NCBI RefSeq assembly: GCF_020532555.1
Contig: NZ_JAJBBR010000002.1
Span: 124,001-188,000 of the forward strand
DNA length: 64,000 nucleotides
Reading direction: 5' to 3'
DNA from: Microvirga lenta
GTDB taxonomy: Bacteria; Pseudomonadota; Alphaproteobacteria; Rhizobiales; Beijerinckiaceae
How positions within the stretch are numbered: position 1 is the first letter of the stretch; each line of letters begins with the position of its first letter. The notes below the pieces were generated by a model. It did not search any database. It was not told the origin of the DNA and worked only from the letters and a program-made list of their open reading frames with translations. A program made the translations under genes and the position numbers. Shown here one piece after another: positions 1 to 64,000 of the stretch.

Positions 1-784
1 GCCCTATCGCGCATGATGCATTGTTGTCCTTGGCCTTGGACAGAAGCAATGCGGATCGGCCTTCGAAGTCGCGCAGATTGACATCGTTGCCCAGCGTCGC
101 CCCGACGATCCTGCCGGTCGGGGCCACGACCACCACCACTTCGGGTTCCGGATTGTTCCAGGTCGACTTCGGATGGATGCCCGCATCCATGAACGGCCCC
201 ACCGCCGAGAGTGTCGGCGCTTTGGTGAAGACCTCCGCGTCGGGACCGATTCCGACTTCCAGGTATTGGCTCCAGGCGCCCTGGGCCACGAGCACCGCCT
301 TGAGGTCCATCGCCTCGGGGGAGCCGGGCTTGAGCCGACTGAGGTCGTCCCCCACGAGCCGGCTCACTTCCGCGCGGATGGCGGCGGCGGCACTGGCGTC
401 GCCCCGTGCCCGCTCCTCGATTACGCGTTCGAGCATGGACACCGCGAAGGTGACGCCTGCCGCCTTGATCACCTGAAGGTCGACAGGCGCGAGAAACCAG
501 GGCTTCGACGAGTCGCGTCGGTCGGGAGGCGTATTGGCCAGGATGTCTTCCAGCGCCCCGACCCGTTCGCCCTCCGCGTTCTTGAGCGTCCGCGCCGGGT
601 CGTCCGCGGCGGCAAGCTCGCTCATGGTGGCACAGGATGATGAGATGTCGATCACGCCGTCATTCCGTATCGCGACGACGGAGGGTCCTATCCCGGGCCG
701 CCAGATACGGCCTGCAAGCGCTCCCTCGAATCGATCCGCGGGAAGAACTTCGGCCAAGTCGACTTGCGAGGACAGGTGGTCCAT
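1..784 (-). CDS. Fumarylacetoacetate hydrolase family protein (sugar-acid dehydratase-like), 3' end beyond window
   Basis: The reading frame is open from an ATG at 784 to the left edge, about 261 residues, so the C-terminal part lies outside the window. AGAGGGAG stands 8 nt before the ATG and decides this start over the internal ATG near 624. The sequence contains WSQYLEVGIGPDAEVFTKAP and GATLGNDVNLRDFEGRSALL, the pattern of the FAH fold seen in XylX-type 2-keto-3-deoxy-pentonate dehydratases; metal-binding acidic residues are expected in this part. The family also covers hydrolases and decarboxylases, so the substrate is an inference. A sugar-acid (xylonate or arabonate type) role is the best guess. 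Nothing upstream in the window points to a pathway. Confidence 0.82.
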   Translation of the reverse strand, partial: MDHLSSQVDLAEVLPADRFEGALAGRIWRPGIGPSVVAIRNDGVIDISSSCATMSELAAADDPARTLKNAEGERVGALEDILANTPPDRRDSSKPWFLAPVDLQVIKAAGVTFAVSMLERVIEERARGDASAAAAIRAEVSRLVGDDLSRLKPGSPEAMDLKAVLVAQGAWSQYLEVGIGPDAEVFTKAPTLSAVGPFMDAGIHPKSTWNNPEPEVVVVVAPTGRIVGATLGNDVNLRDFEGRSALLLSKAKDNNASCAIG

Positions 785-1030
785 TTCGGGCGCTCCCTCT
801 CATTGGGCATGCCTGCCCGTTCTTGCGATTCCAGAATTGATATAGCCACGTATGCACTCATGGCGACAGGAAAAGAGAACGTCACAAGGGATTTATGCTT
901 CGCCCGCCTTCCACCGCCGGCATGACTGATTCATGCCCCTTGGAGGCTCAAATCTGCAGTCTCATCTTCAGCCTGGATCGGACCCACACCCGCTCGGTCA
1001 GTCGGGCAGGCCCGCGGCTCCGCACATGCC

Positions 1031-1324
1031 TCAGCGGCTCGGGACCTCCGGTGGAGGAGTCGGGTGGACGACAGGCCTCTTGGGATCCGGCGCCTGCTCC
1101 GGCAACGGCGACGGAATGGCAGGAGGCTCCTGCGGCTGCGGGGCGTCCGGCGGAGAGGGCAGAACAGGTGCAGGTTCGGTTGGCGGCGGCTTCGGATAGA
1201 ACTCATCGGGCAAGGGACGGCCGCTGCAGATGGAGCCGGTCCCGCCGCCATGGCTGCCCGCGCCTCCGATGCCGATGGTGGGGAAGCAGGCCAGTCCGAC
1301 GGAGAGGGAATACATGGTCTTCAC
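1031..1324 (-). CDS. Possible small secreted proline-rich protein
   Basis: A 97-residue frame starts with GTG (alternative ATG at 1315). Its N-terminus (Met-Lys-Thr followed by a short hydrophobic, Gly-rich stretch) could be a weak signal peptide, and the C-terminal two thirds are rich in Pro, Glu and Pro-Pro-Thr. It lies in a 1.2 kb stretch with no large gene, and the composition resembles the two other proline-rich small proteins in this window. There is no convincing ribosome-binding site. In GC-rich DNA such composition can arise from a non-coding frame, so this remains tentative and no function can be given. Confidence 0.35.
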   Translation of the reverse strand: MKTMYSLSVGLACFPTIGIGGAGSHGGGTGSICSGRPLPDEFYPKPPPTEPAPVLPSPPDAPQPQEPPAIPSPLPEQAPDPKRPVVHPTPPPEVPSR

Positions 1325-1529
1325 GCCCTGAGTCTCTCGTGATCTTCTCCAGCCATTGAAACCCGTTCATCCCCGCAATGGTTCTCGGGATTTCGGCTCA
1401 CGTTTGGATCCTTTACCGGCGCTCGTCAGTTCCCCCGGGAGGGGTGATCGACGACATGCTCTGCGATGCCCCCCCTGAAACGAACAGAATTGCCTCCTCG
1501 GACGGAGCGACGAACGAAGGGATGATCTC

Positions 1530-1727
1530 ATGGCCGATACGCCCTCCCCCTCGGAACCACGCCCCGACATTCCAGCCCCAGGGCCTGACCCGGTTACACC
1601 CGAGCCTGCTCCCGCCGGTGTCCCGGACCGCGAGGAACCCTTGAGCATCCCGCCCGGAACTCCTGACGAGTCTCCGCCTCCCGGAGAGCCGATCGGCATT
1701 CCAGGAACAGTTCCCCCAGAGATGTAA
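1530..1727 (+). CDS. Small proline-rich hypothetical protein, paralogue A
   Basis: This 65-residue protein begins M-A-D-T-P and is roughly one third proline with Glu/Asp, giving a disordered, acidic, non-membrane polypeptide. AAGGGA stands 9 nt upstream of the ATG. It ends in a PPPGEPIGIPGTVPPEM tail that resembles the tail of the 55-residue protein at 23658-23825 (both start M-(A/S)-D-T-P and carry an E/S-PPPG block), so the two look like paralogues. That supports a real gene rather than a chance frame. Such short proline-rich proteins occur in Methylobacteriaceae without known function. It sits in front of a universal stress protein gene on the same strand, with 236 nt between them. Confidence 0.6.
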   Translation: MADTPSPSEPRPDIPAPGPDPVTPEPAPAGVPDREEPLSIPPGTPDESPPPGEPIGIPGTVPPEM

Positions 1728-1963
1728 AGCGATACTTCGTTTCGCCCTGAGCAGCCACGTCCTTTCACGACACGCTTCTGCCCGGCCTTCCTCAGTGGGG
1801 TGAAGGTGGCTGCCGGCGACAGGGCCGGGCGCAGGAGCGGCTCCAGCAACCGGCGAAGAGCGCAATAATGTCCCCGAAGGGGATCTTTTCGGCCGCTTTG
1901 ACTATAATCAATACGAAGATGGACTCATCGGTTGGAAACACAGCGAGAAAAGGAGCCGGATTG

Positions 1964-2794
1964 ATGGTTGAAGGCCTCAAAAGCATCCTGATCGGATTTT
2001 CTCACGACGATGAACGACCCTCGTTCGCATTGCGATACGGCCTTTCACTGGCCCGTCAGGCCGAGGCCCACGCCTCCATCTGCGCTCTCACGCCGGAGAT
2101 GACGGTTACCCACGCCTTCGTCAGCAATGTCGCATCCGGCTTGGTCGCAGCGGAGAACCAGCGTCTTCACGAGGCCTCCAAGGCTGCCGTCGAACTGGCG
2201 CGGCAGGAGGCGACGGCCGCAGGCGTGGGCTGCAATGTCGATGTCCTTCAGCGGCATTATCCGGAACTGGCTGCATCTCTTGCCGTGAGAACCCGCGTTC
2301 ACGACATCACCGTTCTCGACGCCGAACCGGACCCGCTGAGCCTGGGCCGAGGTTTCCTTGAGGAGGCTCTCTTCAACGGTGGGCGCCCCCTGCTGATCGT
2401 ACCCCAGGGCTTCGAGACGTTTGAGCCCGGCAGGATCGTCGTGGCCTGGGACGGGAGCGTGCGGGCGACCCGTGCGGTTCACGACGCACTCCCCTTGCTG
2501 CGAGCGGCGGAACAAGTGGAAATCCTATCGGTCTCGGGGGAGAAAGATCTCTCCTCAACCGGAGCGGATCTCGCGCCGCATCTGACCCGCCACGGCGTCA
2601 ACTGCACCGTCAAGGAACTGGGGGTGCAGAACGGCGATGCCGGTGAGACTATCCGATCCCAGATCGGCCTGTTCAAAGCCGACATGGTCGTGATGGGAGG
2701 CTTCGTTCACTCCCGATGGAGGCAGTTGGTGCTGGGAGGCGTCACTCAGTCGATGTTGAAGGCCTCTCCGGTTCCGCTGCTGCTTTCCTATTGA
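1964..2794 (+). CDS. Universal stress protein (tandem UspA domains)
   Basis: This 276-residue protein has two Usp domains, typical of the tandem UspA subfamily. The first begins KSILIGFSHDDERPS at the N-terminus; the second begins near residue 155 with RIVVAWDGSVRATRA. The C-terminal MVVMGGFVHSRWRQLVLGG stretch fits the G-2x-G-9x-G nucleotide-binding pattern of ATP-binding Usp proteins. The frame could open at an ATG at 1868, but AAGGAG about 9 nt before the ATG at 1964, and the family pattern of starting right at the first beta strand, favour 1964. Usp proteins are cytoplasmic and stress-induced. No EcfG-type promoter is visible upstream; a TATAAT-like box lies near 1910. Confidence 0.93.
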   Translation: MVEGLKSILIGFSHDDERPSFALRYGLSLARQAEAHASICALTPEMTVTHAFVSNVASGLVAAENQRLHEASKAAVELARQEATAAGVGCNVDVLQRHYPELAASLAVRTRVHDITVLDAEPDPLSLGRGFLEEALFNGGRPLLIVPQGFETFEPGRIVVAWDGSVRATRAVHDALPLLRAAEQVEILSVSGEKDLSSTGADLAPHLTRHGVNCTVKELGVQNGDAGETIRSQIGLFKADMVVMGGFVHSRWRQLVLGGVTQSMLKASPVPLLLSY

Positions 2795-2896
2795 GGAAGG
2801 AGCAATGTCGGAAGCCGGACTCTCCATTGCCGATCTGCTGGTCGGCGAGCCCGAGGGCGCTCGCCGGCCGAGTTCCTGATCGTCAGCCCGCCCGCG

Positions 2897-3109
2897 TCAT
2901 TCGTCCGCGGCCTCGAGGGCAAAGGAGATCTTGGCATTCACGCGGTAGACCATGATCTCGTCGTCCGAGACGGTAGCATCGAAGCTCGTGATGGAAATGG
3001 AGCGGATATTGCGGATCGTCTGCGAAGCGATCTTTACGGCACGCCTTGCAGCATCCTCCCAGCTCCGATCGGACTCGGCCGCGACCTCGATCATCTTGAG
3101 CAGCGTCAT
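2897..3109 (-). CDS. Dodecin family flavin-binding protein
   Basis: At 70 residues it matches the usual dodecin length (65-75). It has the dodecin order of a beta strand (KMIEVAAES), the helix SWEDAARRAVKIASQTIRNI, and two strands ending EIMVYRVNAKISFALE. Dodecins form hollow dodecamers in the cytoplasm that bind and buffer flavins (riboflavin or FMN), often linked to stress and flavin storage. A purine-rich GGAAGCC precedes the start. It stands alone, between the converging Usp gene and the SDR operon. Confidence 0.93.
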   Translation of the reverse strand: MTLLKMIEVAAESDRSWEDAARRAVKIASQTIRNIRSISITSFDATVSDDEIMVYRVNAKISFALEAADE

Positions 3110-3308
3110 GGCTTCCTCCCAGGATGCCGGGAAAGCCTAACAGCGATCAGGCGCACCTCATAGAAGCCGCAGGGATGCCAGGGAACAAACTTACGTTACC
3201 GGCGGCGATGCTCTGCGCCACCCGCCTGCAAGAAGGCCGTGCAGGCGGTGTGGGGAATCAGCCATGGGACGGGCAGGGTGAGGTACGCCCTCACCCTGGC
3301 CGCCTGCA

Positions 3309-4085
3309 TCAGATGGAGGAAATCTGTCCGCCGTCCACGCGCAGGATCGAGCCGGTCATGAACGAGGCCTTCTCGCTGGCGAGGAAAACGGCAGCAGCTG
3401 CGAATTCCTCGATTTCACCATAGCGGCCCGCAGGAATGCCGGCCCGCGCTGCGGTTGCAACCTCCTCGACGGAGCGGCCTGTTCTCTCCGCGTTGGCGGC
3501 ATCGAGCTGCTTCAGGCGGTCAGTCGCGATACGGCCAGGGGCAACGGCATTGACGGTCACGCCAGATGAAGCGACCTCGGCCGCCAGCGTCTTGCCCCAG
3601 CCGACGAGCGCCGGGCGGATGGCATTGGAGATGGCAAGATTCGGGATCGGCTGGATCACGCCGGACGAGATGACGGAGATGATGCGGCCGAACTTGCGTT
3701 CGATCATGCCGGGCAGAAGCTGGTCGGCGATCCGGACGAGGTTGACGAACATGGCATCGAACGAAGCACGCCATTGGTCGCTCGCCACGCCCTGCGCCTT
3801 TCCGGGCGGCGGGCCGCCGCTGTTGAGGACGAGGATGTCGACGCCGCCCAGCGCCTCGGTCACGTCCTTGACGAGCGCATCGACCTGATCGACCTTGCTC
3901 GTATCGCAGATGAAGGGCAGGACACCCTTTCCGATCTTCTCGGCGGCGGCCTTCGACCCGTCCATCGTCCGGCTGGCGATGGCGACGCGAGCGCCCTCGT
4001 CCGCCAAGCCCTGGGCGATGCCGAAGCCCAGCCCCTTGCTCGCGCCGAGAACGAGCGCGCGCTTCCCCTCCAAACCTGTCTTCAT
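3309..4085 (-). CDS. Atypical short-chain dehydrogenase/reductase without YxxxK motif
   Basis: This 258-residue SDR has a Rossmann start LVLGASKGLGFGIAQGL (TGxxxGxG-like) and an LNSGGPPPGKA segment where NNAG is usual. Ser-Ser follows the IISVI strand, but the region that should hold the catalytic Tyr-x-x-x-Lys reads PNLAISNAIRPALVGWGK, with neither residue. This resembles the divergent BKR-like SDR subgroup known to lack a full catalytic tetrad. The start at 4085 overlaps the stop of the upstream DapA-family gene as ATGA, so the two are translationally coupled and probably act on related metabolites. A reductase function is not assured; it may be a degenerate or non-redox member. Confidence 0.88.
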   Translation of the reverse strand: MKTGLEGKRALVLGASKGLGFGIAQGLADEGARVAIASRTMDGSKAAAEKIGKGVLPFICDTSKVDQVDALVKDVTEALGGVDILVLNSGGPPPGKAQGVASDQWRASFDAMFVNLVRIADQLLPGMIERKFGRIISVISSGVIQPIPNLAISNAIRPALVGWGKTLAAEVASSGVTVNAVAPGRIATDRLKQLDAANAERTGRSVEEVATAARAGIPAGRYGEIEEFAAAAVFLASEKASFMTGSILRVDGGQISSI

Positions 4086-5026
4086 GCCGCAAGGCTCCCC
4101 TGTTGCGAGCGCTCGATGCGCTCCATTAGCCAATCGATATCCGCGATCGTCTCCGGGCTCAATTTCGGTCCGGGCTTGCGCAGCGTGTCCGATGCGATGA
4201 TGCCGCGCTTCTTCAGCACGTATTTGCGCACGGCGAGCCCGACATTGGGCTGGGTCTCGTATCGCACGAGCGGCAGATGGCGGTCGAAGAGGTCATGGGC
4301 CTCCTGACGGCGCCCCTGCTTGATGAGGTTGACCACGCCGACGAGCATTTCCGGATAGGCATAGCCCGTCATCGCGCCGTCCGCGCCGCGCTCGACCTCG
4401 AAGGGCAGGAAGAGGCCGCCATTGCCGCACAGGATCGAGACCCGGCGCACCTGGCCCTCCGCGCTGGCGCGGCGCAGAGTCGTGATCTTGTCGAGGCCCG
4501 GCCAGTCCTCGTGCTTGAGCATGACGCAGGACGGGTTCTGCTCGATGATCCGCATGATCACCTTGGGCGTCATCACCACATTGGTGACGAGCGGGTAGTC
4601 CTGGATCACGAAAGGCACGTCCGCCCCGATGGCCTCGGCGGCATCCGCGTAATAGGAGACGATCTGGTCATCGGTCCGGAGGCCGGAGGGCGGGGCAATC
4701 ATGACCCCGGCCGCGCCCGCGTCCATGACCTTGCCGGACAGGGCCGACATGGCGGCGAAGCCTGCGGCCGAAACGCCGACGACAACGGGCACCCGGCCGG
4801 CGACGGTGGCGATGACCTGCCTGGCGAAGGCGAGCGATTCCTCGGCCGCCAGCTTCGGCGATTCGCCCATGATGCCCAGGATCGTCAGGCCCGTGGCTCC
4901 GGCGTTCAGGTAAGCCTCGACCATGCGATCGGTGGAGGCGGTGTCGAGACGCCCGTCCGCCTCGAAAGGGGTGGGGCAGATGACATAGACGCCGGCGGCA
5001 GAGCTTGTGAGCAAGATTTCCTCCAT
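4082..5026 (-). CDS. Dihydrodipicolinate synthase (DapA/NanA) family lyase
   Basis: This 314-residue TIM-barrel class I aldolase-family protein keeps the Schiff-base lysine in VMLKHEDWPG (about residue 165) and the tyrosine in FVIQDYPL. The GTTGE loop of true dihydrodipicolinate synthases is replaced by GIMGES. Because of that loop and its setting, it is better read as a 2-keto-acid lyase, dehydratase or aldolase of unknown substrate than as lysine-biosynthetic DapA. It is the first gene of a two-gene unit, its stop overlapping the start of the following SDR by ATGA. No dedicated regulator is adjacent. Confidence 0.88.
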   Translation of the reverse strand: MEEILLTSSAAGVYVICPTPFEADGRLDTASTDRMVEAYLNAGATGLTILGIMGESPKLAAEESLAFARQVIATVAGRVPVVVGVSAAGFAAMSALSGKVMDAGAAGVMIAPPSGLRTDDQIVSYYADAAEAIGADVPFVIQDYPLVTNVVMTPKVIMRIIEQNPSCVMLKHEDWPGLDKITTLRRASAEGQVRRVSILCGNGGLFLPFEVERGADGAMTGYAYPEMLVGVVNLIKQGRRQEAHDLFDRHLPLVRYETQPNVGLAVRKYVLKKRGIIASDTLRKPGPKLSPETIADIDWLMERIERSQQGSLAA

Positions 5027-5186
5027 GAGAGGGCAACGAGGGATGGAAGCCGGCGTCTTCCTTACACCGGCTTTCCGGCCAGTGCACCGCTCATGTTGCC
5101 GATTCGTGGTGGATCTTGCCGCAAGGGCACCATGGCCCCGCTGGGATCGAGGCTATTCGGCGAGCGCCGAAAAGCCCCGGAGCAAC

Positions 5187-5360
5187 TTATTTATGCCCAG
5201 AGCCGCTCTTCTTGCCGCCGCCGTCCTGCTTGTTGACGGTGGCCCATGCGCGCCGCTCGGCTTCCTTCTCCGAGACGCCACGGCTCTCGTAGGATTCCTC
5301 GATATGCTCGGCCTTGCGCTTCTGCTTCTCCGTATAGGCGGACTTGTCACCGCGAGACAT
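5187..5360 (-). CDS. 57-residue KGG/plasmid-stabilisation-type stress protein
   Basis: A very hydrophilic 57-residue protein opens M-S-R-G-D-K-S and carries KQKRKAEHIEESYESRGVS followed by EKEAERRAWATVNKQDGGGK. This belongs to a widespread small family often labelled plasmid stabilization protein; its molecular role is not established. AGGAGAG is positioned before the ATG at 5360, and a perfect EcfG-type promoter lies at 5397-5421, 37 nt upstream of the start codon. This suggests a general stress response protein rather than a plasmid function. A longer frame upstream to 5594 exists but would include the promoter and shows no family similarity. Confidence 0.88.
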   Translation of the reverse strand: MSRGDKSAYTEKQKRKAEHIEESYESRGVSEKEAERRAWATVNKQDGGGKKSGSGHK

Positions 5361-5396
5361 GGCACTCTCCTCGTGAGTTCCAGGCTTCGATGTTCC

Positions 5397-5421
5397 AACA
5401 CATGAGGCAGAAGCGGGTTCC
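5397..5421 (-). promoter_or_regulatory. EcfG-type (general stress sigma factor) promoter
   Basis: Read on the minus strand the site is GGAAC (5421-5417), 17 nt, then GTT (5399-5397). This matches the GGAAC-N16/17-GTT promoter form recognised by alphaproteobacterial EcfG sigma factors. It is correctly oriented and about 37 nt from the ATG of the 57-residue protein. Confidence 0.7.
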
Positions 5422-5523
5422 TGGGCGGGGTACCGCTGTTGGGCAGCCCCCGCGGCGATAGCGTGGCCGCGCTTCAGCAGATCGGTGATGACACAGCGGA
5501 TCCAGATACTAGGAGTTCCCCGG

Positions 5524-6855
5524 CTATGACGGGGCGGCCACCGAACCGGCCACCGACCACCGTTCCGGGTCCGCCGTCTGTCCGATGAGGGCAAGTCCGT
5601 AGGCGATCGATTCGAACTGATCCGCCGACATCAGCCGATCCTCGCCGAAGCGGTCGATGAAGAGACGGCGAATGGCCGGAACGAAGGACGTTCCCCCGGT
5701 CAGGAACACCCTCTCGATCTCACCGGCCTCCACCCCGGCCTGCGCCAGAGCCTGATCGACCGTGCTCTCGATCCGGGCTACATCGTCGGCGATCCATGTC
5801 TCGAAGTCGCGGCGAGTGATGGTCGCCCGAATATCGACGCCCTCGCCCGTGAAGTGGAATTCCGTCTCCTCATGGGCCGAAAGAGCCACTTTCGCCGAAG
5901 AGACAGCGCGATAGAGGGCAAATCCCAGATCGTACTCGACGATGTCGATGAACTTTTCGAGGGGCTCCGGATCGAGGGCCGCCCGGGCGAGCTCCCGCAG
6001 CTCCTTCAGGTCGCCGCTGCCCTTCATCATAGCCAGCTGGTTCCAGCGGGCGAAGTTGGCGTAGTAATGGTTCGGGATCGACAGGACCTTGCCCATGGAG
6101 CGGTAGCTCCCGCCCTTGCCGAGCCGGGGCGACACGACCTGATCGACGATCCGGTAGTCGAAGGCATCTCCGGCGATGCCGACACCGGCATGCCCCAGCG
6201 GTTCGGCGCGAAGAACGCCGCTGGCGCGCGAGAAACGCATGACGGAAAAATCGCTCGTGCCGCCGCCGAAATCCGCCACCAGAACCGTCGCATCGTGGTT
6301 CAGCTGTTGGGCATAGAAAAAGGCCGCCCCCACAGGCTCGTAGACGTAGTGGGCGTGGTCCGCCCCCAGTTTGCTGAAAGCAGCCCGGTAGCGGCTCATG
6401 GCGAGGGCATCGTCCGGATGGGTCCCGGCGAATTGCACCGGCCGGCCGATCACCACATTGCCGGCCGAGAGATCGAACCTTTCGCCTCCGTGCCGCTTCA
6501 GGGTGCGCAGGAAGGTGCTCAGAAGATCCTCGAACCGGTATCGCTCGCGGAAGATCCGGGTTTCCTGAAAGGACTGGCTCGCCGCGAAGGTCTTGAAGGA
6601 CTGGATGAAGCGATGCGCCGTCAGGCCCTCCAGGAACTGATCAATGGCCCAAGGCCCGCCCTCGACCTCGGTCCGGACGCCGTTTCCATGGCGCTCGTCC
6701 CAGAAGCACAGGGCTGTGACATAGACCTTGAGGTCGCTGCCCCTGTGGTCGAACGTCAGGGCTTCGACGCGTCCTCGGGAATCCGCAAGCGCGACGACCG
6801 TATTGCTGGTGCCGAAGTCGATTCCGATGGACAGATCGTTGGTGGCGGAAGGCAT
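5524..6855 (-). CDS. Hsp70-like actin-fold ATPase (YegD type)
   Basis: This 443-residue protein has the actin/Hsp70 nucleotide-binding fold: phosphate-1 loop SIGIDFGTSNTVVALA at residues 9-24, the second loop VLVADFGGGTSDFSVM, and the adenosine loop VFLTGGTSFVPAIRRL. It ends right after the ATPase domain, so it lacks the Hsp70 substrate-binding domain; the length fits YegD-type proteins. Proteins of this group are probably cytoplasmic chaperone-like ATPases with unknown clients. The start at 6855 is chosen because the family begins just before DFGTSN; the frame opens upstream to 6936 without similarity. It is divergent from tex, with 169 nt between. Confidence 0.9.
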   Translation of the reverse strand: MPSATNDLSIGIDFGTSNTVVALADSRGRVEALTFDHRGSDLKVYVTALCFWDERHGNGVRTEVEGGPWAIDQFLEGLTAHRFIQSFKTFAASQSFQETRIFRERYRFEDLLSTFLRTLKRHGGERFDLSAGNVVIGRPVQFAGTHPDDALAMSRYRAAFSKLGADHAHYVYEPVGAAFFYAQQLNHDATVLVADFGGGTSDFSVMRFSRASGVLRAEPLGHAGVGIAGDAFDYRIVDQVVSPRLGKGGSYRSMGKVLSIPNHYYANFARWNQLAMMKGSGDLKELRELARAALDPEPLEKFIDIVEYDLGFALYRAVSSAKVALSAHEETEFHFTGEGVDIRATITRRDFETWIADDVARIESTVDQALAQAGVEAGEIERVFLTGGTSFVPAIRRLFIDRFGEDRLMSADQFESIAYGLALIGQTADPERWSVAGSVAAPS

Positions 6856-7024
6856 GATGATCTCTCGAAATCGGGCTGACGGGGCCGGACGGTCTATCCT
6901 CCAAGCTGCGCCTCGCCAAGGGAAATTTCCCCGCAATGGCTTTCCCCTGCGGCAGTCTGCCTCCAGTTGACCAGGGGATGCCTGGCACCGTAGAAGCCGC
7001 GCCTCGGCTCAGTCGGAGATTGTC

Positions 7025-9385
7025 ATGTTATCCATCGGTCAGCGCATCGCCAGCGAACTGAATGTTCAGGAATGGCAGGTGAAGGCCGCCATCGACCTGC
7101 TCGACGGCGGGGCGACGGTGCCCTTCATCGCTCGCTACCGGAAGGAAGTGACCGGCACTCTGGACGATGCGCAGCTGCGCACCCTGGAGGAGCGCCTGCG
7201 CTATCTGCGCGAGCTCGAGGACCGCCGCAAGACGATCCTCGACAGCATTCGCGAGCAGGGCAAACTGACGGACGAGCTGGCCCAGCAGATCAACGCCGCC
7301 GACACCAAGGCGCGCCTGGAAGATCTCTATCTTCCCTACAAGCCGAAGCGCAGGACCAAGGCGCAGATCGCAAAGGAAGCCGGGCTCGAGCCCCTGGCCG
7401 ACCTCCTGCTCACCGACCCCAGCCGCGACCCCAAGGAATCCGCCGCGGGCTTCGTCAACACGGACAAGGACATCGCGACACCCGAAGCCGCTCTGGAGGG
7501 TGCCCGGGCCATTCTGGTGGAGCGCTTCGCAGAGAGCGCGGAACTTTTGGGAGCCCTTCGCGAGACCTATTGGCAGCGCGGCCGCCTCACCTCGACGGTT
7601 CGCGAGGGCAAGAAGGTGGATGGGGCGAAGTTCGCCGACTATTTCGACTTCTCCGAGCCGCTCACCAAGCTGCCGTCGCATCGGATCCTGGCCCTCTTCC
7701 GCGGAGAGAAGGAGGAGATCCTCGATCTTCGCATGGACGAGGACCCGAACAGTGCCGAGCCGGGCTATGTCAGCTCCTACGAGGGCCGCACGGCGCTGAC
7801 CTTCGGCATCGAAGACAAAGGCCGCCCAGGCGACCGCTGGCTTCTGGAGACCGTGCGCTGGGCCTGGCGCACGAAGCTGCGGTTCTCGATCGAGCTCGAC
7901 ATGAAGATGCGCCTCTGGCAGCTCGCCGAGGACGAGGCCGTGAAGGTCTTCGCGGGCAATCTGCGCGATCTGCTTCTGGCCGCACCCGCCGGAACCCGCC
8001 CGACCCTGGGTCTTGACCCGGGCTACCGCACAGGCGTCAAGGTCGCGGTGGTGGACGCCACCGGCAAGGTGGTGGCGACGGACACCATCTATCCGCACGA
8101 ACCCAGGCGGCAATGGGACGAATCCATCGCGACGCTTGCCCGCCTGTGCCGAATCCACAAGGTCGAGCTCGTCGCCATCGGCAACGGCACCGCCTCCCGT
8201 GAGACCGACAAGCTCGCCGGGGAACTGGTCTCGAAGCACCCGGACCTGAAGCTGACCAAGATCATGGTTTCGGAAGCAGGCGCCTCGGTCTATTCCGCAT
8301 CCGCCTATGCAAGCCAGGAACTGCCCGATCTCGACGTGTCGCTGCGCGGGGCCGTCTCGATCGCACGGCGCCTGCAGGATCCGCTGGCAGAGCTCGTAAA
8401 GATCGACCCCAAATCGATCGGCGTCGGGCAGTATCAGCACGACCTTGCCGAGTACAAGCTCTCACGCTCCCTCGATGCCGTGGTCGAAGACTGCGTGAAC
8501 GCGGTCGGCGTGGATCTCAACACCGCCTCCGCTCCCCTGCTCGCGCGGGTGTCGGGGCTGGGCGAGTGGGTTGCGCAGAACATCGTCGCGCACCGCGATG
8601 CCAATGGCCCCTTCAAGACGCGCAAGGCTCTTACCAAGGTGTCGGGTCTCGGTCCGAAGACCTTCGAGCAGGCGGCGGGCTTCCTCCGCATTCCGAATGG
8701 AGACGATCCGCTGGATGCATCCGGCGTCCACCCGGAAGCGTATCCCGTCGTGCGCCGGATCCTCGAAGCGACGAAAAGCGACATCAAGGTTCTCATCGGC
8801 AATGGCGGAGTCCTGAAGAAGCTCAGGCCCGAGAGCTTCACGGACGAGAAGTTCGGCGTTCCGACCGTCAAGGACATTCTGAGCGAGCTGGAAAAGCCCG
8901 GCCGCGACCCTCGTCCGGAATTCAAGACGGCGACCTTCATGGAGGGCGTCGAGACAATCAACGACCTGACGCCGGGCATGATGCTGGAAGGCGTGGTGAC
9001 CAACGTGGCCGCCTTCGGGGCCTTCGTGGATGTGGGCGTCCACCAGGATGGCTTGGTGCATATCTCCGCCCTGTCGGACACCTTCGTGAAGGATCCGCGC
9101 GACGTCGTGAAACCCGGCGACATCGTGCGCGTGAAAGTGCTCGAAGTCGACAAGCCTCGCAAACGGATCTCCCTGACCATGCGCATGGGAGACCCGGTCG
9201 AGAAGCGGCCGGCAGGCCGTGGCGACGAGAACCGCCAGTCCTTCCAGAAGGCGCGCAACTCCGGCGGCGACAGGAAGCCGGCCGGGCAGAGTGCGCAGGC
9301 ATCTTCCGGCGGAGCCCTCGCGGATGCCCTGCGGCGCGCGAGCCTCGCTCAGACATCCGGGAAGGACAAGGGACCGCGCAGGTAG
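7025..9385 (+). CDS. tex: Tex family RNA-binding transcription accessory protein
   Basis: This 786-residue protein matches the usual Tex length. The order is an N-terminal helical domain with [13 protein letters not shown], a YqgF/RuvC-like domain starting [18 protein letters not shown], a helix-hairpin-helix region ([20 protein letters not shown] and [17 protein letters not shown]) and a C-terminal S1 RNA-binding domain ([20 protein letters not shown]), then a basic, Gly/Arg-rich tail of about 60 residues. Tex is a cytoplasmic nucleic-acid-binding protein linked to transcription and stress tolerance. GGAG lies about 8 nt before the ATG. It converges with the cysteine hydrolase gene. Confidence 0.97.
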
Positions 9386-9408
9386 CACGGCATCGTCGGC
9401 CCCTGCCC

Positions 9409-10014
9409 TCATTCCCGCCAGGATGAGAGGATCGTCTCGCTGTCAGCGGTCTCGATCTGCTGGTTGAACCGCTTGCTATAGAGGGCGAGGAGCGTATCGT
9501 GCCCCTCGTCCGACGAACTGCACAAGCCGTCGGCGACGATCACGACCCGGTAACCGTGATCCACGGCTCCCAGCACGGTGGCAAGGACGCAAACATCTGT
9601 CTCGGAACCGGTCACCACCAGAGTATCCGCACCTCTGTGGTGCAGAAGCTCCGCCAGCTTGTGGCCGGCGAAGGCCGAATAGACCGGTTTGTCGATAACG
9701 GTCGCCGGAGGAACGAACCGCGCCAGAGGAGGCATCAGATCCAGCATGTGCGGATCCAGGCGCTCCCGGGTCGTCTCGCGCCAGCGCTCGTAATACTGGC
9801 GCCAAGTGCCGGGCATGTCCTCCGGGCGCTCCGGCGTGATGAAGCGCGTGAAGACCGTCCTTTCCGGGAAACGCTCGACGATCCGCTCCACTGTCGGAAG
9901 CACACGCTCCATCCAAGGCGTGGGCCACGGGCCTTCCGTCGAGAAGATGCGCTGCATGTCGATGCAAAGATGCACCGTGCGCTCGTTCAAGGGACCATGT
10001 TCTAGCAAGGGCAT
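9409..10014 (-). CDS. Cysteine hydrolase (isochorismatase-like)
   Basis: This 201-residue protein has the isochorismatase-like triad: Asp in VHLCIDMQRIF near residue 19, Lys in VIDKPVYSAF, and the nucleophilic Cys in GSETDVCVLATVLGAVDHGY. The family includes nicotinamidases, ureidoacrylate hydrolases and N-carbamoyl amidases; the substrate cannot be told from sequence. A perfect EcfG-type promoter at 10039-10063 ends 24 nt upstream of the chosen ATG, which also argues for this start over longer frames to 10149 that would run through the promoter. It probably belongs to the general stress regulon. Confidence 0.88.
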   Translation of the reverse strand: MPLLEHGPLNERTVHLCIDMQRIFSTEGPWPTPWMERVLPTVERIVERFPERTVFTRFITPERPEDMPGTWRQYYERWRETTRERLDPHMLDLMPPLARFVPPATVIDKPVYSAFAGHKLAELLHHRGADTLVVTGSETDVCVLATVLGAVDHGYRVVIVADGLCSSSDEGHDTLLALYSKRFNQQIETADSETILSSWRE

Positions 10015-10038
10015 GACCTGTTCCTGGTGTGGTTTCAG

Positions 10039-10063
10039 AACGGGCGAGGAGGTAAGCCGTTCC
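10039..10063 (-). promoter_or_regulatory. EcfG-type promoter
   Basis: On the minus strand GGAAC occupies 10063-10059 and GTT 10041-10039, separated by exactly 17 nt. It lies in the 61-nt gap between the HWE kinase stop and the cysteine hydrolase ATG, correctly oriented for the latter. Confidence 0.68.
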
Positions 10064-10075
10064 TCATCTCCTGCG

Positions 10076-11833
10076 TCAGGCGAGGCCCAGAATATCGTCG
10101 GTTCCGCCCTCTTCCTTATCGGGCAGCGGAATGCGAAACGCGCAGACAAGTCCGTCGGAGCGGTAATCGAGATCGACCTCGCCGCCGAGTTCGCGCGTCA
10201 GTCCGCGCTCGATCAGACGGGAGCCGAAGCCTTTGCGGGCCGGCACCTGAACCTGAGGGCCGCCCCACTCCTGCCAGTGCAGGATCAGGTGCCTGACATC
10301 ACCCGCCCCGTCCACATGCCAACGGACATCCACATGACCGGTTTCGGTGGAGAACGCGCCGTATTTGGCCGCATTCGTCGAAAGCTCGTGCATTGCCATC
10401 GCAAGCGTCAGAGCCATGCGCGGCCGAAGCTGCAGGGGCTCGCCGGCGATCCTGAAGCGCTCGGCGTGATCCTTGGCGTAGGGCGCCATCGCCTCGGCCA
10501 CGATGTCGTAGAGGTTAGCGCCTTCCCAGTTCTCACGAGTCAGGACGTCGTGAGTTTTCGACAGCGCGAACAGGCGGGCTTCGAAAGCCTCCTGCGCAGC
10601 CTTCGATTGCCCGGACTTGAAGCTTTGTGCCGCGATGGATTGTACCGTCGCCAACGTATTCTTGACGCGGTGGTTCAGCTCGTTGATGAGCAGGTTCTGG
10701 CGGGCATTGGAGCGTGCCCGCTCGAAGGCGGCCCAAGCCCGCTCCGCAACGTCGCGGCATAGCTCGATCTCACATGGCGGCCAGTGACGGGGCGCGGTGC
10801 TCTGAGCATAGAGCACCGCTCGCAATTGTCCTTCCTTGACCAGGGGGACACAGATGAAGGCCGCGACCTGGATCGCCATGAAGGCGCCGCGGCAACCCTC
10901 GATCCTCGGATCGGAGGCGATGCTGCCGACGACCACGGTGCGGCCGGCCCTCAACTCGTCTCCGAGAACGGGTCCGAAGGAGGTCAGAGCATATGGCTTC
11001 CTGTCGGCGGGCAGACCGTCGACATGCCAGTCGGCCAGAGGCGTCAGAACCATCGTGGAAGCGCTGACCTCCCCATAGCCCAGGCGGCAGACGCTCAGGT
11101 GCCGACCGAGGGATTCCGTCACCGTCGCCAGGATCTCGCCAGGCCGTATGAGGTCCCGGATTCGATCACTCAGTGCGAGAAGAAACCGCTCGCGCGCCTC
11201 GCTCTCCTTGCTTGGCGTGATGTCGAGATTGACGATCACCGTGCGAAGCGGTTTGCCGGCGTCATCCGGAAGGGATTGAGCCCGCATCAGGAGCCAGCGC
11301 AGCGACCCGTCCGAATCGATGATCCGATATTCGGCGGTCAAGGGCTGCAGACTGCGCAAAAGGTGCATCACCTCCCGTTCCATTCGTCCCCTGTCTTCGG
11401 GATGGAGGGCATTGAGCCATGCGGAAAGGAGATCGGCCTCTCCCAATTCAGGAGACAGGCCCGTGACGCGAAACATCTGGGGCGACCAGGCGATCCTGCC
11501 GGACAGATGATCCCAGTCCCAGACTCCAAGCCCGGCGACGTCCTGGGCCACCTGCAGGCGCTCTTCGCCTTCGCGCAGAGCGCGCATGATCCTGGCACGC
11601 TCGGGCTCTCCCAGGCCGAGCTTGGCCGCCATTTCGCCGAACGTGCCGGCAAGATGCCCGATGGGACTGGTGGGATCGGAGATCGTGAATGCCGTCTGCG
11701 GCCCCTGCTTCGATGATCCACGCGTTCTTGAGGAGCGGTTGGCTCTCCGGACAGCCCCGACACCGAGAACGGAAAGACAGGCTGCGACGGCCAGCAAGCA
11801 CGCCAGGGCATAAACTGTCGGCAAGCCTTCCAT
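10076..11833 (-). CDS. Membrane-anchored PAS-GAF HWE-family sensor histidine kinase
   Basis: In this 585-residue protein one transmembrane segment (residues 7-28) is followed by a PAS domain (about 93-205), a GAF domain (about 216-372, with a Cys-rich region that might bind a ligand) and an HWE kinase core. The phospho-acceptor is His388 in NELNHRVKNTLATVQ; the N box reads MHELSTNAAKYGAFS (about 481) and the defining motif is HWQEWGG (519-525). HWE kinases lack a classic F box and often feed the alphaproteobacterial general stress response or light signalling. No response regulator is adjacent; the EcfG-driven cysteine hydrolase follows directly. The signal is unknown. Confidence 0.92.
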   Translation of the reverse strand: MEGLPTVYALACLLAVAACLSVLGVGAVRRANRSSRTRGSSKQGPQTAFTISDPTSPIGHLAGTFGEMAAKLGLGEPERARIMRALREGEERLQVAQDVAGLGVWDWDHLSGRIAWSPQMFRVTGLSPELGEADLLSAWLNALHPEDRGRMEREVMHLLRSLQPLTAEYRIIDSDGSLRWLLMRAQSLPDDAGKPLRTVIVNLDITPSKESEARERFLLALSDRIRDLIRPGEILATVTESLGRHLSVCRLGYGEVSASTMVLTPLADWHVDGLPADRKPYALTSFGPVLGDELRAGRTVVVGSIASDPRIEGCRGAFMAIQVAAFICVPLVKEGQLRAVLYAQSTAPRHWPPCEIELCRDVAERAWAAFERARSNARQNLLINELNHRVKNTLATVQSIAAQSFKSGQSKAAQEAFEARLFALSKTHDVLTRENWEGANLYDIVAEAMAPYAKDHAERFRIAGEPLQLRPRMALTLAMAMHELSTNAAKYGAFSTETGHVDVRWHVDGAGDVRHLILHWQEWGGPQVQVPARKGFGSRLIERGLTRELGGEVDLDYRSDGLVCAFRIPLPDKEEGGTDDILGLA

Positions 11834-11976
11834 GTGTCGAACCTATGACGCCCTAGATCTAAAATGAACCAAGCATAGCTTAGCCATATTTAGATGGGGC
11901 GCCGGCGGCAACAAGAAGAAGGCGGGGGAAGTATTTTCTCAGGATACCTCTATGAACGGAGAGTATATCCTGGACT

Positions 11977-13170
11977 TCAGGCTGCATTCACCGAGACGAA
12001 ACGGGACAGGGAGAAGGGAGACAGGTCCACGGCACTGCCTCCCGTCGTCATGAGCTGGGCGACAGCCTCTCCGATGGCGGCCGAGTGCTTGAAACCGTGG
12101 CCTGAGCATGGAGACACGACCAGGATGCGGTCATGGTCGGGATGCCGGTCGATCAGGAAGTTCGAGTCGGGTGTGACCGTGTAGAGGCAGGTGATGGACT
12201 TGGCTGCATCCGGCCGAAGCCCCTCCAGCCGACCTGCAAGATGCTTGTCGCGCATCGCTCGGGGTTCGTCCGGCCCGACGCGCCGCTCGACCCGATCGGG
12301 ATCCGCCGTCTCGTCGTACTGCTCCCCCGCTGTCTTGACGGTTCCGCTCCCAGGCAGGGACGGGAAGCCATAGAAGAAGTCGCTTGCGCCGGATCCATGC
12401 GCCCAGATGAAGACCGGGCTGCCGACCCAGGCCGACGCGAGGTCCTCCTGCACCGGAAACCAGTGCATGACCTGTCGGGTCGGCGCGAGCAGCTTGTCGA
12501 CAGGCGGCCCCAGCAAGGCGGGGGCCCAGGAACCGGCGGAGACGACCGCCTGACCGGCCTCGATCTCCCCATGATCCGTCGCGATCCGGACACCATGACC
12601 GCCCTGCGCGATGGAGACGACGGCGGTGCCGGTTCGCACCGTGGCTCCCAGAGCGCGGGCGCGGGCAAGCTGGGCTGCCACACAGCGCTCTGGGTTGAGG
12701 TATCCGCCACCGGGCTCGAGATAGCCGATTTCACCCTCGTGCGCCTTGAACTGCGGAAAGCGCCGCCGGATCTCGGCCGCATCGAGCACCTCGTGCGGAA
12801 TGCCGTATTGCTGCGCCGCGCGAAGCGTCCGTGCGAGAAAATCGACCCGAACGCTCCCCTCGGCCCGCAAGGCCTCCGACCCGATGATCAGGCACCCATT
12901 CTGCGTCAGGAGACGCTCGCCGGTTTCCGCCTCCAGCTCCCGCCAGATCTCGTGGGAGCGGAGCGCCAGCGGCACATAGACCTCGCCCTCGCCGATGGCC
13001 TGGCGGGTGATGCGGGTCTCGCCGTGGGTCGAGCCCTGATCATGGGGTGGCGCGAAGCGGTCGATCCCGATGGCCCGCACGCCCCGTTTCGCAAGCTGGT
13101 AGAGCGCTGCCGCTCCCATAGCGCCAAGCCCGATGACGGCGACATCGTAGGTCGAAACTGAACCGGCCAT
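11977..13170 (-). CDS. solA: FAD-dependent amine oxidase, monomeric sarcosine / N-methyltryptophan oxidase type
   Basis: This 397-residue flavoprotein has an N-terminal dinucleotide-binding VAVIGLGAMGAAALYQLAKR and the substrate-domain signature GSTHGETRITRQA. The covalent-flavin cysteine of the MSOX/MTOX family is conserved in TCLYTVTPDSNFLIDRHP, followed by SGHGFKHSAAIGE. Members oxidatively demethylate N-methyl amino acids to formaldehyde, amino acid and H2O2. It stands alone, divergent from the thiamine-uptake unit with its TPP riboswitch. The exact N-methyl substrate cannot be fixed from sequence, so the symbol is a family-level assignment. Confidence 0.82.
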   Translation of the reverse strand: MAGSVSTYDVAVIGLGAMGAAALYQLAKRGVRAIGIDRFAPPHDQGSTHGETRITRQAIGEGEVYVPLALRSHEIWRELEAETGERLLTQNGCLIIGSEALRAEGSVRVDFLARTLRAAQQYGIPHEVLDAAEIRRRFPQFKAHEGEIGYLEPGGGYLNPERCVAAQLARARALGATVRTGTAVVSIAQGGHGVRIATDHGEIEAGQAVVSAGSWAPALLGPPVDKLLAPTRQVMHWFPVQEDLASAWVGSPVFIWAHGSGASDFFYGFPSLPGSGTVKTAGEQYDETADPDRVERRVGPDEPRAMRDKHLAGRLEGLRPDAAKSITCLYTVTPDSNFLIDRHPDHDRILVVSPCSGHGFKHSAAIGEAVAQLMTTGGSAVDLSPFSLSRFVSVNAA

Positions 13171-13312
13171 GGAAGCTCCCTCGAAACACCTGCCTCATCC
13201 GACCAGAAACGGAGAGGAACAACAATCGGTATTCCACCGGCGGCGCCATGCGCCTGATACATGCGCGGCTATGCTTGTTCCAATGCCGCAACTGTTCTAC
13301 AAGCAACATGTC

Positions 13313-13398
<86 letters not shown>

Positions 13399-13477
13399 GC
13401 ATGCATCGCAGATCAAGCTGCGCCCCGTGCAAGTTGTGCCGCCGATCCGGCTTGTCTCACGCATGGGAGCATCCCTG

Positions 13478-14482
13478 ATGTTACGACGGCTTCTTTTCAC
13501 CCTTGTCTCGGTCTGTGTGGCAGCGGGCGCGGCCTACGCGCAATCCAAGCCGACCCTGACGGTCTACACCTACAGCTCTTTCGCCGGGAAATACGGCCCG
13601 GGAAAAACGGTCAAGGAACGCTTCGAGGCGATCTGCGCCTGCGAACTCGTCTGGGTCACGTCCGAGGATGCGGGCAGCATGGTCGGGCGGCTTCGTCTCG
13701 AGGGCGAGGACACCAAGGCCGATGCGGTGGTCGGCCTCGACATGAACCTCGCCGCGGAAGCCAAGGCTCTCGGCATTTTCGCTCCGCACGGCGTGAAGGT
13801 GAGCGATTTGTCTCTCCCGATCGAATGGTCCGATGAGACCTTCATCCCCTTCGACTGGGGCTATCTGGCCTTCGTCTACGACTCCACCAAGCTGTCCAAT
13901 CCACCAAAGAGCCTGAAGGAGCTGGTCGAGAACCCGAACGGGCCCAAGATCGTGCTGCAGGACCCCCGCACCAGCGCCCCCGGCCTCGGCTTTCTGCTCT
14001 GGATGCGTCAGGTCTACGGCGACAAGGCCGAAGAGGCTTGGACGCAGCTGAAGCCGCGCATCGTCACCTTCACCAAGGGGTGGTCCGAGGCTTACGGCCT
14101 GTTCATGAAGGGCGAGGCCGACATGGTGATGTCCTACACCACGTCCCCGGCCTACCACATCGTGGCGGAGAAGAAGGAGAACTACAAAGCCGCCGCCTTC
14201 GCCGAGGGGCACTACCTGCATGTGGAACTCGCCGGAATGACCCGCACCACGAAGCAGCCGGAACTGGCGAAGAAGTTCATGGAGTTCGTGCTTAGTGAAC
14301 CGTTCCAGTCCGCGATGCCGGAGGGAAACTGGATGATGCCTGCCAAGACCCCGCAGACGGGTCTGCCGGCGGCTTTCAAGGGTCTCGTCCAGCCTGAGAA
14401 GGCACTCCTCTTCACGCCCGAGGAAGTGCAGCAGAACCGCCGCGCCTTCACCGACGCGTGGCTCAACGCAGCGGCCCGCTGA
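13478..14482 (+). CDS. thiB: Thiamine ABC transporter, periplasmic substrate-binding protein
   Basis: This 334-residue protein has a cleavable signal peptide (MLRRLLFTLVSVCVAAGAAYA) followed by KPTLTVYTYSSFAGKYGPG, the typical start of mature ThiB, and DWGYLAFVYDS and SPAYHIVAEKK segments expected in the binding cleft. GGAG (13465-13468) sits 9 nt before the ATG at 13478 and supports it over the ATG at 13463. It binds thiamine, its phosphates, or both in the periplasm. It is the first gene of thiBPQ, behind a TPP riboswitch. Confidence 0.95.
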   Translation: MLRRLLFTLVSVCVAAGAAYAQSKPTLTVYTYSSFAGKYGPGKTVKERFEAICACELVWVTSEDAGSMVGRLRLEGEDTKADAVVGLDMNLAAEAKALGIFAPHGVKVSDLSLPIEWSDETFIPFDWGYLAFVYDSTKLSNPPKSLKELVENPNGPKIVLQDPRTSAPGLGFLLWMRQVYGDKAEEAWTQLKPRIVTFTKGWSEAYGLFMKGEADMVMSYTTSPAYHIVAEKKENYKAAAFAEGHYLHVELAGMTRTTKQPELAKKFMEFVLSEPFQSAMPEGNWMMPAKTPQTGLPAAFKGLVQPEKALLFTPEEVQQNRRAFTDAWLNAAAR

Positions 14483-14490
14483 TCCGGTCG

Positions 14491-16065
14491 ATGCGCCTCA
14501 AGCCGCCTCATCCCGGGAACCTGGTCGCGCTCGCCATCGTGGCTCTCGTGGCAGGCGGCTTCACTGCCCTTGCAACGGTCGATGGAGGGAAGCCCGCCCT
14601 TCTCTCCATCGGCCCCTATCTCGCCCGCATTCTCGCCTTCTCGGTCATTCAAGCGGGCCTTTCGACGGTCCTCTCGCTCACGCTCGGCATCGCCCTGGCC
14701 CTTGCCCTCGCACGACGCCGTTTTCCGGGCCGGGAACTCGTGCTGGCGGCCTTGAGCACCACGATGGTGATTCCGACCGTCGTAGCGGTCTTCGCCGTAT
14801 TGGCCATCTATGGTCGCAGCGGATGGCTGGCCGATGCTCTGGGCCTGATGGGCTGGAGCACCGGCTTCAATATCTTCGGATATCCCGGCATCCTCATCGC
14901 GCATGTGTTTCTGAATGCCCCCTTCGTGGCGCGGATCACGCTGGATGCCCTGCACCTGGTTCCCGCCGAGCACTGGCGCCTCGCGATGGTCTTGGGATTC
15001 ACGCCGGGGCAGATCTTCCGTCATCTCGATTGGCCTGTCCTGCGCGCCGAAATTCCGGGTGTCGCCAGCCTCGTCTTCCTCATGTGTTTCAAGAGCTTCG
15101 CCATCGTGCTTGCGCTCGGCGGCGGTCCGAGCCGCGCCACGCTCGAGGTCGCGATCTACGAGGCGCTGAAGATCGACCTGGATTTCGGTCGTGCCGCCTG
15201 GCTCGCCCTGATCCAGCTCGTGATCTGTCTCTTGCTGACCGGGCTTCTCAACTGGGCCTTCGTGAGACCGCCCGGCACGCACACCATCCGCAGCCTCGTT
15301 CGCCGCCCGGATGCCCGCAATCCCCGTCTCAAGGCGATGGATGCCGCCGTCCTTTTCATAGGGGCTCTCTTCATCCTGCCGCTTGCATTGAGCGTCCTGG
15401 GCGGATCGCAGCATATCCTGGCCGTCATGGACGCGGACCTGCTCCAGGCCTTCGCGACGAGTCTTGCCATAGCTGCGATTGCGGGCACGCTGGCTTGTCT
15501 TCTCGCCCTCGCGTTGGGAACGGCGGCGCGGCGCCAGAGATTCGCGCTGCGCTCGCCACGGCTGGCCGCCTTGTACGATTTCCTCCCCAGCACCCTGCTG
15601 GCGGTTCCCCCCTTCGCGCTGACGGCGGGCCTCTTTCTCCTCGTCCGGCGCATGGCCGATCCGGCAACCGCCGGCCTGATCCTCCTTCCCCTGATCAACG
15701 GCCTTGCCGCCCTTCCTTTCGCCTACCGCTACATCACGCCCCGTCTGATGGTGGCCGAGGAACGCTACGGCCGTCTTGCGGCTTCGCTCGGCGTCACCGG
15801 GACGGCCAAGCTGCGGATCATGGACTGGCCCGTTCTCAAGCGGCCCATGGGCGCGGGCTTCGCACTGGCCATGGCGCTCTCCTTCGGCGATTTCGGCATC
15901 ATCGCCCTCTTTGGCGGCCCTGAGCTTCGCACGCTCCCCTATCTCCTGTACGAGCGACTCGGATCCTACCGTTTGGACGAGGCCGCGGCCGTCGGCTTGT
16001 TCATTGTCCTGATCGCATTCCTTCTTGCCCATATTTCCAGTCGGCTGTCCCATGCTGGTGATTGA
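14491..16065 (+). CDS. thiP: Thiamine ABC transporter permease
   Basis: This 524-residue protein has about twelve hydrophobic segments, two tandem binding-protein-dependent permease domains, as usual for ThiP (about 530 residues). EAA-loop-like segments are visible near LRIMDWPVLKRPMGAG in the second half and HLDWPVLRAEIPG in the first. It starts 8 nt after the thiB stop and its end overlaps thiQ by 14 nt. The complex imports thiamine across the inner membrane. Confidence 0.94.
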   Translation: MRLKPPHPGNLVALAIVALVAGGFTALATVDGGKPALLSIGPYLARILAFSVIQAGLSTVLSLTLGIALALALARRRFPGRELVLAALSTTMVIPTVVAVFAVLAIYGRSGWLADALGLMGWSTGFNIFGYPGILIAHVFLNAPFVARITLDALHLVPAEHWRLAMVLGFTPGQIFRHLDWPVLRAEIPGVASLVFLMCFKSFAIVLALGGGPSRATLEVAIYEALKIDLDFGRAAWLALIQLVICLLLTGLLNWAFVRPPGTHTIRSLVRRPDARNPRLKAMDAAVLFIGALFILPLALSVLGGSQHILAVMDADLLQAFATSLAIAAIAGTLACLLALALGTAARRQRFALRSPRLAALYDFLPSTLLAVPPFALTAGLFLLVRRMADPATAGLILLPLINGLAALPFAYRYITPRLMVAEERYGRLAASLGVTGTAKLRIMDWPVLKRPMGAGFALAMALSFGDFGIIALFGGPELRTLPYLLYERLGSYRLDEAAAVGLFIVLIAFLLAHISSRLSHAGD

Positions 16066-16753
16066 GAACTGTCGTCTGACATGGCCCGACTTCACGGCCG
16101 ACTACTCGCTGGCCGTGGAGCCAGGGAGCCTCTGCGCGGTTATCGGCCCTTCGGGCGGCGGGAAGACGACCCTGCTCCACATGATTGCCGGGTTCGAGCA
16201 CCCGCAGAGCGGCAAGCTGTCGCTGAATGGCCGCGATCTTCTGCCTCTGGAGCCAGCCGAGCGGCCGGTCGCTATCGTGTTTCAGGATCATAACCTGTTT
16301 CCGCACCTGAACGCGGCCGAGAATATCGCCCTGGGGTTGCATCCGTCTCTGCGACTTAGCAGTGCGGAGCGGGCATCCGTTTCCGAGGCGCTCTCCGCGG
16401 TGGGGCTGGAGGGATTCGACCGGCGCAAGCCGGGCGAGATGTCGGGTGGGCAGCGTCAAAGGGTGGCGCTGGCGCGAGCCCTCGTCTCAGGGCGTCCCCT
16501 CATCCTTCTCGACGAACCCTTCAGCAGCCTCGACCCAGATCTTCGCCGCAGCATGGTGCAACTGGTGGACGAATTGCGCCGAAAGCGTCCTGTCACCATC
16601 CTGATGACGATCCACACGCCCGAGGACGTTGCAGGCCTGGCCGACCGAATGGCCTTCGTGGCCAACGGCCGGGTCCAGGCCTCAGGCACCCCATCGGAGA
16701 TCCTGCATGGCTCCCTGGCGAAGAAAATTGCCGCATCCCTCCCGGAATCGTAA
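16052..16753 (+). CDS. thiQ: Thiamine ABC transporter ATP-binding protein
   Basis: This 233-residue ATPase has Walker [22 protein letters not shown] loop [14 protein letters not shown], signature [15 protein letters not shown], Walker [13 protein letters not shown] and switch His in [11 protein letters not shown]. It overlaps the end of thiP by 14 nt, so the two are translationally coupled. The length and the third-gene position fit ThiQ. No thiamine biosynthesis gene follows it in the window. Confidence 0.95.
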
Positions 16754-16812
16754 GCAGCGCTGTGCTTCCGGCGCCTTTGCCGTTAACGAGACTTTGAGAC
16801 TTATGAAACACA

Positions 16813-19113
16813 GTGGCAAATATGCCAGCACAACGCCTGACACCATTCGGCGGGGAATTCCGCAATCCTGAGCGCGAAGCTGCGTTCCAGGCGGAGCGTC
16901 TGCCCGAGACGCTGCGGCACACGCGTTTGCTGTTTCTTCTCTCCGCGTGCCTGAACGCGGCATTCTTTATCAGCGACTGGAGCCTCTACGGAGAGTCCAA
17001 TTTTCAGACCACGTTTCCGGCACGCCTCGTCGTAGTGCTGATTGCACTCGTGTGCTTCTGGAGCATCAGCCGCGCAAAGACATTCCGGCAGGCCCAACGA
17101 TCCATGATCGCCTGGGAATGGATCAACGGCGCCGCGGTCGCCGTCCTCGTGAGCTCCCACACCGAACTCGCGCTCTTCGCCGTTCTGATGCTGCCTTCGA
17201 TCTACTATCTCGCCGTCCCGACCGCATTCCGCTGGACGATAGCCTCGGGGATCGGGTCCAGCGTGATGGTGCTCTTCGGATACATGCTTCCCGAGCCTGC
17301 CGGATCATCGCCAATCGGTCTGATTCTCCTGATGACCATCCTGAACCTGGCGCTGTTTCTCGTGGTGTCGCGTTCGAACCGCCTGCAGCGCATGGAGTGG
17401 TCCGCCACGCAGGCCGAGCGGCGCGCGAAGAACGAGCTCGCCGACAGCCGGGCGATGTTCGAAACTCTTTTCAAGACTGTTCCCATCCCTCTTCTCGTCG
17501 TCCGAGTGGATGGGACCATCGTCGAGACGAACGATGCGGCCGTCCGCTATGTGGGCGCGACGCAGCGTTCTCTCGGCATCCGGACCACCCAGGAATTCTA
17601 CGCCGACCCCAGGGATCGGGACGTCTTTCTCGCCCGGATTCGGAAAGACGGGCAGATCAGCAATTTCGAGACGCGGATACGACTGGCCGACGGTTCGATC
17701 CGGACCGTTCTCCTGGCGGGAATGGCCCTGGAAATCGCCGGCGAGCCCCATATCATTTCGAGCGTCGTCGACATCACGGAACGTAAAGCCTCCGAGGAAA
17801 AGATCTGGCGCGCGGCGAGCCACGATCCGCTGACAGGGCTTCCCAATCGGGCCTACTTCCAGAGCCGGCTGGAGCAGGATCTCGCCCAGGCCGAGCGCAA
17901 CGGCTCGAGCCTTACGCTCCTCCTCGTCGATCTGGACGACCTCAGGAACACGAACGAAACGATGGGCCATCTCGCCGGCGATGCCCTGATCAAGGAAGCC
18001 GCAGACCGCCTCAATCCTCTGATCGAGAGCTGCGATATCGTTGCGAGGCTGGGCGGTGGAGAGTTCGTCCTCATCCTTGCCGAGCCACCGTCTTCAGATG
18101 CGGCCCAGGCCATGGTCGACCGCATCCTGACGGATATGAGGCGCCCGTTCGCTCATCAGGGAGATCTCCTGTCGTGTCAGGTCAGCATCGGGATTGCGAG
18201 CTATCCCGATCACGACAGGCAGCCGTCGGACCTTATGAAGGATGCCGGGCTGGCGCTTCGGACGGCCAAGGCCCTCGGCCGCGGCAGAGCCGAGATCTAC
18301 TCCCCCGACATGAGAGCGCAGCTGGAGGAAAGAACCAGCATCACGCGGGACATCCAGGGCGCTCTGCGCGACGGGCAGATCGTTCCGTTCAACCAGCCCA
18401 AGGTCGACCTCAAAACCGGCAGGACGACCGGGTTCGAGGCTTTGGCGCGTTGGCACCACCCCGTTCATGGCCTGCTGACTCCGGCATCCTTTCTGGCCGC
18501 ATTCGAGGATTCCGAGCTCTCGGTCACCTTCGGAGAACACCTTCTCCGGCATGTGGCGGCCGATATCAGGCGCTGGCTCGATGCCGGCGTGGATTGCGGT
18601 CGGATCGCCGTCAATCTCTCGACCGCCCAATTCAATTGGGTCGGTTTGGCGAAGCGGTTCCTCGACATTCTCCATGACGCGGGCGTCCCGAGCGAGCGTC
18701 TCGAGGTGGAGATCACCGAGACTGTCTTCCTCGGGCGCAATGCCCCCCATGTGGTCACGGCACTCCGGCAGTTTCACGAGAGCGGAGTCAGAATCGCCCT
18801 CGACGATTTCGGAACGGGATATGCCTCCCTTCTCCATCTCAAGCAGTTTCCCATCGACGACATCAAGATCGATCAAGGCTTCGTGCGGGATCTCGAGAAT
18901 GATGCGGACAGCACCGCCATCGTTCTGGCCGTCATCCAGCTCGGACGGGGTCTGGGCATGAACGTCGTTGCCGAGGGTGTCGAGACCGCAGGACAAGCGA
19001 GCTTCCTGCGCGAGAAAGGCTGCACCCAGGCGCAAGGCTACCTCTACGCGCCTCCCATGGCAGCCGCCGCCGTCCCGGATTATCTGCAGCAGCAGGAGGT
19101 CCGATGCGCATGA
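16813..19113 (+). CDS. Membrane PAS-GGDEF-EAL protein with degenerate GGDEF motif
   Basis: This 766-residue protein has about six hydrophobic segments in residues 38-185 (a 7TM/MASE-like sensor), a PAS domain (about 212-325), a GGDEF domain (about 335-495) and an EAL domain (about 510-760). The GGDEF active loop reads RLGGGEFVL, with the essential acidic residue at position 416 replaced by Gly, so cyclase activity is doubtful. The EAL domain keeps FEALARW, IDDIKIDQGFV and ALDDFGTGYASL, as in active c-di-GMP phosphodiesterases. It probably lowers c-di-GMP, with the GGDEF domain perhaps acting as a GTP sensor. The start is uncertain (GTG at 16813 or ATG at 16822); neither has a strong ribosome-binding site. 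Confidence 0.93.
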   Translation: MANMPAQRLTPFGGEFRNPEREAAFQAERLPETLRHTRLLFLLSACLNAAFFISDWSLYGESNFQTTFPARLVVVLIALVCFWSISRAKTFRQAQRSMIAWEWINGAAVAVLVSSHTELALFAVLMLPSIYYLAVPTAFRWTIASGIGSSVMVLFGYMLPEPAGSSPIGLILLMTILNLALFLVVSRSNRLQRMEWSATQAERRAKNELADSRAMFETLFKTVPIPLLVVRVDGTIVETNDAAVRYVGATQRSLGIRTTQEFYADPRDRDVFLARIRKDGQISNFETRIRLADGSIRTVLLAGMALEIAGEPHIISSVVDITERKASEEKIWRAASHDPLTGLPNRAYFQSRLEQDLAQAERNGSSLTLLLVDLDDLRNTNETMGHLAGDALIKEAADRLNPLIESCDIVARLGGGEFVLILAEPPSSDAAQAMVDRILTDMRRPFAHQGDLLSCQVSIGIASYPDHDRQPSDLMKDAGLALRTAKALGRGRAEIYSPDMRAQLEERTSITRDIQGALRDGQIVPFNQPKVDLKTGRTTGFEALARWHHPVHGLLTPASFLAAFEDSELSVTFGEHLLRHVAADIRRWLDAGVDCGRIAVNLSTAQFNWVGLAKRFLDILHDAGVPSERLEVEITETVFLGRNAPHVVTALRQFHESGVRIALDDFGTGYASLLHLKQFPIDDIKIDQGFVRDLENDADSTAIVLAVIQLGRGLGMNVVAEGVETAGQASFLREKGCTQAQGYLYAPPMAAAAVPDYLQQQEVRCA

Positions 19114-19255
19114 CTAAAACGATACAACATGAAGATGCACAGGACATGTGGTCAACGATTTTCTAGTTGAGTTTCAGGCCAGCCATGAGGCATCTTGCAA
19201 TGGACAGCTCTGAACGGCGCCTTCGTCGATTCAGAACCTCGCAGGAATGGGATCC

Positions 19256-19552
19256 ATGGCAGTACTGAGATCGGAAGCAAGTGTCGGCACGATGGTGCCC
19301 GACCGCTACCTGGCTCAGCTCTGCAAGCACCTCTCCCAGGAGGTTCCGGCAAGCTATTCCGCCCGAGAAGGACGAGCCGAGTTCGGCTTTGGGCACTGCT
19401 CCCTGCAGACGGCAAGGCACGCGCTGATGCTGGTGGTGGAAGCCGAGGACGAAACATCGCTCGCGCGGGTTCAGCACATCGTCAGCACCTATCTCGAACG
19501 CTCCATGTGGCGCGAGAAGCCCACGATCAACTGGATCCGAACCTCCGATTGA
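19256..19552 (+). CDS. DUF2218 domain protein
   Basis: This 98-residue protein has the DUF2218 pattern: PDRYLAQLCKHLSQEVP, EFGFGHCSLQTA and the C-terminal LERSMWREKPTINWIRT. The family function is unknown; the Cys/His (CKH) region near residue 25 might bind a metal. AGGA at 19243-19246 stands 9 nt before the ATG at 19256, preferred over the ATG at 19247. It is a single gene converging on otnC; a GCGGG-TTTCAG-CCCGC hairpin lies between them. Confidence 0.88.
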   Translation: MAVLRSEASVGTMVPDRYLAQLCKHLSQEVPASYSAREGRAEFGFGHCSLQTARHALMLVVEAEDETSLARVQHIVSTYLERSMWREKPTINWIRTSD

Positions 19553-19602
19553 TCCCGGCGCGTGTTCAAGCGGGTTTCAGCCCGCGTGAGCGGACGGCCC
19601 TT

Positions 19603-20241
19603 TCAACTGGGGAACACTCTGTTCAATTCCTCGACGGCCTCGCATGTGAGCGGCCGCGAAGGGCGATTGCCAATGAGGAAGAACAGCTTCGCCGTCTCTT
19701 CCAACTCCTCGCTGTTGTAGACCGCCTCCTCCAGCGACCTGGCTGAAACGATGGGGCCGTGATTGGCCAGCAGCATGGCGGCATGGTCGCGCGCCGCGTT
19801 TCGAACCGCTTCCGCCAGGGCGCGGTCTCCTGGCCGGAAATAGGGTACCAGCGGCAGCTTCCCGATTCGCATGACGTGGTACGCGGTGAGGGGCGGCAGG
19901 ACATTCCCCGTGTCCTCGTGGCACAGGCAGGAAACGGCAACCGAATGGGTGCAGTGGAGGTGCACGATGGCCTGAGCCGCAGACCGCTCCTGATAGACGG
20001 CGAGATGAAAGAAGGCTTCCTTCGACGGCGGATCGCCTGCAAGCACTGTCCCGTCATTCCCCACTTTGGATATGCGTCCGGGGTCGAGAAAGCCAAGGCA
20101 TGAATTGGTGGGCGTCACGAGAATGCTGCCATCGTCCAGACGCACCGAGATGTTGCCGGCCGTTCCGTGCGCAAGCCCGCGCTGGTAAAGGATCGCTCCG
20201 TACCGGGCGATGGCTTCGCGCAGGCGGGTCTCGTCGCTCAT
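19603..20241 (-). CDS. otnC: 3-oxo-tetronate 4-phosphate decarboxylase (class II aldolase/adducin family)
   Basis: This 212-residue class II aldolase-fold protein has zinc ligands in IVHLHCTHSVAV and LLANHGPIV, and the catalytic Glu in PPSKEAFFHLAVYQ. Its start lies 10 nt after the stop of the kinase gene otnK, so the two are co-transcribed. OtnC decarboxylates 3-oxo-tetronate 4-phosphate to dihydroxyacetone phosphate. The symbol rests on this pairing with a DUF1537 kinase and on the isomerase across the divergent promoter; alone the sequence could be a fuculose-phosphate aldolase. Confidence 0.9.
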   Translation of the reverse strand: MSDETRLREAIARYGAILYQRGLAHGTAGNISVRLDDGSILVTPTNSCLGFLDPGRISKVGNDGTVLAGDPPSKEAFFHLAVYQERSAAQAIVHLHCTHSVAVSCLCHEDTGNVLPPLTAYHVMRIGKLPLVPYFRPGDRALAEAVRNAARDHAAMLLANHGPIVSARSLEEAVYNSEELEETAKLFFLIGNRPSRPLTCEAVEELNRVFPS

Positions 20242-20251
20242 GACCTGCTCC

Positions 20252-21526
20252 TCACGCCGGCCCGGACATGGCCTTCAGCGCCTTGCTGAAGAAGTCGGGT
20301 GCGCCGAAGTTGCCGGACTTGAGGGCCATGGCGATTTCTTTTCCGTCTGCTGCTACGAGGACCGGCACACCGGGATCGATCTCCGGTCCGATCTGGAAGG
20401 ACGCGATTCCGAGGGCCGACACGACGGCTCCCGAGGTTTCTCCGCCAGCGACCACGATGCGGCGCATGCCGGCATCGAACAGCCGCCTAGCGGTCATGGC
20501 AAAGATGCCATCCAGCTTGTGCGCGACGTCTTCGCGTCCATACTTCCGCTGATAGGCCGCGACCTGCTCCGGCTGGGCCGAAGAGTAGACGAGCGGTGCC
20601 TGGCCTGCATTCCGCTCCAGGAAGGAGGCAAGGTCCTCCGCGGACAGCCTGCCGCTCATCACGTCATTCACGTCGATTGCAAGGGTCGGGTGATCCTTCG
20701 CGTGCACTTCGATCTGCTTCAGGGTTGCGCGCGAGCAACTGCCGGCCAGGATCGCCGAGGATCCATCGACGGGTGCCACCTGCGGCCGCCCGCCTTTGGC
20801 CAGTCCTGCCTCGATGAAGTTGCGCGGCAGGCCCAGGGCGATGCCGGAGCCTCCGGTCAGGAGCGCCGTTTCGGCGCTGGCTTTGCCGATGGCGAGGAGA
20901 TCGTCATCGGTCAGCACGTCCACGATGACGAGACGCTGTCCCTGCTCGGCCATCGTTTCAAGGGCGCCTCGGATCGCCCCGGCCCCTTCGCGCACGACGG
21001 ACCAGTCCACGAGCCCGACCGGCTCCTTGCATTGCAGCGCCAGCCACCGTCGGAGGTTCGCATCCGTCATGGGATTGAGCGGATGATTCTCCATGCCGGA
21101 CTCGTTCAGCAGGCGGTCGCCCACGAAAAGATGGCCCTTGTAGATGGTGCGCCCCGTCTCCGGAAAGGCCGGACAGGCGATCACGCCCTTCACGCCGAGG
21201 CGCTGCGCCAGGGCCTCGGCGACAGGCCCGATATTGCCCTCGGGTGTCGAATCGAAGGTCGAGCAGTATTTGAAGATGATCTGCCGGCATCCTTGCGCCA
21301 GCAACCAGTCCAGAGCAGCGAGGGACTGGGACACGGCCTCGCGCACCGGAATCGAGCGGCTTTTCAGGGAGATGACGCCGGCCTCGACCTCGGGAGACGC
21401 AACCGTCGAGGGGATTCCCAAATACTGGACCGTCCGGAGGCCGCCCTCAGGGCCGTGCCCCTTGGCGATCGTGTTGGCGATGTCGCTCGCTCCGGTAAAG
21501 TCGTCTGCAATCACGCCAAGCAGCAT
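20252..21526 (-). CDS. otnK: 3-oxo-tetronate kinase (DUF1537, YgbK type)
   Basis: This 424-residue kinase has the N-terminal substrate domain LLGVIADDFTGASDIANTIA, IFKYCSTFDSTPEGNIGP, and the C-terminal nucleotide-binding segment RIVVAGGETSGAVVSALGI, all hallmarks of four-carbon acid sugar kinases. OtnK phosphorylates 3-oxo-tetronate (derived from erythronate or threonate) at C4. It is first in the otnKC unit, transcribed divergently from otnI across a 155-nt promoter region with palindromes. Confidence 0.94.
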   Translation of the reverse strand: MLLGVIADDFTGASDIANTIAKGHGPEGGLRTVQYLGIPSTVASPEVEAGVISLKSRSIPVREAVSQSLAALDWLLAQGCRQIIFKYCSTFDSTPEGNIGPVAEALAQRLGVKGVIACPAFPETGRTIYKGHLFVGDRLLNESGMENHPLNPMTDANLRRWLALQCKEPVGLVDWSVVREGAGAIRGALETMAEQGQRLVIVDVLTDDDLLAIGKASAETALLTGGSGIALGLPRNFIEAGLAKGGRPQVAPVDGSSAILAGSCSRATLKQIEVHAKDHPTLAIDVNDVMSGRLSAEDLASFLERNAGQAPLVYSSAQPEQVAAYQRKYGREDVAHKLDGIFAMTARRLFDAGMRRIVVAGGETSGAVVSALGIASFQIGPEIDPGVPVLVAADGKEIAMALKSGNFGAPDFFSKALKAMSGPA

Positions 21527-21628
21527 CGTCAGTGCCTCTCTGGATCATCCCGCCAACGGCCCCGCTCTTCCAAGCCGCCGACCGAGCCGCGCGTATTGCA
21601 ACATAAGGTCGGACCCATCACAATTGCT

Positions 21629-21649
21629 ATCGTGGTATTCTTCGATACC
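21629..21649. promoter_or_regulatory. Candidate operator between otnK and otnI
   Basis: Two overlapping inverted repeats are present: TATCG/CGATA with a 10-nt spacer, and GGTAT (21634-21638) / ATACC (21645-21649) with a 6-nt spacer. The site lies 33 nt upstream of otnI and about 100 nt upstream of otnK, where a shared repressor would bind. No regulator gene for it is in the neighbourhood. Confidence 0.45.
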
Positions 21650-21681
21650 GGAGCCAGCCCCCTCCCCACCCGGACAGACCG

Positions 21682-22491
21682 ATGCACCGCTTTTCAGCGA
21701 ATCTAGGCTTCCTTTTCACCGAGCTTTCCGAGACCAAGCGGATTGCTGCAGCCGCGGCTGCGGGCTTTACAGGCGTCGAAATGCACTGGCCCTACCAAGT
21801 GCCGGCACCGGAGATGCGCAGTGCTCTCTCACGAAGCGAGCTGACGATGCTCGGACTGAACACGCCGGTCGGCAATGCCGCTGCGGGCGATTTCGGCCTG
21901 GGAGCCCTGCCCGGCCGCGAAGGCGAGTTCCAGCAGGCTGTGGAACAGGCTCTTTCATACGGTACCGCGATTGGCGCGAGCTCCGTTCACTGCATGGCCG
22001 GAGCGGTGGCGCCGGACGATTTGGTGCGGGCCGAGCAGACATTCGTCGCGAACCTGAAAGCCGCAGCCGACAGGGCTGCTCAAGCTTCGATGACCATCCT
22101 CATCGAGCCGATCAACCACCGCGACAAACCAGGCTATTTTCTCCACCGCATCGAGCAAGCGGCATCGATCATCGAGAAGGTCGGCAGATCGAACGTGAAG
22201 ATCATGTTCGACTGCTATCATATCCAGATCACGCAAGGAGATCTGATCCGAAGACTCGAGACGCATCTCGAGCTCATCGGGCATGTGCAGGTCGCAGCCG
22301 TGCCCAGCCGCGCAGAACCCGACGAGGGTGAGGTCAATTACCCGGAGATCCTCCGGACTCTTGAGCGGATCGGATACGGTGGCTGGATAGGCGCCGAGTA
22401 CAAGCCGCGCGGAAGAACCGAGGACGGTCTCGGGTGGCTCCGCGCCTGGTCCAAAGCCGTGTCCGGGTTTTCCACGGCCGCGTCCGCATGA
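21682..22491 (+). CDS. otnI: 2-oxo-tetronate isomerase (hydroxypyruvate isomerase family)
   Basis: This 269-residue TIM-barrel isomerase has metal ligands in the expected order: Glu in ILIEPINHRDKPGYF, Asp in KIMFDCYHIQI, Gln in HVQVAAVPSR and Glu in IGAEYKPRG. Close relatives are Hyi and OtnI (YgbM). Because the divergent genes are otnK and otnC, isomerisation of 2-oxo-tetronate to 3-oxo-tetronate is the likely reaction. The stop overlaps the next ATG (ATGA). The NAD-dependent tetronate dehydrogenase that should feed the pathway is not in the window. Confidence 0.92.
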   Translation: MHRFSANLGFLFTELSETKRIAAAAAAGFTGVEMHWPYQVPAPEMRSALSRSELTMLGLNTPVGNAAAGDFGLGALPGREGEFQQAVEQALSYGTAIGASSVHCMAGAVAPDDLVRAEQTFVANLKAAADRAAQASMTILIEPINHRDKPGYFLHRIEQAASIIEKVGRSNVKIMFDCYHIQITQGDLIRRLETHLELIGHVQVAAVPSRAEPDEGEVNYPEILRTLERIGYGGWIGAEYKPRGRTEDGLGWLRAWSKAVSGFSTAASA

Positions 22492-23393
22492 ATCTCTTTA
22501 TCTTCGGCCTCGGCTACACAGCGCGCCGGTTCATCGGCGCCTACGGGGACCGCTTTGCGCGGATCTCCGGCACATCCCGCTCCCCGGAGGATTCCCAGCC
22601 GTCCGAGAGCTCCGGGCCTTCGACTTATCGCTTCAGCGACACGGATTTCGATCCTCGCATTCCCGACCAGCTCGACGCCGCAGACGCCCTCCTCGTCTGC
22701 GTGCCCCCGACCGGGGGAGAGGATCCCGTGTTGCGGCGCTTTGCAGCCCACATCGCGTCCTCGTCTCGCCTGCGCTGGATCGGCTATCTCTCAACAGTCG
22801 GGGTCTACGGCGATGCGCAGGGCGGTTGGATCGATGAACGATCTCCGCCCGATCCTGGCACGCCCCGATCCCGACACCGTCTTGCCGCCGAGCGGCAATG
22901 GCTCGCGCTTGGGGAGAGGGCCAGCCTCTCCATCCAGATCTTTCGTCTCGCCGGCATCTATGGCCCCGGTCGCAACGCCCTCCAACGGATCGCAGACGGC
23001 ACCGCCCAGCGCATCGTCAAGCCAGGACAGGTGTTCAACCGCATCCATATGGACGATATTGCGCAGGTCCTTCTGTCATCGATGGAGCGCCCAAGCAGAA
23101 ACGCGATCTACAACGTGGCGGACGACGAGCCCGGACCTCCCCAGGATGTCATCACCTATGCAGCCCACCTCCTCGGCTGTCCCCCTCCTCCCGAGGTGCC
23201 ATTCGAAGAGGCCGATTTGACCCCGATGGCCCGCTCCTTCTATGAGGACAATAAGAGGATCCGGAACACGCGCATCAAGACGGATCTGGGCGTAACGCTT
23301 CGCTACCCCACATTCCGCCACGGTCTGAAGGCGCTTTATGACGCTGGCGAGGGAAGACTCTCTCGTCGCGACACGACTTTGCGAGAGGAATGA
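22488..23393 (+). CDS. NAD(P)-dependent epimerase/SDR family protein (YeeZ-like)
   Basis: This 301-residue extended-SDR-like protein starts with the Rossmann strand MNLFIFGLGYTARRFI and contains WIGYLSTVGVYG (Ser-Thr with the Tyr-equivalent of the active site region), FRLAGIYGPGRNALQRI and NRIHMDDIAQVL. This combination is typical of the YeeZ/YbjT-like group of unknown substrate. Its ATG overlaps the otnI stop by ATGA, so it is co-translated with the isomerase, although no role in tetronate use is known for the family. Confidence 0.88.
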   Translation: MNLFIFGLGYTARRFIGAYGDRFARISGTSRSPEDSQPSESSGPSTYRFSDTDFDPRIPDQLDAADALLVCVPPTGGEDPVLRRFAAHIASSSRLRWIGYLSTVGVYGDAQGGWIDERSPPDPGTPRSRHRLAAERQWLALGERASLSIQIFRLAGIYGPGRNALQRIADGTAQRIVKPGQVFNRIHMDDIAQVLLSSMERPSRNAIYNVADDEPGPPQDVITYAAHLLGCPPPPEVPFEEADLTPMARSFYEDNKRIRNTRIKTDLGVTLRYPTFRHGLKALYDAGEGRLSRRDTTLREE

Positions 23394-23657
23394 GATCCTG
23401 CTCGCGACCTTACCCCAGGAACAGAATTAACTTTTGCGCCACCAGCGCCCCATTCCTGTCAAGGTTGGCTCTTAGCCCAGGGTCTCCCGTGGGGCAGAAA
23501 CGGGCCGGGGCCGCGCCTAGGTCTATCTCAAGGACCAGGCGCGGCCTTTCCGTTTGCCACCGACGTTCCGCCTCTGGCGATCACACCAAGCAATTAGGAA
23601 GGGAACGCATTCGGCCGCGGCGATTTGCCAAAGGCAACCTACCTGGATCGAGTCACC

Positions 23658-23825
23658 ATGTCCGACACCCCGCAGACAGACACGCCTTCGCCCCTGCCCA
23701 CCATCGACCCGATGCCCAAAGTTCCAGCTGACGAGCCCTCCAGCCCTGGGCGCGATGCTCCTGAGAACGAACCTCCGCCCGGTCCCGAGGATGTGCCTTA
23801 CATCATGCCTCCGGGAACACAATAG
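23658..23825 (+). CDS. Small proline-rich hypothetical protein, paralogue B
   Basis: This 55-residue acidic, proline-rich protein starts M-S-D-T-P-Q-T-D-T-P and ends NEPPPGPEDVPYIMPPGTQ. It shares its start and PPPG-containing tail with the 65-residue protein at 1530-1727. A TTG 33 nt upstream would lengthen it, but the shared M-(A/S)-D-T-P start favours the ATG. No transmembrane or known domain is visible. It lies alone, 183 nt before the EcfG promoter of nepR. Its function is unknown. Confidence 0.55.
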   Translation: MSDTPQTDTPSPLPTIDPMPKVPADEPSSPGRDAPENEPPPGPEDVPYIMPPGTQ

Positions 23826-24008
23826 ATCGCTCTCGCTGTTGAGAGACTGATCAACCCGGCTGGATAGCGGCGGGATCTCAGCCCAATACTGCTCGGCAGC
23901 TGCAACATCGTTCCACAAATTGCGGGCCGATGCGCGCTTCGTCATAGACTTCATTCTTAAGCCCGCAAAGTAATCTGTCACGACCGCAATTCCGGCGGAG
24001 ACTCTACT

Positions 24009-24033
24009 GGAACCTAACATAAGTTAATCGGTT
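24009..24033 (+). promoter_or_regulatory. EcfG-type promoter of nepR-ecfG
   Basis: GGAAC at 24009-24013 is followed after 17 nt by GTT at 24031-24033, preceded by CG as in the usual -10. It lies 37 nt before the nepR ATG. Autoregulation of nepR-ecfG by the sigma factor it encodes is the common arrangement. Confidence 0.82.
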
Positions 24034-24070
24034 GAAGGCGCACGGTGGAACTTGGGCAGCGAGACTTCCC

Positions 24071-24289
24071 ATGTGCGATGACGAGGATGAGAAGACCCCG
24101 TGCTCCCGGCCGCAGCCCCCTTTGCGCTGTGGGCAGATGCTTGCGCCGGAGGTCAAGCTCGATCGCTCGGTCCAGGACAGGATCGGACAGGAACTGCGAA
24201 AGCTTTACGACGAGGCGCTGCGTGAGCCGGTGCCGGATCGGCTTCTCGCCCTGATCGATCCGAAAGCGGCACGGAGGTCTCTCCATTGA
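24071..24289 (+). CDS. nepR: NepR anti-sigma factor of the general stress response
   Basis: At 72 residues it fits the short NepR family. The conserved core VQDRIGQELRKLYDEALREP followed by VPDRLLALI is intact. NepR binds and inhibits EcfG until phosphorylated PhyR titrates it away. Its stop overlaps the TTG start of ecfG (TTGA), as expected for balanced production. The ATG at 24071 is preferred over a TTG at 24032 because the latter falls in the -10 element. PhyR itself is not encoded in this window. Confidence 0.93.
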   Translation: MCDDEDEKTPCSRPQPPLRCGQMLAPEVKLDRSVQDRIGQELRKLYDEALREPVPDRLLALIDPKAARRSLH

Positions 24290-24831
24290 CCTTGGACCCA
24301 TCCCTCCGCGACGAGATTCTGGCAGCGGTTCCGCAATTGCGCGCCTTCGCCATTTCCCTGACCAACAACGCCGACCGTGCCGACGATCTGATACAGGATA
24401 CCCTTACGCGCGCGATCGCGAAGATCGACCGGTTCGAGCCCGGCACGAATCTCAACGCCTGGCTCTTCACGATCCTGCGCAACCTGTTTCACTCCGAATA
24501 CCGTCGTCGGCGGCGCGAGGTCGAGGATGCGGACGGGTCCTACGCCGCCCGCCTGTCGGCCCCGCCAGAACAAGGTTCCCGCCTCGACTTCGAGGATTTC
24601 AGGAAGGCCCTGGCGCGAATTCCCATCGATCAGCGGGAGGCCCTGCTCCTCGTAGGAGCGCAGGGACTCTCCTACGAGGAGGCGGCGGAAATCTGCGGCG
24701 TTGCGGTCGGCACGATAAAGAGCCGCGTCAACCGCGCACGCACCCGATTGGCAGCACTTCTCGCGGTCGAATACGGGGAGGAGTTCGGACCCGATCCGAC
24801 AACGCAGGCTGCTCTTCAGAACACACTCTGA
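24286..24831 (+). CDS. ecfG: RNA polymerase sigma factor EcfG (general stress sigma factor)
   Basis: In this 181-residue ECF sigma factor, region 2 (LTNNADRADDLIQDTLTRAI, then NLNAWLFTILRNLFHSEYRR) recognises the -10 and region 4 (LLLVGAQGLSYEEAAEICGV, then GTIKSRVNRARTRL) the -35 element. The start codon is TTG at 24286 with GGAGG 8 nt upstream; it overlaps the nepR stop. Three other EcfG-type promoters in the window suggest its targets. A 59-residue membrane protein gene follows. Confidence 0.95.
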   Translation: MTLDPSLRDEILAAVPQLRAFAISLTNNADRADDLIQDTLTRAIAKIDRFEPGTNLNAWLFTILRNLFHSEYRRRRREVEDADGSYAARLSAPPEQGSRLDFEDFRKALARIPIDQREALLLVGAQGLSYEEAAEICGVAVGTIKSRVNRARTRLAALLAVEYGEEFGPDPTTQAALQNTL

Positions 24832-24959
24832 TCTTCCTGCCCGGACCGGAGCGTTTATCGGGTCTCGGAAGCCCGCTCGCGAGTGGGAGAGCCGTTCTGT
24901 ACAGGCTCCGTTCAGAAAAGCCGAGTTAAACACCGCCCTACGATCGATGGATCACAGCT

Positions 24960-25139
24960 ATGCTGATTTCAGGCACTCTCCTCGCACTCATCACATCCGG
25001 TCTGACGCTCCTCTTCTTGAGCGATGCGCCTGCATGGGTCACGCAAGGAGCCGAGATGATCGTCGTCCTGGCCATCTTCGTTCTCGTCTGTCTCGTCGAG
25101 ACGACAGGATCGCGCTCCGATAAGTCGAACGCGCAGTAG
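24960..25139 (+). CDS. 59-residue double-spanning membrane protein downstream of ecfG
   Basis: ATG at 24960 to TAG at 25137 encodes 59 residues with two hydrophobic segments (LISGTLLALITSGLTLLFL near 2-20 and MIVVLAIFVLVCLVE near 33-47) and a short polar tail. There is only a weak ribosome-binding site. It starts 128 nt after ecfG on the same strand and could be co-transcribed with it. I do not recognise the family. The hairpin-like two-helix shape and composition make coding likely but not certain. Confidence 0.5.
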   Translation: MLISGTLLALITSGLTLLFLSDAPAWVTQGAEMIVVLAIFVLVCLVETTGSRSDKSNAQ

Positions 25140-25583
25140 ACCGGCCGACGGGCTTCAACCGGGTCAATCCATCAGGTGCGGCACTCCGGCGGCCGAGCAT
25201 TTCGGCATGCCTTCGCTTTGCTTCCGCACAATTCGACGGCGCCACGATATTCCAGAACCGATCCGCTCTTTCCCGCGTCGTCCAAGCGGCAACAAATAAA
25301 AACGATATCACATCAACCAGGAGGTTCTCCTGTACACAGAGGCGGCAAGCTTTGGCCAGAGCCACATCGCGCCTCAATAAAACGCAAATGGAAGTAGTCC
25401 TTTAGAGGAACCATTTGCCAGCTTCTGCGTTAAAGCCAAGCTTCTTGCGCTTTGCGTATCCCGCCGTCGCGCTCCACCATTCAAATCATATCGAATCCAA
25501 ACGACGCTCGCCAGTGACGCATTCAACGATGGCAAGTGACGGCAGGACGGCTGATAAGAATTGACAGTAGCTTTGGAGAACAT
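25140..25583. other. 444-bp intergenic stretch with one EcfG promoter
   Basis: This AT-richer region contains no convincing gene on either strand; short frames on the minus strand lack similarity and ribosome-binding sites. It holds an EcfG-type promoter at 25407-25431, leaving a leader of about 145 nt before the LuxR-type gene. Confidence 0.6.
25407..25431 (+). promoter_or_regulatory. EcfG-type promoter upstream of LuxR-type regulator
   Basis: GGAAC at 25407-25411 and GTT at 25429-25431 are separated by exactly 17 nt, with TGC before GTT. It is oriented toward the regulator gene starting at 25584. The leader would be unusually long. Confidence 0.62.
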
Positions 25584-26333
25584 ATGCTTTCATCGATCAA
25601 TGCTCCGGGCCAGCACGTGAAAACTCTCCTGATCTGCAAGAACTCGGTTATTCGCGCAGGTATCACACAGATGCTTGCAGACACATGCTTCCTCGTCTCC
25701 GACGAGATCGTCGAGTACAGGTCCGTTCCATCCGCTCCCGCCGACGCCGCGCCTCTTCTCTTCATCATTGGGGAAAGCCGTTCCGCCGATGAGTTGGCGG
25801 ATATTGTTTCGGCCGTGAAGTCCCGATGCTCAGCGGCGCGAGTGGTCGCCCTTGCTGACGATCTCGAGCCCAAGGAATTGTTCCGGGTTTACGAGGCGGG
25901 CCTGGACGGCCTCTGCACGACATCCATCAGCCAGGCTGCCCTCGTCAAGGTGCTTGAACTGGTGATGTTGGGCGAAACCTTCGTCCCGGCCGGGCTGGCA
26001 CTTGAGCTGCTTTCCCAAGCATCCCGCAGCCGTAAACATCAGCCTGATGATTCGGCCGCGGCCGCACCGGTGAGGCTGCTCGATACGAAAGCTCACAAGC
26101 TCTCGAACAGGGAAGCTGAGATCCTGCGCTGTCTGATGGAAGGCGCGCCGAACAAGATCATCGCGCGCAAGCTCGACGTTGCCGAGGCGACGGTCAAAGT
26201 GCACGTGAAGACCATTCTTCGGAAGATCGGCGCAGCCAACCGGACTCAGGCGGCGATGTGGGCCACCGGTCACCTGAATGCGGGTTTGGACGAGCCTCTC
26301 GCTCCGGCTTCGGAGCGGCATCAGGGCCTCTAG
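25584..26333 (+). CDS. LuxR/NarL-type transcription regulator with pseudo-receiver
   Basis: This 249-residue protein has a receiver-like fold (residues 12-130), a linker rich in Ala/Pro/Asp, and a LuxR HTH (about 170-235) with LSNREAEILRCLMEGAPNKI and AEATVKVHVKTILRKI. In the receiver the strand that should carry the phospho-acceptor Asp reads LLFIIGES, and the N-terminal strand KTLLICKNSV lacks the acidic pair, so classical phosphorylation is unlikely. GGAG is positioned before the ATG at 25584. An EcfG-type promoter lies 153 nt upstream, suggesting it acts in the stress response. It is a stand-alone gene with no partner kinase. Confidence 0.9.
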   Translation: MLSSINAPGQHVKTLLICKNSVIRAGITQMLADTCFLVSDEIVEYRSVPSAPADAAPLLFIIGESRSADELADIVSAVKSRCSAARVVALADDLEPKELFRVYEAGLDGLCTTSISQAALVKVLELVMLGETFVPAGLALELLSQASRSRKHQPDDSAAAAPVRLLDTKAHKLSNREAEILRCLMEGAPNKIIARKLDVAEATVKVHVKTILRKIGAANRTQAAMWATGHLNAGLDEPLAPASERHQGL

Positions 26334-26404
26334 TCCTTTATCAAGCCGTCTTCCTCGCAGTGGAGTCTCCTCGTGAGAACCCCACCGCATCTCTGCTCGT
26401 CGCC

Positions 26405-27553
26405 TTATCCAAGGATGTTGCGCAGGGTTCGCATGAACACCCGCGCTCCGATTCCGATCAGATCGTCCGGAAAATCGTAGTCGGGGTTGTGGAGGCTCGG
26501 GTGCTTCTCGCCTGCCCCCAGGAAGAACATCGCCGCCGGAGCGTTCTGGCCGAAACGCCCGAAATCCTCCGAGGCACGGATCGGCAGATCGCCCCTGTCG
26601 TAAGGGATGCCTTCAAGATCGAGAGCGCGGCGCAGTTGGGCAACGGCTTCGGGCGCATTCTCGCAATGGTGGAAGATGTCGTGATAGGCGGTTTCGATGC
26701 CGAGGCCGCTCTCCCGGGCAACCGATGTCGCCAGCCCCTCCGCTCTTGCACAGAGATCATCCATCCCGGCATCGGTCAGCGTCCGCAGCGTGGCCCAGAT
26801 TTCAGCCCGTCCCGGCGCGACGCCGAAGGCTGGCTCGCCGATTCTGGCGTGGGTCACGGTTACCATGGCGAACCCCTCCTCGAAGACCGTCCCGCCACCA
26901 AGGCCCGTGAGCGCCGGCATTAGTTTCGCCGTCGCATGGACTGGCGAGACTCCGAATTCAGGCATCGAGGCATGGGCCGTCTTCCCGGTGAGGGTGATGC
27001 TCATTCCCCGCGAGGCGCAGTTTACTGGCCCCTCGGCGAGAGCGACCCGCCCGAGGGGCATTCCAGGCAGGTTGTGCAGCGCGAAGGCAAGATCCGGCTT
27101 GATGTCGAGGAACTTCGGATCAGCCACGACCGCGGCGGCTCCGGACCCATCCTCCTCGGCCGGCTGGAACAGCAGGACCACGCGTCCGCGCTGAGGGCGC
27201 TGGCGGCCCAGCCCCCGCGCCAGGGCGGCGAGAACGGCCATGTGTCCATCATGGCCGCACAGATGCGCCCTCCCCGGGACGGCCGAGCGATGGGGGACAT
27301 CCGATATCTCCTCGATCGGAAGGCCGTCGAGTTCCGCCCGGACCATCACCGTCGGCCCCGGCTCCCGGCCATTATAGATTGCCGCAACGCCATGCCCGCC
27401 GAGCCCTGACATGATCCGATCCGGGCCCGTCGTCGACAGGAAGGCCTGAACCTCCTGCGCCGTCTCCGCCTCCTGCCCGGACAATTCCGGCATTCGGTGC
27501 AGCTTGCGCCGCCACTCGGTCAGCTCGGCCACGTCTTGGTTGGTCAGGAACAT
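26405..27553 (-). CDS. M20 family amidohydrolase (hippurate hydrolase/aminoacylase type)
   Basis: In this 382-residue metallopeptidase-fold protein, AHLCGHDGHMAVLAALARGL carries the first metal ligands, VVLLFQPAEEDGSGA the catalytic Glu pair, FALHNLPGMPLG a His ligand, and MFFLGAGEKHPSLHNPDYDF the C-terminal His. A dimerisation (lid) domain lies about 180-290. Members hydrolyse N-acyl amino acids. It lies downstream of a 2-keto-4-pentenoate hydratase gene on the same strand with 172 nt between, so shared transcription is possible but not clear. Confidence 0.92.
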   Translation of the reverse strand: MFLTNQDVAELTEWRRKLHRMPELSGQEAETAQEVQAFLSTTGPDRIMSGLGGHGVAAIYNGREPGPTVMVRAELDGLPIEEISDVPHRSAVPGRAHLCGHDGHMAVLAALARGLGRQRPQRGRVVLLFQPAEEDGSGAAAVVADPKFLDIKPDLAFALHNLPGMPLGRVALAEGPVNCASRGMSITLTGKTAHASMPEFGVSPVHATAKLMPALTGLGGGTVFEEGFAMVTVTHARIGEPAFGVAPGRAEIWATLRTLTDAGMDDLCARAEGLATSVARESGLGIETAYHDIFHHCENAPEAVAQLRRALDLEGIPYDRGDLPIRASEDFGRFGQNAPAAMFFLGAGEKHPSLHNPDYDFPDDLIGIGARVFMRTLRNILG

Positions 27554-27725
27554 GGATTATCTCCACCGGACAGGAACGGCATGAGGGATCCAACGATCTG
27601 TTGCAGATACAAGGACGGGTGAAAAGGCGGAAAACACTCCTCGGCTCCCTTGTCCATGACTGACGTGGGTTTCGTGCTGGTCCAGAGCCCGGACGGCTTG
27701 ACCCGGACCTGAGGCGATTGCCCTG

Positions 27726-28517
27726 TCAGTCCCGAGCCTTGAACCGGTATTCGACGGCCCCTAAGGAGCCGAGCGAGAAGCGGATCGACTCGTCCGAGGA
27801 AGGGAAATACGTCGGGGTCATGCTGCCCGTCATCACGATATCGCCGGCCCGTAAGGTGTTCCCGCGCTTAGCAAGGTGCCGGCAAAGCCAAAGCAGGGGC
27901 ACGAAAGGATGCCCCATCACGTCACGGCCGTGCCCCCGGTCGAGAACCTCGCCGTTCCGCTCGACGACGCCCTCGACGGCCTCCAAATCGGGCCAGCTCT
28001 CGCGAAATTCGCCGAGAACGACACCGGCATTCCAAGAATTGTCGGCAACCAGCGTGAGCATGTCGAGAGACTTGTAGTCCGCCTGGCGATCCTCCACGAG
28101 CTCAAGTGCCGGAGCGATGCCGGCGATGGCCTCTGCCATTTCCCCGACGGTGGAAGGCAGGTGTCCGTCGCTGAGATCGCGACCGATCCGAACGGCAATC
28201 TCGCACTCGACCCCGAGATGAACGAAATCGGACAGCACGGCCTTGCCTCCTGAGGCATGCACGCGGTTTCGGAGAACGGAGCCGCCGATAGGATGCGGAA
28301 TGCCGCACATGGTCTGCATGCGCGGAGAGGTCAGGCCGATCTTGTATCCTGCGATGTCCGCATTGTTTCGTTCGCGAAGGCGCCTGACGAGGCTTGCCTG
28401 GATCTCGTAAGCATCGTCCAGGTCGTCGATTGAATAATCGGCACGGATAGAGTGGAACGGCGTCCGGTCATCGTGCTCCTTGAGCAGAGCGGCAGCCGCG
28501 GCTTCAGCATGAACCAT
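27726..28517 (-). CDS. 2-keto-4-pentenoate hydratase (MhpD family)
   Basis: This 263-residue FAH-fold hydratase has AGYKIGLTSPRMQTMCGIP near residue 57, HLGVECEIAVRIGRDL with the metal-binding Glu-x-Glu, and a C-terminal GDIVMTGSMTPT segment, matching MhpD and related hydratases or decarboxylases of meta-cleavage pathways. No ring-cleavage genes are near, so the substrate is open. It is preceded by an 85-residue protein gene, 33 nt away on the same strand. Confidence 0.88.
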   Translation of the reverse strand: MVHAEAAAAALLKEHDDRTPFHSIRADYSIDDLDDAYEIQASLVRRLRERNNADIAGYKIGLTSPRMQTMCGIPHPIGGSVLRNRVHASGGKAVLSDFVHLGVECEIAVRIGRDLSDGHLPSTVGEMAEAIAGIAPALELVEDRQADYKSLDMLTLVADNSWNAGVVLGEFRESWPDLEAVEGVVERNGEVLDRGHGRDVMGHPFVPLLWLCRHLAKRGNTLRAGDIVMTGSMTPTYFPSSDESIRFSLGSLGAVEYRFKARD

Positions 28518-28550
28518 CGTTCTTGTCGTCCTTACAGTACCGGCGTCAGT

Positions 28551-28808
28551 TCAGTTCTTCGTCGCGGACGATGCCTCGCGCAGGGCCTCGGCCTCCTGCC
28601 TTGCCTGTTCCGAGAGCTGTTGCGCTATCGCGGCGAGCTTCGTTGCCGCGCCATCCTTGCCGTAGATTTCTACCTGGCCGGCAAGTCCGACGGTGAGCAT
28701 GGTTTCAAAGACCACTTCGGCAGGCACTCCTTCCCTCACGAGATCGACCGCAATCTTCTGCCACTGGTCCAGCAGCTTCTCTTTCAGCGTAGCGTTATCG
28801 GCGCTCAT
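28551..28808 (-). CDS. Conserved-looking 85-residue hypothetical protein
   Basis: This helical, soluble 85-residue protein begins MSADNATLKEKLLDQWQKI and contains VDLVREGVPAEVVFETMLTV and a C-terminal coiled-coil-like AAIAQQLSEQARQEAEALRE. No known catalytic motif is visible. The start at 28808 is chosen over 28838 because of a better fit to the helical N-terminus. It probably forms a unit with the following 2-keto-4-pentenoate hydratase. Its function is unknown. Confidence 0.65.
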   Translation of the reverse strand: MSADNATLKEKLLDQWQKIAVDLVREGVPAEVVFETMLTVGLAGQVEIYGKDGAATKLAAIAQQLSEQARQEAEALREASSATKN

Positions 28809-28946
28809 TGGCGGTCCATCCCTGATCTGGTCGAGCATGCCGTGTTCGGATGCTCGGGAAGCCTCGCTCTGTCAGGGCTCGGCTCGGCACATGTCGGCTT
28901 GTGGCCACGAGCATCTCATGACGTCGCCACGATCCACTCTAATCCC

Positions 28947-30047
<1,101 letters not shown>

Positions 30048-30081
30048 GTGGTTCAGATCCGCAGAGGAGGCGACGCACGCC

Positions 30082-30915
30082 TCACTTGACCGCCCCGGCC
30101 GTCAGACCGCGGACGAGGTAGCGTGAGAAGAGGAGATAGAGGACGAGGATGGGCGCGATGGCCAGGGTCAGCGAGGCGAGGACCGCATTCCAGTCGGTCA
30201 CGTATTGACCGATGAACTGCTGCACGCCGAGCGTCACGGTCTGCTTGCCGTCGCCCGGCGCCAGGATCAGCGGGAACCAGAGGTCGTTCCAGATCGGTAC
30301 CATGGTGAATACGGCGACCGTCGCAATAGCAGGACGGATCAGGGGCAGGATGATGCTGCCGAATATGCGGTACTCGCTCACTCCATCGCAGCGGGCCGCA
30401 TCGCGCAGGTCCTTCGGAATCTGCTGGATGAACTCGCCGAGGATCAGGATCGCGAGCGGCAGCCCCTGCGCCACGTAGACGAGGATGAGCGCCGTAAGAG
30501 TGTTGACCAGGTTGAGCTCCACCATCATCTGCAGAATGCTCACGCTGCCCAGGCGGATCGGCACCATGATGCCGATGGCGAGATAGAGGCTGAGAAGGGT
30601 ATTGCCCCAGAAGCGGTATTCCGTCAGCGCCCACGCGGCCATGGCGCCGATGAGGATGATCAGTCCCAAGGACACGATCGTGACCGTGAAGCTGTTGAAG
30701 AAGTAGAGGCCGAAATCCGAGTTGGAGAACACGCGGTCGAAGCCGATGGTGGTGAAGGTACGAGCGTCCGGAAAGCCGAGAGGATCGGCAAAGATCGCGC
30801 GCCGGGTCTTGAAGGCATTGATGAGAATGAGAACGATCGGCCCGATAGCCAGGATCGTGTAGAGGATCAGGGCGATATGGACGGCGATACGGCTGGGGCG
30901 GACATTTGCTTTCAT
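30082..30915 (-). CDS. Carbohydrate ABC transporter permease (MalG type)
   Basis: This 277-residue inner-membrane protein has six predicted helices and the EAA loop DAARCDGVSEYRIFGSIILP that contacts the ATPase. It is the second permease of the importer, following the MalF-type gene with 7 nt between. A basic, short cytoplasmic N-terminus and the end AGAVK fit the MalG family. Confidence 0.95.
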   Translation of the reverse strand: MKANVRPSRIAVHIALILYTILAIGPIVLILINAFKTRRAIFADPLGFPDARTFTTIGFDRVFSNSDFGLYFFNSFTVTIVSLGLIILIGAMAAWALTEYRFWGNTLLSLYLAIGIMVPIRLGSVSILQMMVELNLVNTLTALILVYVAQGLPLAILILGEFIQQIPKDLRDAARCDGVSEYRIFGSIILPLIRPAIATVAVFTMVPIWNDLWFPLILAPGDGKQTVTLGVQQFIGQYVTDWNAVLASLTLAIAPILVLYLLFSRYLVRGLTAGAVK

Positions 30916-30922
30916 GGCGCCC

Positions 30923-31882
30923 TCAGAATGTGTGCCGCTGCAGGCGCCGCTGCACGCCGAAGAGATAGATCAGCACTCCGATGAGGATGATGACGAGCAT
31001 GGCCGTCGCCACCGTCGCGCCCATGGTCGGGCTGCCCATTTGAAGCTGATAGCCGAAGAAAGTGCGGTAGAAGAAGGTTCCGAGGATGTCCGTGGAGAAA
31101 TTCGGCCCCGCCAGCGCCCCCTTGATCGCGTAGATCAGATCGAAGGCATTGAAATTGGCCACGAAGGTTAGGATGGAAACCACCCCCAGCGTCGGCAGGA
31201 TCAACGGCAGGCGCACGAACCAGAAAACGCTGAAGGGCCCTGCTCCGTCCACCGTCGCCGCGTCCAGGAGATCGTCCGGAATATTGATCAATGCCGCGTA
31301 GATCAGCATCATCGGAATACCGACGAACTGCCACACGGAAATGAGGGAGACCGTCAGCAGCGCGGTCGATTCCTGCCCGAGCCACGGCCCGAAGAGGCTC
31401 CCCAGCCCGATGGCCTGGAGGAGCGTTTCGGCAATGCCCCAAAGCGGATTGAGGATCAACTGCCAGATGAAGCCGATGATGACGACGGACAGCATGGTCG
31501 GCAGGAACAGAAGCGTGCGGTAGACGCTGCCGCCGGTGAGGTGCGGCAGGCTGAGCAGCATCGCGAGTCCCAGACCGATTCCGTTCTGCACCACCATATG
31601 AATGGCGAAGAAGATCAGGTTGTTGCGTAGCGCGTTCCAGAACTGATCCGCCCAGACGGGATCGGTCAGAAGCGTCGTGAAATTGCCCAGGCCGACGAAA
31701 TAGCGCGCGCCCGTCTCGTCACCCGCATAGAGGCTGAGTCGGATCGTATCGATCAGCGGATAGATCGAGAAAGCCGTGTAGATGACCAGCGCAGGTGCGA
31801 GAAACACCAGGATATGAACCGGAAAGCGCGAACGCTGAGCGGTGCTTTCCACCGGGACACCGGAGGCGGCGATATCCGACAT
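30923..31882 (-). CDS. Carbohydrate ABC transporter permease (MalF type)
   Basis: This 319-residue protein has six predicted helices; the EAA loop is DAATVDGAGPFSVFWFVRLP. It pairs with the following MalG-type permease. The gene starts 69 nt after the binding-protein stop, and a stable hairpin fills that gap, which probably lowers permease expression relative to the binding protein. Confidence 0.95.
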   Translation of the reverse strand: MSDIAASGVPVESTAQRSRFPVHILVFLAPALVIYTAFSIYPLIDTIRLSLYAGDETGARYFVGLGNFTTLLTDPVWADQFWNALRNNLIFFAIHMVVQNGIGLGLAMLLSLPHLTGGSVYRTLLFLPTMLSVVIIGFIWQLILNPLWGIAETLLQAIGLGSLFGPWLGQESTALLTVSLISVWQFVGIPMMLIYAALINIPDDLLDAATVDGAGPFSVFWFVRLPLILPTLGVVSILTFVANFNAFDLIYAIKGALAGPNFSTDILGTFFYRTFFGYQLQMGSPTMGATVATAMLVIILIGVLIYLFGVQRRLQRHTF

Positions 31883-31910
31883 GCTGAAACGGTCCGTGGG
31901 AAAACGAAAT

Positions 31911-31938
31911 GGCGGGCTGCCGGGAGCTGCAGCCCGCC
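31911..31938 (-). terminator. Intercistronic hairpin after the sugar-binding protein gene
   Basis: A perfect 10-bp stem, GGCGGGCTGC with GCAGCCCGCC, closes an 8-nt loop and is followed on the minus strand by ATTTCGTTTT. It sits between the binding-protein stop and the first permease, where partial termination or protection of the upstream message is common in ABC importers. Confidence 0.6.
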
Positions 31939-31951
31939 TCGTGCAAAGCGC

Positions 31952-33235
31952 TTACTTCTTGTGCGGCTCGTACCAGCTCGCGAGCCCGTCCTGGACTTTC
32001 TTCGCAGCCTCCTCGGGCTTCATGGTCCCGTTCATGACCTGCGCGCTGACGTTCCACAGCTCGTTCTCGAGGTTGGGAGTGCCGCGCGACAGGATCTGGT
32101 AGGAATTGCGGATCGAGCTCTCGCAGTCGTTGCGCCAGCCCACGAACTTGGCCGCGACCGGATCCTTCACGTCGACCTTGGCCTTCGAAAGAGGGAAGAA
32201 TCCCGGAAGCTCGTTGGCGTAGATTTCAGCGAATTCCGGAGAGGCCACCCAGGATAGGAAGGTCTTGGCCGCTTCCACGTTCTTCGACTTCGCGTTGATG
32301 CCGAGAGCGATATCCGTATGGTCGCTGATATAGCACTTGCTGGCTCCCTCCGGCAGCGGGGGAGCGAATGCGTCGAACTCGAAGTCAGCATCCTTGCGGA
32401 AGATCGGCACGTCCCAGGAACCGGCGGGATAGATGGCCGCGCGGCCGAGGGTGAAGAGATTCTGGGTGTCGGGGTACTTCTGCGACTGATAGCCGTTGCC
32501 CATGTAGGGCGCCCAGCTTGCCAGTTCGGCAAAGGTCTTCACATAGGCCGGGTCGGTGAATTTCTGCTTGCCCTCGATGAGCGCCTTGCGGCCTTCTTCG
32601 CCCTTCCAGTAGTTCACGCCGATATTCTGGAAGCCCATGGTGGCGGCCTCCCACTGGTCGGCGGTGCCCATGGCGATGGGCGTGTACTTTCCGTCGGCCT
32701 TGATCTTGTCGAGTACCGTGTGGAACTCCGCCATTGTTTTAGGCGGCGTGAGCTTCAGCTCGTCGAAGATCTCCTTGTTGTAGATGAAGCCGTGGATCAC
32801 GGAGGCCATCGGCATGCAGAAGGTCGTGCTTCCGTCGTCCGTGGACCAAGCGCTTTTCGCCACGTCGGAGAAGTTTTCGATGCCCTTCACGTCATTGACG
32901 GAGACGAGTTGCCCCTTCTTGAACAGGTCGAGCGAGGCATCAAAGGGGCGGCAGGTGATGAGGTCGCCCGCGGTGCCGCCGGCCAGGCGCGCGTTGAGAG
33001 CGGCGTTGTACTCGGTCGGCGGATCGGCCTTGAACTGGACCTTGATGTTCGGATGCTTCTTGTTGAAGGCCGGAATGATCTTGTTGTTCCAGACATCCGC
33101 ATCATCGTTGCGCCAGCTCTCGATGGTGAGGGTCTGCGCCGCAGCCGTCCCCACGAAAGCGAGAGTGGCCAACGAGGCCGTGGCGGCCAGATGTGCGACC
33201 CGGCGCAAAATCGTCTTGGTGTGAAGGGATTTCAT
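31952..33235 (-). CDS. Sugar ABC transporter substrate-binding protein
   Basis: This 427-residue protein has a signal peptide (Lys/Arg-rich N-terminus, hydrophobic LAATASLATLAFVG, cleavage after AAA) followed by QTLTIESWRNDDADVWNNKI, typical of family 1 sugar-binding proteins (MalE/ChiE-like). GGAGG stands about 10 nt before the ATG at 33235. It is the first gene of the importer operon and diverges from the GlcNAc-kinase and nag genes, suggesting that it binds GlcNAc, chitooligosaccharides or a related amino sugar. The exact ligand is not readable from sequence. Confidence 0.93.
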   Translation of the reverse strand: MKSLHTKTILRRVAHLAATASLATLAFVGTAAAQTLTIESWRNDDADVWNNKIIPAFNKKHPNIKVQFKADPPTEYNAALNARLAGGTAGDLITCRPFDASLDLFKKGQLVSVNDVKGIENFSDVAKSAWSTDDGSTTFCMPMASVIHGFIYNKEIFDELKLTPPKTMAEFHTVLDKIKADGKYTPIAMGTADQWEAATMGFQNIGVNYWKGEEGRKALIEGKQKFTDPAYVKTFAELASWAPYMGNGYQSQKYPDTQNLFTLGRAAIYPAGSWDVPIFRKDADFEFDAFAPPLPEGASKCYISDHTDIALGINAKSKNVEAAKTFLSWVASPEFAEIYANELPGFFPLSKAKVDVKDPVAAKFVGWRNDCESSIRNSYQILSRGTPNLENELWNVSAQVMNGTMKPEEAAKKVQDGLASWYEPHKK

Positions 33236-33346
33236 CTTGTTCAGTCCTCCGGTGCGCGGGGCGCTTCGAGAAGCGCCTCGTATCGATTCCCTGATTGTCC
33301 GGTGCGCGTTGACGCGTTCTTGATCTTCCGGCGAACCCGACGACTG

Positions 33347-33407
33347 TTTCACCTGAAATGAACACGGACAAGTGACCTCATATTGGTATCGCCTGAAGTG
33401 AAACACA
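33347..33407. promoter_or_regulatory. Direct-repeat/palindrome region between importer and nag genes
   Basis: TTTCA-CC-TGAAA is a perfect palindrome at 33347-33358. Its right part, CCTGAAATGAACAC (33352), recurs almost exactly 40 nt away as CCTGAAGTGAAACAC (33392). Forty nt is close to four helical turns, so two copies of one regulator could bind the same DNA face. It lies about 110-170 nt upstream of the binding-protein gene. Confidence 0.45.
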
Positions 33408-33423
33408 ATAGACCTTTCAAGCC

Positions 33424-33441
33424 CTGTTCTCTAGAACCATC
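33424..33441. promoter_or_regulatory. Candidate amino-sugar operator, nag copy
   Basis: CTGTTCTCTAGAACCATC contains the perfect inverted repeat GTTCT-CT-AGAAC and matches 15 of 18 positions of CTGGTCTCTAGAAAGATC upstream of murQ (44671-44688). The murQ copy begins like the TGGTCTAGACCA operators of NagR/DasR-type GntR proteins, and a GntR/UTRA gene is in this operon. Confidence 0.5.
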
Positions 33442-33615
33442 GTCCTATCTCCCGTTCGACAGAACCGCCCTACATGACATCTTCCTCTGCGGCCGCGACC
33501 GGAAAGAGGTTGGGCATTGCAAACTGGCGCCCCTTCACGAACTGGACATTAAGTGGCATGGTGACGCCCCTGTGAGCACCGCCTCTCCCGTTTGAACGAC
33601 CCAAGACCATAAGCG

Positions 33616-34512
33616 ATGAGTGAGTTCCTTTTCCTTGGCATCGACGGCGGCGGCACGAAGTGCCGGGCGCGGCTTCGCGATGACAAGGGCAACTTGCTGG
33701 GGGAAGGCTCTGGCGGCCCCTCGAACATTCGGCTCGATCCCGATTTGGTCTGGAATTCGATTCTCACCGCATGCCGCGAAGCGGTTCGTCAAGCGGGCCT
33801 CCAGGAAGAGGATCTCCGGCGGATACCGGCCGGCATGGGCGCCGCCGGAGCCGGGCAGAAAAGTGCCGTCGAACGCCTGCTCTCCCGCCCCCACCCCTTT
33901 GCCTCCTTCGCCATCGACACGGATGCCCACACCGCATGGCTCGGTGCCTTCGGCGGCGGCGATGGAGCCATCCTGATCGTCGGAACCGGCTCCTGCGGGT
34001 ATGGCTGCGTCGGGGGACGGCGCCAGTATGTCGGCGGCTGGGGCTATGAGATTTCCGATGAGGGCAGCGGCGCCGCGATCGGCCGCGAAATACTCCGGCG
34101 CACCATCTGGGCCTATGACGGGCGCATCCCCGCCACCCCCCTGTCCCGAACCGTTCTGGCCGAGTTCAACGATGATCCCGAGATTCTCGTCGATTGGGTC
34201 GGCAAGGCTCGTCCGAGCGACTATGCGCGCTATGCTCCCCTGGTCCTGGAACATGCCCAGCGCCGCGACCCGATCGGACTCGAGCTGATCCGGAACGCGG
34301 CCGACGAGATGGCGCAGATCGCAACCCGCCTGCTCGATCTCGGCGCCCCTGCGCTATGCATCTTCGGCGGCCTTGCCGAACCCCTGCGCCCCTGGCTCCC
34401 GCCGCCGTTGCAGCATGCCATCGTGCCTCCGGCAGCCGATGCACTCGACGGCGCGATTCTTCTGGGACGGACAGCTCAAAGCGGAGGCAGGAATGATCGA
34501 ACAGGCCTCTGA
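33616..34512 (+). CDS. BadF/BadG/BcrA-type ATPase, probable N-acetylglucosamine kinase
   Basis: This 298-residue protein has the actin-like kinase fold: phosphate 1 LFLGIDGGGTKCRARL, phosphate 2 AILIVGTGSCGYG, GGWGYEISDEGSGAAIG typical of eukaryote-like GlcNAc kinases, and ALCIFGGLAEP as the adenosine loop. It probably phosphorylates GlcNAc (or glucosamine) to the 6-phosphate after import. Its 3' end overlaps the GntR gene by 20 nt. It is first of five collinear genes ending with the Gfo/Idh oxidoreductase. Confidence 0.88.
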   Translation: MSEFLFLGIDGGGTKCRARLRDDKGNLLGEGSGGPSNIRLDPDLVWNSILTACREAVRQAGLQEEDLRRIPAGMGAAGAGQKSAVERLLSRPHPFASFAIDTDAHTAWLGAFGGGDGAILIVGTGSCGYGCVGGRRQYVGGWGYEISDEGSGAAIGREILRRTIWAYDGRIPATPLSRTVLAEFNDDPEILVDWVGKARPSDYARYAPLVLEHAQRRDPIGLELIRNAADEMAQIATRLLDLGAPALCIFGGLAEPLRPWLPPPLQHAIVPPAADALDGAILLGRTAQSGGRNDRTGL

Positions 34513-35278
34513 GGCATTGCCTCTCATTCTCCTCGACGAGAGCAATCCCACGCCACTCTACCTTCAGCTCCAGCAATCCATCGAGGATGCTGTCAGGAAG
34601 GGAACGATCAAGGCGGACGACGCTCTCCCGGGGGAGCGGGATCTCGCGAAGCAGCTCGGCATTTCCAGGGTCACGGTCCGAAAGGCCATCACGGGACTGG
34701 TCAAGAAGGGTGTCCTGGTACAACGCTGGGGGTCCGGCACTTTCATCGCGCCGCAGATGCGGCTCGAACAGCCCCTGTCACGGCTGTCGAGCTTCACGGA
34801 CGACATGTCCGCCCGCGGCCTGCCCTCCTCGGCGGTGCTCCTGAGTCGATCCATCGGACCGGCGGCTCCAAACGAGCTGATGGCGCTCGGGTTGTCGCCA
34901 GGCGACCTGGTGAGTCGCGTGAACAGGCTTCGGCTGGCCGACGGTATTCCGATGGCCATCGAGCATGCGGTCGTCCCGAGCCGCTTTCTGCCCGATCCCT
35001 CCCTCGTGAAGCAATCGCTCTATGCCGTGCTTCACGAACATGGCGTCATGCCCAGCCGCGCCCTGCAGCGGCTGCACGCCGTCCTCCTGACGGAGGAACA
35101 GGCATCGCTGCTGCATGTTCCCAACCAAAGCCCGGCGCTCTACATCGAACGCCGCTCCTTCACGGCCTCGGGCGAGGCCGTGGAATTCACCTCGTCCTAT
35201 TACCGGGGCGATGCCTATGACTTCGTGGCCGAGCTGACCATCAGCCAGCCCGACCGGATGCAAAGTGATGATGTCTGA
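34493..35278 (+). CDS. GntR family transcription regulator with UTRA domain (HutC/NagR type)
   Basis: This 261-residue regulator has an N-terminal winged HTH (LYLQLQQSIEDAVRKGTIKA, ERDLAKQLGISRVTVRKAI) and, from about residue 95, a UTRA effector domain ending in YIERRSFTASGEAVEFTSSY. HutC-type GntR proteins of nag loci respond to GlcN-6-P or GlcNAc-6-P. GGAGGCAGGA precedes the ATG at 34493. It overlaps both neighbours (20 nt and about 11 nt), so it is an integral member of the operon and probably represses it and the other amino-sugar units in this region. Confidence 0.92.
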   Translation: MIEQASEALPLILLDESNPTPLYLQLQQSIEDAVRKGTIKADDALPGERDLAKQLGISRVTVRKAITGLVKKGVLVQRWGSGTFIAPQMRLEQPLSRLSSFTDDMSARGLPSSAVLLSRSIGPAAPNELMALGLSPGDLVSRVNRLRLADGIPMAIEHAVVPSRFLPDPSLVKQSLYAVLHEHGVMPSRALQRLHAVLLTEEQASLLHVPNQSPALYIERRSFTASGEAVEFTSSYYRGDAYDFVAELTISQPDRMQSDDV

Positions 35279-36323
35279 CGAGAACAACTCCGCTCCTGCC
35301 ATGACGGCCATGCTGCGGGAGGCGCGGGAGGCTCCGCAGGTGGTCGCGCGCCTTCTCGAGAGCAATGCCGCTCTCTGCCGCGATCTCGGCGAGCGTCTTC
35401 GCTCCGCGCCGCCGCCCTTCGCCGTGACCTGCGCCCGCGGCAGCTCGGACAATGCGGCGACCTTCGCCAAGTATCTGCTCGAGATCCATTCAGGCCTCGT
35501 GACGGCTTCCGTCGGCCCATCGGTGACCTCCGTCTACGAGGCGCGGCCGCGTATGCGCGACGCGCTCTTTCTCGCCGTCTCTCAGTCGGGCCGCAGCCCG
35601 GATATCCTGCATCTCGCCAATGCGGGACGCGAGGACGGCGCGCTCACGGTGGCGCTCGTCAACGACACGTCCTCTCCCCTGGCTTCGACCTGCGAGATCG
35701 TGCTGCCCCTTCATGCCGGACCGGAGAAGAGCGTCGCAGCAACCAAATCCTTCATCGCCGCGCTGGCGGCCGGGCTGCAACTCGTGGCGCACTGGTCGCA
35801 GGACGAGGAGTTGCTGAAGGCGCTCGATACGCTGCCGGACGTGCTGGCGCAGGCCTCGGCCACAGACTGGTCGGAGGCTCTTCCGCTCCTGTCGCAGGCT
35901 GACAACCTCTTCGTCGTCGGGCGCGGGGTCGGCTTCGCCGTGGCGCAGGAAGCGGCGCTCAAGCTGAAAGAGACCTCGGGGGTCCATGCCGAGGCCATGA
36001 GCTCCGCAGAGCTGATGCACGGCCCCTGGACGCTGGCGGGCGATCACTTCCCGATCCTGGTTCTCAGCCAGCGCGACGAGACCCTGAGCGGCGTCAACGA
36101 TCTCGTCACCAAGCTCAAGGAGCAGGGAGTTCCAGTCGTCGTGGCGGGCGCAGCGGAGGGACCCGCCGCCGTCATGCTGCCGTCGGTCGAGAACACCCAT
36201 CCTTATCTCGCGCCGATCGCCATGATTCAGAGCTTCTACCCCCTGGTGAACGCCATCGCCCTGTCACGGGGGCGCAATCCGGACAACCCTCCCCGCCTGC
36301 GCAAGGTGACGGAGACCGTATGA
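35268..36323 (+). CDS. GlmS-like SIS protein, probable glucosamine-6-phosphate deaminase (NagB-II)
   Basis: This protein of about 351 residues has two SIS domains and no glutaminase domain: the first with VTCARGSSDNAATFAKYLLE and FLAVSQSGRSPD, the second with FVVGRGVGFAVAQEAALKLK and EAMSSAELMHGP (catalytic-region Glu and His of GlmS isomerase domains). Such proteins replace NagB in many proteobacteria, converting GlcN-6-P to fructose-6-P and ammonia. ATG codons at 35268 and 35271 are both possible; either overlaps the GntR stop. The stop overlaps nagA by ATGA. Confidence 0.9.
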   Translation: MMSDENNSAPAMTAMLREAREAPQVVARLLESNAALCRDLGERLRSAPPPFAVTCARGSSDNAATFAKYLLEIHSGLVTASVGPSVTSVYEARPRMRDALFLAVSQSGRSPDILHLANAGREDGALTVALVNDTSSPLASTCEIVLPLHAGPEKSVAATKSFIAALAAGLQLVAHWSQDEELLKALDTLPDVLAQASATDWSEALPLLSQADNLFVVGRGVGFAVAQEAALKLKETSGVHAEAMSSAELMHGPWTLAGDHFPILVLSQRDETLSGVNDLVTKLKEQGVPVVVAGAAEGPAAVMLPSVENTHPYLAPIAMIQSFYPLVNAIALSRGRNPDNPPRLRKVTETV

Positions 36324-37456
36324 TGCCCTTCGCTCTGACGGGAGCCCGCGTCTTCGACGGGAACCACATCCTCGAAGGGCGCGCGGTCGTCGTCGAGAAC
36401 GGCCGCATCCTCGCCGTTCCACACGAGACGGACCTCGGCGCCGGAATCGAGCGGCGCCGGATCGAGGGTCTCCTCGCGCCAGGCTTCATCGACGTGCAGG
36501 TCAATGGCGGCGGCGGGATGCTGTTCAACGACGTGCGCAGCGTCGAGTGCATCCGAGCCATTGCGCAGGCGCACCGATCCTTCGGTACGGTCGGTCTCCT
36601 GCCGACCTTCATCACCGATACCCGCGAGCGCATGGCGGAGGCCGTGGAGGCCATGCGGGCGGCGCTGGCCGCACGCACTCCAGGCGTGCTCGGCATCCAT
36701 GTGGAAGGGCCCTTCATCAATCGGGAGCGCAAGGGCGTTCACAACCCCGATTACATGCGCCCGATGGAGGAGGAGGATCTTCGTATCCTCACCTCGCTCC
36801 AGGAAGGCCGAACCCTGGTGACGTTGGCGCCCGAATGCAACGGCATGGAGATGATCGCCCGGCTCGCTGCCGCCGGAATCCTGGTCTGCGCCGGACACAC
36901 CGCCGGCGACTATGACACTATCATGGAGGCCTGCCGGCACGGCCTGAGGGGCTTTACCCATCTGTTCAACGCGATGCCGCCTTTCGCCGGCCGGGAACCC
37001 GGGCCGGTGGGTGCAGCCCTCGACAGCAGGGGCACCTGGTGCGGACTCATCGTCGATGGCCATCACGTGAGCGACGCATCCCTGCGCATCGCGATTGCGG
37101 CGAAGGGAATGGAAGGCATGATGCTCGTGACCGACGCCATGTCGGTGACCGGAACGGACCTGACCCATTTCGAGCTGCACGGGCGCACGATCTACCGAAA
37201 GGACGGGAAGCTGACCACGGGGGACGGAACGCTCGCGGGCTCCGATCTCGATATGGCCAGCGCCGTGCGCAACAGCGTGACCCGCCTCGGCCTGGGCCTG
37301 CCGGACGTATTGCGGATGGCCTCTCTCGCTCCCGCGGCCTTCCTGCGCATGGACCACGAACTCGGCCGCATCGCTCCAGGCTATAGCGCGAGTCTTGTCC
37401 TTCTCGACGAAGGCCTGCACGTACGCCAGACCTGGATCGACGGCGACAGCGAATAA
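36320..37456 (+). CDS. nagA: N-acetylglucosamine-6-phosphate deacetylase
   Basis: This 378-residue amidohydrolase has LAPGFIDVQVNGGGGMLFND, the metal-binding GIHVEGPFINRERKGVHNP, VCAGHTAGDYDTI, FTHLFNAMPPF and the catalytic Asp in MLVTDAMSVTGTD. It removes acetate from GlcNAc-6-P to feed the deaminase upstream. It is translationally coupled to that gene (ATGA) and precedes the Gfo/Idh gene by 18 nt. Confidence 0.96.
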   Translation: MMPFALTGARVFDGNHILEGRAVVVENGRILAVPHETDLGAGIERRRIEGLLAPGFIDVQVNGGGGMLFNDVRSVECIRAIAQAHRSFGTVGLLPTFITDTRERMAEAVEAMRAALAARTPGVLGIHVEGPFINRERKGVHNPDYMRPMEEEDLRILTSLQEGRTLVTLAPECNGMEMIARLAAAGILVCAGHTAGDYDTIMEACRHGLRGFTHLFNAMPPFAGREPGPVGAALDSRGTWCGLIVDGHHVSDASLRIAIAAKGMEGMMLVTDAMSVTGTDLTHFELHGRTIYRKDGKLTTGDGTLAGSDLDMASAVRNSVTRLGLGLPDVLRMASLAPAAFLRMDHELGRIAPGYSASLVLLDEGLHVRQTWIDGDSE

Positions 37457-37474
37457 GCAAGAAGAGGTGTCCTG

Positions 37475-38542
37475 ATGAGCGTGAAGCGGGTTCTCGTCGT
37501 CGGTCTCGGCAATATGGGAATGTCCCACGCCCTCGCCTATTCCCGGATCGACGGCTATGAGATCGTAGGCCTTTGCACCCGCAACGTCGAGGATCTGCAG
37601 CTTCCCGCCCCGCTGCAGCAAGCCCCCCGTTTCACGGATTTCGAGGAGGCGCTGACCGCAACCAGACCCGACGTGGTCTCCATCAATACCTGGTCGGACA
37701 CCCACGCCCCCTACGCCATAAAGGCCATGGAGGCTGGAGCGCATGTCTTCGTGGAAAAGCCGCTCGCCGATACGGTGGCGGATGCGGAACGCGTGGTCGA
37801 GACGGCGATCCGGACTAGGCGCAAACTCGTCATCGGCTACATTCTTCGCCATCACCCGTCCTGGATCAAATTCATCGAGCTTGCGAAGACCCTCGGAACA
37901 CCTCACGTCTTCCGCATGAACCTCAATCAGCAATCGAGCGGCGCGGCCTGGGACGCCCACAAGAGGCTCCTGCAATCGCTCTCGCCCATCGTGGATTGCG
38001 GCGTTCATTACGTCGATGTGATGTGCCAGATTACCCGGGCGAAACCGGTCCAGGTGCATGGGGTCGGCACGCGGCTGACCGACGACATGCCGGAGGGCAT
38101 GTACAATTACGGCCATCTCCATGTGACCTTCGACGACGGATCAGTCGGCTGGTACGAGGCCGGCTGGGGTCCGATGATGAGCGAGACGGCCTATTTCGTG
38201 AAGGACGTCATCGGCCCGAAAGGCAGCGTCAGCATCGTCATGGCCGAGACCGCCGGAGACATCAAATCGGCCGACATCAACGCCCATACGAAGACGAACC
38301 AGATCCTGCTCCACCACGCCGCACTGAAGCCGGACGGAACCTTCGCCAAGGAGGACGAGAGGATCGACACGGCGGACGAGCCGAACCATGACGATCTATG
38401 CGAACGCGAGCAGCGTTATCTGCTCCACGCCATCGACGAGGACCTCGATCTGACCGATCACATGAACGATGCAGTCCGGTCCTTGCGCATCGTGCTCGCG
38501 GCCGACGAGGCTGTTCGGACCGGGCGCGTGGTTTCGCTCTAA
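37475..38542 (+). CDS. Gfo/Idh/MocA family NAD(P)-dependent oxidoreductase
   Basis: This 355-residue protein has an N-terminal Rossmann domain (KRVLVVGLGNMGMSHALAYS), the GAHVFVEKPLADTVADAERV motif with the catalytic EKP lysine, and a C-terminal alpha/beta domain with SPIVDCGVHYVDVM. It is the last gene of the nag unit and may act on a modified amino sugar or sugar acid; the substrate is unknown. AAGAGGTG precedes the start. Its stop overlaps by 3 nt the stop of the converging acetyltransferase remnant. Confidence 0.9.
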   Translation: MSVKRVLVVGLGNMGMSHALAYSRIDGYEIVGLCTRNVEDLQLPAPLQQAPRFTDFEEALTATRPDVVSINTWSDTHAPYAIKAMEAGAHVFVEKPLADTVADAERVVETAIRTRRKLVIGYILRHHPSWIKFIELAKTLGTPHVFRMNLNQQSSGAAWDAHKRLLQSLSPIVDCGVHYVDVMCQITRAKPVQVHGVGTRLTDDMPEGMYNYGHLHVTFDDGSVGWYEAGWGPMMSETAYFVKDVIGPKGSVSIVMAETAGDIKSADINAHTKTNQILLHHAALKPDGTFAKEDERIDTADEPNHDDLCEREQRYLLHAIDEDLDLTDHMNDAVRSLRIVLAADEAVRTGRVVSL

Positions 38543-38975
38543 GGCTTCTCATACAGGACGAAGCTACGCTCGCGTCCCGCAAAGGCGCGCTCGTATTCCC
38601 GCGCGAGGCGCCAGCCGTGTCGCTCGTAGAACCTCCGGGCGCCGTGGTTGTCGCGAAAGCATTCCAGGCTTTTCGCACCCAGGCACTCAGCCCGTTGCAG
38701 AAGCAGCGCACCCGCCCCCTGCCGACGGCATCGGGATCCATGAACAGCATGTCGATATGCCCGTCAGTCATGAGCAGGAAGCCGATTGGAGCATCCCGGC
38801 GAACGACGACGAGCATCCGTTTCCAGGATGACGCGAAGCGGTCGCTGAAGAAGGCGGCATCTCGACCAGCGAGAACGCTCCCTTCCAGAATATCCCGAAA
38901 GGCAGCTCGGTAGGAACGCTCGGCGACCCTGGCCAGCGCCGGAATGTCCTCGGCGTCGGCGCATCTGACGATCAC
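38539..38975 (-). pseudogene. GNAT family N-acetyltransferase interrupted by a frameshift
   Basis: The frame starts with GTG at 38975, overlapping the stop of the upstream permease as GTGA, and reads VRCADAEDIPALARVAERSY up to HIDMLFMDPDAVGRG, typical N-acetyltransferase strands. At the C5 run 38715-38719 the frame shifts; one base further on the protein continues ALLLQRAECLGAKSLECF, then NHGARRFYERHGWRLAREYE, the acetyl-CoA and C-terminal motifs, ending at TAG 38539. Adding one base to the run restores a 145-residue protein. It is either a sequencing error in a homopolymer or a recent mutation. Confidence 0.85.
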
Positions 38976-39796
38976 GATTGGCCTCGCAGGCGCGGGTCGA
39001 GAGTGTCGCGCAGAGCATCGCCTAGAAGATTGAAGCCGAAGGAGAGGAACAGGATCGCAAAGCCCGCAAAGATCGCACTCCAGGGCGAGAGCTGCAGAAA
39101 ATTGCGGCCTTCCGACAGCATTAGGCCGAGCGAGGGCGTCGGCGGCTGCGTGCCGAGCCCCAGGAAGGACAGGGAGGCCTCGACGAGAATGGCCGCGGAG
39201 AGCAGCAGGCTCGTCTGCACCAGGATGACGGAGGCGAGGTTCGGCAGGATGTGCAGGAAGATGATGCGCGCATCCGATGCGCCGATGGCTCTTGCGCCCG
39301 CCACGTATTCGCTTTCGCACAGGACCAGCGCCGGTCCCCGCAGGAGCCGCGCGAAGATCGGCGTATAGACCACGGCGATGGCGGCGGCGGCACTGTAGGT
39401 ATGGGGACCGAGCACCGCGATGATGCCGATGGCGAGCAGCATGACCGGAAAGGCGAAAAGCACGTCCATGACGCGCATGATGATCCGGTCGATCCAGCCG
39501 CGGTAATAGGCGGCGACGAGACCGAGCGAGCCGCCTGCGAGTAGCGCGACTCCCACGGCGAGCACGCAGGCGATGAGCGAGGTGCGGTAGCCGTAGAGGA
39601 TGCGGGTCAGCACGTCGCGTCCAAGCTGGTCCGTGCCGAGCCAGTTGAGCTCGGTCGGCCCGCGCAAGCGCCGGGCGATGCTCTGCGCCATGGGATCGTA
39701 GGGCGCGATCAGGGGAGCGCCGATGGCGAGGACGAGCTGCAGCACCACGAGGAAGAGCGCGAAGCTCAGGAGCTTGTTCTTGGCGAGACGCGACAC
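38972..39796 (-). CDS. Dipeptide/oligopeptide-type ABC transporter permease (DppC/OppC)
   Basis: This 274-residue inner-membrane protein has an OppC-type N-terminal segment GAPLIAPYDPMAQ and NWLGTDQLGRDVLTRILYGY, and the EAA loop GARAIGASDARIIFLHILPN. It is the second permease of the importer beside anmK; its start lies 3 nt after the stop of the DppB-type permease. No DppD or DppF ATPase gene follows; instead a GTGA-coupled, frameshifted acetyltransferase ends the unit. Confidence 0.95.
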   Translation of the reverse strand: MSRLAKNKLLSFALFLVVLQLVLAIGAPLIAPYDPMAQSIARRLRGPTELNWLGTDQLGRDVLTRILYGYRTSLIACVLAVGVALLAGGSLGLVAAYYRGWIDRIIMRVMDVLFAFPVMLLAIGIIAVLGPHTYSAAAAIAVVYTPIFARLLRGPALVLCESEYVAGARAIGASDARIIFLHILPNLASVILVQTSLLLSAAILVEASLSFLGLGTQPPTPSLGLMLSEGRNFLQLSPWSAIFAGFAILFLSFGFNLLGDALRDTLDPRLRGQS

Positions 39797-39799
39797 GGC

Positions 39800-40747
39800 T
39801 CAGGCTCTCACGCGGGGATCGACGACGATGTAGAGGAGATCGACCAGGAAGTTCACCAGCACGAACCCGGCCGTGACCACGAGAATGGTGGCCTGGATGA
39901 CAGGATAGTTGCGCTCCGCGATCGCCCCGAGGATGAGGCGGCCAAGGCCGGGGATGGCGAAGACCTGCTCGACCACGATGGCGCCGCCGAGCAGATAGCC
40001 GGTCATGATTCCGACGCTGGTCAGAAACGGGATCAGGGCGTTGCGCAGGGCGTGCTTGTAGACGACCTTGCGCTCGCTCAGGCCCTTGGCGCGGGCGGTC
40101 CGGATGTAGTCCTGCCCCAGCGCATCGAGCATGGCCGAGCGCACGAGACGCGAGAGGTTGGCGAGGATCGGCAGCGCCAGGGCGATGGAGGGTAGCAGCA
40201 TCCGCTGGAGATTGCCGATGGGATCCTCGGTGAACGGCACATAGCCGAGTGAGGCGAAGCTGGGTGCGAGGGTCGCCAGCAGCAGGATCAGCACGATGCC
40301 CAGCCAGAAGGACGGGATGGTGAGACCTGCGATGGCTGCGACACGCATCGCCACATCCGCGGCGCCGCCGCGGGTCTGCGCCATCAGGCATCCCACGGGA
40401 ACGGCCAGGACGGCGCCGATGAAGAGGGACAGGAAAGTCAGTTCGAGCGTCGGCCAGAGATGGATCATGATCTCCGTCGAGACGGGGCGGCCGGTCCAGA
40501 GGGACGTTCCGAAATCGCCGCGAAGAGCCGCGCCGGCCCAGAGCAGGTACTGCTCGACGATCGGGCGGTCGAGGCCGACACGACTCTTGAGCTCCGCCAT
40601 GCGCTCGGGCGTGATTTCCGTATTGGCGCCGAGCATGATCGCGACCGCGTCGCCGGGGATGAGGCGGATCATCAGAAACACGATGATCGAGACGCCGAAC
40701 AGAACGACGACCAGATCGATGAGCCGCGAGAACAGAACTCGATTCAT
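39800..40747 (-). CDS. Dipeptide/oligopeptide-type ABC transporter permease (DppB/OppB)
   Basis: This 315-residue protein has six predicted helices; the DppB signature VVLFGVSIIVFLMIRLIPGD is at the N-terminus and the EAA-loop region RTARAKGLSERKVVYKHALR in the second half. It follows the binding-protein gene after a 71-nt gap holding a strong hairpin. It probably transports peptides or muropeptide-type compounds, given the adjacent anmK and murQ. Confidence 0.95.
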   Translation of the reverse strand: MNRVLFSRLIDLVVVLFGVSIIVFLMIRLIPGDAVAIMLGANTEITPERMAELKSRVGLDRPIVEQYLLWAGAALRGDFGTSLWTGRPVSTEIMIHLWPTLELTFLSLFIGAVLAVPVGCLMAQTRGGAADVAMRVAAIAGLTIPSFWLGIVLILLLATLAPSFASLGYVPFTEDPIGNLQRMLLPSIALALPILANLSRLVRSAMLDALGQDYIRTARAKGLSERKVVYKHALRNALIPFLTSVGIMTGYLLGGAIVVEQVFAIPGLGRLILGAIAERNYPVIQATILVVTAGFVLVNFLVDLLYIVVDPRVRA

Positions 40748-40776
40748 CTCTAAATTAAGACTTCGTTCGAAGAAGA

Positions 40777-40808
40777 CCCCGGCGTCGCTTTCGGAGGCGG
40801 CGCCGGGG
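40777..40808 (-). terminator. Intercistronic hairpin after the peptide-binding protein gene
   Basis: CCCCGGCG (40777-40784) pairs with CGCCGGGG (40801-40808) over a 16-nt loop; on the minus strand it is followed by TCTTCTTCG. It lies between the binding-protein stop and the DppB-type permease and probably gives the binding protein excess expression, as in the sugar importer of this region. Confidence 0.55.
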
Positions 40809-40818
40809 CGGGTAAGGC

Positions 40819-42318
40819 TTAGTAGGTTGCGTCGCGCAGGGTCGAGAGCGAACGGTTCGGCATGACCTCATAGCCCTGCAGCTTGTCGCGCATGGCCGAG
40901 AACAGCGTGCCGTAGGTCAGGTGCGCGACCGGGCCCGAGCAGGCGAGCTTCTTCTGAACCTGATCGTAGGCCTTCTTGCGCTCCGCCTGGTCCTGCATGG
41001 TGCGGGCGCTGTCGAGCAGCCGGTCGATCTCCGCATCCGAGTACTTGAACACGTTGGTCGAGCCGCCCGTGCGGAACGTGCGGTAGAAATACTCGTCCGG
41101 GTCCGGATTGCCCGCATTGAGGGAGGCGAACATGTCGAAGTTGCTGTTGCGCCAATCCTGAATGAACTGGCCCTGCTCCTGGTTCTTCAATTCGACATTG
41201 AAGCCGACCTTGTTCAGTTGCTCCTGAACGACCTGGGCAACGTCCTTGATGTCCTGGCGCGGCAGGACGTTCATGGTGACGTTGATCGGCAGGGAAACAC
41301 CGGATTCCTTCAACAGGGCTTCGGCCTTGGCCGGATCGTGCGAATAGCAGGGGAACTCGTTCACATCGAGCGCCCAGGATTTCAGAGCCGGCGAAAGCGG
41401 GCCGCCGGGAACGCCGGCGCCGAACAACGCCGCATCGACGATCTCCTGGCGGTTGATCGCGTAGTTCACCGCTTCGCGCACCTTCGGGTTGTCGAAGGGC
41501 GGCTTCGACACGTTCATGCCGATGAGGGTATAGGCGAGTTCGAGCGTCTCCGAGAGCTTGACGCCCGGCTTGCCCTTGAGCTGCAGCGCCGTCGCCGCAT
41601 CGATGTTCGGAAGCAGGGCATACTGGCCGTTGGTGAGGCCGACCTGACGGGTGGCGGATTCAGGCACGATGTTGAACTTGAGGCCCGAAAGCTTCGGCAG
41701 GCCCTGCTGCCAATAGTTGTCGTTCTTGGCGAGGAGAATGAAGCCGTTCGGCTGCCACTCCTGGAACTTGAACGGCCCCGTGCCGACCGGCTGCTTCTGC
41801 AGCACGTCCTTGTTGGTTTCGACCGAGCTCGGAACGATGGCGATGGTGGCGAGCGAGGCGAGCAGCGGCGCAGAGGGCTCCTTCAGCTTCAGCTCCACGG
41901 TTCGCGGATCGACCGCATTGGCGCTCTCGATGGCGGAGAGACGGCTCGCGAGCGGGGAAGCGATTTCCTTGCTTTGCACGCGTTTGATCGTGGAGACCAC
42001 ATCCTCGGCTTCCATGGCGGAACCGTCGTGGAATTTCACGTTGTCGCGCAGCTTGAACGTGTAGGTCTTGCCGTCGGAAGACACCGTCCAGGATTCGGCG
42101 AGGCTCGGAACGACCTTCAGATCCTTGTCGACGGCGGTGAGGCCCTCATAGATGTTGCCGTTGACCACCATGAAGCTCGGAAAGGCGGTGATGAGGTGAG
42201 GATCGAGACCGGTCGGGCTGTTGTCCGCGCCGATTTCCAGAACCTGAGCCGAGGCGGAAGCCATTGCCGCCACCATGAATCCTGCGCCCATGGCGCTGCG
42301 CAGTGCTGACCTGAACAT
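40819..42318 (-). CDS. Peptide-type (DppA/OppA family 5) ABC transporter substrate-binding protein
   Basis: This 499-residue protein has a signal peptide (MFRSALRSAMGAGFMVAAMA, cleavage near ASA-Q) followed by VLEIGADNSPTGLDPHLITA and the family-5 motif TYTFKLRDNVKFHDGSAMEA. GGGAGA precedes the ATG at 42318. It diverges from anmK across 140 nt of repeat-rich DNA. Family 5 proteins bind peptides, nickel, glycosides and also murein peptides; the location suggests a cell-wall-derived ligand. Confidence 0.93.
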   Translation of the reverse strand: MFRSALRSAMGAGFMVAAMASASAQVLEIGADNSPTGLDPHLITAFPSFMVVNGNIYEGLTAVDKDLKVVPSLAESWTVSSDGKTYTFKLRDNVKFHDGSAMEAEDVVSTIKRVQSKEIASPLASRLSAIESANAVDPRTVELKLKEPSAPLLASLATIAIVPSSVETNKDVLQKQPVGTGPFKFQEWQPNGFILLAKNDNYWQQGLPKLSGLKFNIVPESATRQVGLTNGQYALLPNIDAATALQLKGKPGVKLSETLELAYTLIGMNVSKPPFDNPKVREAVNYAINRQEIVDAALFGAGVPGGPLSPALKSWALDVNEFPCYSHDPAKAEALLKESGVSLPINVTMNVLPRQDIKDVAQVVQEQLNKVGFNVELKNQEQGQFIQDWRNSNFDMFASLNAGNPDPDEYFYRTFRTGGSTNVFKYSDAEIDRLLDSARTMQDQAERKKAYDQVQKKLACSGPVAHLTYGTLFSAMRDKLQGYEVMPNRSLSTLRDATY

Positions 42319-42375
42319 GCGTCTTTTCTCCCTTGCAAGCCGCAAGGGTTTTATAGGCCATCGCTGTGGACCTGT

Positions 42376-42428
42376 CATGGTCCAATCTCATACCACTCTG
42401 GACCGCCGATGGGCATGTGGTATGGTCC
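42376..42428. promoter_or_regulatory. Nested inverted repeats between anmK and the importer
   Basis: GGTCCA (42379-42384) and TGGACC (42399-42404) form one inverted repeat; CATACCAC (42389-42396) and GTGGTATG (42417-42424) form a perfect 8-bp second one, 20 nt apart; a further GGTCC overlaps the last. TGGTAT and GGACC(A) are the half-sites of NagR/NagQ-type operators (TGGTATAGACCA). The cluster ends about 30 nt before the anmK ATG. Confidence 0.55.
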
Positions 42429-42458
42429 GCAGCACAACCTGCTTTCTGGAGTGCATCG

Positions 42459-43556
42459 ATGGCGCAACGTTCGACCGTCAAGGCAATCGGCGTAATCAGC
42501 GGCACGTCGATGGATGGCATCGACGTCTCCATCGTCGAGACGGACGGAGACACCATCGTCAACCCCGGTCCCGGACGGACCTTCTCCTATCCGGAGGACC
42601 TGCGGCGCCGCCTGCAGGATCTGATCGCCGAGCCGGCGCGGGCCCAGAGCGAACCGCTGGAGGATCTCGACCGGGCGGTGACCGAGGCGCACATCCACGC
42701 CATCCGCCGCTTCATGGATGAGGCGGGAGTGCCTGCGGCGGAGGTGAGCCTCATCGGCTTTCACGGACAGACGGTCTACCACCGCCCCGAGATCCGTTTC
42801 ACCCGCCAGCTCGGCACCGGCGCCCGCGTGGCGCAGGAGCTCGGCATCGACACGGTCGACCGCTTCCGCCACGCGGATGTGGCCTCCGGCGGAGAAGGCG
42901 CTCCTTTCGTGCCGCTCTATCACCGGGCGCTGGCCAGCCGCCTCGAACAGCCCGTGATGATCCTCAACCTCGGAGGCGTCGGCAATGTCACCTATATCGA
43001 TGGCGACGTGGTGATCGCCTTCGATACCGGCCCGGCCAGTGCGCTCCTCGACGACTTCGTCCTGCGTCGGCGAGGCCTGAGCTTCGACGAGAACGGGCAG
43101 CTTGCCGCCTCCGGCACGGCCGATCCCAGGCTCGTCGCCGAATTCATGACGAACCCCTTCTTCGACCGCCCTGCCCCGAAATCCCTCGATCGTCAGGACT
43201 TCCATGCCCGCGCCAAGGGCGTGGAAGCGCTCTCCGACGCGGATGGGGCCGCGACGCTTGCGGAGTTCACCGTCGAATCCGTCGTGGCCGCGTTGCGCCA
43301 CGTGCCCCGCACGCCCCTGCGCTGGCTGGTCACCGGCGGCGGGCGGCGGAATGCCCATTTCATGCGCCGCCTGCGCGAGCGTCTGGGCGTGAGCGTCGAA
43401 CCGGTGGAAACTGTCGGGTGGGACGGCGACTTTCTCGAGGCCCAGGCCTTCGGCTATCTTGCCGTGCGCTCGACGAAAGGTTTGCCCCTGAGCCTTCCGA
43501 CGACCACGGGCGTGCCCCGTCCGATGCCGGGCGGCGAGCTGCACCGCGCGGCCTGA
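42459..43556 (+). CDS. anmK: Anhydro-N-acetylmuramic acid kinase
   Basis: This 365-residue ASKHA kinase starts AIGVISGTSMDGIDVSIVET (the AnmK phosphate-binding signature), with IGFHGQTVYHRP, the VMILNLGGVGNVTYI core, AFDTGPASALLDDFV and LVTGGGRRNAHFM. It opens the 1,6-anhydro ring and phosphorylates anhMurNAc to MurNAc-6-P, the substrate of MurQ encoded two genes downstream. GGAG is 8 nt before the ATG at 42459. The next gene starts 10 nt after its stop. Confidence 0.97.
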   Translation: MAQRSTVKAIGVISGTSMDGIDVSIVETDGDTIVNPGPGRTFSYPEDLRRRLQDLIAEPARAQSEPLEDLDRAVTEAHIHAIRRFMDEAGVPAAEVSLIGFHGQTVYHRPEIRFTRQLGTGARVAQELGIDTVDRFRHADVASGGEGAPFVPLYHRALASRLEQPVMILNLGGVGNVTYIDGDVVIAFDTGPASALLDDFVLRRRGLSFDENGQLAASGTADPRLVAEFMTNPFFDRPAPKSLDRQDFHARAKGVEALSDADGAATLAEFTVESVVAALRHVPRTPLRWLVTGGGRRNAHFMRRLRERLGVSVEPVETVGWDGDFLEAQAFGYLAVRSTKGLPLSLPTTTGVPRPMPGGELHRAA

Positions 43557-43566
43557 TCGGCAACCC

Positions 43567-44592
43567 ATGTCCCTGACGCACCTGATCGAGCAGGCCTTCG
43601 CGCCCGCAGCCGCCGCCATTGGCGACGGCAACATTCCCGGCGCAGCTCTCGGGCTGGTGACAGCGGACGGCGCCCGCGCCGTCCATTGGCAAGGCGCGGC
43701 ACAGATCGAGCCCGAGCGGCAGCCGATGGCCCGCGAGACCGTTTTCGACCTCGCCTCCCTCACCAAGGTGATCTTTACCACCACGCGGATCCTGCATCTC
43801 GTGGAGCAGGGAAGGATCGGCCTGGACGATCCGCTGACGACGGCTATTCCGGACCTGCGCCAGTACGACATGAACGCCGCCGAGCGGTGCCTCACCTTCC
43901 GGCAATGTCTTGCGCACCAGACCCACTTGCCGGCGGTCGAGCCGCTCTACACCTACGGCCAGGACCCGAACACCCTGCGCGCCTTCATCCTGCAGCGGGT
44001 GTGGCGGAGCGGGCCTCCGGTCTATTCCGACATCAACTTCATGTTGCTCGGCATCGCCATCGAGCGCATCACGGGCGAGCCCCTGATCGAGCAGCCGCTG
44101 CCCGCCGGCTTCACCTTCCGTCCGGACCCGAGCCAATGCGCAGCGACCGAGCGCTGCACGTGGCGCGGACGCGTCATTCGCGGCGAGGTGCATGACGAGA
44201 ACGCCTTTGCCCTCGGCGGCGCATCGGGTCACGCAGGTCTCTTCGGCACCATCGATGCGGTGCTCGACTTCGCACTTTCCGTCCTGGATGGCTCGGACCT
44301 TTCGGCGCAATCCCTCAAGGCCATTCGCACCCGGGAGTCCGAGAAACGCACTGTCGGCTGGGAGGGGTTCTATGCCGGCTGGCATGGAGGCGATGCGTGC
44401 TCCCCCGCCACCATCGGCCATACGGGCTTCACGGGCACCGGCCTGTGGATCGACTTCGACCGCAAGATGGCATGGTCGCTCCTGACCAACCGAGTGCATC
44501 CGAGCCGTCACAAGGACAGCGGCATCGTCGCCTTGCGCCGCGCCACCGGCGAACAGGTCGTAACCCTGTTCGATGCACGCGTGCGGTCTTAA
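43567..44592 (+). CDS. Serine hydrolase of the beta-lactamase/penicillin-binding fold
   Basis: This 341-residue protein has the class C-type active-site triad: Ser-x-x-Lys in DLASLTKVIFTT, Tyr-Ser-Asp in PPVYSDINFMLLG, and His-Thr-Gly in IGHTGFTGTGLW. It has no signal peptide, so it appears cytoplasmic. Sitting between anmK and murQ, it may cleave a peptide or ester from imported muropeptides, but no cytoplasmic member with this role is known to me. Its start follows the anmK stop by 10 nt. Confidence 0.9.
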   Translation: MSLTHLIEQAFAPAAAAIGDGNIPGAALGLVTADGARAVHWQGAAQIEPERQPMARETVFDLASLTKVIFTTTRILHLVEQGRIGLDDPLTTAIPDLRQYDMNAAERCLTFRQCLAHQTHLPAVEPLYTYGQDPNTLRAFILQRVWRSGPPVYSDINFMLLGIAIERITGEPLIEQPLPAGFTFRPDPSQCAATERCTWRGRVIRGEVHDENAFALGGASGHAGLFGTIDAVLDFALSVLDGSDLSAQSLKAIRTRESEKRTVGWEGFYAGWHGGDACSPATIGHTGFTGTGLWIDFDRKMAWSLLTNRVHPSRHKDSGIVALRRATGEQVVTLFDARVRS

Positions 44593-44670
44593 GCACGTCG
44601 TCAAAAATCTCTCGAATGCAGGACCGGGATGCAGCCGGCGCGATTGCTGGGGCCCCGGACTGGACTTATA

Positions 44671-44688
44671 CTGGTCTCTAGAAAGATC
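44671..44688. promoter_or_regulatory. Candidate amino-sugar operator, murQ copy
   Basis: CTGGTCTCTAGAAAGATC lies just 6 nt before the murQ ATG and matches 15 of 18 positions of the nag copy at 33424-33441. With the A before it, ACTGGTCT equals the left half of DasR/NagR-type sites. Binding here would block translation-proximal transcription. Confidence 0.5.
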
Positions 44689-44694
44689 ATCGTG

Positions 44695-45588
44695 ATGGCC
44701 ACCGAAAACTTCAGCACCCGTTTCCAGGACCTCGATTCCTGGCCCAGCCTCGACATTCTCTCCGCATTCTACGAAGGGCAGCTCTCCGCCGTTGCGGCGG
44801 TGAGGCCGTCCCTGCCGGCGATTGCCGCCGCCGCAGAGGACGCAGCCGAGCGGCTGCGCCGCGGCGGCCGGCTCGTCTATGTGGGCGCGGGCACATCCGG
44901 TCGGATCGGCGTGCAGGACGGCACAGAGCTGCCCCCCACCTTCAACTGGCCCGACGACAGGATCGTCTACCTGATCGCAGGCGGCGAAGGCGCGATCATG
45001 CGGGCGGTCGAGAACGCGGAGGATTCCGTCGAGGAGGGCATCGCAGGGGTCAAGAAGGCCGATGTAGGCGCGGACGACGTGGTCATCGGCGTCGCCGCCA
45101 GCGGCCGTACGCCCTACACCATCGCCGCCCTCACCGAAGCGAAGGCGCGCGGAGCCCAGACTATCGGCATCTCCAACAATGCCGGAGCCCCCATCCTCGA
45201 AGCCTGCTCCCACCCGATCCTGGCCGAGACCGGCGAGGAGGTCATCGCCGGCTCGACCCGCATGAAGGCCGGCACGGCGCAGAAGATCATCCTCAACCTT
45301 CTCTCGACCCTCGTCATGGTCCGCCTCGGCCGTGTCTATGGGGGCCTCATGGTCGACATGCGCGCCACCAATGCCAAGCTGCGGCGGCGGAGCGAGGTCA
45401 TGGTGTCCCAGATCACCGGTTGCGACGATGCGACCGCGATCGAGGCCCTCGGCAAGGCCGACGGCGACCTGAAGTCGGCAGCCCTCGTCGCGCTCGGCGC
45501 GAGCCCCGACGACGCCCGTGCGACGCTGGCCCGCAGCGGTGGAAATTTGCGCCAGGCCCTGTCACAGTTCTCCCGATCGAAGGACTGA
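44695..45588 (+). CDS. murQ: N-acetylmuramic acid 6-phosphate etherase
   Basis: This 297-residue SIS-domain lyase has the substrate-binding signature VYVGAGTSGRIGVQDGTELP, VVIGVAASGRTPYTIAALTE, and EEVIAGSTRMKAGTAQKIIL with the catalytic Glu region. It removes D-lactate from MurNAc-6-P to give GlcNAc-6-P, which NagA then deacetylates. It has its own operator-like site, 102 nt after the hydrolase gene, and is followed by a BadF-type kinase gene 41 nt downstream. Confidence 0.97.
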   Translation: MATENFSTRFQDLDSWPSLDILSAFYEGQLSAVAAVRPSLPAIAAAAEDAAERLRRGGRLVYVGAGTSGRIGVQDGTELPPTFNWPDDRIVYLIAGGEGAIMRAVENAEDSVEEGIAGVKKADVGADDVVIGVAASGRTPYTIAALTEAKARGAQTIGISNNAGAPILEACSHPILAETGEEVIAGSTRMKAGTAQKIILNLLSTLVMVRLGRVYGGLMVDMRATNAKLRRRSEVMVSQITGCDDATAIEALGKADGDLKSAALVALGASPDDARATLARSGGNLRQALSQFSRSKD

Positions 45589-45629
45589 GGCCGGCGCACA
45601 GAACAGCCGAACGAAGAAGGCGGAATGTC

Positions 45630-46538
45630 ATGGCGCTGGGGCTTGGCATCGACGCGGGCGGAACCGCCACGCGTTGGCGGTTGGTGGACCAAAGCGGCGC
45701 GTGCATTGCTCAGGGCACCGTCGAGCCGCTGACGGGCCACCTCTTCTCCCCCGCCGCCGTGGAGCGGGCCAGGCACATCGTCACGGGCATGGCCCAGGCT
45801 GTCTCGCAGACGGGAAATCCCCTCGGGATCATCGCGGGAATCACCGGCCTGACCCGTGAGACGCCCGCCGAGGCGACCATGCGCGCCATCCTCGCGGAGG
45901 CCTTCGGCCTGCCGCAGGAAAAGATCTTCGTCGCAGAGGACATGTGGATCGCCTACCTGTCCTATTTCGCGCTCGGCGAGGGCATCCTCGTCTATAGCGG
46001 CACGGGTTCGATCGGCTACTACCTGTCGGAGGACAAGGAGGTCATCCGGGTCGGCGGGCGCGGCAACCTGATCGACGACGGCGGCTCGGGATTCTGGATC
46101 GCCCGCGAGGCCCTGAAGGCCGTTCTGCGCGCCGAGGAGGAAACCCCGGGAGAGGGCTGGACCACCCTTCTCGGCACCTGCCTTGCCGATGCGCTCGGCG
46201 GCACGGACTGGAACATCGTCCGTTCCTATGTCTATGGCGGCGACCGGGGCAAGATCGGCTCCCTGGCGCGTGCCGTCGGGGAGGCGGCGGCGAAAGGCGA
46301 TCCGACGGCGCTCGGCATTCTCCGCGACGCCGGTCAGGAGCTGGCACGTCTCGCCAACTGCCTCATCAAGCGCCTCGGCCCCCGCCCCGTCGCGCTCGTG
46401 GGCGGTTCTTCGCGCCTGCACGGGATCGTCGCCGATGCCTTCCGCAAGGATCTCGCGGCGCCGGTGGAGTTCATCGCAAGCGACCTCGACGCCGCGCTGA
46501 CCGCCGCCCGTCTGGCGGCAACGCTCCACAGGAGCTGA
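45630..46538 (+). CDS. BadF/BadG/BcrA-type ATPase, probable amino-sugar kinase
   Basis: This 302-residue actin-fold kinase has phosphate-1 loop LGLGIDAGGTATRWRLVD, phosphate-2 LVYSGTGSIGYYL, NLIDDGGSGFWIAREALK and adenosine loop VALVGGSSRLHG. It is a divergent paralogue of the GlcNAc-kinase-like protein at 33616-34512. Such genes often follow murQ and probably phosphorylate GlcNAc or a related muropeptide sugar. It is last in the murQ unit; a GC-rich hairpin follows at 46554. Confidence 0.88.
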   Translation: MALGLGIDAGGTATRWRLVDQSGACIAQGTVEPLTGHLFSPAAVERARHIVTGMAQAVSQTGNPLGIIAGITGLTRETPAEATMRAILAEAFGLPQEKIFVAEDMWIAYLSYFALGEGILVYSGTGSIGYYLSEDKEVIRVGGRGNLIDDGGSGFWIAREALKAVLRAEEETPGEGWTTLLGTCLADALGGTDWNIVRSYVYGGDRGKIGSLARAVGEAAAKGDPTALGILRDAGQELARLANCLIKRLGPRPVALVGGSSRLHGIVADAFRKDLAAPVEFIASDLDAALTAARLAATLHRS

Positions 46539-46553
46539 ACGATCTCCCCTCCT

Positions 46554-46571
46554 GCCGGCCTTGTGGCCGGC
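46554..46571 (+). terminator. GC-rich hairpin after the murQ unit
   Basis: GCCGGCC and GGCCGGC form a perfect 7-bp stem with a TTGT loop 16 nt after the kinase stop. There is no T-run, so it may be a weak terminator or 3' stabiliser rather than a classic intrinsic terminator. Confidence 0.35.
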
Positions 46572-46622
46572 CGAAGCGAAACCGTATAGGTTCGACCGTT
46601 CCAACATCATGCGGGGAATGCG

Positions 46623-47414
46623 GTGATCTTCGACACATGGCTCGACATGCCCGTCTGGGGCATCTTCGGCGCCCTCGCCCTCTTGTTCGCCGCTTCGGCC
46701 TTTCTCGTCCATTGGCTCTCCTTCGGTCAGCTCACCCGGCCCCGCGCCTCGACATTCGGCGGCGTGGTCGCACCCTTCTTCGGCTCGGTCGCGGTCCTGT
46801 TCGCTCTCCTGACCGGCTTTCTGGCGAACGATGTCTGGGATCGGAACCGGCAGGCCAGCCGCGCCATCCTGGCCGAACGGGACGGGCTTCTGGCGCTTCA
46901 CGCCATCAGCATCGCCACCGTTTCGGACATGAACGACATCCGCGCGGCGGCGCAGCTCTATGCGGATGCCCTCGTCAACGACGAATGGCCCCGCATGGCG
47001 TCCCAGGAGAGCTCCTCCAAGGCCGGGGCCGCGCTCCTGGACCTGCTCACGCGGGTCTCCAACCCCCAGGTCGGCGCCGAGGCCGGGCAGGCCGCCCAGA
47101 CCGCCCTCCTCGACACGGTTCTGAAGCTCCGCAGCACGCGCTACGACCGGCTGGCCCTGAGCGGGGACCGCACCGACCGCACGAAATGGGCCGCCGTCAT
47201 CCTGCTGGCCCTCGTGACCCAGGTAGCCATCGGCATCGTCCACCTGGAGAAGCCGAGGGCCCAGGCGGCTGCCCTGTCGATCTTCTCCGTCGCGGTCGTG
47301 ATTTCCCTGGGCCTGATCGGGATCCGGGAGCGCCCGTTCGACGGTCCCTTGCGGTTCTCACCGGAACCCGTGCGCGAGGCGCTGCACATCATGGCGGGCG
47401 GGACGCCCCCCTGA
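46623..47414 (+). CDS. DUF4239 (bestrophin-like) membrane protein
   Basis: This 263-residue protein has four hydrophobic segments (about 12-32, 48-68, 185-205, 210-230). The conserved GFLANDVWDRNRQASRAILA motif of DUF4239 follows helix 2. The long loop between helices 2 and 3 is helical and soluble. Family members are inner-membrane proteins of unknown function with bestrophin-like topology. GGGGAATGCG precedes the GTG/ATG start. It is not obviously part of the neighbouring units. Confidence 0.85.
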   Translation: MIFDTWLDMPVWGIFGALALLFAASAFLVHWLSFGQLTRPRASTFGGVVAPFFGSVAVLFALLTGFLANDVWDRNRQASRAILAERDGLLALHAISIATVSDMNDIRAAAQLYADALVNDEWPRMASQESSSKAGAALLDLLTRVSNPQVGAEAGQAAQTALLDTVLKLRSTRYDRLALSGDRTDRTKWAAVILLALVTQVAIGIVHLEKPRAQAAALSIFSVAVVISLGLIGIRERPFDGPLRFSPEPVREALHIMAGGTPP

Positions 47415-47496
47415 GACAAGGTGGGGCGCTTGCACAATCCTGCATCCTCGGCCAAGACTCTCCCGTCCGAAACCGAGCTTGGGACGATTTTCAGCG

Positions 47497-48399
47497 ATGC
47501 ACGCTCTTTTTGTTGGCCAGACCTATATCGACGTGACCTTCCTGGCGGACGAGCTTCCGACCGGCGACGAAAAGACCGTGGCACGGGACTACGCGATCTC
47601 CTTCGGCGGCAATGCCGTCACCGCCGCCTTCGCCTGCGCCAAGCTCGGGATCGCGCCGGACCTGCTCACCTCCATCGCGGACGACTGGCTGGGGCGCATG
47701 TTCGTGGACATGGCCGCGAAATACGGCATCTCCGTCCACCACCGGAAGGTCGCGGAATCCTCCCTGTCCTTCATCATGCCGCGGGGCGGCAAGCGCGCCA
47801 TCGTGCGCTGCCGCGACGATCACTACCTGCACCCGGTCCCGCCGCTGAACCTGACCGGCTGCATGGCTCTGCATCTCGACGGCCACCAGGCCGACGCGGC
47901 GATGCATTATGCCCGCACCTGCCGCGAGGCCGGCATTCTGACCTCCCTCGACGGCGGCGGCCTGCGCTCCAACACGCATGAACTGCTCGAATTCATCGAC
48001 GTCGCCATCGTGGCCGAGCGCCTGTGTGAGCAGATGGACATGACGCCGGGCGAAATGCTGACCTATCTCAAGGGCCGCGGCTGCCGGATCGGCGGCGTGA
48101 CGCTCGGTGAGCGCGGTCTCGTCTGGTACGACGAGACCGGAGCGGAGAGCGTGATGCCTGCCCTTGCGGTACCGCCGGAATCCGTCGTGGACACCAACGG
48201 CGCCGGCGACATCTTCCATGGCGCCTATGTCTATTCAGCCATGGCCCGGCCCGAACTGCCCTGGCGCGAGCACTTCGTGTTCGCGCGCGCGGCTTCCGCA
48301 CACGCCATTCAGCGGCTGGGCAATGAGGCGAGCCTGCCCTCCCTCGCCGATATCGCCCGCACGCAGGAACAGTTCGCCGAGCGGCGTCTGGCGGCATGA
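47497..48399 (+). CDS. PfkB family carbohydrate kinase
   Basis: This 300-residue ribokinase-fold protein has the N-terminal signature region ISFGGNAVTAAFACAKLG and the C-terminal ATP/anion-hole motif VVDTNGAGDIFHGAYVYS containing the catalytic Asp. The substrate is unknown. The stop overlaps the ATG of the DUF3088 gene as ATGA, a coupling whose meaning is not known. Confidence 0.92.
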   Translation: MHALFVGQTYIDVTFLADELPTGDEKTVARDYAISFGGNAVTAAFACAKLGIAPDLLTSIADDWLGRMFVDMAAKYGISVHHRKVAESSLSFIMPRGGKRAIVRCRDDHYLHPVPPLNLTGCMALHLDGHQADAAMHYARTCREAGILTSLDGGGLRSNTHELLEFIDVAIVAERLCEQMDMTPGEMLTYLKGRGCRIGGVTLGERGLVWYDETGAESVMPALAVPPESVVDTNGAGDIFHGAYVYSAMARPELPWREHFVFARAASAHAIQRLGNEASLPSLADIARTQEQFAERRLAA

Positions 48400-48758
48400 A
48401 GACCGCGCCGGCGACACGCGACAGGCTGTTTCTGCTCAAGCCCGACTTCGAGGACCCGGCCTATCCGGGAAAGCGCTTCTACTGCTGGGACTGCGCCTTG
48501 CTGGAAGGCATTCTCGCGTCTTTTCCGGCCCTGGCCGCGCGCATCGACGTGGAGCGCGTGGACTGGCCGCGTCCGCGCAAGGCCGTGATCGACCTCGTGG
48601 GCGAGGAAAACCAGTCGCTGCCGCTTCTGGTCCTGGCCGAGGATGCGCCGGCGGATCTAGCGAGCAGAACCCGCGGGGGCCTTCGCTTCATCGCGGACAA
48701 GGATGAGATCCTGAAAGCCTTGAGTCTCCGCCACGGCTTTCCCGAACCTCACCCCTGA
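48396..48758 (+). CDS. DUF3088 domain protein
   Basis: This 120-residue protein has the DUF3088 pattern: DRLFLLKPDFEDPAYPGKRF, YCWDCALLEGILASFP and DLVGEENQSLPLLVL. The CWDC pair is a CxxC-like, thioredoxin-fold-compatible site, and the overall layout resembles glutaredoxin-type folds. The function is unknown. It is coupled to the PfkB kinase (ATGA) and converges on prfC, the two stops being 5 nt apart. Confidence 0.88.
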   Translation: MKTAPATRDRLFLLKPDFEDPAYPGKRFYCWDCALLEGILASFPALAARIDVERVDWPRPRKAVIDLVGEENQSLPLLVLAEDAPADLASRTRGGLRFIADKDEILKALSLRHGFPEPHP

Positions 48759-48763
48759 CCGGT

Positions 48764-50347
48764 TTACGCCGCCTTCTTCTGGTAGTCCTTCACGTCCGAG
48801 AACTGGATCCCCTTGTAGCGGTCCATCTCGTATTGAAGGTTGAAGGTGTTGGCCGCCATGAAGACGGGCGCATCGTCGAGGTCGCGCGCCATGGACGAGA
48901 GATGGCTGTCGATGAAGCGGTCGAGCTCCGTGCGGTCCGCCGCCGTGATCCAGCGGCAGATGGTGAACCGCGTGGGCTCGTAGTCGATCGGCAGGCCGTA
49001 TTCGCCCTGGAGGCGCTCCTTCAGCACGTCGAGCTGCAGCGCGCCGACGACGCCCACGATGGCGCCCGAGCCGTCTTGCGGCACGAAGAGCTGCACGACG
49101 CCCTCCTCGGCCATCTGCTGCAGCGCCTCGCGCAGCTTCTTCGCCTTCATGGCATCCTGCAGCTTGATGCGGCGCAGGATTTCCGGCGCGAAGCTCGGCA
49201 CGCCCCGGAACACGATGTCCTCGCCCTCGGTGAGCGTATCGCCGATGCGCAGCGTCCCGTGGTTCGGAATGCCCACCACGTCGCCCGCCCAGGCCTCGTC
49301 CGCGATGGCGCGATCCTGGGCGAAGAAGAATTGCGGCGTGTTCAGGCTCATGGGCTTGCCCGTGCGCACGAGCTTGGCCTTCATGCCGCGCTGGAGCTTG
49401 CCCGAGCAGATCCGCATGAAGGCGATGCGGTCCCGGTGGTTCGGGTCCATGTTGGCCTGGATCTTGAACACGAAGCCGGTCATGCGGTTCTCGCCCGCCT
49501 GGACGAGCCGCTTGTCCGCCTCCTGCCCGCGCGGCGGCGGCGCGTAGGCGGCCAGCGAGTCGATGAGGTCGCGCACGCCGAAGTTCCGAAGGGCGCTGCC
49601 GAAGAAGACCGGCGTCAGATGCCCCTCGCGGAAGGCTGCGAGATCGAAGGGCTTGCAGGCCTCCTGCGCCAGCATCACCTCCTCCTGCCAGGCATCGACC
49701 TCTTCGGGCGGCAGCAGGCCCAGCAGGGCCGGATCGTCGGGCCCGGAAACCTGCGTCGGCTCCTCGTCCGTATCGATGCGGCGCACGAGGTTGCGGCGCA
49801 GGTCGAAAGTACCGGCGAAGTTGCGGCCCTGGCTGATCGGCCAGGTGACCGGCGCCGTGTCGAGGGCCAGCGTCTTCTCGATCTCGTCGAGGAGATCGAA
49901 GGGATTGCGGGCCTCCCGGTCCATCTTGTTGACGAAGGTGACGATGGGGATGTCGCGCATCCGGCAAACCTCGAACAGCTTGCGGGTGCGCGCCTCGATG
50001 CCCTTCGCGGCGTCGATGACCATGATGGCCGAGTCGACCGCCGTCAGCGTCCGGTAGGTGTCCTCCGAGAAGTCCTCGTGGCCCGGCGTGTCGAGCAGGT
50101 TGAAGACGCAGTCGCCGTATTCGAAGGTCATGACCGAGGTCACGACCGAGATCCCGCGCTCCTTCTCGATGCCCATCCAGTCGGAGCGGGTCGAGACGCG
50201 GTTCTTCTTGGCCTTCACCTCACCGGCGAGCTGGATCGCGCCTCCGAAAAGCAGGAGCTTCTCGGTCAGCGTGGTCTTGCCCGCGTCCGGGTGGGAGATG
50301 ATCGCAAAGGTTCGGCGGCGGCTCACGGGAGCCGGAAGATCGGTCAT
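48764..50347 (-). CDS. prfC: Peptide chain release factor 3
   Basis: This 527-residue translational GTPase has G1 IISHPDAGKTTLTEKLL, a switch region with TRSDWMGIEKERGISVVTSV, G3 NLLDTPGHEDFSEDTYRTL and G4 VTFVNKMDREARNPFDLLDE; the C-terminal EF-G-like and RF3-specific domains end with YKGIQFSDVKDYQKKAA. RF3 recycles RF1/RF2 from the ribosome after termination. The start at 50347 is preferred because the family begins about 13 residues before the first strand. A small structured RNA unit is transcribed divergently upstream. Confidence 0.97.
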   Translation of the reverse strand: MTDLPAPVSRRRTFAIISHPDAGKTTLTEKLLLFGGAIQLAGEVKAKKNRVSTRSDWMGIEKERGISVVTSVMTFEYGDCVFNLLDTPGHEDFSEDTYRTLTAVDSAIMVIDAAKGIEARTRKLFEVCRMRDIPIVTFVNKMDREARNPFDLLDEIEKTLALDTAPVTWPISQGRNFAGTFDLRRNLVRRIDTDEEPTQVSGPDDPALLGLLPPEEVDAWQEEVMLAQEACKPFDLAAFREGHLTPVFFGSALRNFGVRDLIDSLAAYAPPPRGQEADKRLVQAGENRMTGFVFKIQANMDPNHRDRIAFMRICSGKLQRGMKAKLVRTGKPMSLNTPQFFFAQDRAIADEAWAGDVVGIPNHGTLRIGDTLTEGEDIVFRGVPSFAPEILRRIKLQDAMKAKKLREALQQMAEEGVVQLFVPQDGSGAIVGVVGALQLDVLKERLQGEYGLPIDYEPTRFTICRWITAADRTELDRFIDSHLSSMARDLDDAPVFMAANTFNLQYEMDRYKGIQFSDVKDYQKKAA

Positions 50348-50426
50348 GGTTCTCAAATTCTCTGGGTTCGGAAACGGGGGGCAGAACGCCGCAGGGCCCG
50401 CCTCTTACGTCTTGGACTTCTCACCC

Positions 50427-50612
50427 TATATTGGGCTTTCCCGTCAACAACGAAAGGAGGTGATCCAGTGTCTCATTGTCATACCCAGCGGTCCCAGATT
50501 GCCGTGACCTGGATCTTGGCCTCTGCCGAGGTTCGTGCGTAACGCACAAAGGCGCGGTCGATCAGGACCGCGGACCGACAATGGAAAGGCCGCCCTCGGG
50601 CGGCCTTTCTTT
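50427..50612 (+). ncRNA. Structured small-ORF transcript with full anti-16S complement (candidate dual-function RNA)
   Basis: Between divergent prfC and the converging aspartoacylase gene lies an independent unit. It has a TATATT -10-like box (50427-50432), AAAGGAGGTGATCCAG (50453-50468) perfectly complementary to the usual 16S rRNA 3' end, a 24-codon ORF, and several hairpins. GATCCAG (50462-50468) can pair with CTGGATC (50509-50515) and hide the start. GTGCG-TAA-CGCAC (50535-50547) has the stop codon as its loop. CGCGGTC/GACCGCG (50553-50572) competes with GCGGTCC inside the ORF (50488-50494). An intrinsic terminator closes the unit. The -35 is weak. Confidence 0.6.
50468..50542 (+). CDS. 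24-residue peptide with extended Shine-Dalgarno
   Basis: GTG at 50468 to TAA at 50540 encodes 24 residues, M-S-H-C-H-T-Q-R-S-Q followed by IAVTWILASAEVRA. AGGAGG lies 7 nt before the GTG and is part of a 16-nt perfect match to anti-Shine-Dalgarno rRNA. The short hydrophobic middle is too short for a secure membrane helix; the Cys-His pair might bind metal. I do not recognise it. The peptide may matter less than the act of ribosome binding or translation. Confidence 0.5.
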   Translation: MSHCHTQRSQIAVTWILASAEVRA

Positions 50613-50613
50613 T
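50585..50613 (+). terminator. Rho-independent terminator
   Basis: AAAGGCCGCC (50585-50594) pairs perfectly with GGCGGCCTTT (50599-50608) over the tetraloop CTCG, followed by CTTTTTG. It ends the small-ORF transcript and also lies 6 nt beyond the stop of the converging aspartoacylase-like gene. Confidence 0.88.
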
Positions 50614-50618
50614 TGCGC

Positions 50619-51734
50619 TCATGCGCTCAGGAGCTTGCCCGTACGCCGGGCATTGGTGCCCGCGATCTTGGCGAGACGCTGCCCCTCGCTGGCGAAGCGC
50701 AGCAGGATGCGGGCGAACATCACCCCGTCGACGGGTGAACGGGCGGGCGTCACCGCACCCGTCAGCGGATCGACGATGTCGGCGATCGCATCCCCTTCCT
50801 TCAGCTTGTCTCCGGGCTTCGCCTTGAACACGACGATGCCCGAGGCCGGAGCCTGAACAGGCTCGGAGGCGGCCAGAGGCGTCGGCCGGCACAGGGGCTC
50901 GGGCAGCTTCGGAGCCTCCCCGGCGATGGCTCCGCGCAGGATCATGTAATCGACCAGGGCCGCGGCATCCGCCTGGGCGAACTCGTGACTCACATCGCGC
51001 TCCCCGCGGAATTCGAGAGTGGTCGAGTGGCAGCCGAACGGGATCGGCCGGTCGGGGAACCGGTCCGCCAGTTCGGCCCAGGGGCGGCTGCAGGCCTCGT
51101 CGAAGGGGTCGTCCCCCGATTCGTCGGCCAGGAGGAAGGCGTGGGAGCCGAGCAGCGCGTTGAGCGGCGCGAAGGCCTCGGCGGACCGGGTATGGGTATA
51201 GAGATGTACGACGGCCTCCGAGTCGCAGTGCATGTCCAGCACCAGATCGGCCTCGATCGCCAAGCCGAGGAGGGTCTTTTTCAGAACCTCGGCGGCGTTC
51301 CCCGTCTCCCAATCGCTCAGCTCGGCGCGAAGGGCCTCGCGGATCAGGCGAAGATTCGCCTCCCCGTCCTCCGTCAGCCTGCCCTCGATCCTCTCCGCCA
51401 CCTTCGGCACCAGATAGGGATAGCCCCGGTTGAAGTTGACCCCGTCCGCCAGGTTGAAGCGGCCGATCGGCTCGCCCAGCACCCTCTGGGCGAGGCCGAT
51501 GGGATTGGCCGACGGCACCAGGACGATCTCGCCCTCGATCCGGCCCTCGGCCTCGAGCGCGACGAGGCGTTCGCGTAGATGATGGGCCGTGATCATGCCG
51601 GGAATCTCGTCCGCATGCAGCGCAGCCTGCACATAGACGCGCGGACGGGCGCCGGCCTCGCCGAAGCGGTGAACCGTGAGCGAGAGGCTCGCGCCGGGCG
51701 CAAGCGGAGAGAGGGCGATCTGTTCTGTTCTCAT
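50619..51734 (-). CDS. Succinylglutamate desuccinylase/aspartoacylase family metallohydrolase
   Basis: In this 371-residue zinc carboxypeptidase-fold protein, the zinc ligands are in QAALHADEIPGMITAHHLRE (His and Glu) and LVLDMHCDSEAVVHL (His); the catalytic Glu is in HSTTLEFRGERDVS. A C-terminal beta barrel (about 285-355) has GIVVFKAKPGDKLKEGDAIA. Members deacylate small amides such as N-acyl amino acids or ectoine derivatives. No pathway partner is adjacent. It is followed by the terminator at 50585-50613. Confidence 0.88.
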   Translation of the reverse strand: MRTEQIALSPLAPGASLSLTVHRFGEAGARPRVYVQAALHADEIPGMITAHHLRERLVALEAEGRIEGEIVLVPSANPIGLAQRVLGEPIGRFNLADGVNFNRGYPYLVPKVAERIEGRLTEDGEANLRLIREALRAELSDWETGNAAEVLKKTLLGLAIEADLVLDMHCDSEAVVHLYTHTRSAEAFAPLNALLGSHAFLLADESGDDPFDEACSRPWAELADRFPDRPIPFGCHSTTLEFRGERDVSHEFAQADAAALVDYMILRGAIAGEAPKLPEPLCRPTPLAASEPVQAPASGIVVFKAKPGDKLKEGDAIADIVDPLTGAVTPARSPVDGVMFARILLRFASEGQRLAKIAGTNARRTGKLLSA

Positions 51735-51813
51735 GATAACCGGGCTGGAGGTCGGCCTGTGGCGGATCCCCCGCAGTACCAGTGCCGGAAGCCCTTGAAC
51801 AGCATGAACGGCC

Positions 51814-52812
51814 TCAGACGGCGGCCCAGCCCTGCGACTGGAAGATGAAGCGCTCCGGATGGGTCACGATGGCTGCCAGCCCCTGCAGGGCCGGCTCCGG
51901 ATTGACGATCACGTAGACCGGCACCTGGCGCGCCCAGGCATCGTGCGGCGCCTTGCGGTCGAAGTTCCGCCTGAACCCGCCCGCCTGCAGTACGTCGACG
52001 ATGCGCGGCGCGATGCCACCTGCGATGAAGACGCCGCCGGAGGCCTCGAAAGTGAGGGCGAGATCGCCCGCGTAGCGCCCGAGGCAGCGGGCGAACAGGT
52101 CGAGGGTGCGGCGCGCCAGCTCGTTGCCCTCGCGGGCCGCCATGAGAATGTCGTTCGGGACCGTGAACGGGCACTCGGTCCCATGTTCGGCGGCGCAGGC
52201 CTTGGCGAGCCGGAACAGGCCGGGGCCGGACAGCACGACCTCCGCCGAGACCCGCCCCCCGACGCGCTGGATATGGGGCCAGAGCCCCATCTCGTCCTCG
52301 TCGATGGGGCCGAAATCCATGTGTCCGGCCTCCGTCGCGAGGATTGCCAGGCGATCCTCGATCGGCACGAGGGCCCCTGCCCCGAGCCCCGTGCCCGGAC
52401 CGAGGACGACCCGGGTGCCCGATCCAGGCGGCATGGGCTCTCCCAGCGGGACGAGGTCGCCGCGCCCCATGTCGAGCACCGCCGCCGATGCCGCCACCGG
52501 GGTGTAATCGTTGACCAGGGTCACGCGCTCGAGCCCGAGGGCCTTGCCGATGGCCTCCGCATCGATGGTCCAGGCCGCGTTGGTGAGGCGGATGGAGGGC
52601 CGATCCACCCGGGTCGCCACCGCGATCATGGCCGAACGCGGCGGGGCTCCCTCGTAGCCCTGGAGCGCGATTCGGATCGCCTGCACGGGGTCGGGCGTCT
52701 GCGCGGTCAATGTCCGCGGCAGAAGGTGAACGGGCTCTCCGGGAGCGGGCAGAATGGCGAAACGGGCATTGGTGCCGCCAATGTCGCCGAGCAGAACGGG
52801 AAACGCGAACAT
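51814..52812 (-). CDS. glk: Glucokinase
   Basis: This 332-residue Glk-type (not ROK-type) hexokinase has phosphate 1 VLLGDIGGTNARFAILP, the glucose-binding segment VTLVNDYTPVAASAAVL, GPGTGLGAGALVPIEDRL, EAGHMDFGPIDEDE and GGVFIAGGIAPRIVDVL. It phosphorylates glucose with ATP in the cytoplasm. The start is the ATG at 52812; a TTG precedes it. It lies 41 nt downstream of the GH15 gene, so glucose released by that enzyme could be its substrate. Confidence 0.95.
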   Translation of the reverse strand: MFAFPVLLGDIGGTNARFAILPAPGEPVHLLPRTLTAQTPDPVQAIRIALQGYEGAPPRSAMIAVATRVDRPSIRLTNAAWTIDAEAIGKALGLERVTLVNDYTPVAASAAVLDMGRGDLVPLGEPMPPGSGTRVVLGPGTGLGAGALVPIEDRLAILATEAGHMDFGPIDEDEMGLWPHIQRVGGRVSAEVVLSGPGLFRLAKACAAEHGTECPFTVPNDILMAAREGNELARRTLDLFARCLGRYAGDLALTFEASGGVFIAGGIAPRIVDVLQAGGFRRNFDRKAPHDAWARQVPVYVIVNPEPALQGLAAIVTHPERFIFQSQGWAAV

Positions 52813-52853
52813 CAAACCTTATCGACCTTTCTGCTTCTCACGCGTCCCCGGCA

Positions 52854-54662
52854 TCAGAAGGCTTCCTCCCAGCTCCGACTCAGGCGCACGGCAGAATTGA
52901 TGAGACCCACCATGGAGTAGGTCTGGGGGAAATTGCCCCATAACTCGCCGGTCGTGAAGTCGGCATCCTCGGAAAAGAGGCCGAATGAATTACGGAGGCT
53001 CAGAATGCGCTCGAACAGATCGACCGCCTCCTGCTTGCGCCCGATGGCATTGAGCGCATCCACGTACCAGAAACCGCAGATCATGAAAGCGGTGTGCATG
53101 AGGCCGAAATCGTCCTCCACGTCGTAACGCAGGAGGAGGTCGCCGCGCCGGAGCGCCCGACCCACCGCATCCACCGTCGCGACGAAGCGCGGATCGCTCG
53201 CCTTCACGAAGTCCAGTTCCGCCAGCAGCAGCAGGGTCGCGTCCAGGTGCTCGCCGTCGAAGGAGGAGACGAAGGTTCCCTTCTCCTTGTTGAAGGCGCG
53301 GGCATCGATGATGCCGTGCATGCGCTCGGCCTGCTCGTACCAGTACGCGGCCCGATCCTCGCGTCCCATGGCCCGGGCGATCTTGACGAGGCGATCGCAG
53401 GCCGCCCAGCACATCACGCTGGGAAAGGTGTGGACCGCCGCCTTCGTGCGCAGCTCCCACGGCCCGGCATCGGGCTGGTCGAACACTTCGATGGCCCGTT
53501 GCCCGAGCGCCTCCAGATGCTCGAAGAACGCCTGGTTGCCCGTGCGGATCAGCCGGCGGTCCAGGAAGGCGTGGGTGGAGGCGAGAACGATGCTGCCATA
53601 GGCATCGTTCTGGATCTGCGTATAGGCCGCATTGCCGATGCGCACGGGGCCCATGCCCCGGTAGCCTGCAAGGGCGGTAGCCTCCTTCTCGTCGAGCTCC
53701 GGCGACCGGGTGATGCTGAAGAGCGGCGGCATGTCCCTCTGGGCGGGGTTCGCGTCCGCATCGTCGACGATGTTGGTGATGTAGGTGAGGTATTCCTCCA
53801 TCGTCTTCGTGGTGCCGAGCCGGTTGAGGGCCTGGATGACGAAATAGGCGTCGCGCAGCCAGCAATAGCGGTAGTCCCAATTCCGCTTGGTGTGCGGCGC
53901 CTCGGGAATGGAGGTGGTGAGAGCCGCCACGATGGCCCCCGTCTCTTCGTAGTTGCAAAGCTTGAGCGTGATGGCGGCGCGGATGACCGCCTCCTGCCAG
54001 TCGAAGGGGACCGACAGGGAGCGGACCCAGTCGCGCCAGTAATCCACGGTCTTGTCGAGGAATTCCCGGGCCGTGCTGTCGGTCTCGGAGCGCAGGGGCT
54101 CGTCCTCGCCGAAGAAGAAGGAAATCGGCCGGTCCACCACGAAGGGCCGCTCCTCCGCCACGTAGGAAATCGGCGCATCCGTCGTCAGACGCAGGGACGT
54201 GTTGGGCCCCACGAAGCGCATGTGGTTGCTGCCCCGGGTCGTCGCCGGCTGCAGCGCGCCCCAGTCGAAGTGGGGGCGCAGCCTGACCCGGATGCGCGGC
54301 CGACCCTTGATCGGCCGAACCCGCCGGATGAGCATCGGCGGCCGGAAGGTGCGGTCGTAATGCTTGAAGCGCGGGACGAAATCCGTGATCTCGACCACGT
54401 TGCCGTGGCCGTCGGTCATGGTCGAGCAGAGCACCGCCGTGTTTTCGAGATAGGTCTGCTCGCAGGTCTTCATCCCGACCTGGTCGATGGCGAAGACACC
54501 GCGCTGGGTGGCGTCGGTATGCTCCTCGGGGCAGTCCAGGAGGGTGGAGAAGACGGGATCGCCGTCGAATCGCGGAAAGCAGTTCCAGACGATCTGCGCC
54601 CGGCGGTCCACCAGGGCTGCGATCGTGCAATTGCCGATGACGGCAAGATCGAGAGAACGCAT
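52854..54662 (-). CDS. Glycoside hydrolase family 15 protein (glucoamylase or trehalase type)
   Basis: This 602-residue protein opens with the GH15 trehalase-like N-terminal domain (IGNCTIAALVDRRAQIVWNC, about 1-200) and continues with the (alpha/alpha)6 catalytic barrel, with RNWDYRYCWLRDAYFVIQAL and, near the C-terminus, GLFSEDADFTTGELWGNFPQ and TYSMVGLINSAVRLS. There is no signal peptide, so it is cytoplasmic. It starts 3 nt after the otsB stop and precedes glk, suggesting hydrolysis of trehalose or an alpha-glucan to glucose; trehalase and glucoamylase cannot be separated by sequence alone. Confidence 0.92.
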   Translation of the reverse strand: MRSLDLAVIGNCTIAALVDRRAQIVWNCFPRFDGDPVFSTLLDCPEEHTDATQRGVFAIDQVGMKTCEQTYLENTAVLCSTMTDGHGNVVEITDFVPRFKHYDRTFRPPMLIRRVRPIKGRPRIRVRLRPHFDWGALQPATTRGSNHMRFVGPNTSLRLTTDAPISYVAEERPFVVDRPISFFFGEDEPLRSETDSTAREFLDKTVDYWRDWVRSLSVPFDWQEAVIRAAITLKLCNYEETGAIVAALTTSIPEAPHTKRNWDYRYCWLRDAYFVIQALNRLGTTKTMEEYLTYITNIVDDADANPAQRDMPPLFSITRSPELDEKEATALAGYRGMGPVRIGNAAYTQIQNDAYGSIVLASTHAFLDRRLIRTGNQAFFEHLEALGQRAIEVFDQPDAGPWELRTKAAVHTFPSVMCWAACDRLVKIARAMGREDRAAYWYEQAERMHGIIDARAFNKEKGTFVSSFDGEHLDATLLLLAELDFVKASDPRFVATVDAVGRALRRGDLLLRYDVEDDFGLMHTAFMICGFWYVDALNAIGRKQEAVDLFERILSLRNSFGLFSEDADFTTGELWGNFPQTYSMVGLINSAVRLSRSWEEAF

Positions 54663-54665
54663 GAC

Positions 54666-55445
54666 TCAAGCACCCACGTCGAAAGGAGGCGTGCCTTCGG
54701 AAGCCCATACCGACAGGCAATGTCTGAGGTCCGCAGGCGTTCCCAGGCGCAGCCCGGCGACCGTTTCGCCCGCGCCGATGCGGATGGCCAAGCCGCCATG
54801 GGCGTTCACCGTCCTGAAGCCGTTCTCGTCGGTAAGGTCGTCCCCGGCGAAGATGGGGCGGCGCCCCCGATACGGCTCCTGCTGCAGGAAGCTCTCGATG
54901 ATCTTGCCCTTGCCGGCCGCCGCCGGGAGAATTTCCGCCACGGCCTTGCCGTGCTGGACCCGATAGTCGCTTCCGAGCGCCTCGACCGCCGCATGGGCGG
55001 TGGCGAGGGCGAAGTCCTTCTCCTGGGGCGCGAGCCGCCAGTGGATCGCCACGGAGCAGCCCTTGTCCTCGATGAGGACACCGGCCTTCGGGGCCACGAT
55101 CTCCTCCAGGCGCGCCGCCGTCTCCCGAAGCCGAGGATGCTCGTCGGGATCGCACTGGAACAACCTGCCCCCGATGCGATGCTCGAGGCCGTGAAGCCCG
55201 GCCATGTCGAAGACATGCGGCCTGAGCCGGCTGTCGAGGAACTCGATCGGGCGACCGCTGATGATGGCGACCGCACCGTTCAGCCGCTCCTGCAGCCGGG
55301 TCAGGATGCCCGGCAGGGCCGGATCGACCGCGACGGCATCGGGGCGATCCACGATGTCGACGAGGGTGCCGTCGAAATCGAGGAACAGGGCGAATTCGTC
55401 GGTTCGTGGGGAAGGATTGGATCGTGTCAAAGCTACCTCATACAT
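54666..55445 (-). CDS. otsB: Trehalose-6-phosphate phosphatase
   Basis: This 259-residue HAD phosphatase has motif I FALFLDFDGTLVDIVDRPDA, motif II AVAIISGRPIEFLD, GLHGLEHRIGG and motif IV PIFAGDDLTDENGFRTVN. It removes phosphate from trehalose-6-P. The start overlaps by 8 nt the end of a decayed otsA reading frame, so the ancestral otsA-otsB coupling is still visible, but no intact synthase is in the window. Confidence 0.95.
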   Translation of the reverse strand: MYEVALTRSNPSPRTDEFALFLDFDGTLVDIVDRPDAVAVDPALPGILTRLQERLNGAVAIISGRPIEFLDSRLRPHVFDMAGLHGLEHRIGGRLFQCDPDEHPRLRETAARLEEIVAPKAGVLIEDKGCSVAIHWRLAPQEKDFALATAHAAVEALGSDYRVQHGKAVAEILPAAAGKGKIIESFLQQEPYRGRRPIFAGDDLTDENGFRTVNAHGGLAIRIGAGETVAGLRLGTPADLRHCLSVWASEGTPPFDVGA

Positions 55446-55800
55446 TGGCCGGAGCACGCCCCCGGCCCGCGGCGACCAGACGCCGGATGCGCTGCCGCTC
55501 GCGCAACCGGGATGCGGCGAGCAGCCTCTGCCGGGCCCGGCGACGGCCATTGCGCTCCCGGACCTGGTCGCGCATGAGCCCCATGCGCCCGCGCTGCTCG
55601 TCGCGGGGCATGGTCGGGACGCCGCGAGCCGCCTCGTCCATGGCATGCGCATTGTAAGGATTGACGATCAGCGCCTCCGAAAGTTCACGGGACGCTCCGG
55701 CGCAGGCAGAGAGGAATCGGCCCGCCCTCCTCGCCGTCGCGGACGGGGGCGAATTCCTTCGCGGCGCGTTTCGTGCCGCGGCAGCGCGGGGCCGTCGGAG
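55438..55800 (-). pseudogene. otsA: 3' remnant of trehalose-6-phosphate synthase gene (otsA)
   Basis: Minus-strand frames give about 110 C-terminal residues of OtsA. One frame has RAAKEFAPVRDGEEGGP (compare the VAKEF-VAARDGE region of OtsA); after a frameshift near 55705 another reads AGASRELSEALIVNPYNAHA, then MDEAAR and an Arg-rich tail to the stop at 55438. The whole N-terminal part, including glycosyltransferase and UDP-glucose sites, is missing. Upstream sequence to 55980 shows no OtsA similarity, so a deletion ends near 55800. The stop still overlaps otsB. Confidence 0.8.
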
Positions 55801-55980
55801 CGGACGATGATTCGCAAGGGTCCCCTTCCCTGCAGGAGTTCAAGACAAGCCGTACGGCCAAGCTTAAAACTCTCAGAGGGCTGTTTGGTTTCGCCCGCTG
55901 GTGCCGTGCGGCGGCGAAAGGCAGAGCAGGTCCAGCCCGCCGCGCCAAGGCATAAGGAGCCGCCGAGCCCTCTGCAACCC

Positions 55981-56021
55981 AAAAAAGCCCGCGGCAACCT
56001 GGAGAGGTCGGCCGCGGGCTT
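55981..56021 (-). terminator. Rho-independent terminator of the type I secretion unit
   Basis: On the minus strand AAGCCCGCGGC (56021-56011) pairs with GCCGCGGGCTT (55995-55985), followed by TTTTTT, 29 nt after the HlyD stop. This is an 11-bp stem with a T-run, a classic intrinsic terminator. Confidence 0.88.
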
Positions 56022-56049
56022 CTGATATTTTCAGTCCCGAAGGAGGCGC

Positions 56050-57375
56050 TTAATGCTCGCGGAAGGCGCGGGCGACCTGCTCCTCCAGCGGCTTGATGAG
56101 GTACTCGAACGGCGTCCGCTCGTTGACCTGCACGAAGACCTCGGCCTGCATGCCGGCGATCAGCTTCAGGTTGCCGAGCCGCTCGATCTCCTCGGGAGGA
56201 AGGCCGATGCGGATCGTGTAGAAGGTCGCGCCGGTCTGCTGGTCGCGGGACACATCCGCCGAGATCCGGGTGACCGTTCCCTGCAGTTCAGGTGTCGAGC
56301 GCTGGTTCGTGGCATGGACGCGCACGGTCGCCTTCTGGCCGATGGCCACCTGATCGATCTCGTTGGGGAGAACGCGGGCCTCCAGGTCGAGGGATTCGTT
56401 GGCCGGCACGATGAACATCACCGGCTCGGCGGGAGAGATGACGCCGCCGACGGTGTGCACGTTGAGCTGGTGGACGAAGCCGGAACTGGGCGAACGGATC
56501 TCGATGCGCTTCAGCTGATCCTCGGCCGCCACGCGGCGCTCGGTGTACTCCGCGATCTTGCCCTGGATCTCACGCAGCTCCTGCATGGCCTCGGCCCGCA
56601 TCTGCTCGTCGATCTGGATGATCTGGAACGAGGTTTCGGCGATGCGGCCCTCGGCCTGGGCGATGGCGGCGATGAGCTGGCCGCGCTGCCCTTCGATGCT
56701 GGCGGCGTCGCGCTCCAGGGCGTTCAGGCGCGGAAGCTGCACGAGGTTCTTCTCGTAGAGCTCGCGGACGCCCTTGAGCTCGTCCTTGATGAGCTCGGCC
56801 TCGCGGGCCTTCGCGGCCTGCTGCGCCTTGAGGCCGGTGATCTCGTCCTGCGACTGGGAGATCCGCTTCTTGAGCTGGTCCTTCTGCGCCTCCCGGGCAG
56901 CCTTGCGGGCGTCGAAGAGGGTGCGCTCGGAGCCCATGATCTTCTTGATCGCCGGGTCATCGAGACGGCTGGCGAATTCGGCGGGCGTTTCGACCTGTGC
57001 CGCGCCGTCGCGCTCGGCTTCGAGGCGAGCCTGGCGGGCCAGGAACTCGTCGAGCTGCTTCGCCACGACCTGAAGATTGGCGCGGGTCAGGGTCTCGTCC
57101 AGGCGGATCAGGAGATCGCCCTCGGAGACGCGGTCGCCGTCACGGACCTTCAGCTCGCCGACGATGCCGCCCTCGGGGTGCTGCACCTTCTTGATGCTGG
57201 AATCGACCACGAACTGGCCTCCGGCGACCACCGCCCCGGACAGGGTGGCGGTTGCGGCCCACAGGCCGATCGTGCCGCCGAACAGGGCGATCAGCGACGT
57301 GCCGATGATGGCCGAGCGGCGCAGGGCCTTCTGGTGCCGCGACGGTTTCTGCGGCTTCTGGATTTGCATCAACAT
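56050..57375 (-). CDS. Type I secretion HlyD/PrtE family periplasmic adaptor
   Basis: This 441-residue protein has one transmembrane helix (about 22-45: SAIIGTSLIALFGGTIGLWA), a lipoyl-like half motif GGIVGELKVRDGDRVSEGDL, a long coiled coil (about 100-290) and the second half IEIRSPSSGFVHQLNVHTVG, ending in a beta-rich region. It links the ABC exporter to an outer-membrane channel. Its ATG follows the stop of the ABC gene with no gap. No TolC-type gene is in the window. Confidence 0.93.
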   Translation of the reverse strand: MLMQIQKPQKPSRHQKALRRSAIIGTSLIALFGGTIGLWAATATLSGAVVAGGQFVVDSSIKKVQHPEGGIVGELKVRDGDRVSEGDLLIRLDETLTRANLQVVAKQLDEFLARQARLEAERDGAAQVETPAEFASRLDDPAIKKIMGSERTLFDARKAAREAQKDQLKKRISQSQDEITGLKAQQAAKAREAELIKDELKGVRELYEKNLVQLPRLNALERDAASIEGQRGQLIAAIAQAEGRIAETSFQIIQIDEQMRAEAMQELREIQGKIAEYTERRVAAEDQLKRIEIRSPSSGFVHQLNVHTVGGVISPAEPVMFIVPANESLDLEARVLPNEIDQVAIGQKATVRVHATNQRSTPELQGTVTRISADVSRDQQTGATFYTIRIGLPPEEIERLGNLKLIAGMQAEVFVQVNERTPFEYLIKPLEEQVARAFREH

Positions 57376-59154
57376 TTATCCGACCTCCCGCAGCGAGGCT
57401 GCCTGGGGTGCTGCGCCTGGCGCGGCCCGTGCGGGAGCCGGAGCCGGCGTCGTGTTACGTTTCATGACGGCCTGCAGGACCTCGTCCCGCGGACCGATGG
57501 CCTTGATCCGTCCCTCTTCCATGATGGCGACCACGTCCACGTTGCCGAGGGCGGCCGGACGGTGGGTGATCACGACCACGATGCCGCCGCGCTTGCGGAC
57601 CGACAGGATGGCTTCGTTGAGGGCCTCGTCGCCGGCCCCGTCGAGGCTGGCATTCGGCTCGTCGAGCACCACGAGGAAGGGATCGCCGTAGAGGGCGCGG
57701 GCGAGGGCCACGCGCTGCCGCTGGCCGCCCGACAGGGAGGTGCCGCTCTCGCCGATCCGGGTGTTGTAGCCCTCCGGCAGGCCGAGGATCAGATCGTGCG
57801 CGCCGGCCGTCTTGGCCGCCGCGATGATGGCCTCCGGCTTCGCGTCGGGCTGGAAGCGGGCGATGTTCTCGGCCACCGTGCCGTCGAACAGCTCCACGTC
57901 CTGCGGGAGATAGCCGATGTGGCGGCCGAGCTGGTCCGATTCCCACTGCTCGATGGCCGCGCCGTCGAGGCGGATGTCGCCGCGCAGGGCCGACCACACG
58001 CCCACGAGGGCGCGGGCCAGGGTGGACTTGCCCGAGGCGCTGGGCCCGATCAGGCCGAGGCCCTGGCCGGCGCGAAGCTGGAACGAGGCTCCGGCCACGA
58101 TGGGCGTGTTGCTGCCCGGGGCGCCCACATAGATGTCCTCTGCCACGAGCTCGCCCTTCGGGGCCGGCAGCGGCATGCGGTCTTCCTGGGCGGGAATGAT
58201 CGACAGGATGTGCTCGAGGCGACGGTAGCCCTGGCGTGCGGCGGTGAAGCCCTTCCAGTGCGCGACGGCGATTTCGATGGGCGCCAGGGCGCGGGACATC
58301 ATGATCGAGGCCGCGATCATCGAGCCGCCCGAGACCTCGCCCTGGATCACCAGATAGGCGGCGAGGCCCAGGATGCCGGACTGCAGGATCATGCGGAAGA
58401 CCTTGGCGAAGGCGCTGATGCCCGAGGTCGATTCGCTGGCGCGCAGGCCGTCATCCACGTGCTTGGTGTGAACCTCCTCGTAGCGGCGGCCCAGGAACTC
58501 GACCATACCGAGCGCGCGGACGACCTCGGCGTTGCGCCGGCTGGTCTCCGCCATGGCGTGCCGTTCGGCGGCGCTCTTGGTGAGCTCGTAGGACGGACCC
58601 TTGCTCTTCGAGTCCGTGTAGAGGGTCAGGGCGATGATGACGATGCCGCCGATGACCGACATCCAGCCGAGCCAGGGATGAATGATGAAGCAGCCGATGA
58701 AGAAGATCGGCATGAAGGGCATGTCGAACAGAGCCGTGGGGCCGAGGCTCGACAGGAATCCGCGGATCTGGTCGAGGTCGCGGATCGGCTGTAGGCTCTC
58801 GGCCTGGCGGGCGCCCTTGAGGGGCATCGCCGCCACGAGGTCGAAGATCCGGCGGGAGAGCAGCTCGTCGAAACGGGCGCCGATGCGCGCCAGCATCTTG
58901 CCGCGGATGGCGTCGAGGCCGCCCTGGAGGAAGTAGGCCGCGAGAACGATCAGCGAGAGGCCGACGAGGGTCGAGATGCTTCGGCTCGACAGCACGCGGT
59001 CGTAGAGCTGCAGCATGTAGATGGAGCCGGTCAGGGCCAGAATGTTGACCACCGCCGAGAAAACGGCGACGCCGATGAAAGCTGGACTGCTGGCCTTCAG
59101 AGCGTCGAAGACTTCCGAGCTGTCGTCCCTGGATTTTCTCGATGCCTGCTTCAT
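57376..59154 (-). CDS. Type I secretion system permease/ATPase (PrtD type)
   Basis: This 592-residue ABC exporter has an N-terminal six-helix domain (about 25-320) without a C39 peptidase or CLD domain. The ATPase has Walker A IGPSASGKSTLARALVGVWS, signature [19 protein letters not shown], Walker B FLVVLDEPNASLDG and VITHRPAAL. PrtD-type exporters secrete RTX proteases, lipases or adhesins through the inner membrane. The start at 59154 follows GGAAGAAGAC; an ATG at 59166 is possible. No RTX substrate gene is visible within the window. Confidence 0.94.
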   Translation of the reverse strand: MKQASRKSRDDSSEVFDALKASSPAFIGVAVFSAVVNILALTGSIYMLQLYDRVLSSRSISTLVGLSLIVLAAYFLQGGLDAIRGKMLARIGARFDELLSRRIFDLVAAMPLKGARQAESLQPIRDLDQIRGFLSSLGPTALFDMPFMPIFFIGCFIIHPWLGWMSVIGGIVIIALTLYTDSKSKGPSYELTKSAAERHAMAETSRRNAEVVRALGMVEFLGRRYEEVHTKHVDDGLRASESTSGISAFAKVFRMILQSGILGLAAYLVIQGEVSGGSMIAASIMMSRALAPIEIAVAHWKGFTAARQGYRRLEHILSIIPAQEDRMPLPAPKGELVAEDIYVGAPGSNTPIVAGASFQLRAGQGLGLIGPSASGKSTLARALVGVWSALRGDIRLDGAAIEQWESDQLGRHIGYLPQDVELFDGTVAENIARFQPDAKPEAIIAAAKTAGAHDLILGLPEGYNTRIGESGTSLSGGQRQRVALARALYGDPFLVVLDEPNASLDGAGDEALNEAILSVRKRGGIVVVITHRPAALGNVDVVAIMEEGRIKAIGPRDEVLQAVMKRNTTPAPAPARAAPGAAPQAASLREVG

Positions 59155-59554
59155 GTCTTCTTCCATTGTCGGGCCGGACAACAGCCCGCATGTTATTATT
59201 ACCGATATCCCGCGCAGAACTCAAAGTGCTGCACAAGACTTTCCGCCCGGAGGCGGCTGCGATTTCGGGGTGTTTTACTATGACAGCAGACAACCTTCAC
59301 TGCGGAGCAGTTTCCGGTTTCTTCACGCACTCTCATAGAGATCAGGTGCCCCCAAGCAGGCGCATTCCGTAACGCCACGCCTTTTGTAACCCTATTCAAT
59401 GTAATTATGTCAACCAAAAGGCACTGCAAGCGGTTAACTTTCTTTTTTTACTCTTCATTTAGAGGGGGAACATAGAGAGAACACAAGGTATCAACGTAAC
59501 TCTTTGGTAAATTTTCATAGTTAAACAAGGGTGATCTACCGATGAGGTGACACC
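59155..59554. other. 400-bp AT-richer intergenic region
   Basis: This divergent promoter region lies between the type I secretion unit and the coiled-coil membrane protein gene. It is clearly more AT-rich than its surroundings, with T-runs near 59440-59460. I find no gene, no strong hairpin and no clear promoter consensus. A GGAAC at 59468 is not followed by GTT at the right spacing. Confidence 0.5.
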
Positions 59555-60454
59555 ATGGACTTGCGAAATCATTCTCAGGATTTGTCCGTTGCTCGCAAGC
59601 AGGCTTCCGGAGAAGCGTCTCCCCCAAAAGAGGTAGCCGGCCCCGTCCGGATCGATCCGAAGGCCAGCGCGGCCCTGGCAGCCGCCATCGCCAGCGCCAA
59701 GCAGCCGGCGAAACCGGCGCAAAATGGCGAATCTGCCAAGCTTGCCTCCGTTCCTTCTCCTGCCCGGCGGCGCGGTTTCGTTTCGGCGCGCCTGCCCCAG
59801 GCCGCTGCCGCCCTCGCGCTGATCGGCGCGTGCTGGTTCGCCTCCTATGCCGGCACTCAGGCTCATGGTGATTCGCTCCACCGGGCCGGGCTCGAGGCAT
59901 CCCGCAGCCAGGACGCTCTCGGGGAAGCCCTCGCCAAGCTGAGCACCGATCTCGAAGCGGTGCGAACGGAACTCGCAGCCCTCAAGGACAATTCGGCCGG
60001 CGCTGCGCAGCCGGAACCGGCCGGCCAGACAGATCTGGCGGAAAGGCTCGATGCCCTCGCCGCGGCGCTGCGCAATCCCGACGTGCGGTCCTCGGCCCTG
60101 GAGGCCAGGCTCGAGCGGATGGAAGGCCAGATCATGGCTGCCCTCACGGCTATGGCCGCCAAGCCTGCCGCGCCTGCCGCAGCGGCGCCGGCCGTGACCG
60201 ATGCGGCCGTCCACGCGCCGGAAGCGGCTCCCGCCCCCGTGGTGAAGTCGGTCCGGAATGAGCCGGTCAGCGGATGGGTCCTGCGGGAGGTCTACAACGG
60301 CGCGGCCCTCGTCGAGGGCCGGAACCGCCGCCTCTACGAGGTCGTCCCCGGCGGCATCGTTCCCGGCGTCGGCCGGGTCGAGGCCATCGAACGGCGCGGC
60401 CGGGACTGGGTGGTCCTGACCGACCGGGGCATCATCGGCAGCAGCTATCGATAG
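59555..60454 (+). CDS. Hypothetical single-pass membrane protein with coiled coil and C-terminal beta domain
   Basis: This 299-residue protein has a cytoplasmic, disordered Ala/Lys/Pro-rich N-terminus (1-75), a transmembrane helix LPQAAAALALIGACWFASYA (about 84-103), an Ala/Leu/Glu coiled coil (about 115-200), an Ala/Pro linker and a C-terminal beta domain (about 240-298) with VSGWVLREVYNGAALVEGRN and VPGVGRVEAIERRGRDWVVL. The C-terminal domain resembles PilP/SPOR-like small beta domains only in general pattern. It diverges from the type I secretion genes, and an envelope role with them is possible. GAGGTG precedes the ATG closely. Confidence 0.8.
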   Translation: MDLRNHSQDLSVARKQASGEASPPKEVAGPVRIDPKASAALAAAIASAKQPAKPAQNGESAKLASVPSPARRRGFVSARLPQAAAALALIGACWFASYAGTQAHGDSLHRAGLEASRSQDALGEALAKLSTDLEAVRTELAALKDNSAGAAQPEPAGQTDLAERLDALAAALRNPDVRSSALEARLERMEGQIMAALTAMAAKPAAPAAAAPAVTDAAVHAPEAAPAPVVKSVRNEPVSGWVLREVYNGAALVEGRNRRLYEVVPGGIVPGVGRVEAIERRGRDWVVLTDRGIIGSSYR

Positions 60455-60471
60455 GACCGGGAGCCCAGGGC

Positions 60472-60603
60472 CTATCTGGGAATGATCCCCCGCAGGCCGT
60501 AGACGAGCACCGTGAAGGCGGCGAGGCTCACGAGATAGATGAGCGCGAACCAGAGGAGGCGCCTGCCGCGCCCCTCCGGCGGGCGTGTCGGTCCGGCCTT
60601 CAT
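60472..60603 (-). CDS. DUF2474 (CydX/CydP-like) small membrane peptide
   Basis: The 43-residue protein has a basic N-terminus (Met-Lys-Ala-Gly, then GRGRRLL) followed by one helix LLWFALIYLVSLAAFTVLVYGL, matching DUF2474 peptides encoded after cyanide-insensitive bd oxidases. Its ATG overlaps the cydB stop as TGATG, so it is co-translated. It probably is an accessory or assembly subunit of the oxidase. Confidence 0.88.
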   Translation of the reverse strand: MKAGPTRPPEGRGRRLLWFALIYLVSLAAFTVLVYGLRGIIPR

Positions 60604-61652
60604 CAATGATACCCGTAGCCGCCGCCCTGGATCTCCTCCGCCACCTTGCCGCGGAACACGTAATAGGCATAGGCCGTATAGGCGAAGGTCATCGGCATGG
60701 CGATGCCGAAGCCGATGAGGGCGAAGAGCTGGGAGTTGACCGTGTTGGCCGTGTGCCAGACGGTCAGGTTCGGCGGCACGTTGTAGGGGAACAGGCTGAC
60801 CCCGAGGCCGAGATAGCCGAGCAGGAACAGGCCGATTGCCAGGAAGAACGGCCGGTAATGGCGGCCCTCCTCCAGATCGCGGAAGAGCCGATAGGCCGTG
60901 TAGGCGGTGATCAGCGGGATCGGCGCCAGGAAGGCGATGTTGGGCCAGGAGAACCAGCGCGCCTCGATCTGCCTTTCGAGGAACGGCACCCAGGCCGAGA
61001 CCAGCGCCATGGCGAGGATCGTCCCGACGAGGAACCGGATGGCCATGCGCCGGGCCCAGATCTCGAGCTCCCCGGTGGTCTTCATCACGCACCAGGTCGC
61101 CCCGAGGAGGCCGTAGCCGAAGATCAGGCTGATGCCCGTGAGCATGCTGAAGGGCGTCAGGAAATCCCACGTGCCGCCGGTGAACTGGCGCCCGTCATTG
61201 GCGAAGCCCTGCACGAAGGCGCCGAGCACCACGCCCTGGGAGAAGGTGGCGACGAGAGAACCGAAGAAGAAGGCATTGTCCCACAGGAACTTCGACCTCT
61301 CGGCCTTGAAGCGGAACTCGAACGCCACGCCGCGGAAGATGAGGGCGATCAGCATCATGATGATGGGCACGTAGAGCGCCGGCATCAGAACCGCATAGGC
61401 GATGTGGAACACCGCGAAGAGGCCGCCGCCGCCGAGGATGAGCCAGGTCTCGTTCCCGTCCCAGATCGGCGCGACGGAGAACATCATGCGGTCGCGCCAG
61501 TTCTCGTTGTGCGCGCTCTTGAACAGGATCCCGACGCCGAGATCGAACCCGTCGACGATCACGTACATGGCGACCGCCACCGCGATGAGACCCGCCCAGA
61601 CCAGCGGCAGCCAGAAGGCGAGCCCCTCGTATTCCGTTCCGAAACCGAACAT
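60603..61652 (-). CDS. cydB: Cytochrome bd-type ubiquinol oxidase subunit II
   Basis: This 349-residue membrane protein has eight to nine helices. It begins MFGFGTEYEGLAFWLPLVWA, with VIVDGFDLGVGILF, the signature APIWDGNETWLILGGGGLFA and FAYTAYAYYVFRGKV at the end. It pairs with CydA, whose gene ends 11 nt upstream. The short-loop partner and the DUF2474 peptide mark the CIO (cyanide-insensitive) branch. It is the inner-membrane terminal oxidase subunit. Confidence 0.95.
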   Translation of the reverse strand: MFGFGTEYEGLAFWLPLVWAGLIAVAVAMYVIVDGFDLGVGILFKSAHNENWRDRMMFSVAPIWDGNETWLILGGGGLFAVFHIAYAVLMPALYVPIIMMLIALIFRGVAFEFRFKAERSKFLWDNAFFFGSLVATFSQGVVLGAFVQGFANDGRQFTGGTWDFLTPFSMLTGISLIFGYGLLGATWCVMKTTGELEIWARRMAIRFLVGTILAMALVSAWVPFLERQIEARWFSWPNIAFLAPIPLITAYTAYRLFRDLEEGRHYRPFFLAIGLFLLGYLGLGVSLFPYNVPPNLTVWHTANTVNSQLFALIGFGIAMPMTFAYTAYAYYVFRGKVAEEIQGGGYGYH

Positions 61653-61663
61653 GACGCTGCCTC

Positions 61664-63100
61664 CTATTCGGCCGGCTGGGGTTTGTGGCCGGGACGCCCC
61701 TCCAGTCCCTCGTCGGGAACGGAGAAGGGCCGCTTGGGCTTCTTGCCCAGATCGTCGCCCCGGATGTCCTCGACCGGGTCGGGGCCGCGGCGAAGGAGCT
61801 TGGCGAGATAGTAGGATCCGAAGCCGAACACGAAGGCATAGACGACCACGAAGGTGGCGAGGGAGGCTGTGACGGCCCCCGCCGACACGGGCGAGACCGC
61901 ATCGGCCGTCCGCAGAAGGCCGTAGACCACGTAGGGCTGGCGGCCGATCTCGGCGGTGAACCAGCCGAAGAGCACGGCGCCGAAGCCCGACGGCGTCATG
62001 ATCATCGTCGCGGTAAGGAAAGTTCTGTTGGTGAACAGCGTGCCCTTCCAGCGCAGATAGACGCTCCACAGCCCGATCCCGAGCATCGCGAAACCGATGG
62101 CGACCATGATGCGGAAGGAGAAGAAGACGGGCCAGACCGGCGGGCGCTCGTCGCGCGGCACGTCCTTCAGGCCCGGCACGACGCCGTCATAAGCGTGCGT
62201 GAGGATCCAGCTTCCGATCTTCGGGATCGCAATCTCGTAATGGTTGGTCTCGGCCTCCTCGTCGGGGATGGCGAAGAGGCGAAGCGGCATGTTGGCCTGC
62301 GTCTCCCAGTTGCCCTCGATGGCGGCGAGCTTGGTGGGCTGGTACTCCAGCACTCCGAGGCCGTGAAGGTCGCCGATCACGATCTGGATCGGCACGAAGA
62401 TGGTGGCGAACCAGAGCGCCATGGACATGGAGCGCCGCGAGCCTGCGAGCTTCGCCTCGGGCGCATCGTGCGGATGGCGCAGCAGCATCCAGGCGGACAT
62501 GCCCGCCACCGCGAAGGCGGTGGTGAGATAGCAGCCCATCACCATATGCGCGTAGCGATAGGGGAAGGACGGATTGAAGATGATGCTGAACCAGTCCACC
62601 GGCACGGCCTTGCCGTTCTCGATCGCATAGCCGGCAGGCGTCTGCATCCAGGAATTGGCCGAGAGAATCCAGAAGGCGGACAACAGGGTGCCGAGCGCCA
62701 CCATGCAGGTGGCGAAGAAGTGGAGCCTGTCGCCCACGCGCTCCCAGCCGAAGAGCATGATGCCGAGGAAGGCCGCTTCGAGGAAGAAGGCGGTGAACAC
62801 CTCGTAGGCGATCAAGGGACCGAGCACGTTGCCGGTGAATTCGGAATAGCGCGACCAGTTCGTCCCGAACTGGTAGCTCATCACGATTCCCGACACCACA
62901 CCGAGACCGAACGAGACCGCGAAGACCTTCACCCAGAAGCGGAAGAGGTTGCGGTAGAGCGGGTTGCCCGTGCGCAGCCAGTTGAATTCCAGCGCCGCTA
63001 GCCAGCTGGCGAGGCCGATGGTAAAGGCCGGAAAGATGATGTGGAAGGCAACCGTGAACGCGAACTGGATGCGCGAAAGCATCAGAGCGTCGAATTCCAT
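61664..63100 (-). CDS. cydA: Cytochrome bd-type ubiquinol oxidase subunit I (CIO type)
   Basis: This 478-residue protein has nine helices. Heme ligands are visible: His20 in FTVAFHIIFPAF (b595 side) and His185 in YRYAHMVMG (b558); Glu100 and Glu108 of the proton path are kept, and GRQPYVVYGLLRT follows in the last third. The length (about 480 rather than 520) and the compact Q loop are typical of cyanide-insensitive CioA. It oxidises ubiquinol with oxygen, useful under low oxygen or respiratory stress. It is first of cydA-cydB-DUF2474. Confidence 0.95.
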   Translation of the reverse strand: MEFDALMLSRIQFAFTVAFHIIFPAFTIGLASWLAALEFNWLRTGNPLYRNLFRFWVKVFAVSFGLGVVSGIVMSYQFGTNWSRYSEFTGNVLGPLIAYEVFTAFFLEAAFLGIMLFGWERVGDRLHFFATCMVALGTLLSAFWILSANSWMQTPAGYAIENGKAVPVDWFSIIFNPSFPYRYAHMVMGCYLTTAFAVAGMSAWMLLRHPHDAPEAKLAGSRRSMSMALWFATIFVPIQIVIGDLHGLGVLEYQPTKLAAIEGNWETQANMPLRLFAIPDEEAETNHYEIAIPKIGSWILTHAYDGVVPGLKDVPRDERPPVWPVFFSFRIMVAIGFAMLGIGLWSVYLRWKGTLFTNRTFLTATMIMTPSGFGAVLFGWFTAEIGRQPYVVYGLLRTADAVSPVSAGAVTASLATFVVVYAFVFGFGSYYLAKLLRRGPDPVEDIRGDDLGKKPKRPFSVPDEGLEGRPGHKPQPAE

Positions 63101-63201
63101 TTCCGCTTCCCCTTGGTGTCCCTCCTGCTTTTAGGGCGCGCGCAGGCCGTGACCAGAGGCGCACGCGCTTGGCAGGGCTGCGGCACAGGAATAGATTCAA
63201 C

Positions 63202-64000
63202 CTAAATCGGACGCCATCCGGTGCTCAGGCGGGACAGCGCCTCCAGTTCGACCGCGTCGTGGCTGCAGAACGTTCTCACGCCGCTGCGCCGGTCGTTGGC
63301 GAGAGCACGCAGGCGCTCCTGGTTGCGAAGACGCGCCGGCCGGTCCACCTCCATCATCCGCTGATACGCGGCGAGGCCCGGCGTGCAGCGGGGCTCCGGA
63401 TCCATCTCGTGGCGATAGAAATAGGCATCGCCCGCATTGAGCAGCCAGCCCTCGGGCGTGCGGATGGCGACGCCCGCATGGCCTGTCGTGTGACCCGGGA
63501 GGGGAATCATCAGGATCTCGGGCGGCAGGCCGTCGAGGTCGCGCACCGCCTCGAACCCGAACCAGCGCTCGCCGCCGCGCTCATAGAAGCGCCAGTTGCG
63601 CACCTCGTCCCATTGCTCGGGACGATAGCGGCGGCGGTTGATGAAGCCGCGTCGCATTTCGGCCGCCTCCATCTCGGCCTGCAGCACATGGACGCGGGCC
63701 TCCGGAAAGTCCTCCAGCCCGCCGGCATGGTCGAAGTCGAGATGGGTCAGGACGATGTGGCGCACGTCGCGGGGCGAGAACCCGCGGCTGCGCACCTGTT
63801 CCAGCGCCGTGTAGCGGTGCTCGAACTGGATGCGGTTGAAGTGAATGAAGAACGGGCTCAGCCGCTCGTAGGGCCGCTCCACGTCCCGCGTGCCGAAGCC
63901 CGTATCCACCAGCACGAGGCCGCCATCCGTCTCGACCAGGAGGCAGTGGCAGACGAGCTGTCCCGCGAACCCACGGCTGACGCCGTCCATGAGCCGTCCG
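63202..64000 (-). CDS. MBL-fold metallohydrolase (N-acyl homoserine lactonase-like), 5' end beyond window
   Basis: The frame stays open to the right edge (266 codons visible), and the residues before the ATG at 63990 (G-R-L-M-D-G) also fit the family, so the true start is probably outside. The metal motif is LTHLDFDHAGGLEDFP (HxDxDH), with further ligands in PLPGHTTGHAGV, NAGDAYFYRHE and the C-terminal FCSHDAVELE. The closest pattern is AHL-lactonase-like MBL enzymes, though many relatives act on other esters or lactones. A 101-nt gap separates it from the upstream side of cydA. Confidence 0.9.
   Translation of the reverse strand, partial: GRLMDGVSRGFAGQLVCHCLLVETDGGLVLVDTGFGTRDVERPYERLSPFFIHFNRIQFEHRYTALEQVRSRGFSPRDVRHIVLTHLDFDHAGGLEDFPEARVHVLQAEMEAAEMRRGFINRRRYRPEQWDEVRNWRFYERGGERWFGFEAVRDLDGLPPEILMIPLPGHTTGHAGVAIRTPEGWLLNAGDAYFYRHEMDPEPRCTPGLAAYQRMMEVDRPARLRNQERLRALANDRRSGVRTFCSHDAVELEALSRLSTGWRPI

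Follow-up and report, generated by a model that had tools for sequence, protein, structure and literature searches.

We found that a compact RNA gene at positions 50452-50614 on the plus strand of the window (the whole stretch of 64,000 nucleotides that was analysed) begins with a long complement of the 16S rRNA 3' tail, followed by a short reading frame, and in our judgement the balance is about even as to whether this RNA has been selected for ribosome docking and short translation, and not for a peptide. Comparison between genomes supports this reading through the complement itself, the start-codon signature behind it, the length of the frame, the apparent lack of selection on the peptide, covariation of a helix named P1 and an excess of internal copies of the 16S tail. 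Across the class, the conserved parts were the 16S complement, the start codon, the short frame, the closing helix and a terminator-like hairpin, and no common seed, peptide or neighbour was seen across the loci compared, so the simplest inference is that the target would be the ribosome.

The Rfam search that the initial annotation had proposed showed that the homologues were already catalogued: the locus is a member of the known CC2171 family, RF01867 ("Caulobacter sRNA"), which the covariance model matched at 80.2 bits against a gathering score of 75 (E 8.2e-15). The predicted fold had a z-score of -6.43, and none of 200 shuffles reached equal stability, which together with the Rfam E value indicated that the RNA is more than chance. 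The model alignment contained the conserved 5' block, the closing helix and the terminator of RF01867, and the block and helix of the consensus are the same as those at the locus; the internal consensus helices showed several non-standard pairs here, with low alignment confidence in the middle of the model. The features of the locus are listed in Table 1.

Since prfC on one side is divergent and the frame on the other is convergent, both on the minus strand, no same-strand gene lies directly behind the RNA, which agrees with the earlier claim that no downstream gene on this strand is controlled. Among the neighbours of 12 listed loci, none was recognised by eye as prfC; we took them to be acetyl-CoA synthetase, RNase R and others, and this reading carries no weight. 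The biggest neighbour cluster comprised 26 of 116 loci, and the clusters were mostly confined to one group each. An RNA serving as leader or attenuator for a gene further downstream would have the same attenuator-like combination of short frame, structure and terminator, but with a convergent next gene in the window, no neighbour cluster above that size and a terminator-like hairpin ending the RNA, we regard such a role as highly improbable. Upstream of the RNA, an ATAT-plus-GG core akin to the near-palindrome CCCTATATTGGG was counted by eye in 22 of the 27 aligned loci of the genus. The promoter scan gave no promoter at the locus and consensus counts across loci gave nothing clear, and to call CCCTATATTGGG an operator or promoter element is a guess, which makes it only a candidate. 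Elsewhere in the window, at 13306-13412 (+), there is a TPP riboswitch (RF00059, 78.7 bits).

Table 1 Coordinates of the RNA, its parts and the neighbouring frames in the window
Feature	Position	Strand	Basis
RF01867 (CC2171) match, full model 1-159 of 159	50445-50607	+	covariance-model score
Near-palindrome CCCTATATTGGG, conserved upstream within the genus; candidate -10 region TATATT at 50427-50432	50424-50435	+	alignment
Anti-16S block GAAAGGAGGTGATCCAG, complement of the 16S 3' tail	50452-50468	+	sequence, conservation, predicted duplex
Short frame of 24 codons, GTG start at 50468-50470, TAA stop at 50540-50542	50468-50542	+	sequence; length constrained
P1 helix, 5' strand CATTGTC, codons 3-5	50474-50480	+	predicted fold, covariation
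Partial 16S-tail copy in the frame, CTGGATC at 50509-50515 and CCTC at 50520-50523; can pair with the anti-16S block	50509-50523	+	sequence
Stop-codon hairpin GTGCG-TAA-CGCAC	50535-50547	+	predicted fold
GGACCGC, pairs with GCGGTCC of the frame	50565-50571	+	predicted fold
P1 helix, 3' strand GACAATG, before the terminator	50577-50583	+	predicted fold, covariation
Terminator-like hairpin (50584-50609) and T run	50584-50614	+	predicted folds; unlisted by simple terminator scan
prfC, divergent from the RNA	48764-50356	-	NCBIfam prfC, 669.8 bits
Open frame running toward the RNA (convergent)	50619-51734	-	no NCBIfam match

The sequence facts of the initial annotation were borne out, and the perfect 16-nt complement of the 16S 3' end that it described proved to be one base longer. 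AAAGGAGGTGATCCAG at 50453-50468 (+) occurs twice in the 33-contig assembly, here and in locus L001, where we take it to lie antisense to the 3' end of a 16S gene. Compared with the 16S gene of this genome, the match extends to 17 nt, GAAAGGAGGTGATCCAG, because the preceding G matches too. The predicted duplex between the block and the 16S tail reached -29.7 kcal/mol, compared with -9.2 for AGGAGG alone. For class-wide comparison, duplicates and too-short loci (L047, L071, L078 and L240) were removed to leave 290 distinct loci, 273 of which had a stop as well as a terminator-like hairpin; we retained 150 representatives, which are still related, so that counts over them are not independent events. 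Length filters then left 149 loci for the closing-helix test, 146 for the partner permutation, 137 for the stop loop, and 149 and 147 for the 16S-tail copy.

The arrangement GAAAGGAGGTGATCC-N-[AGT]TG recurs across Alphaproteobacteria. In the 150 representatives, information was 1.46-2.00 bits per position at positions 1-14 of GAAAGGAGGTGATCC and 1.36 bits at position 0, it was only 0.45 bits at the next base (N), and conservation returned at the T and G of the start codon, the first base of which was A, G or T; these values are to be read with the facts that most loci were chosen through the block or through the Rfam model containing it, and that the search patterns demanded D-T-G. The conserved complement presumably spans the free tail after helix 45, with the variable base facing the helix. 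Absence of the block from relatives, which the initial annotation had named as counter-evidence, was not what we found: the block is conserved in related genomes, and in all 30 loci fetched with RF01867 the block (0 to 2 mismatches), the start codon and the short frame were readable. We also used a bait free of the block, a pattern wholly downstream of it, on 149 genomes in the family of genome G145, where the frames begin MSHG like those of named sphingomonads. GAAAGGAGGTGA was present in 25 of 25 matches and the full GAAAGGAGGTGATCC in 21 of them, and the remaining four had one substitution (two matches) or a one-base deletion (two matches) of GAAAGGAGGTGATCC. The exact block followed by N-C, the sole alternative continuation examined, was absent from all 231 class genomes searched.

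Changes within the block were also informative. At positions 1-14, pairing with 16S was kept by 20 transitions and broken by 2, with seven positions open to each kind, and each of the 10 transversions broke the pairing. Position 0 was G in 134 of the 150 representatives, and all 16 changes there broke the pairing, eight of them being G to A. Against the docking reading, a strong Shine-Dalgarno site would by itself account for GGAGGTGA. TCC is moreover able to pair with GGA in a small hairpin, which means that 16S need not be what the 3' extension serves. Covariation of the block with 16S was sought through differing 16S tails, and the matches, which lay mostly at other sites of the genomes, gave no usable contrast. 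On folding, the block core GGAGGTGATCC was unpaired with a mean probability of 0.37, compared with 0.32 when the middles were shuffled, and the value was higher in 104 of 150 representatives; since the mean is just 0.37, the block is often paired in predicted folds.

A complement of this kind could also act as a sponge for small RNAs with CCUCC loops instead of binding 16S, and two rhizobial RNAs with CCUCCUCCC loops, SmelA075 and SmelA099, are described in the text available for PMC3927594. But the complement tracks the 16S tail on either side of CCUCC and then meets a start codon, and a sponge needs neither, so we consider this very unlikely. Like the CC2171-like RNA, these anti-Shine-Dalgarno sRNAs are built around Shine-Dalgarno pairing; however, according to the same text their CCUCC loops have the sense of the 16S tail, whereas the CC2171-like RNA carries the complementary strand and would target 16S directly.

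The family was then delimited by several searches. With an E value of 0.001 or lower, RF01867 was detected in 49 of 240 class genomes, and 8 of these detections were above the cut-off. Among relatives it was found in 33 of 41, and the 25 genomes listed for the window's genus all had it. Rfam gives the family as a Caulobacter sRNA, and here it was traced, mostly below the cut-off, into other alphaproteobacterial groups. With at most one mismatch, the pattern AAAGGAGGTGATCCNDTG was found in 118 of 387 class genomes and was unmatched in the other 269, and its reversed control was found in 3. The exact core AAGGAGGTGATCCNDTG was present in 62 of 299 phylum genomes, which by kinship were 61 of 113 class genomes and 1 of 186 outside the class, and its reversed control was present in 0 of the 299. 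The lone match outside the class (genome G478, locus L303) had no stop in the fetched stretch and does not resemble CC2171 RNA. That the block is the antisense of a 16S end would also be expected of a chance similarity or an rRNA-derived fragment, but the match stops where the start codon begins, the block is conserved, the RNA covaries and the reversed pattern was absent, which makes such an origin close to negligible.

A scan of named genomes with GAAAGGAGGTGATCCNDTG gave at least 119 stretches, and among the 80 titles listed, four named another group (L038, L041, L050 and L107), three named just Proteobacteria and the rest were alphaproteobacterial. The match in L038 is a long open frame, and those in L050 and L107 are doubtful. 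L041, on a contig titled Gemmatimonadetes, is an apparent member, perhaps mis-binned or transferred. When 18 named loci were scanned at Rfam gathering scores, three reached RF01867; the other Rfam matches in these loci, a tRNA and whalefall-1, lay elsewhere and were discarded as not being this RNA. The whalefall-1 RNA (RF01762, 44 bits) is at 7753-7804 of L097, an Inquilinus limosus contig. Within the genus, L219, L226 and L228 are variants of the RNA that differ from it in the middle and in the 3' half. Four of the 27 aligned loci (L212, L215, L223 and L227) have extra sequence with a common GGAAAAGTGG start directly behind the stop hairpin, and in these loci the Rfam match exceeds that of most genus members in length by about 45-130 nt; this insert looks like a mobile repeat.

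The 24-codon frame that had been claimed behind the block is present, and its peptide is VSHCHTQRSQIAVTWILASAEVRA, for which no Pfam match was found. In 140 of the 150 representatives the frame from the start codon was 12-36 codons long, compared with 52 and 44 for the other two frames. We asked about the product through pN/pS, which was 0.96 for the short frames over 68 non-overlapping close pairs of equal length (302 nonsynonymous and 109 synonymous changes), and the shifted frames of the same pairs gave lower values of 0.78 and 0.74. In seven groups chosen by peptide start and length, frame 0 ranged from 0.80 to 1.36. A signal-peptide-like subtype of 54-59 codons served as positive control and gave 0.47, 0.39 and 0.58 (n of 4, 3 and 2), which means that the test is able to see selection. 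This subtype (L115, L157, L158 and L161; L076, L235 and L236; L299 and L300) carries the block with 0-1 mismatch and possibly encodes a small exported protein; in a Pfam scan of two members, one was unmatched and the other had one weak match below the cut-off.

On these values we rejected a peptide function of the short frames. The alternative is an ordinary dual-function RNA, in which a small messenger with an unusually strong ribosome-binding site makes a functional peptide; the start codon, frame and stop are all kept, and the related subtype with its signal-peptide-like start and low pN/pS speaks for it, but the short-frame pN/pS exceeds that of the shifted frames and the window's peptide is without a Pfam match, and we hold this alternative to be quite unlikely. 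The dual-function RNA of the initial annotation is thus unsupported where it depends on a peptide, while its ribosome-binding regulator is favoured by the comparisons and its translation-state sensor is possible. The frame was apparently kept and its product apparently was not, which suggests that selection acts on translation itself, unless an untranslated frame is held open in another way.

The frame is also tied to the rest of the RNA by pairing. In an alignment-free test on 146 loci, codons 2-6 scored 12.67 with the terminator-adjacent segment of their own locus and 10.02 (sd 0.21) with permuted partners, which gave a z of 12.9 under a permutation that ignores the relatedness of the loci, and the pairing signal extended along the diagonal into the frame. 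The helix concerned, P1, was first spotted by eye in part of the loci later tested. On an alignment of 40 sequences, hand-picked from two lists of 52 and 40, paired cells of P1 made up 90.7% compared with 75.9 in shuffles, cells changed on both sides numbered 36 compared with 8.6, and the covariation score was 0.441 compared with 0.175 in shuffles, while sliding the helix gave no more than 0.085. Two of the five measures were not unusual: 5 pairs had changed on both sides vs 4.1 in shuffles (155 of 500 shuffles as high), and there were 13 further pair types vs 10.8 (48 of 500 as high). A lack of stem covariation had been named beforehand as evidence against the RNA; P1, the helix closing the frame, does covary.

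The stop codon forms the loop of a perfect hairpin as described earlier, and in L218 of the genus this hairpin is GTGCC-TAA-GGCAC, changed on both sides. Class-wide, the stop codon was in the apical loop in 26 of 137 loci, compared with 12.2 expected. One of the two pairings that had been suggested for GGACCGC, with GCGGTCC of the frame, is present in the predicted fold, and class-wide, a preference for the own partner is seen in the corresponding part of the long hairpin. The claimed terminator was recovered in predicted folds as a terminator-like hairpin followed by Ts, and such a hairpin was placed behind the RNA in 279 of 290 loci by a lenient finder with no shuffle control. Alignment between groups is poor in the middle of the RNA. 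These structures would also suit a trans-acting sRNA gated by translation, in which ribosome passage opens the long hairpin and the freed 3' arm pairs with target messages: the frame and the 3' arm prefer each other along one hairpin, P1 would open upon initiation and a terminator-like hairpin stands at the end. But the 3' arm and the P1 sequence differ between groups, so no common seed is visible, and we see this as a somewhat unlikely explanation.

CTGGATC in the frame is able to pair with GATCCAG of the block, as the initial annotation had noted, and this is part of a wider tendency. Complements of the own block behind the frame start scored 16.03, compared with 14.45 in shuffles (sd of the shuffled mean 0.18), and in 100 of 149 loci the 16S-tail copy scored higher than the median of the shuffles of that locus. 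Such copies include GGATCACCTCC (L104) and ACCTCCTTTC (L043). In a control with 60 permuted motifs on the same sequences, the mean was 14.12 (sd 0.80) compared with 15.98 for the native motif, and at least one permuted motif beat the native one (maximum 16.10). The upstream flank had no excess of such copies. This analysis suggests that CC2171-like RNAs tend to carry an internal 16S-tail copy, a tendency that was weaker in the permuted-motif control.

According to the docking reading, the stand-alone RNA of about 160 nt would have engagement of the small ribosomal subunit as its selected activity. The 30S subunit would dock at the 5' end through the free 16S 3' tail before the folded remainder opens, and docking would lead to initiation at the start codon one base further, for which P1 must open. 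With full pairing, a single base would separate the helix from the start codon. Normal placement in the P site needs more room than this, so a docked state with all 15 pairs would be expected, followed by shortening before initiation. The ribosome would then read about 18-30 codons, the sequence of which is not specific, and in doing so would unzip the long hairpin of the frame; it would stop, in some members, within the apical loop of this hairpin. Without a ribosome, the 5' block would pair with the internal 16S-tail copy, and this would be the closed state. The effect in trans may be competition with Shine-Dalgarno messages for 30S subunits, with the RNA acting as a sink or a reporter of free subunits. 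A further proposal, which we consider unlikely, is that the RNA remodels ribosome choice in trans: with the entire 16S tail covered by the 15-pair duplex, ribosomes would be unable to use Shine-Dalgarno sites and translation would move toward leaderless and non-Shine-Dalgarno messages, and the RNA's own short frame and internal 16S-tail copy would provide release and feedback. Ribosomes of the MazF type, which are truncated and prefer leaderless messages, are without a usable anti-Shine-Dalgarno. Their tail is cut off, whereas in the case of the CC2171-like RNA it would be covered, so the likeness is in idea alone.

In Caulobacter, the available text of PMC4117421 gives a Shine-Dalgarno site for only 24.6% of coding sequences, so a competitor for the anti-Shine-Dalgarno could act on a minority of messages. 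The same text (Schrader et al.) states that two earlier predicted Caulobacter ncRNAs were translated, which it does not name. RF01867 is listed in a table of Rfam structure updates (PMC11701678) and corresponds to MH_s33 in Mesorhizobium huakuii (PMC5596092). The literature passages searched, from the main texts of mostly open-access papers, gave no function for RF01867 and no description of a 16S complement in it. A known system close to it is rnTrpL of Sinorhizobium meliloti, which is also a short RNA with a short translated frame; but the text consulted (PMC10117765) has it derived from the tryptophan attenuator and beginning with its own AUG, and calls its peptide functional, whereas in the CC2171-like RNA the complement of 16S is long and no co-directional gene follows. 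What our analysis would add to RF01867 is the anti-16S reading of the block, a frame apparently without peptide selection and the probable 16S-tail copy.

An Rfam family for which the literature searched states no function thus gains a directly testable hypothesis. If it is true, a large bacterial class keeps an RNA whose conserved active site would be the ribosome's Shine-Dalgarno handle, and whose reading frame would be maintained for being translated, not for its product.
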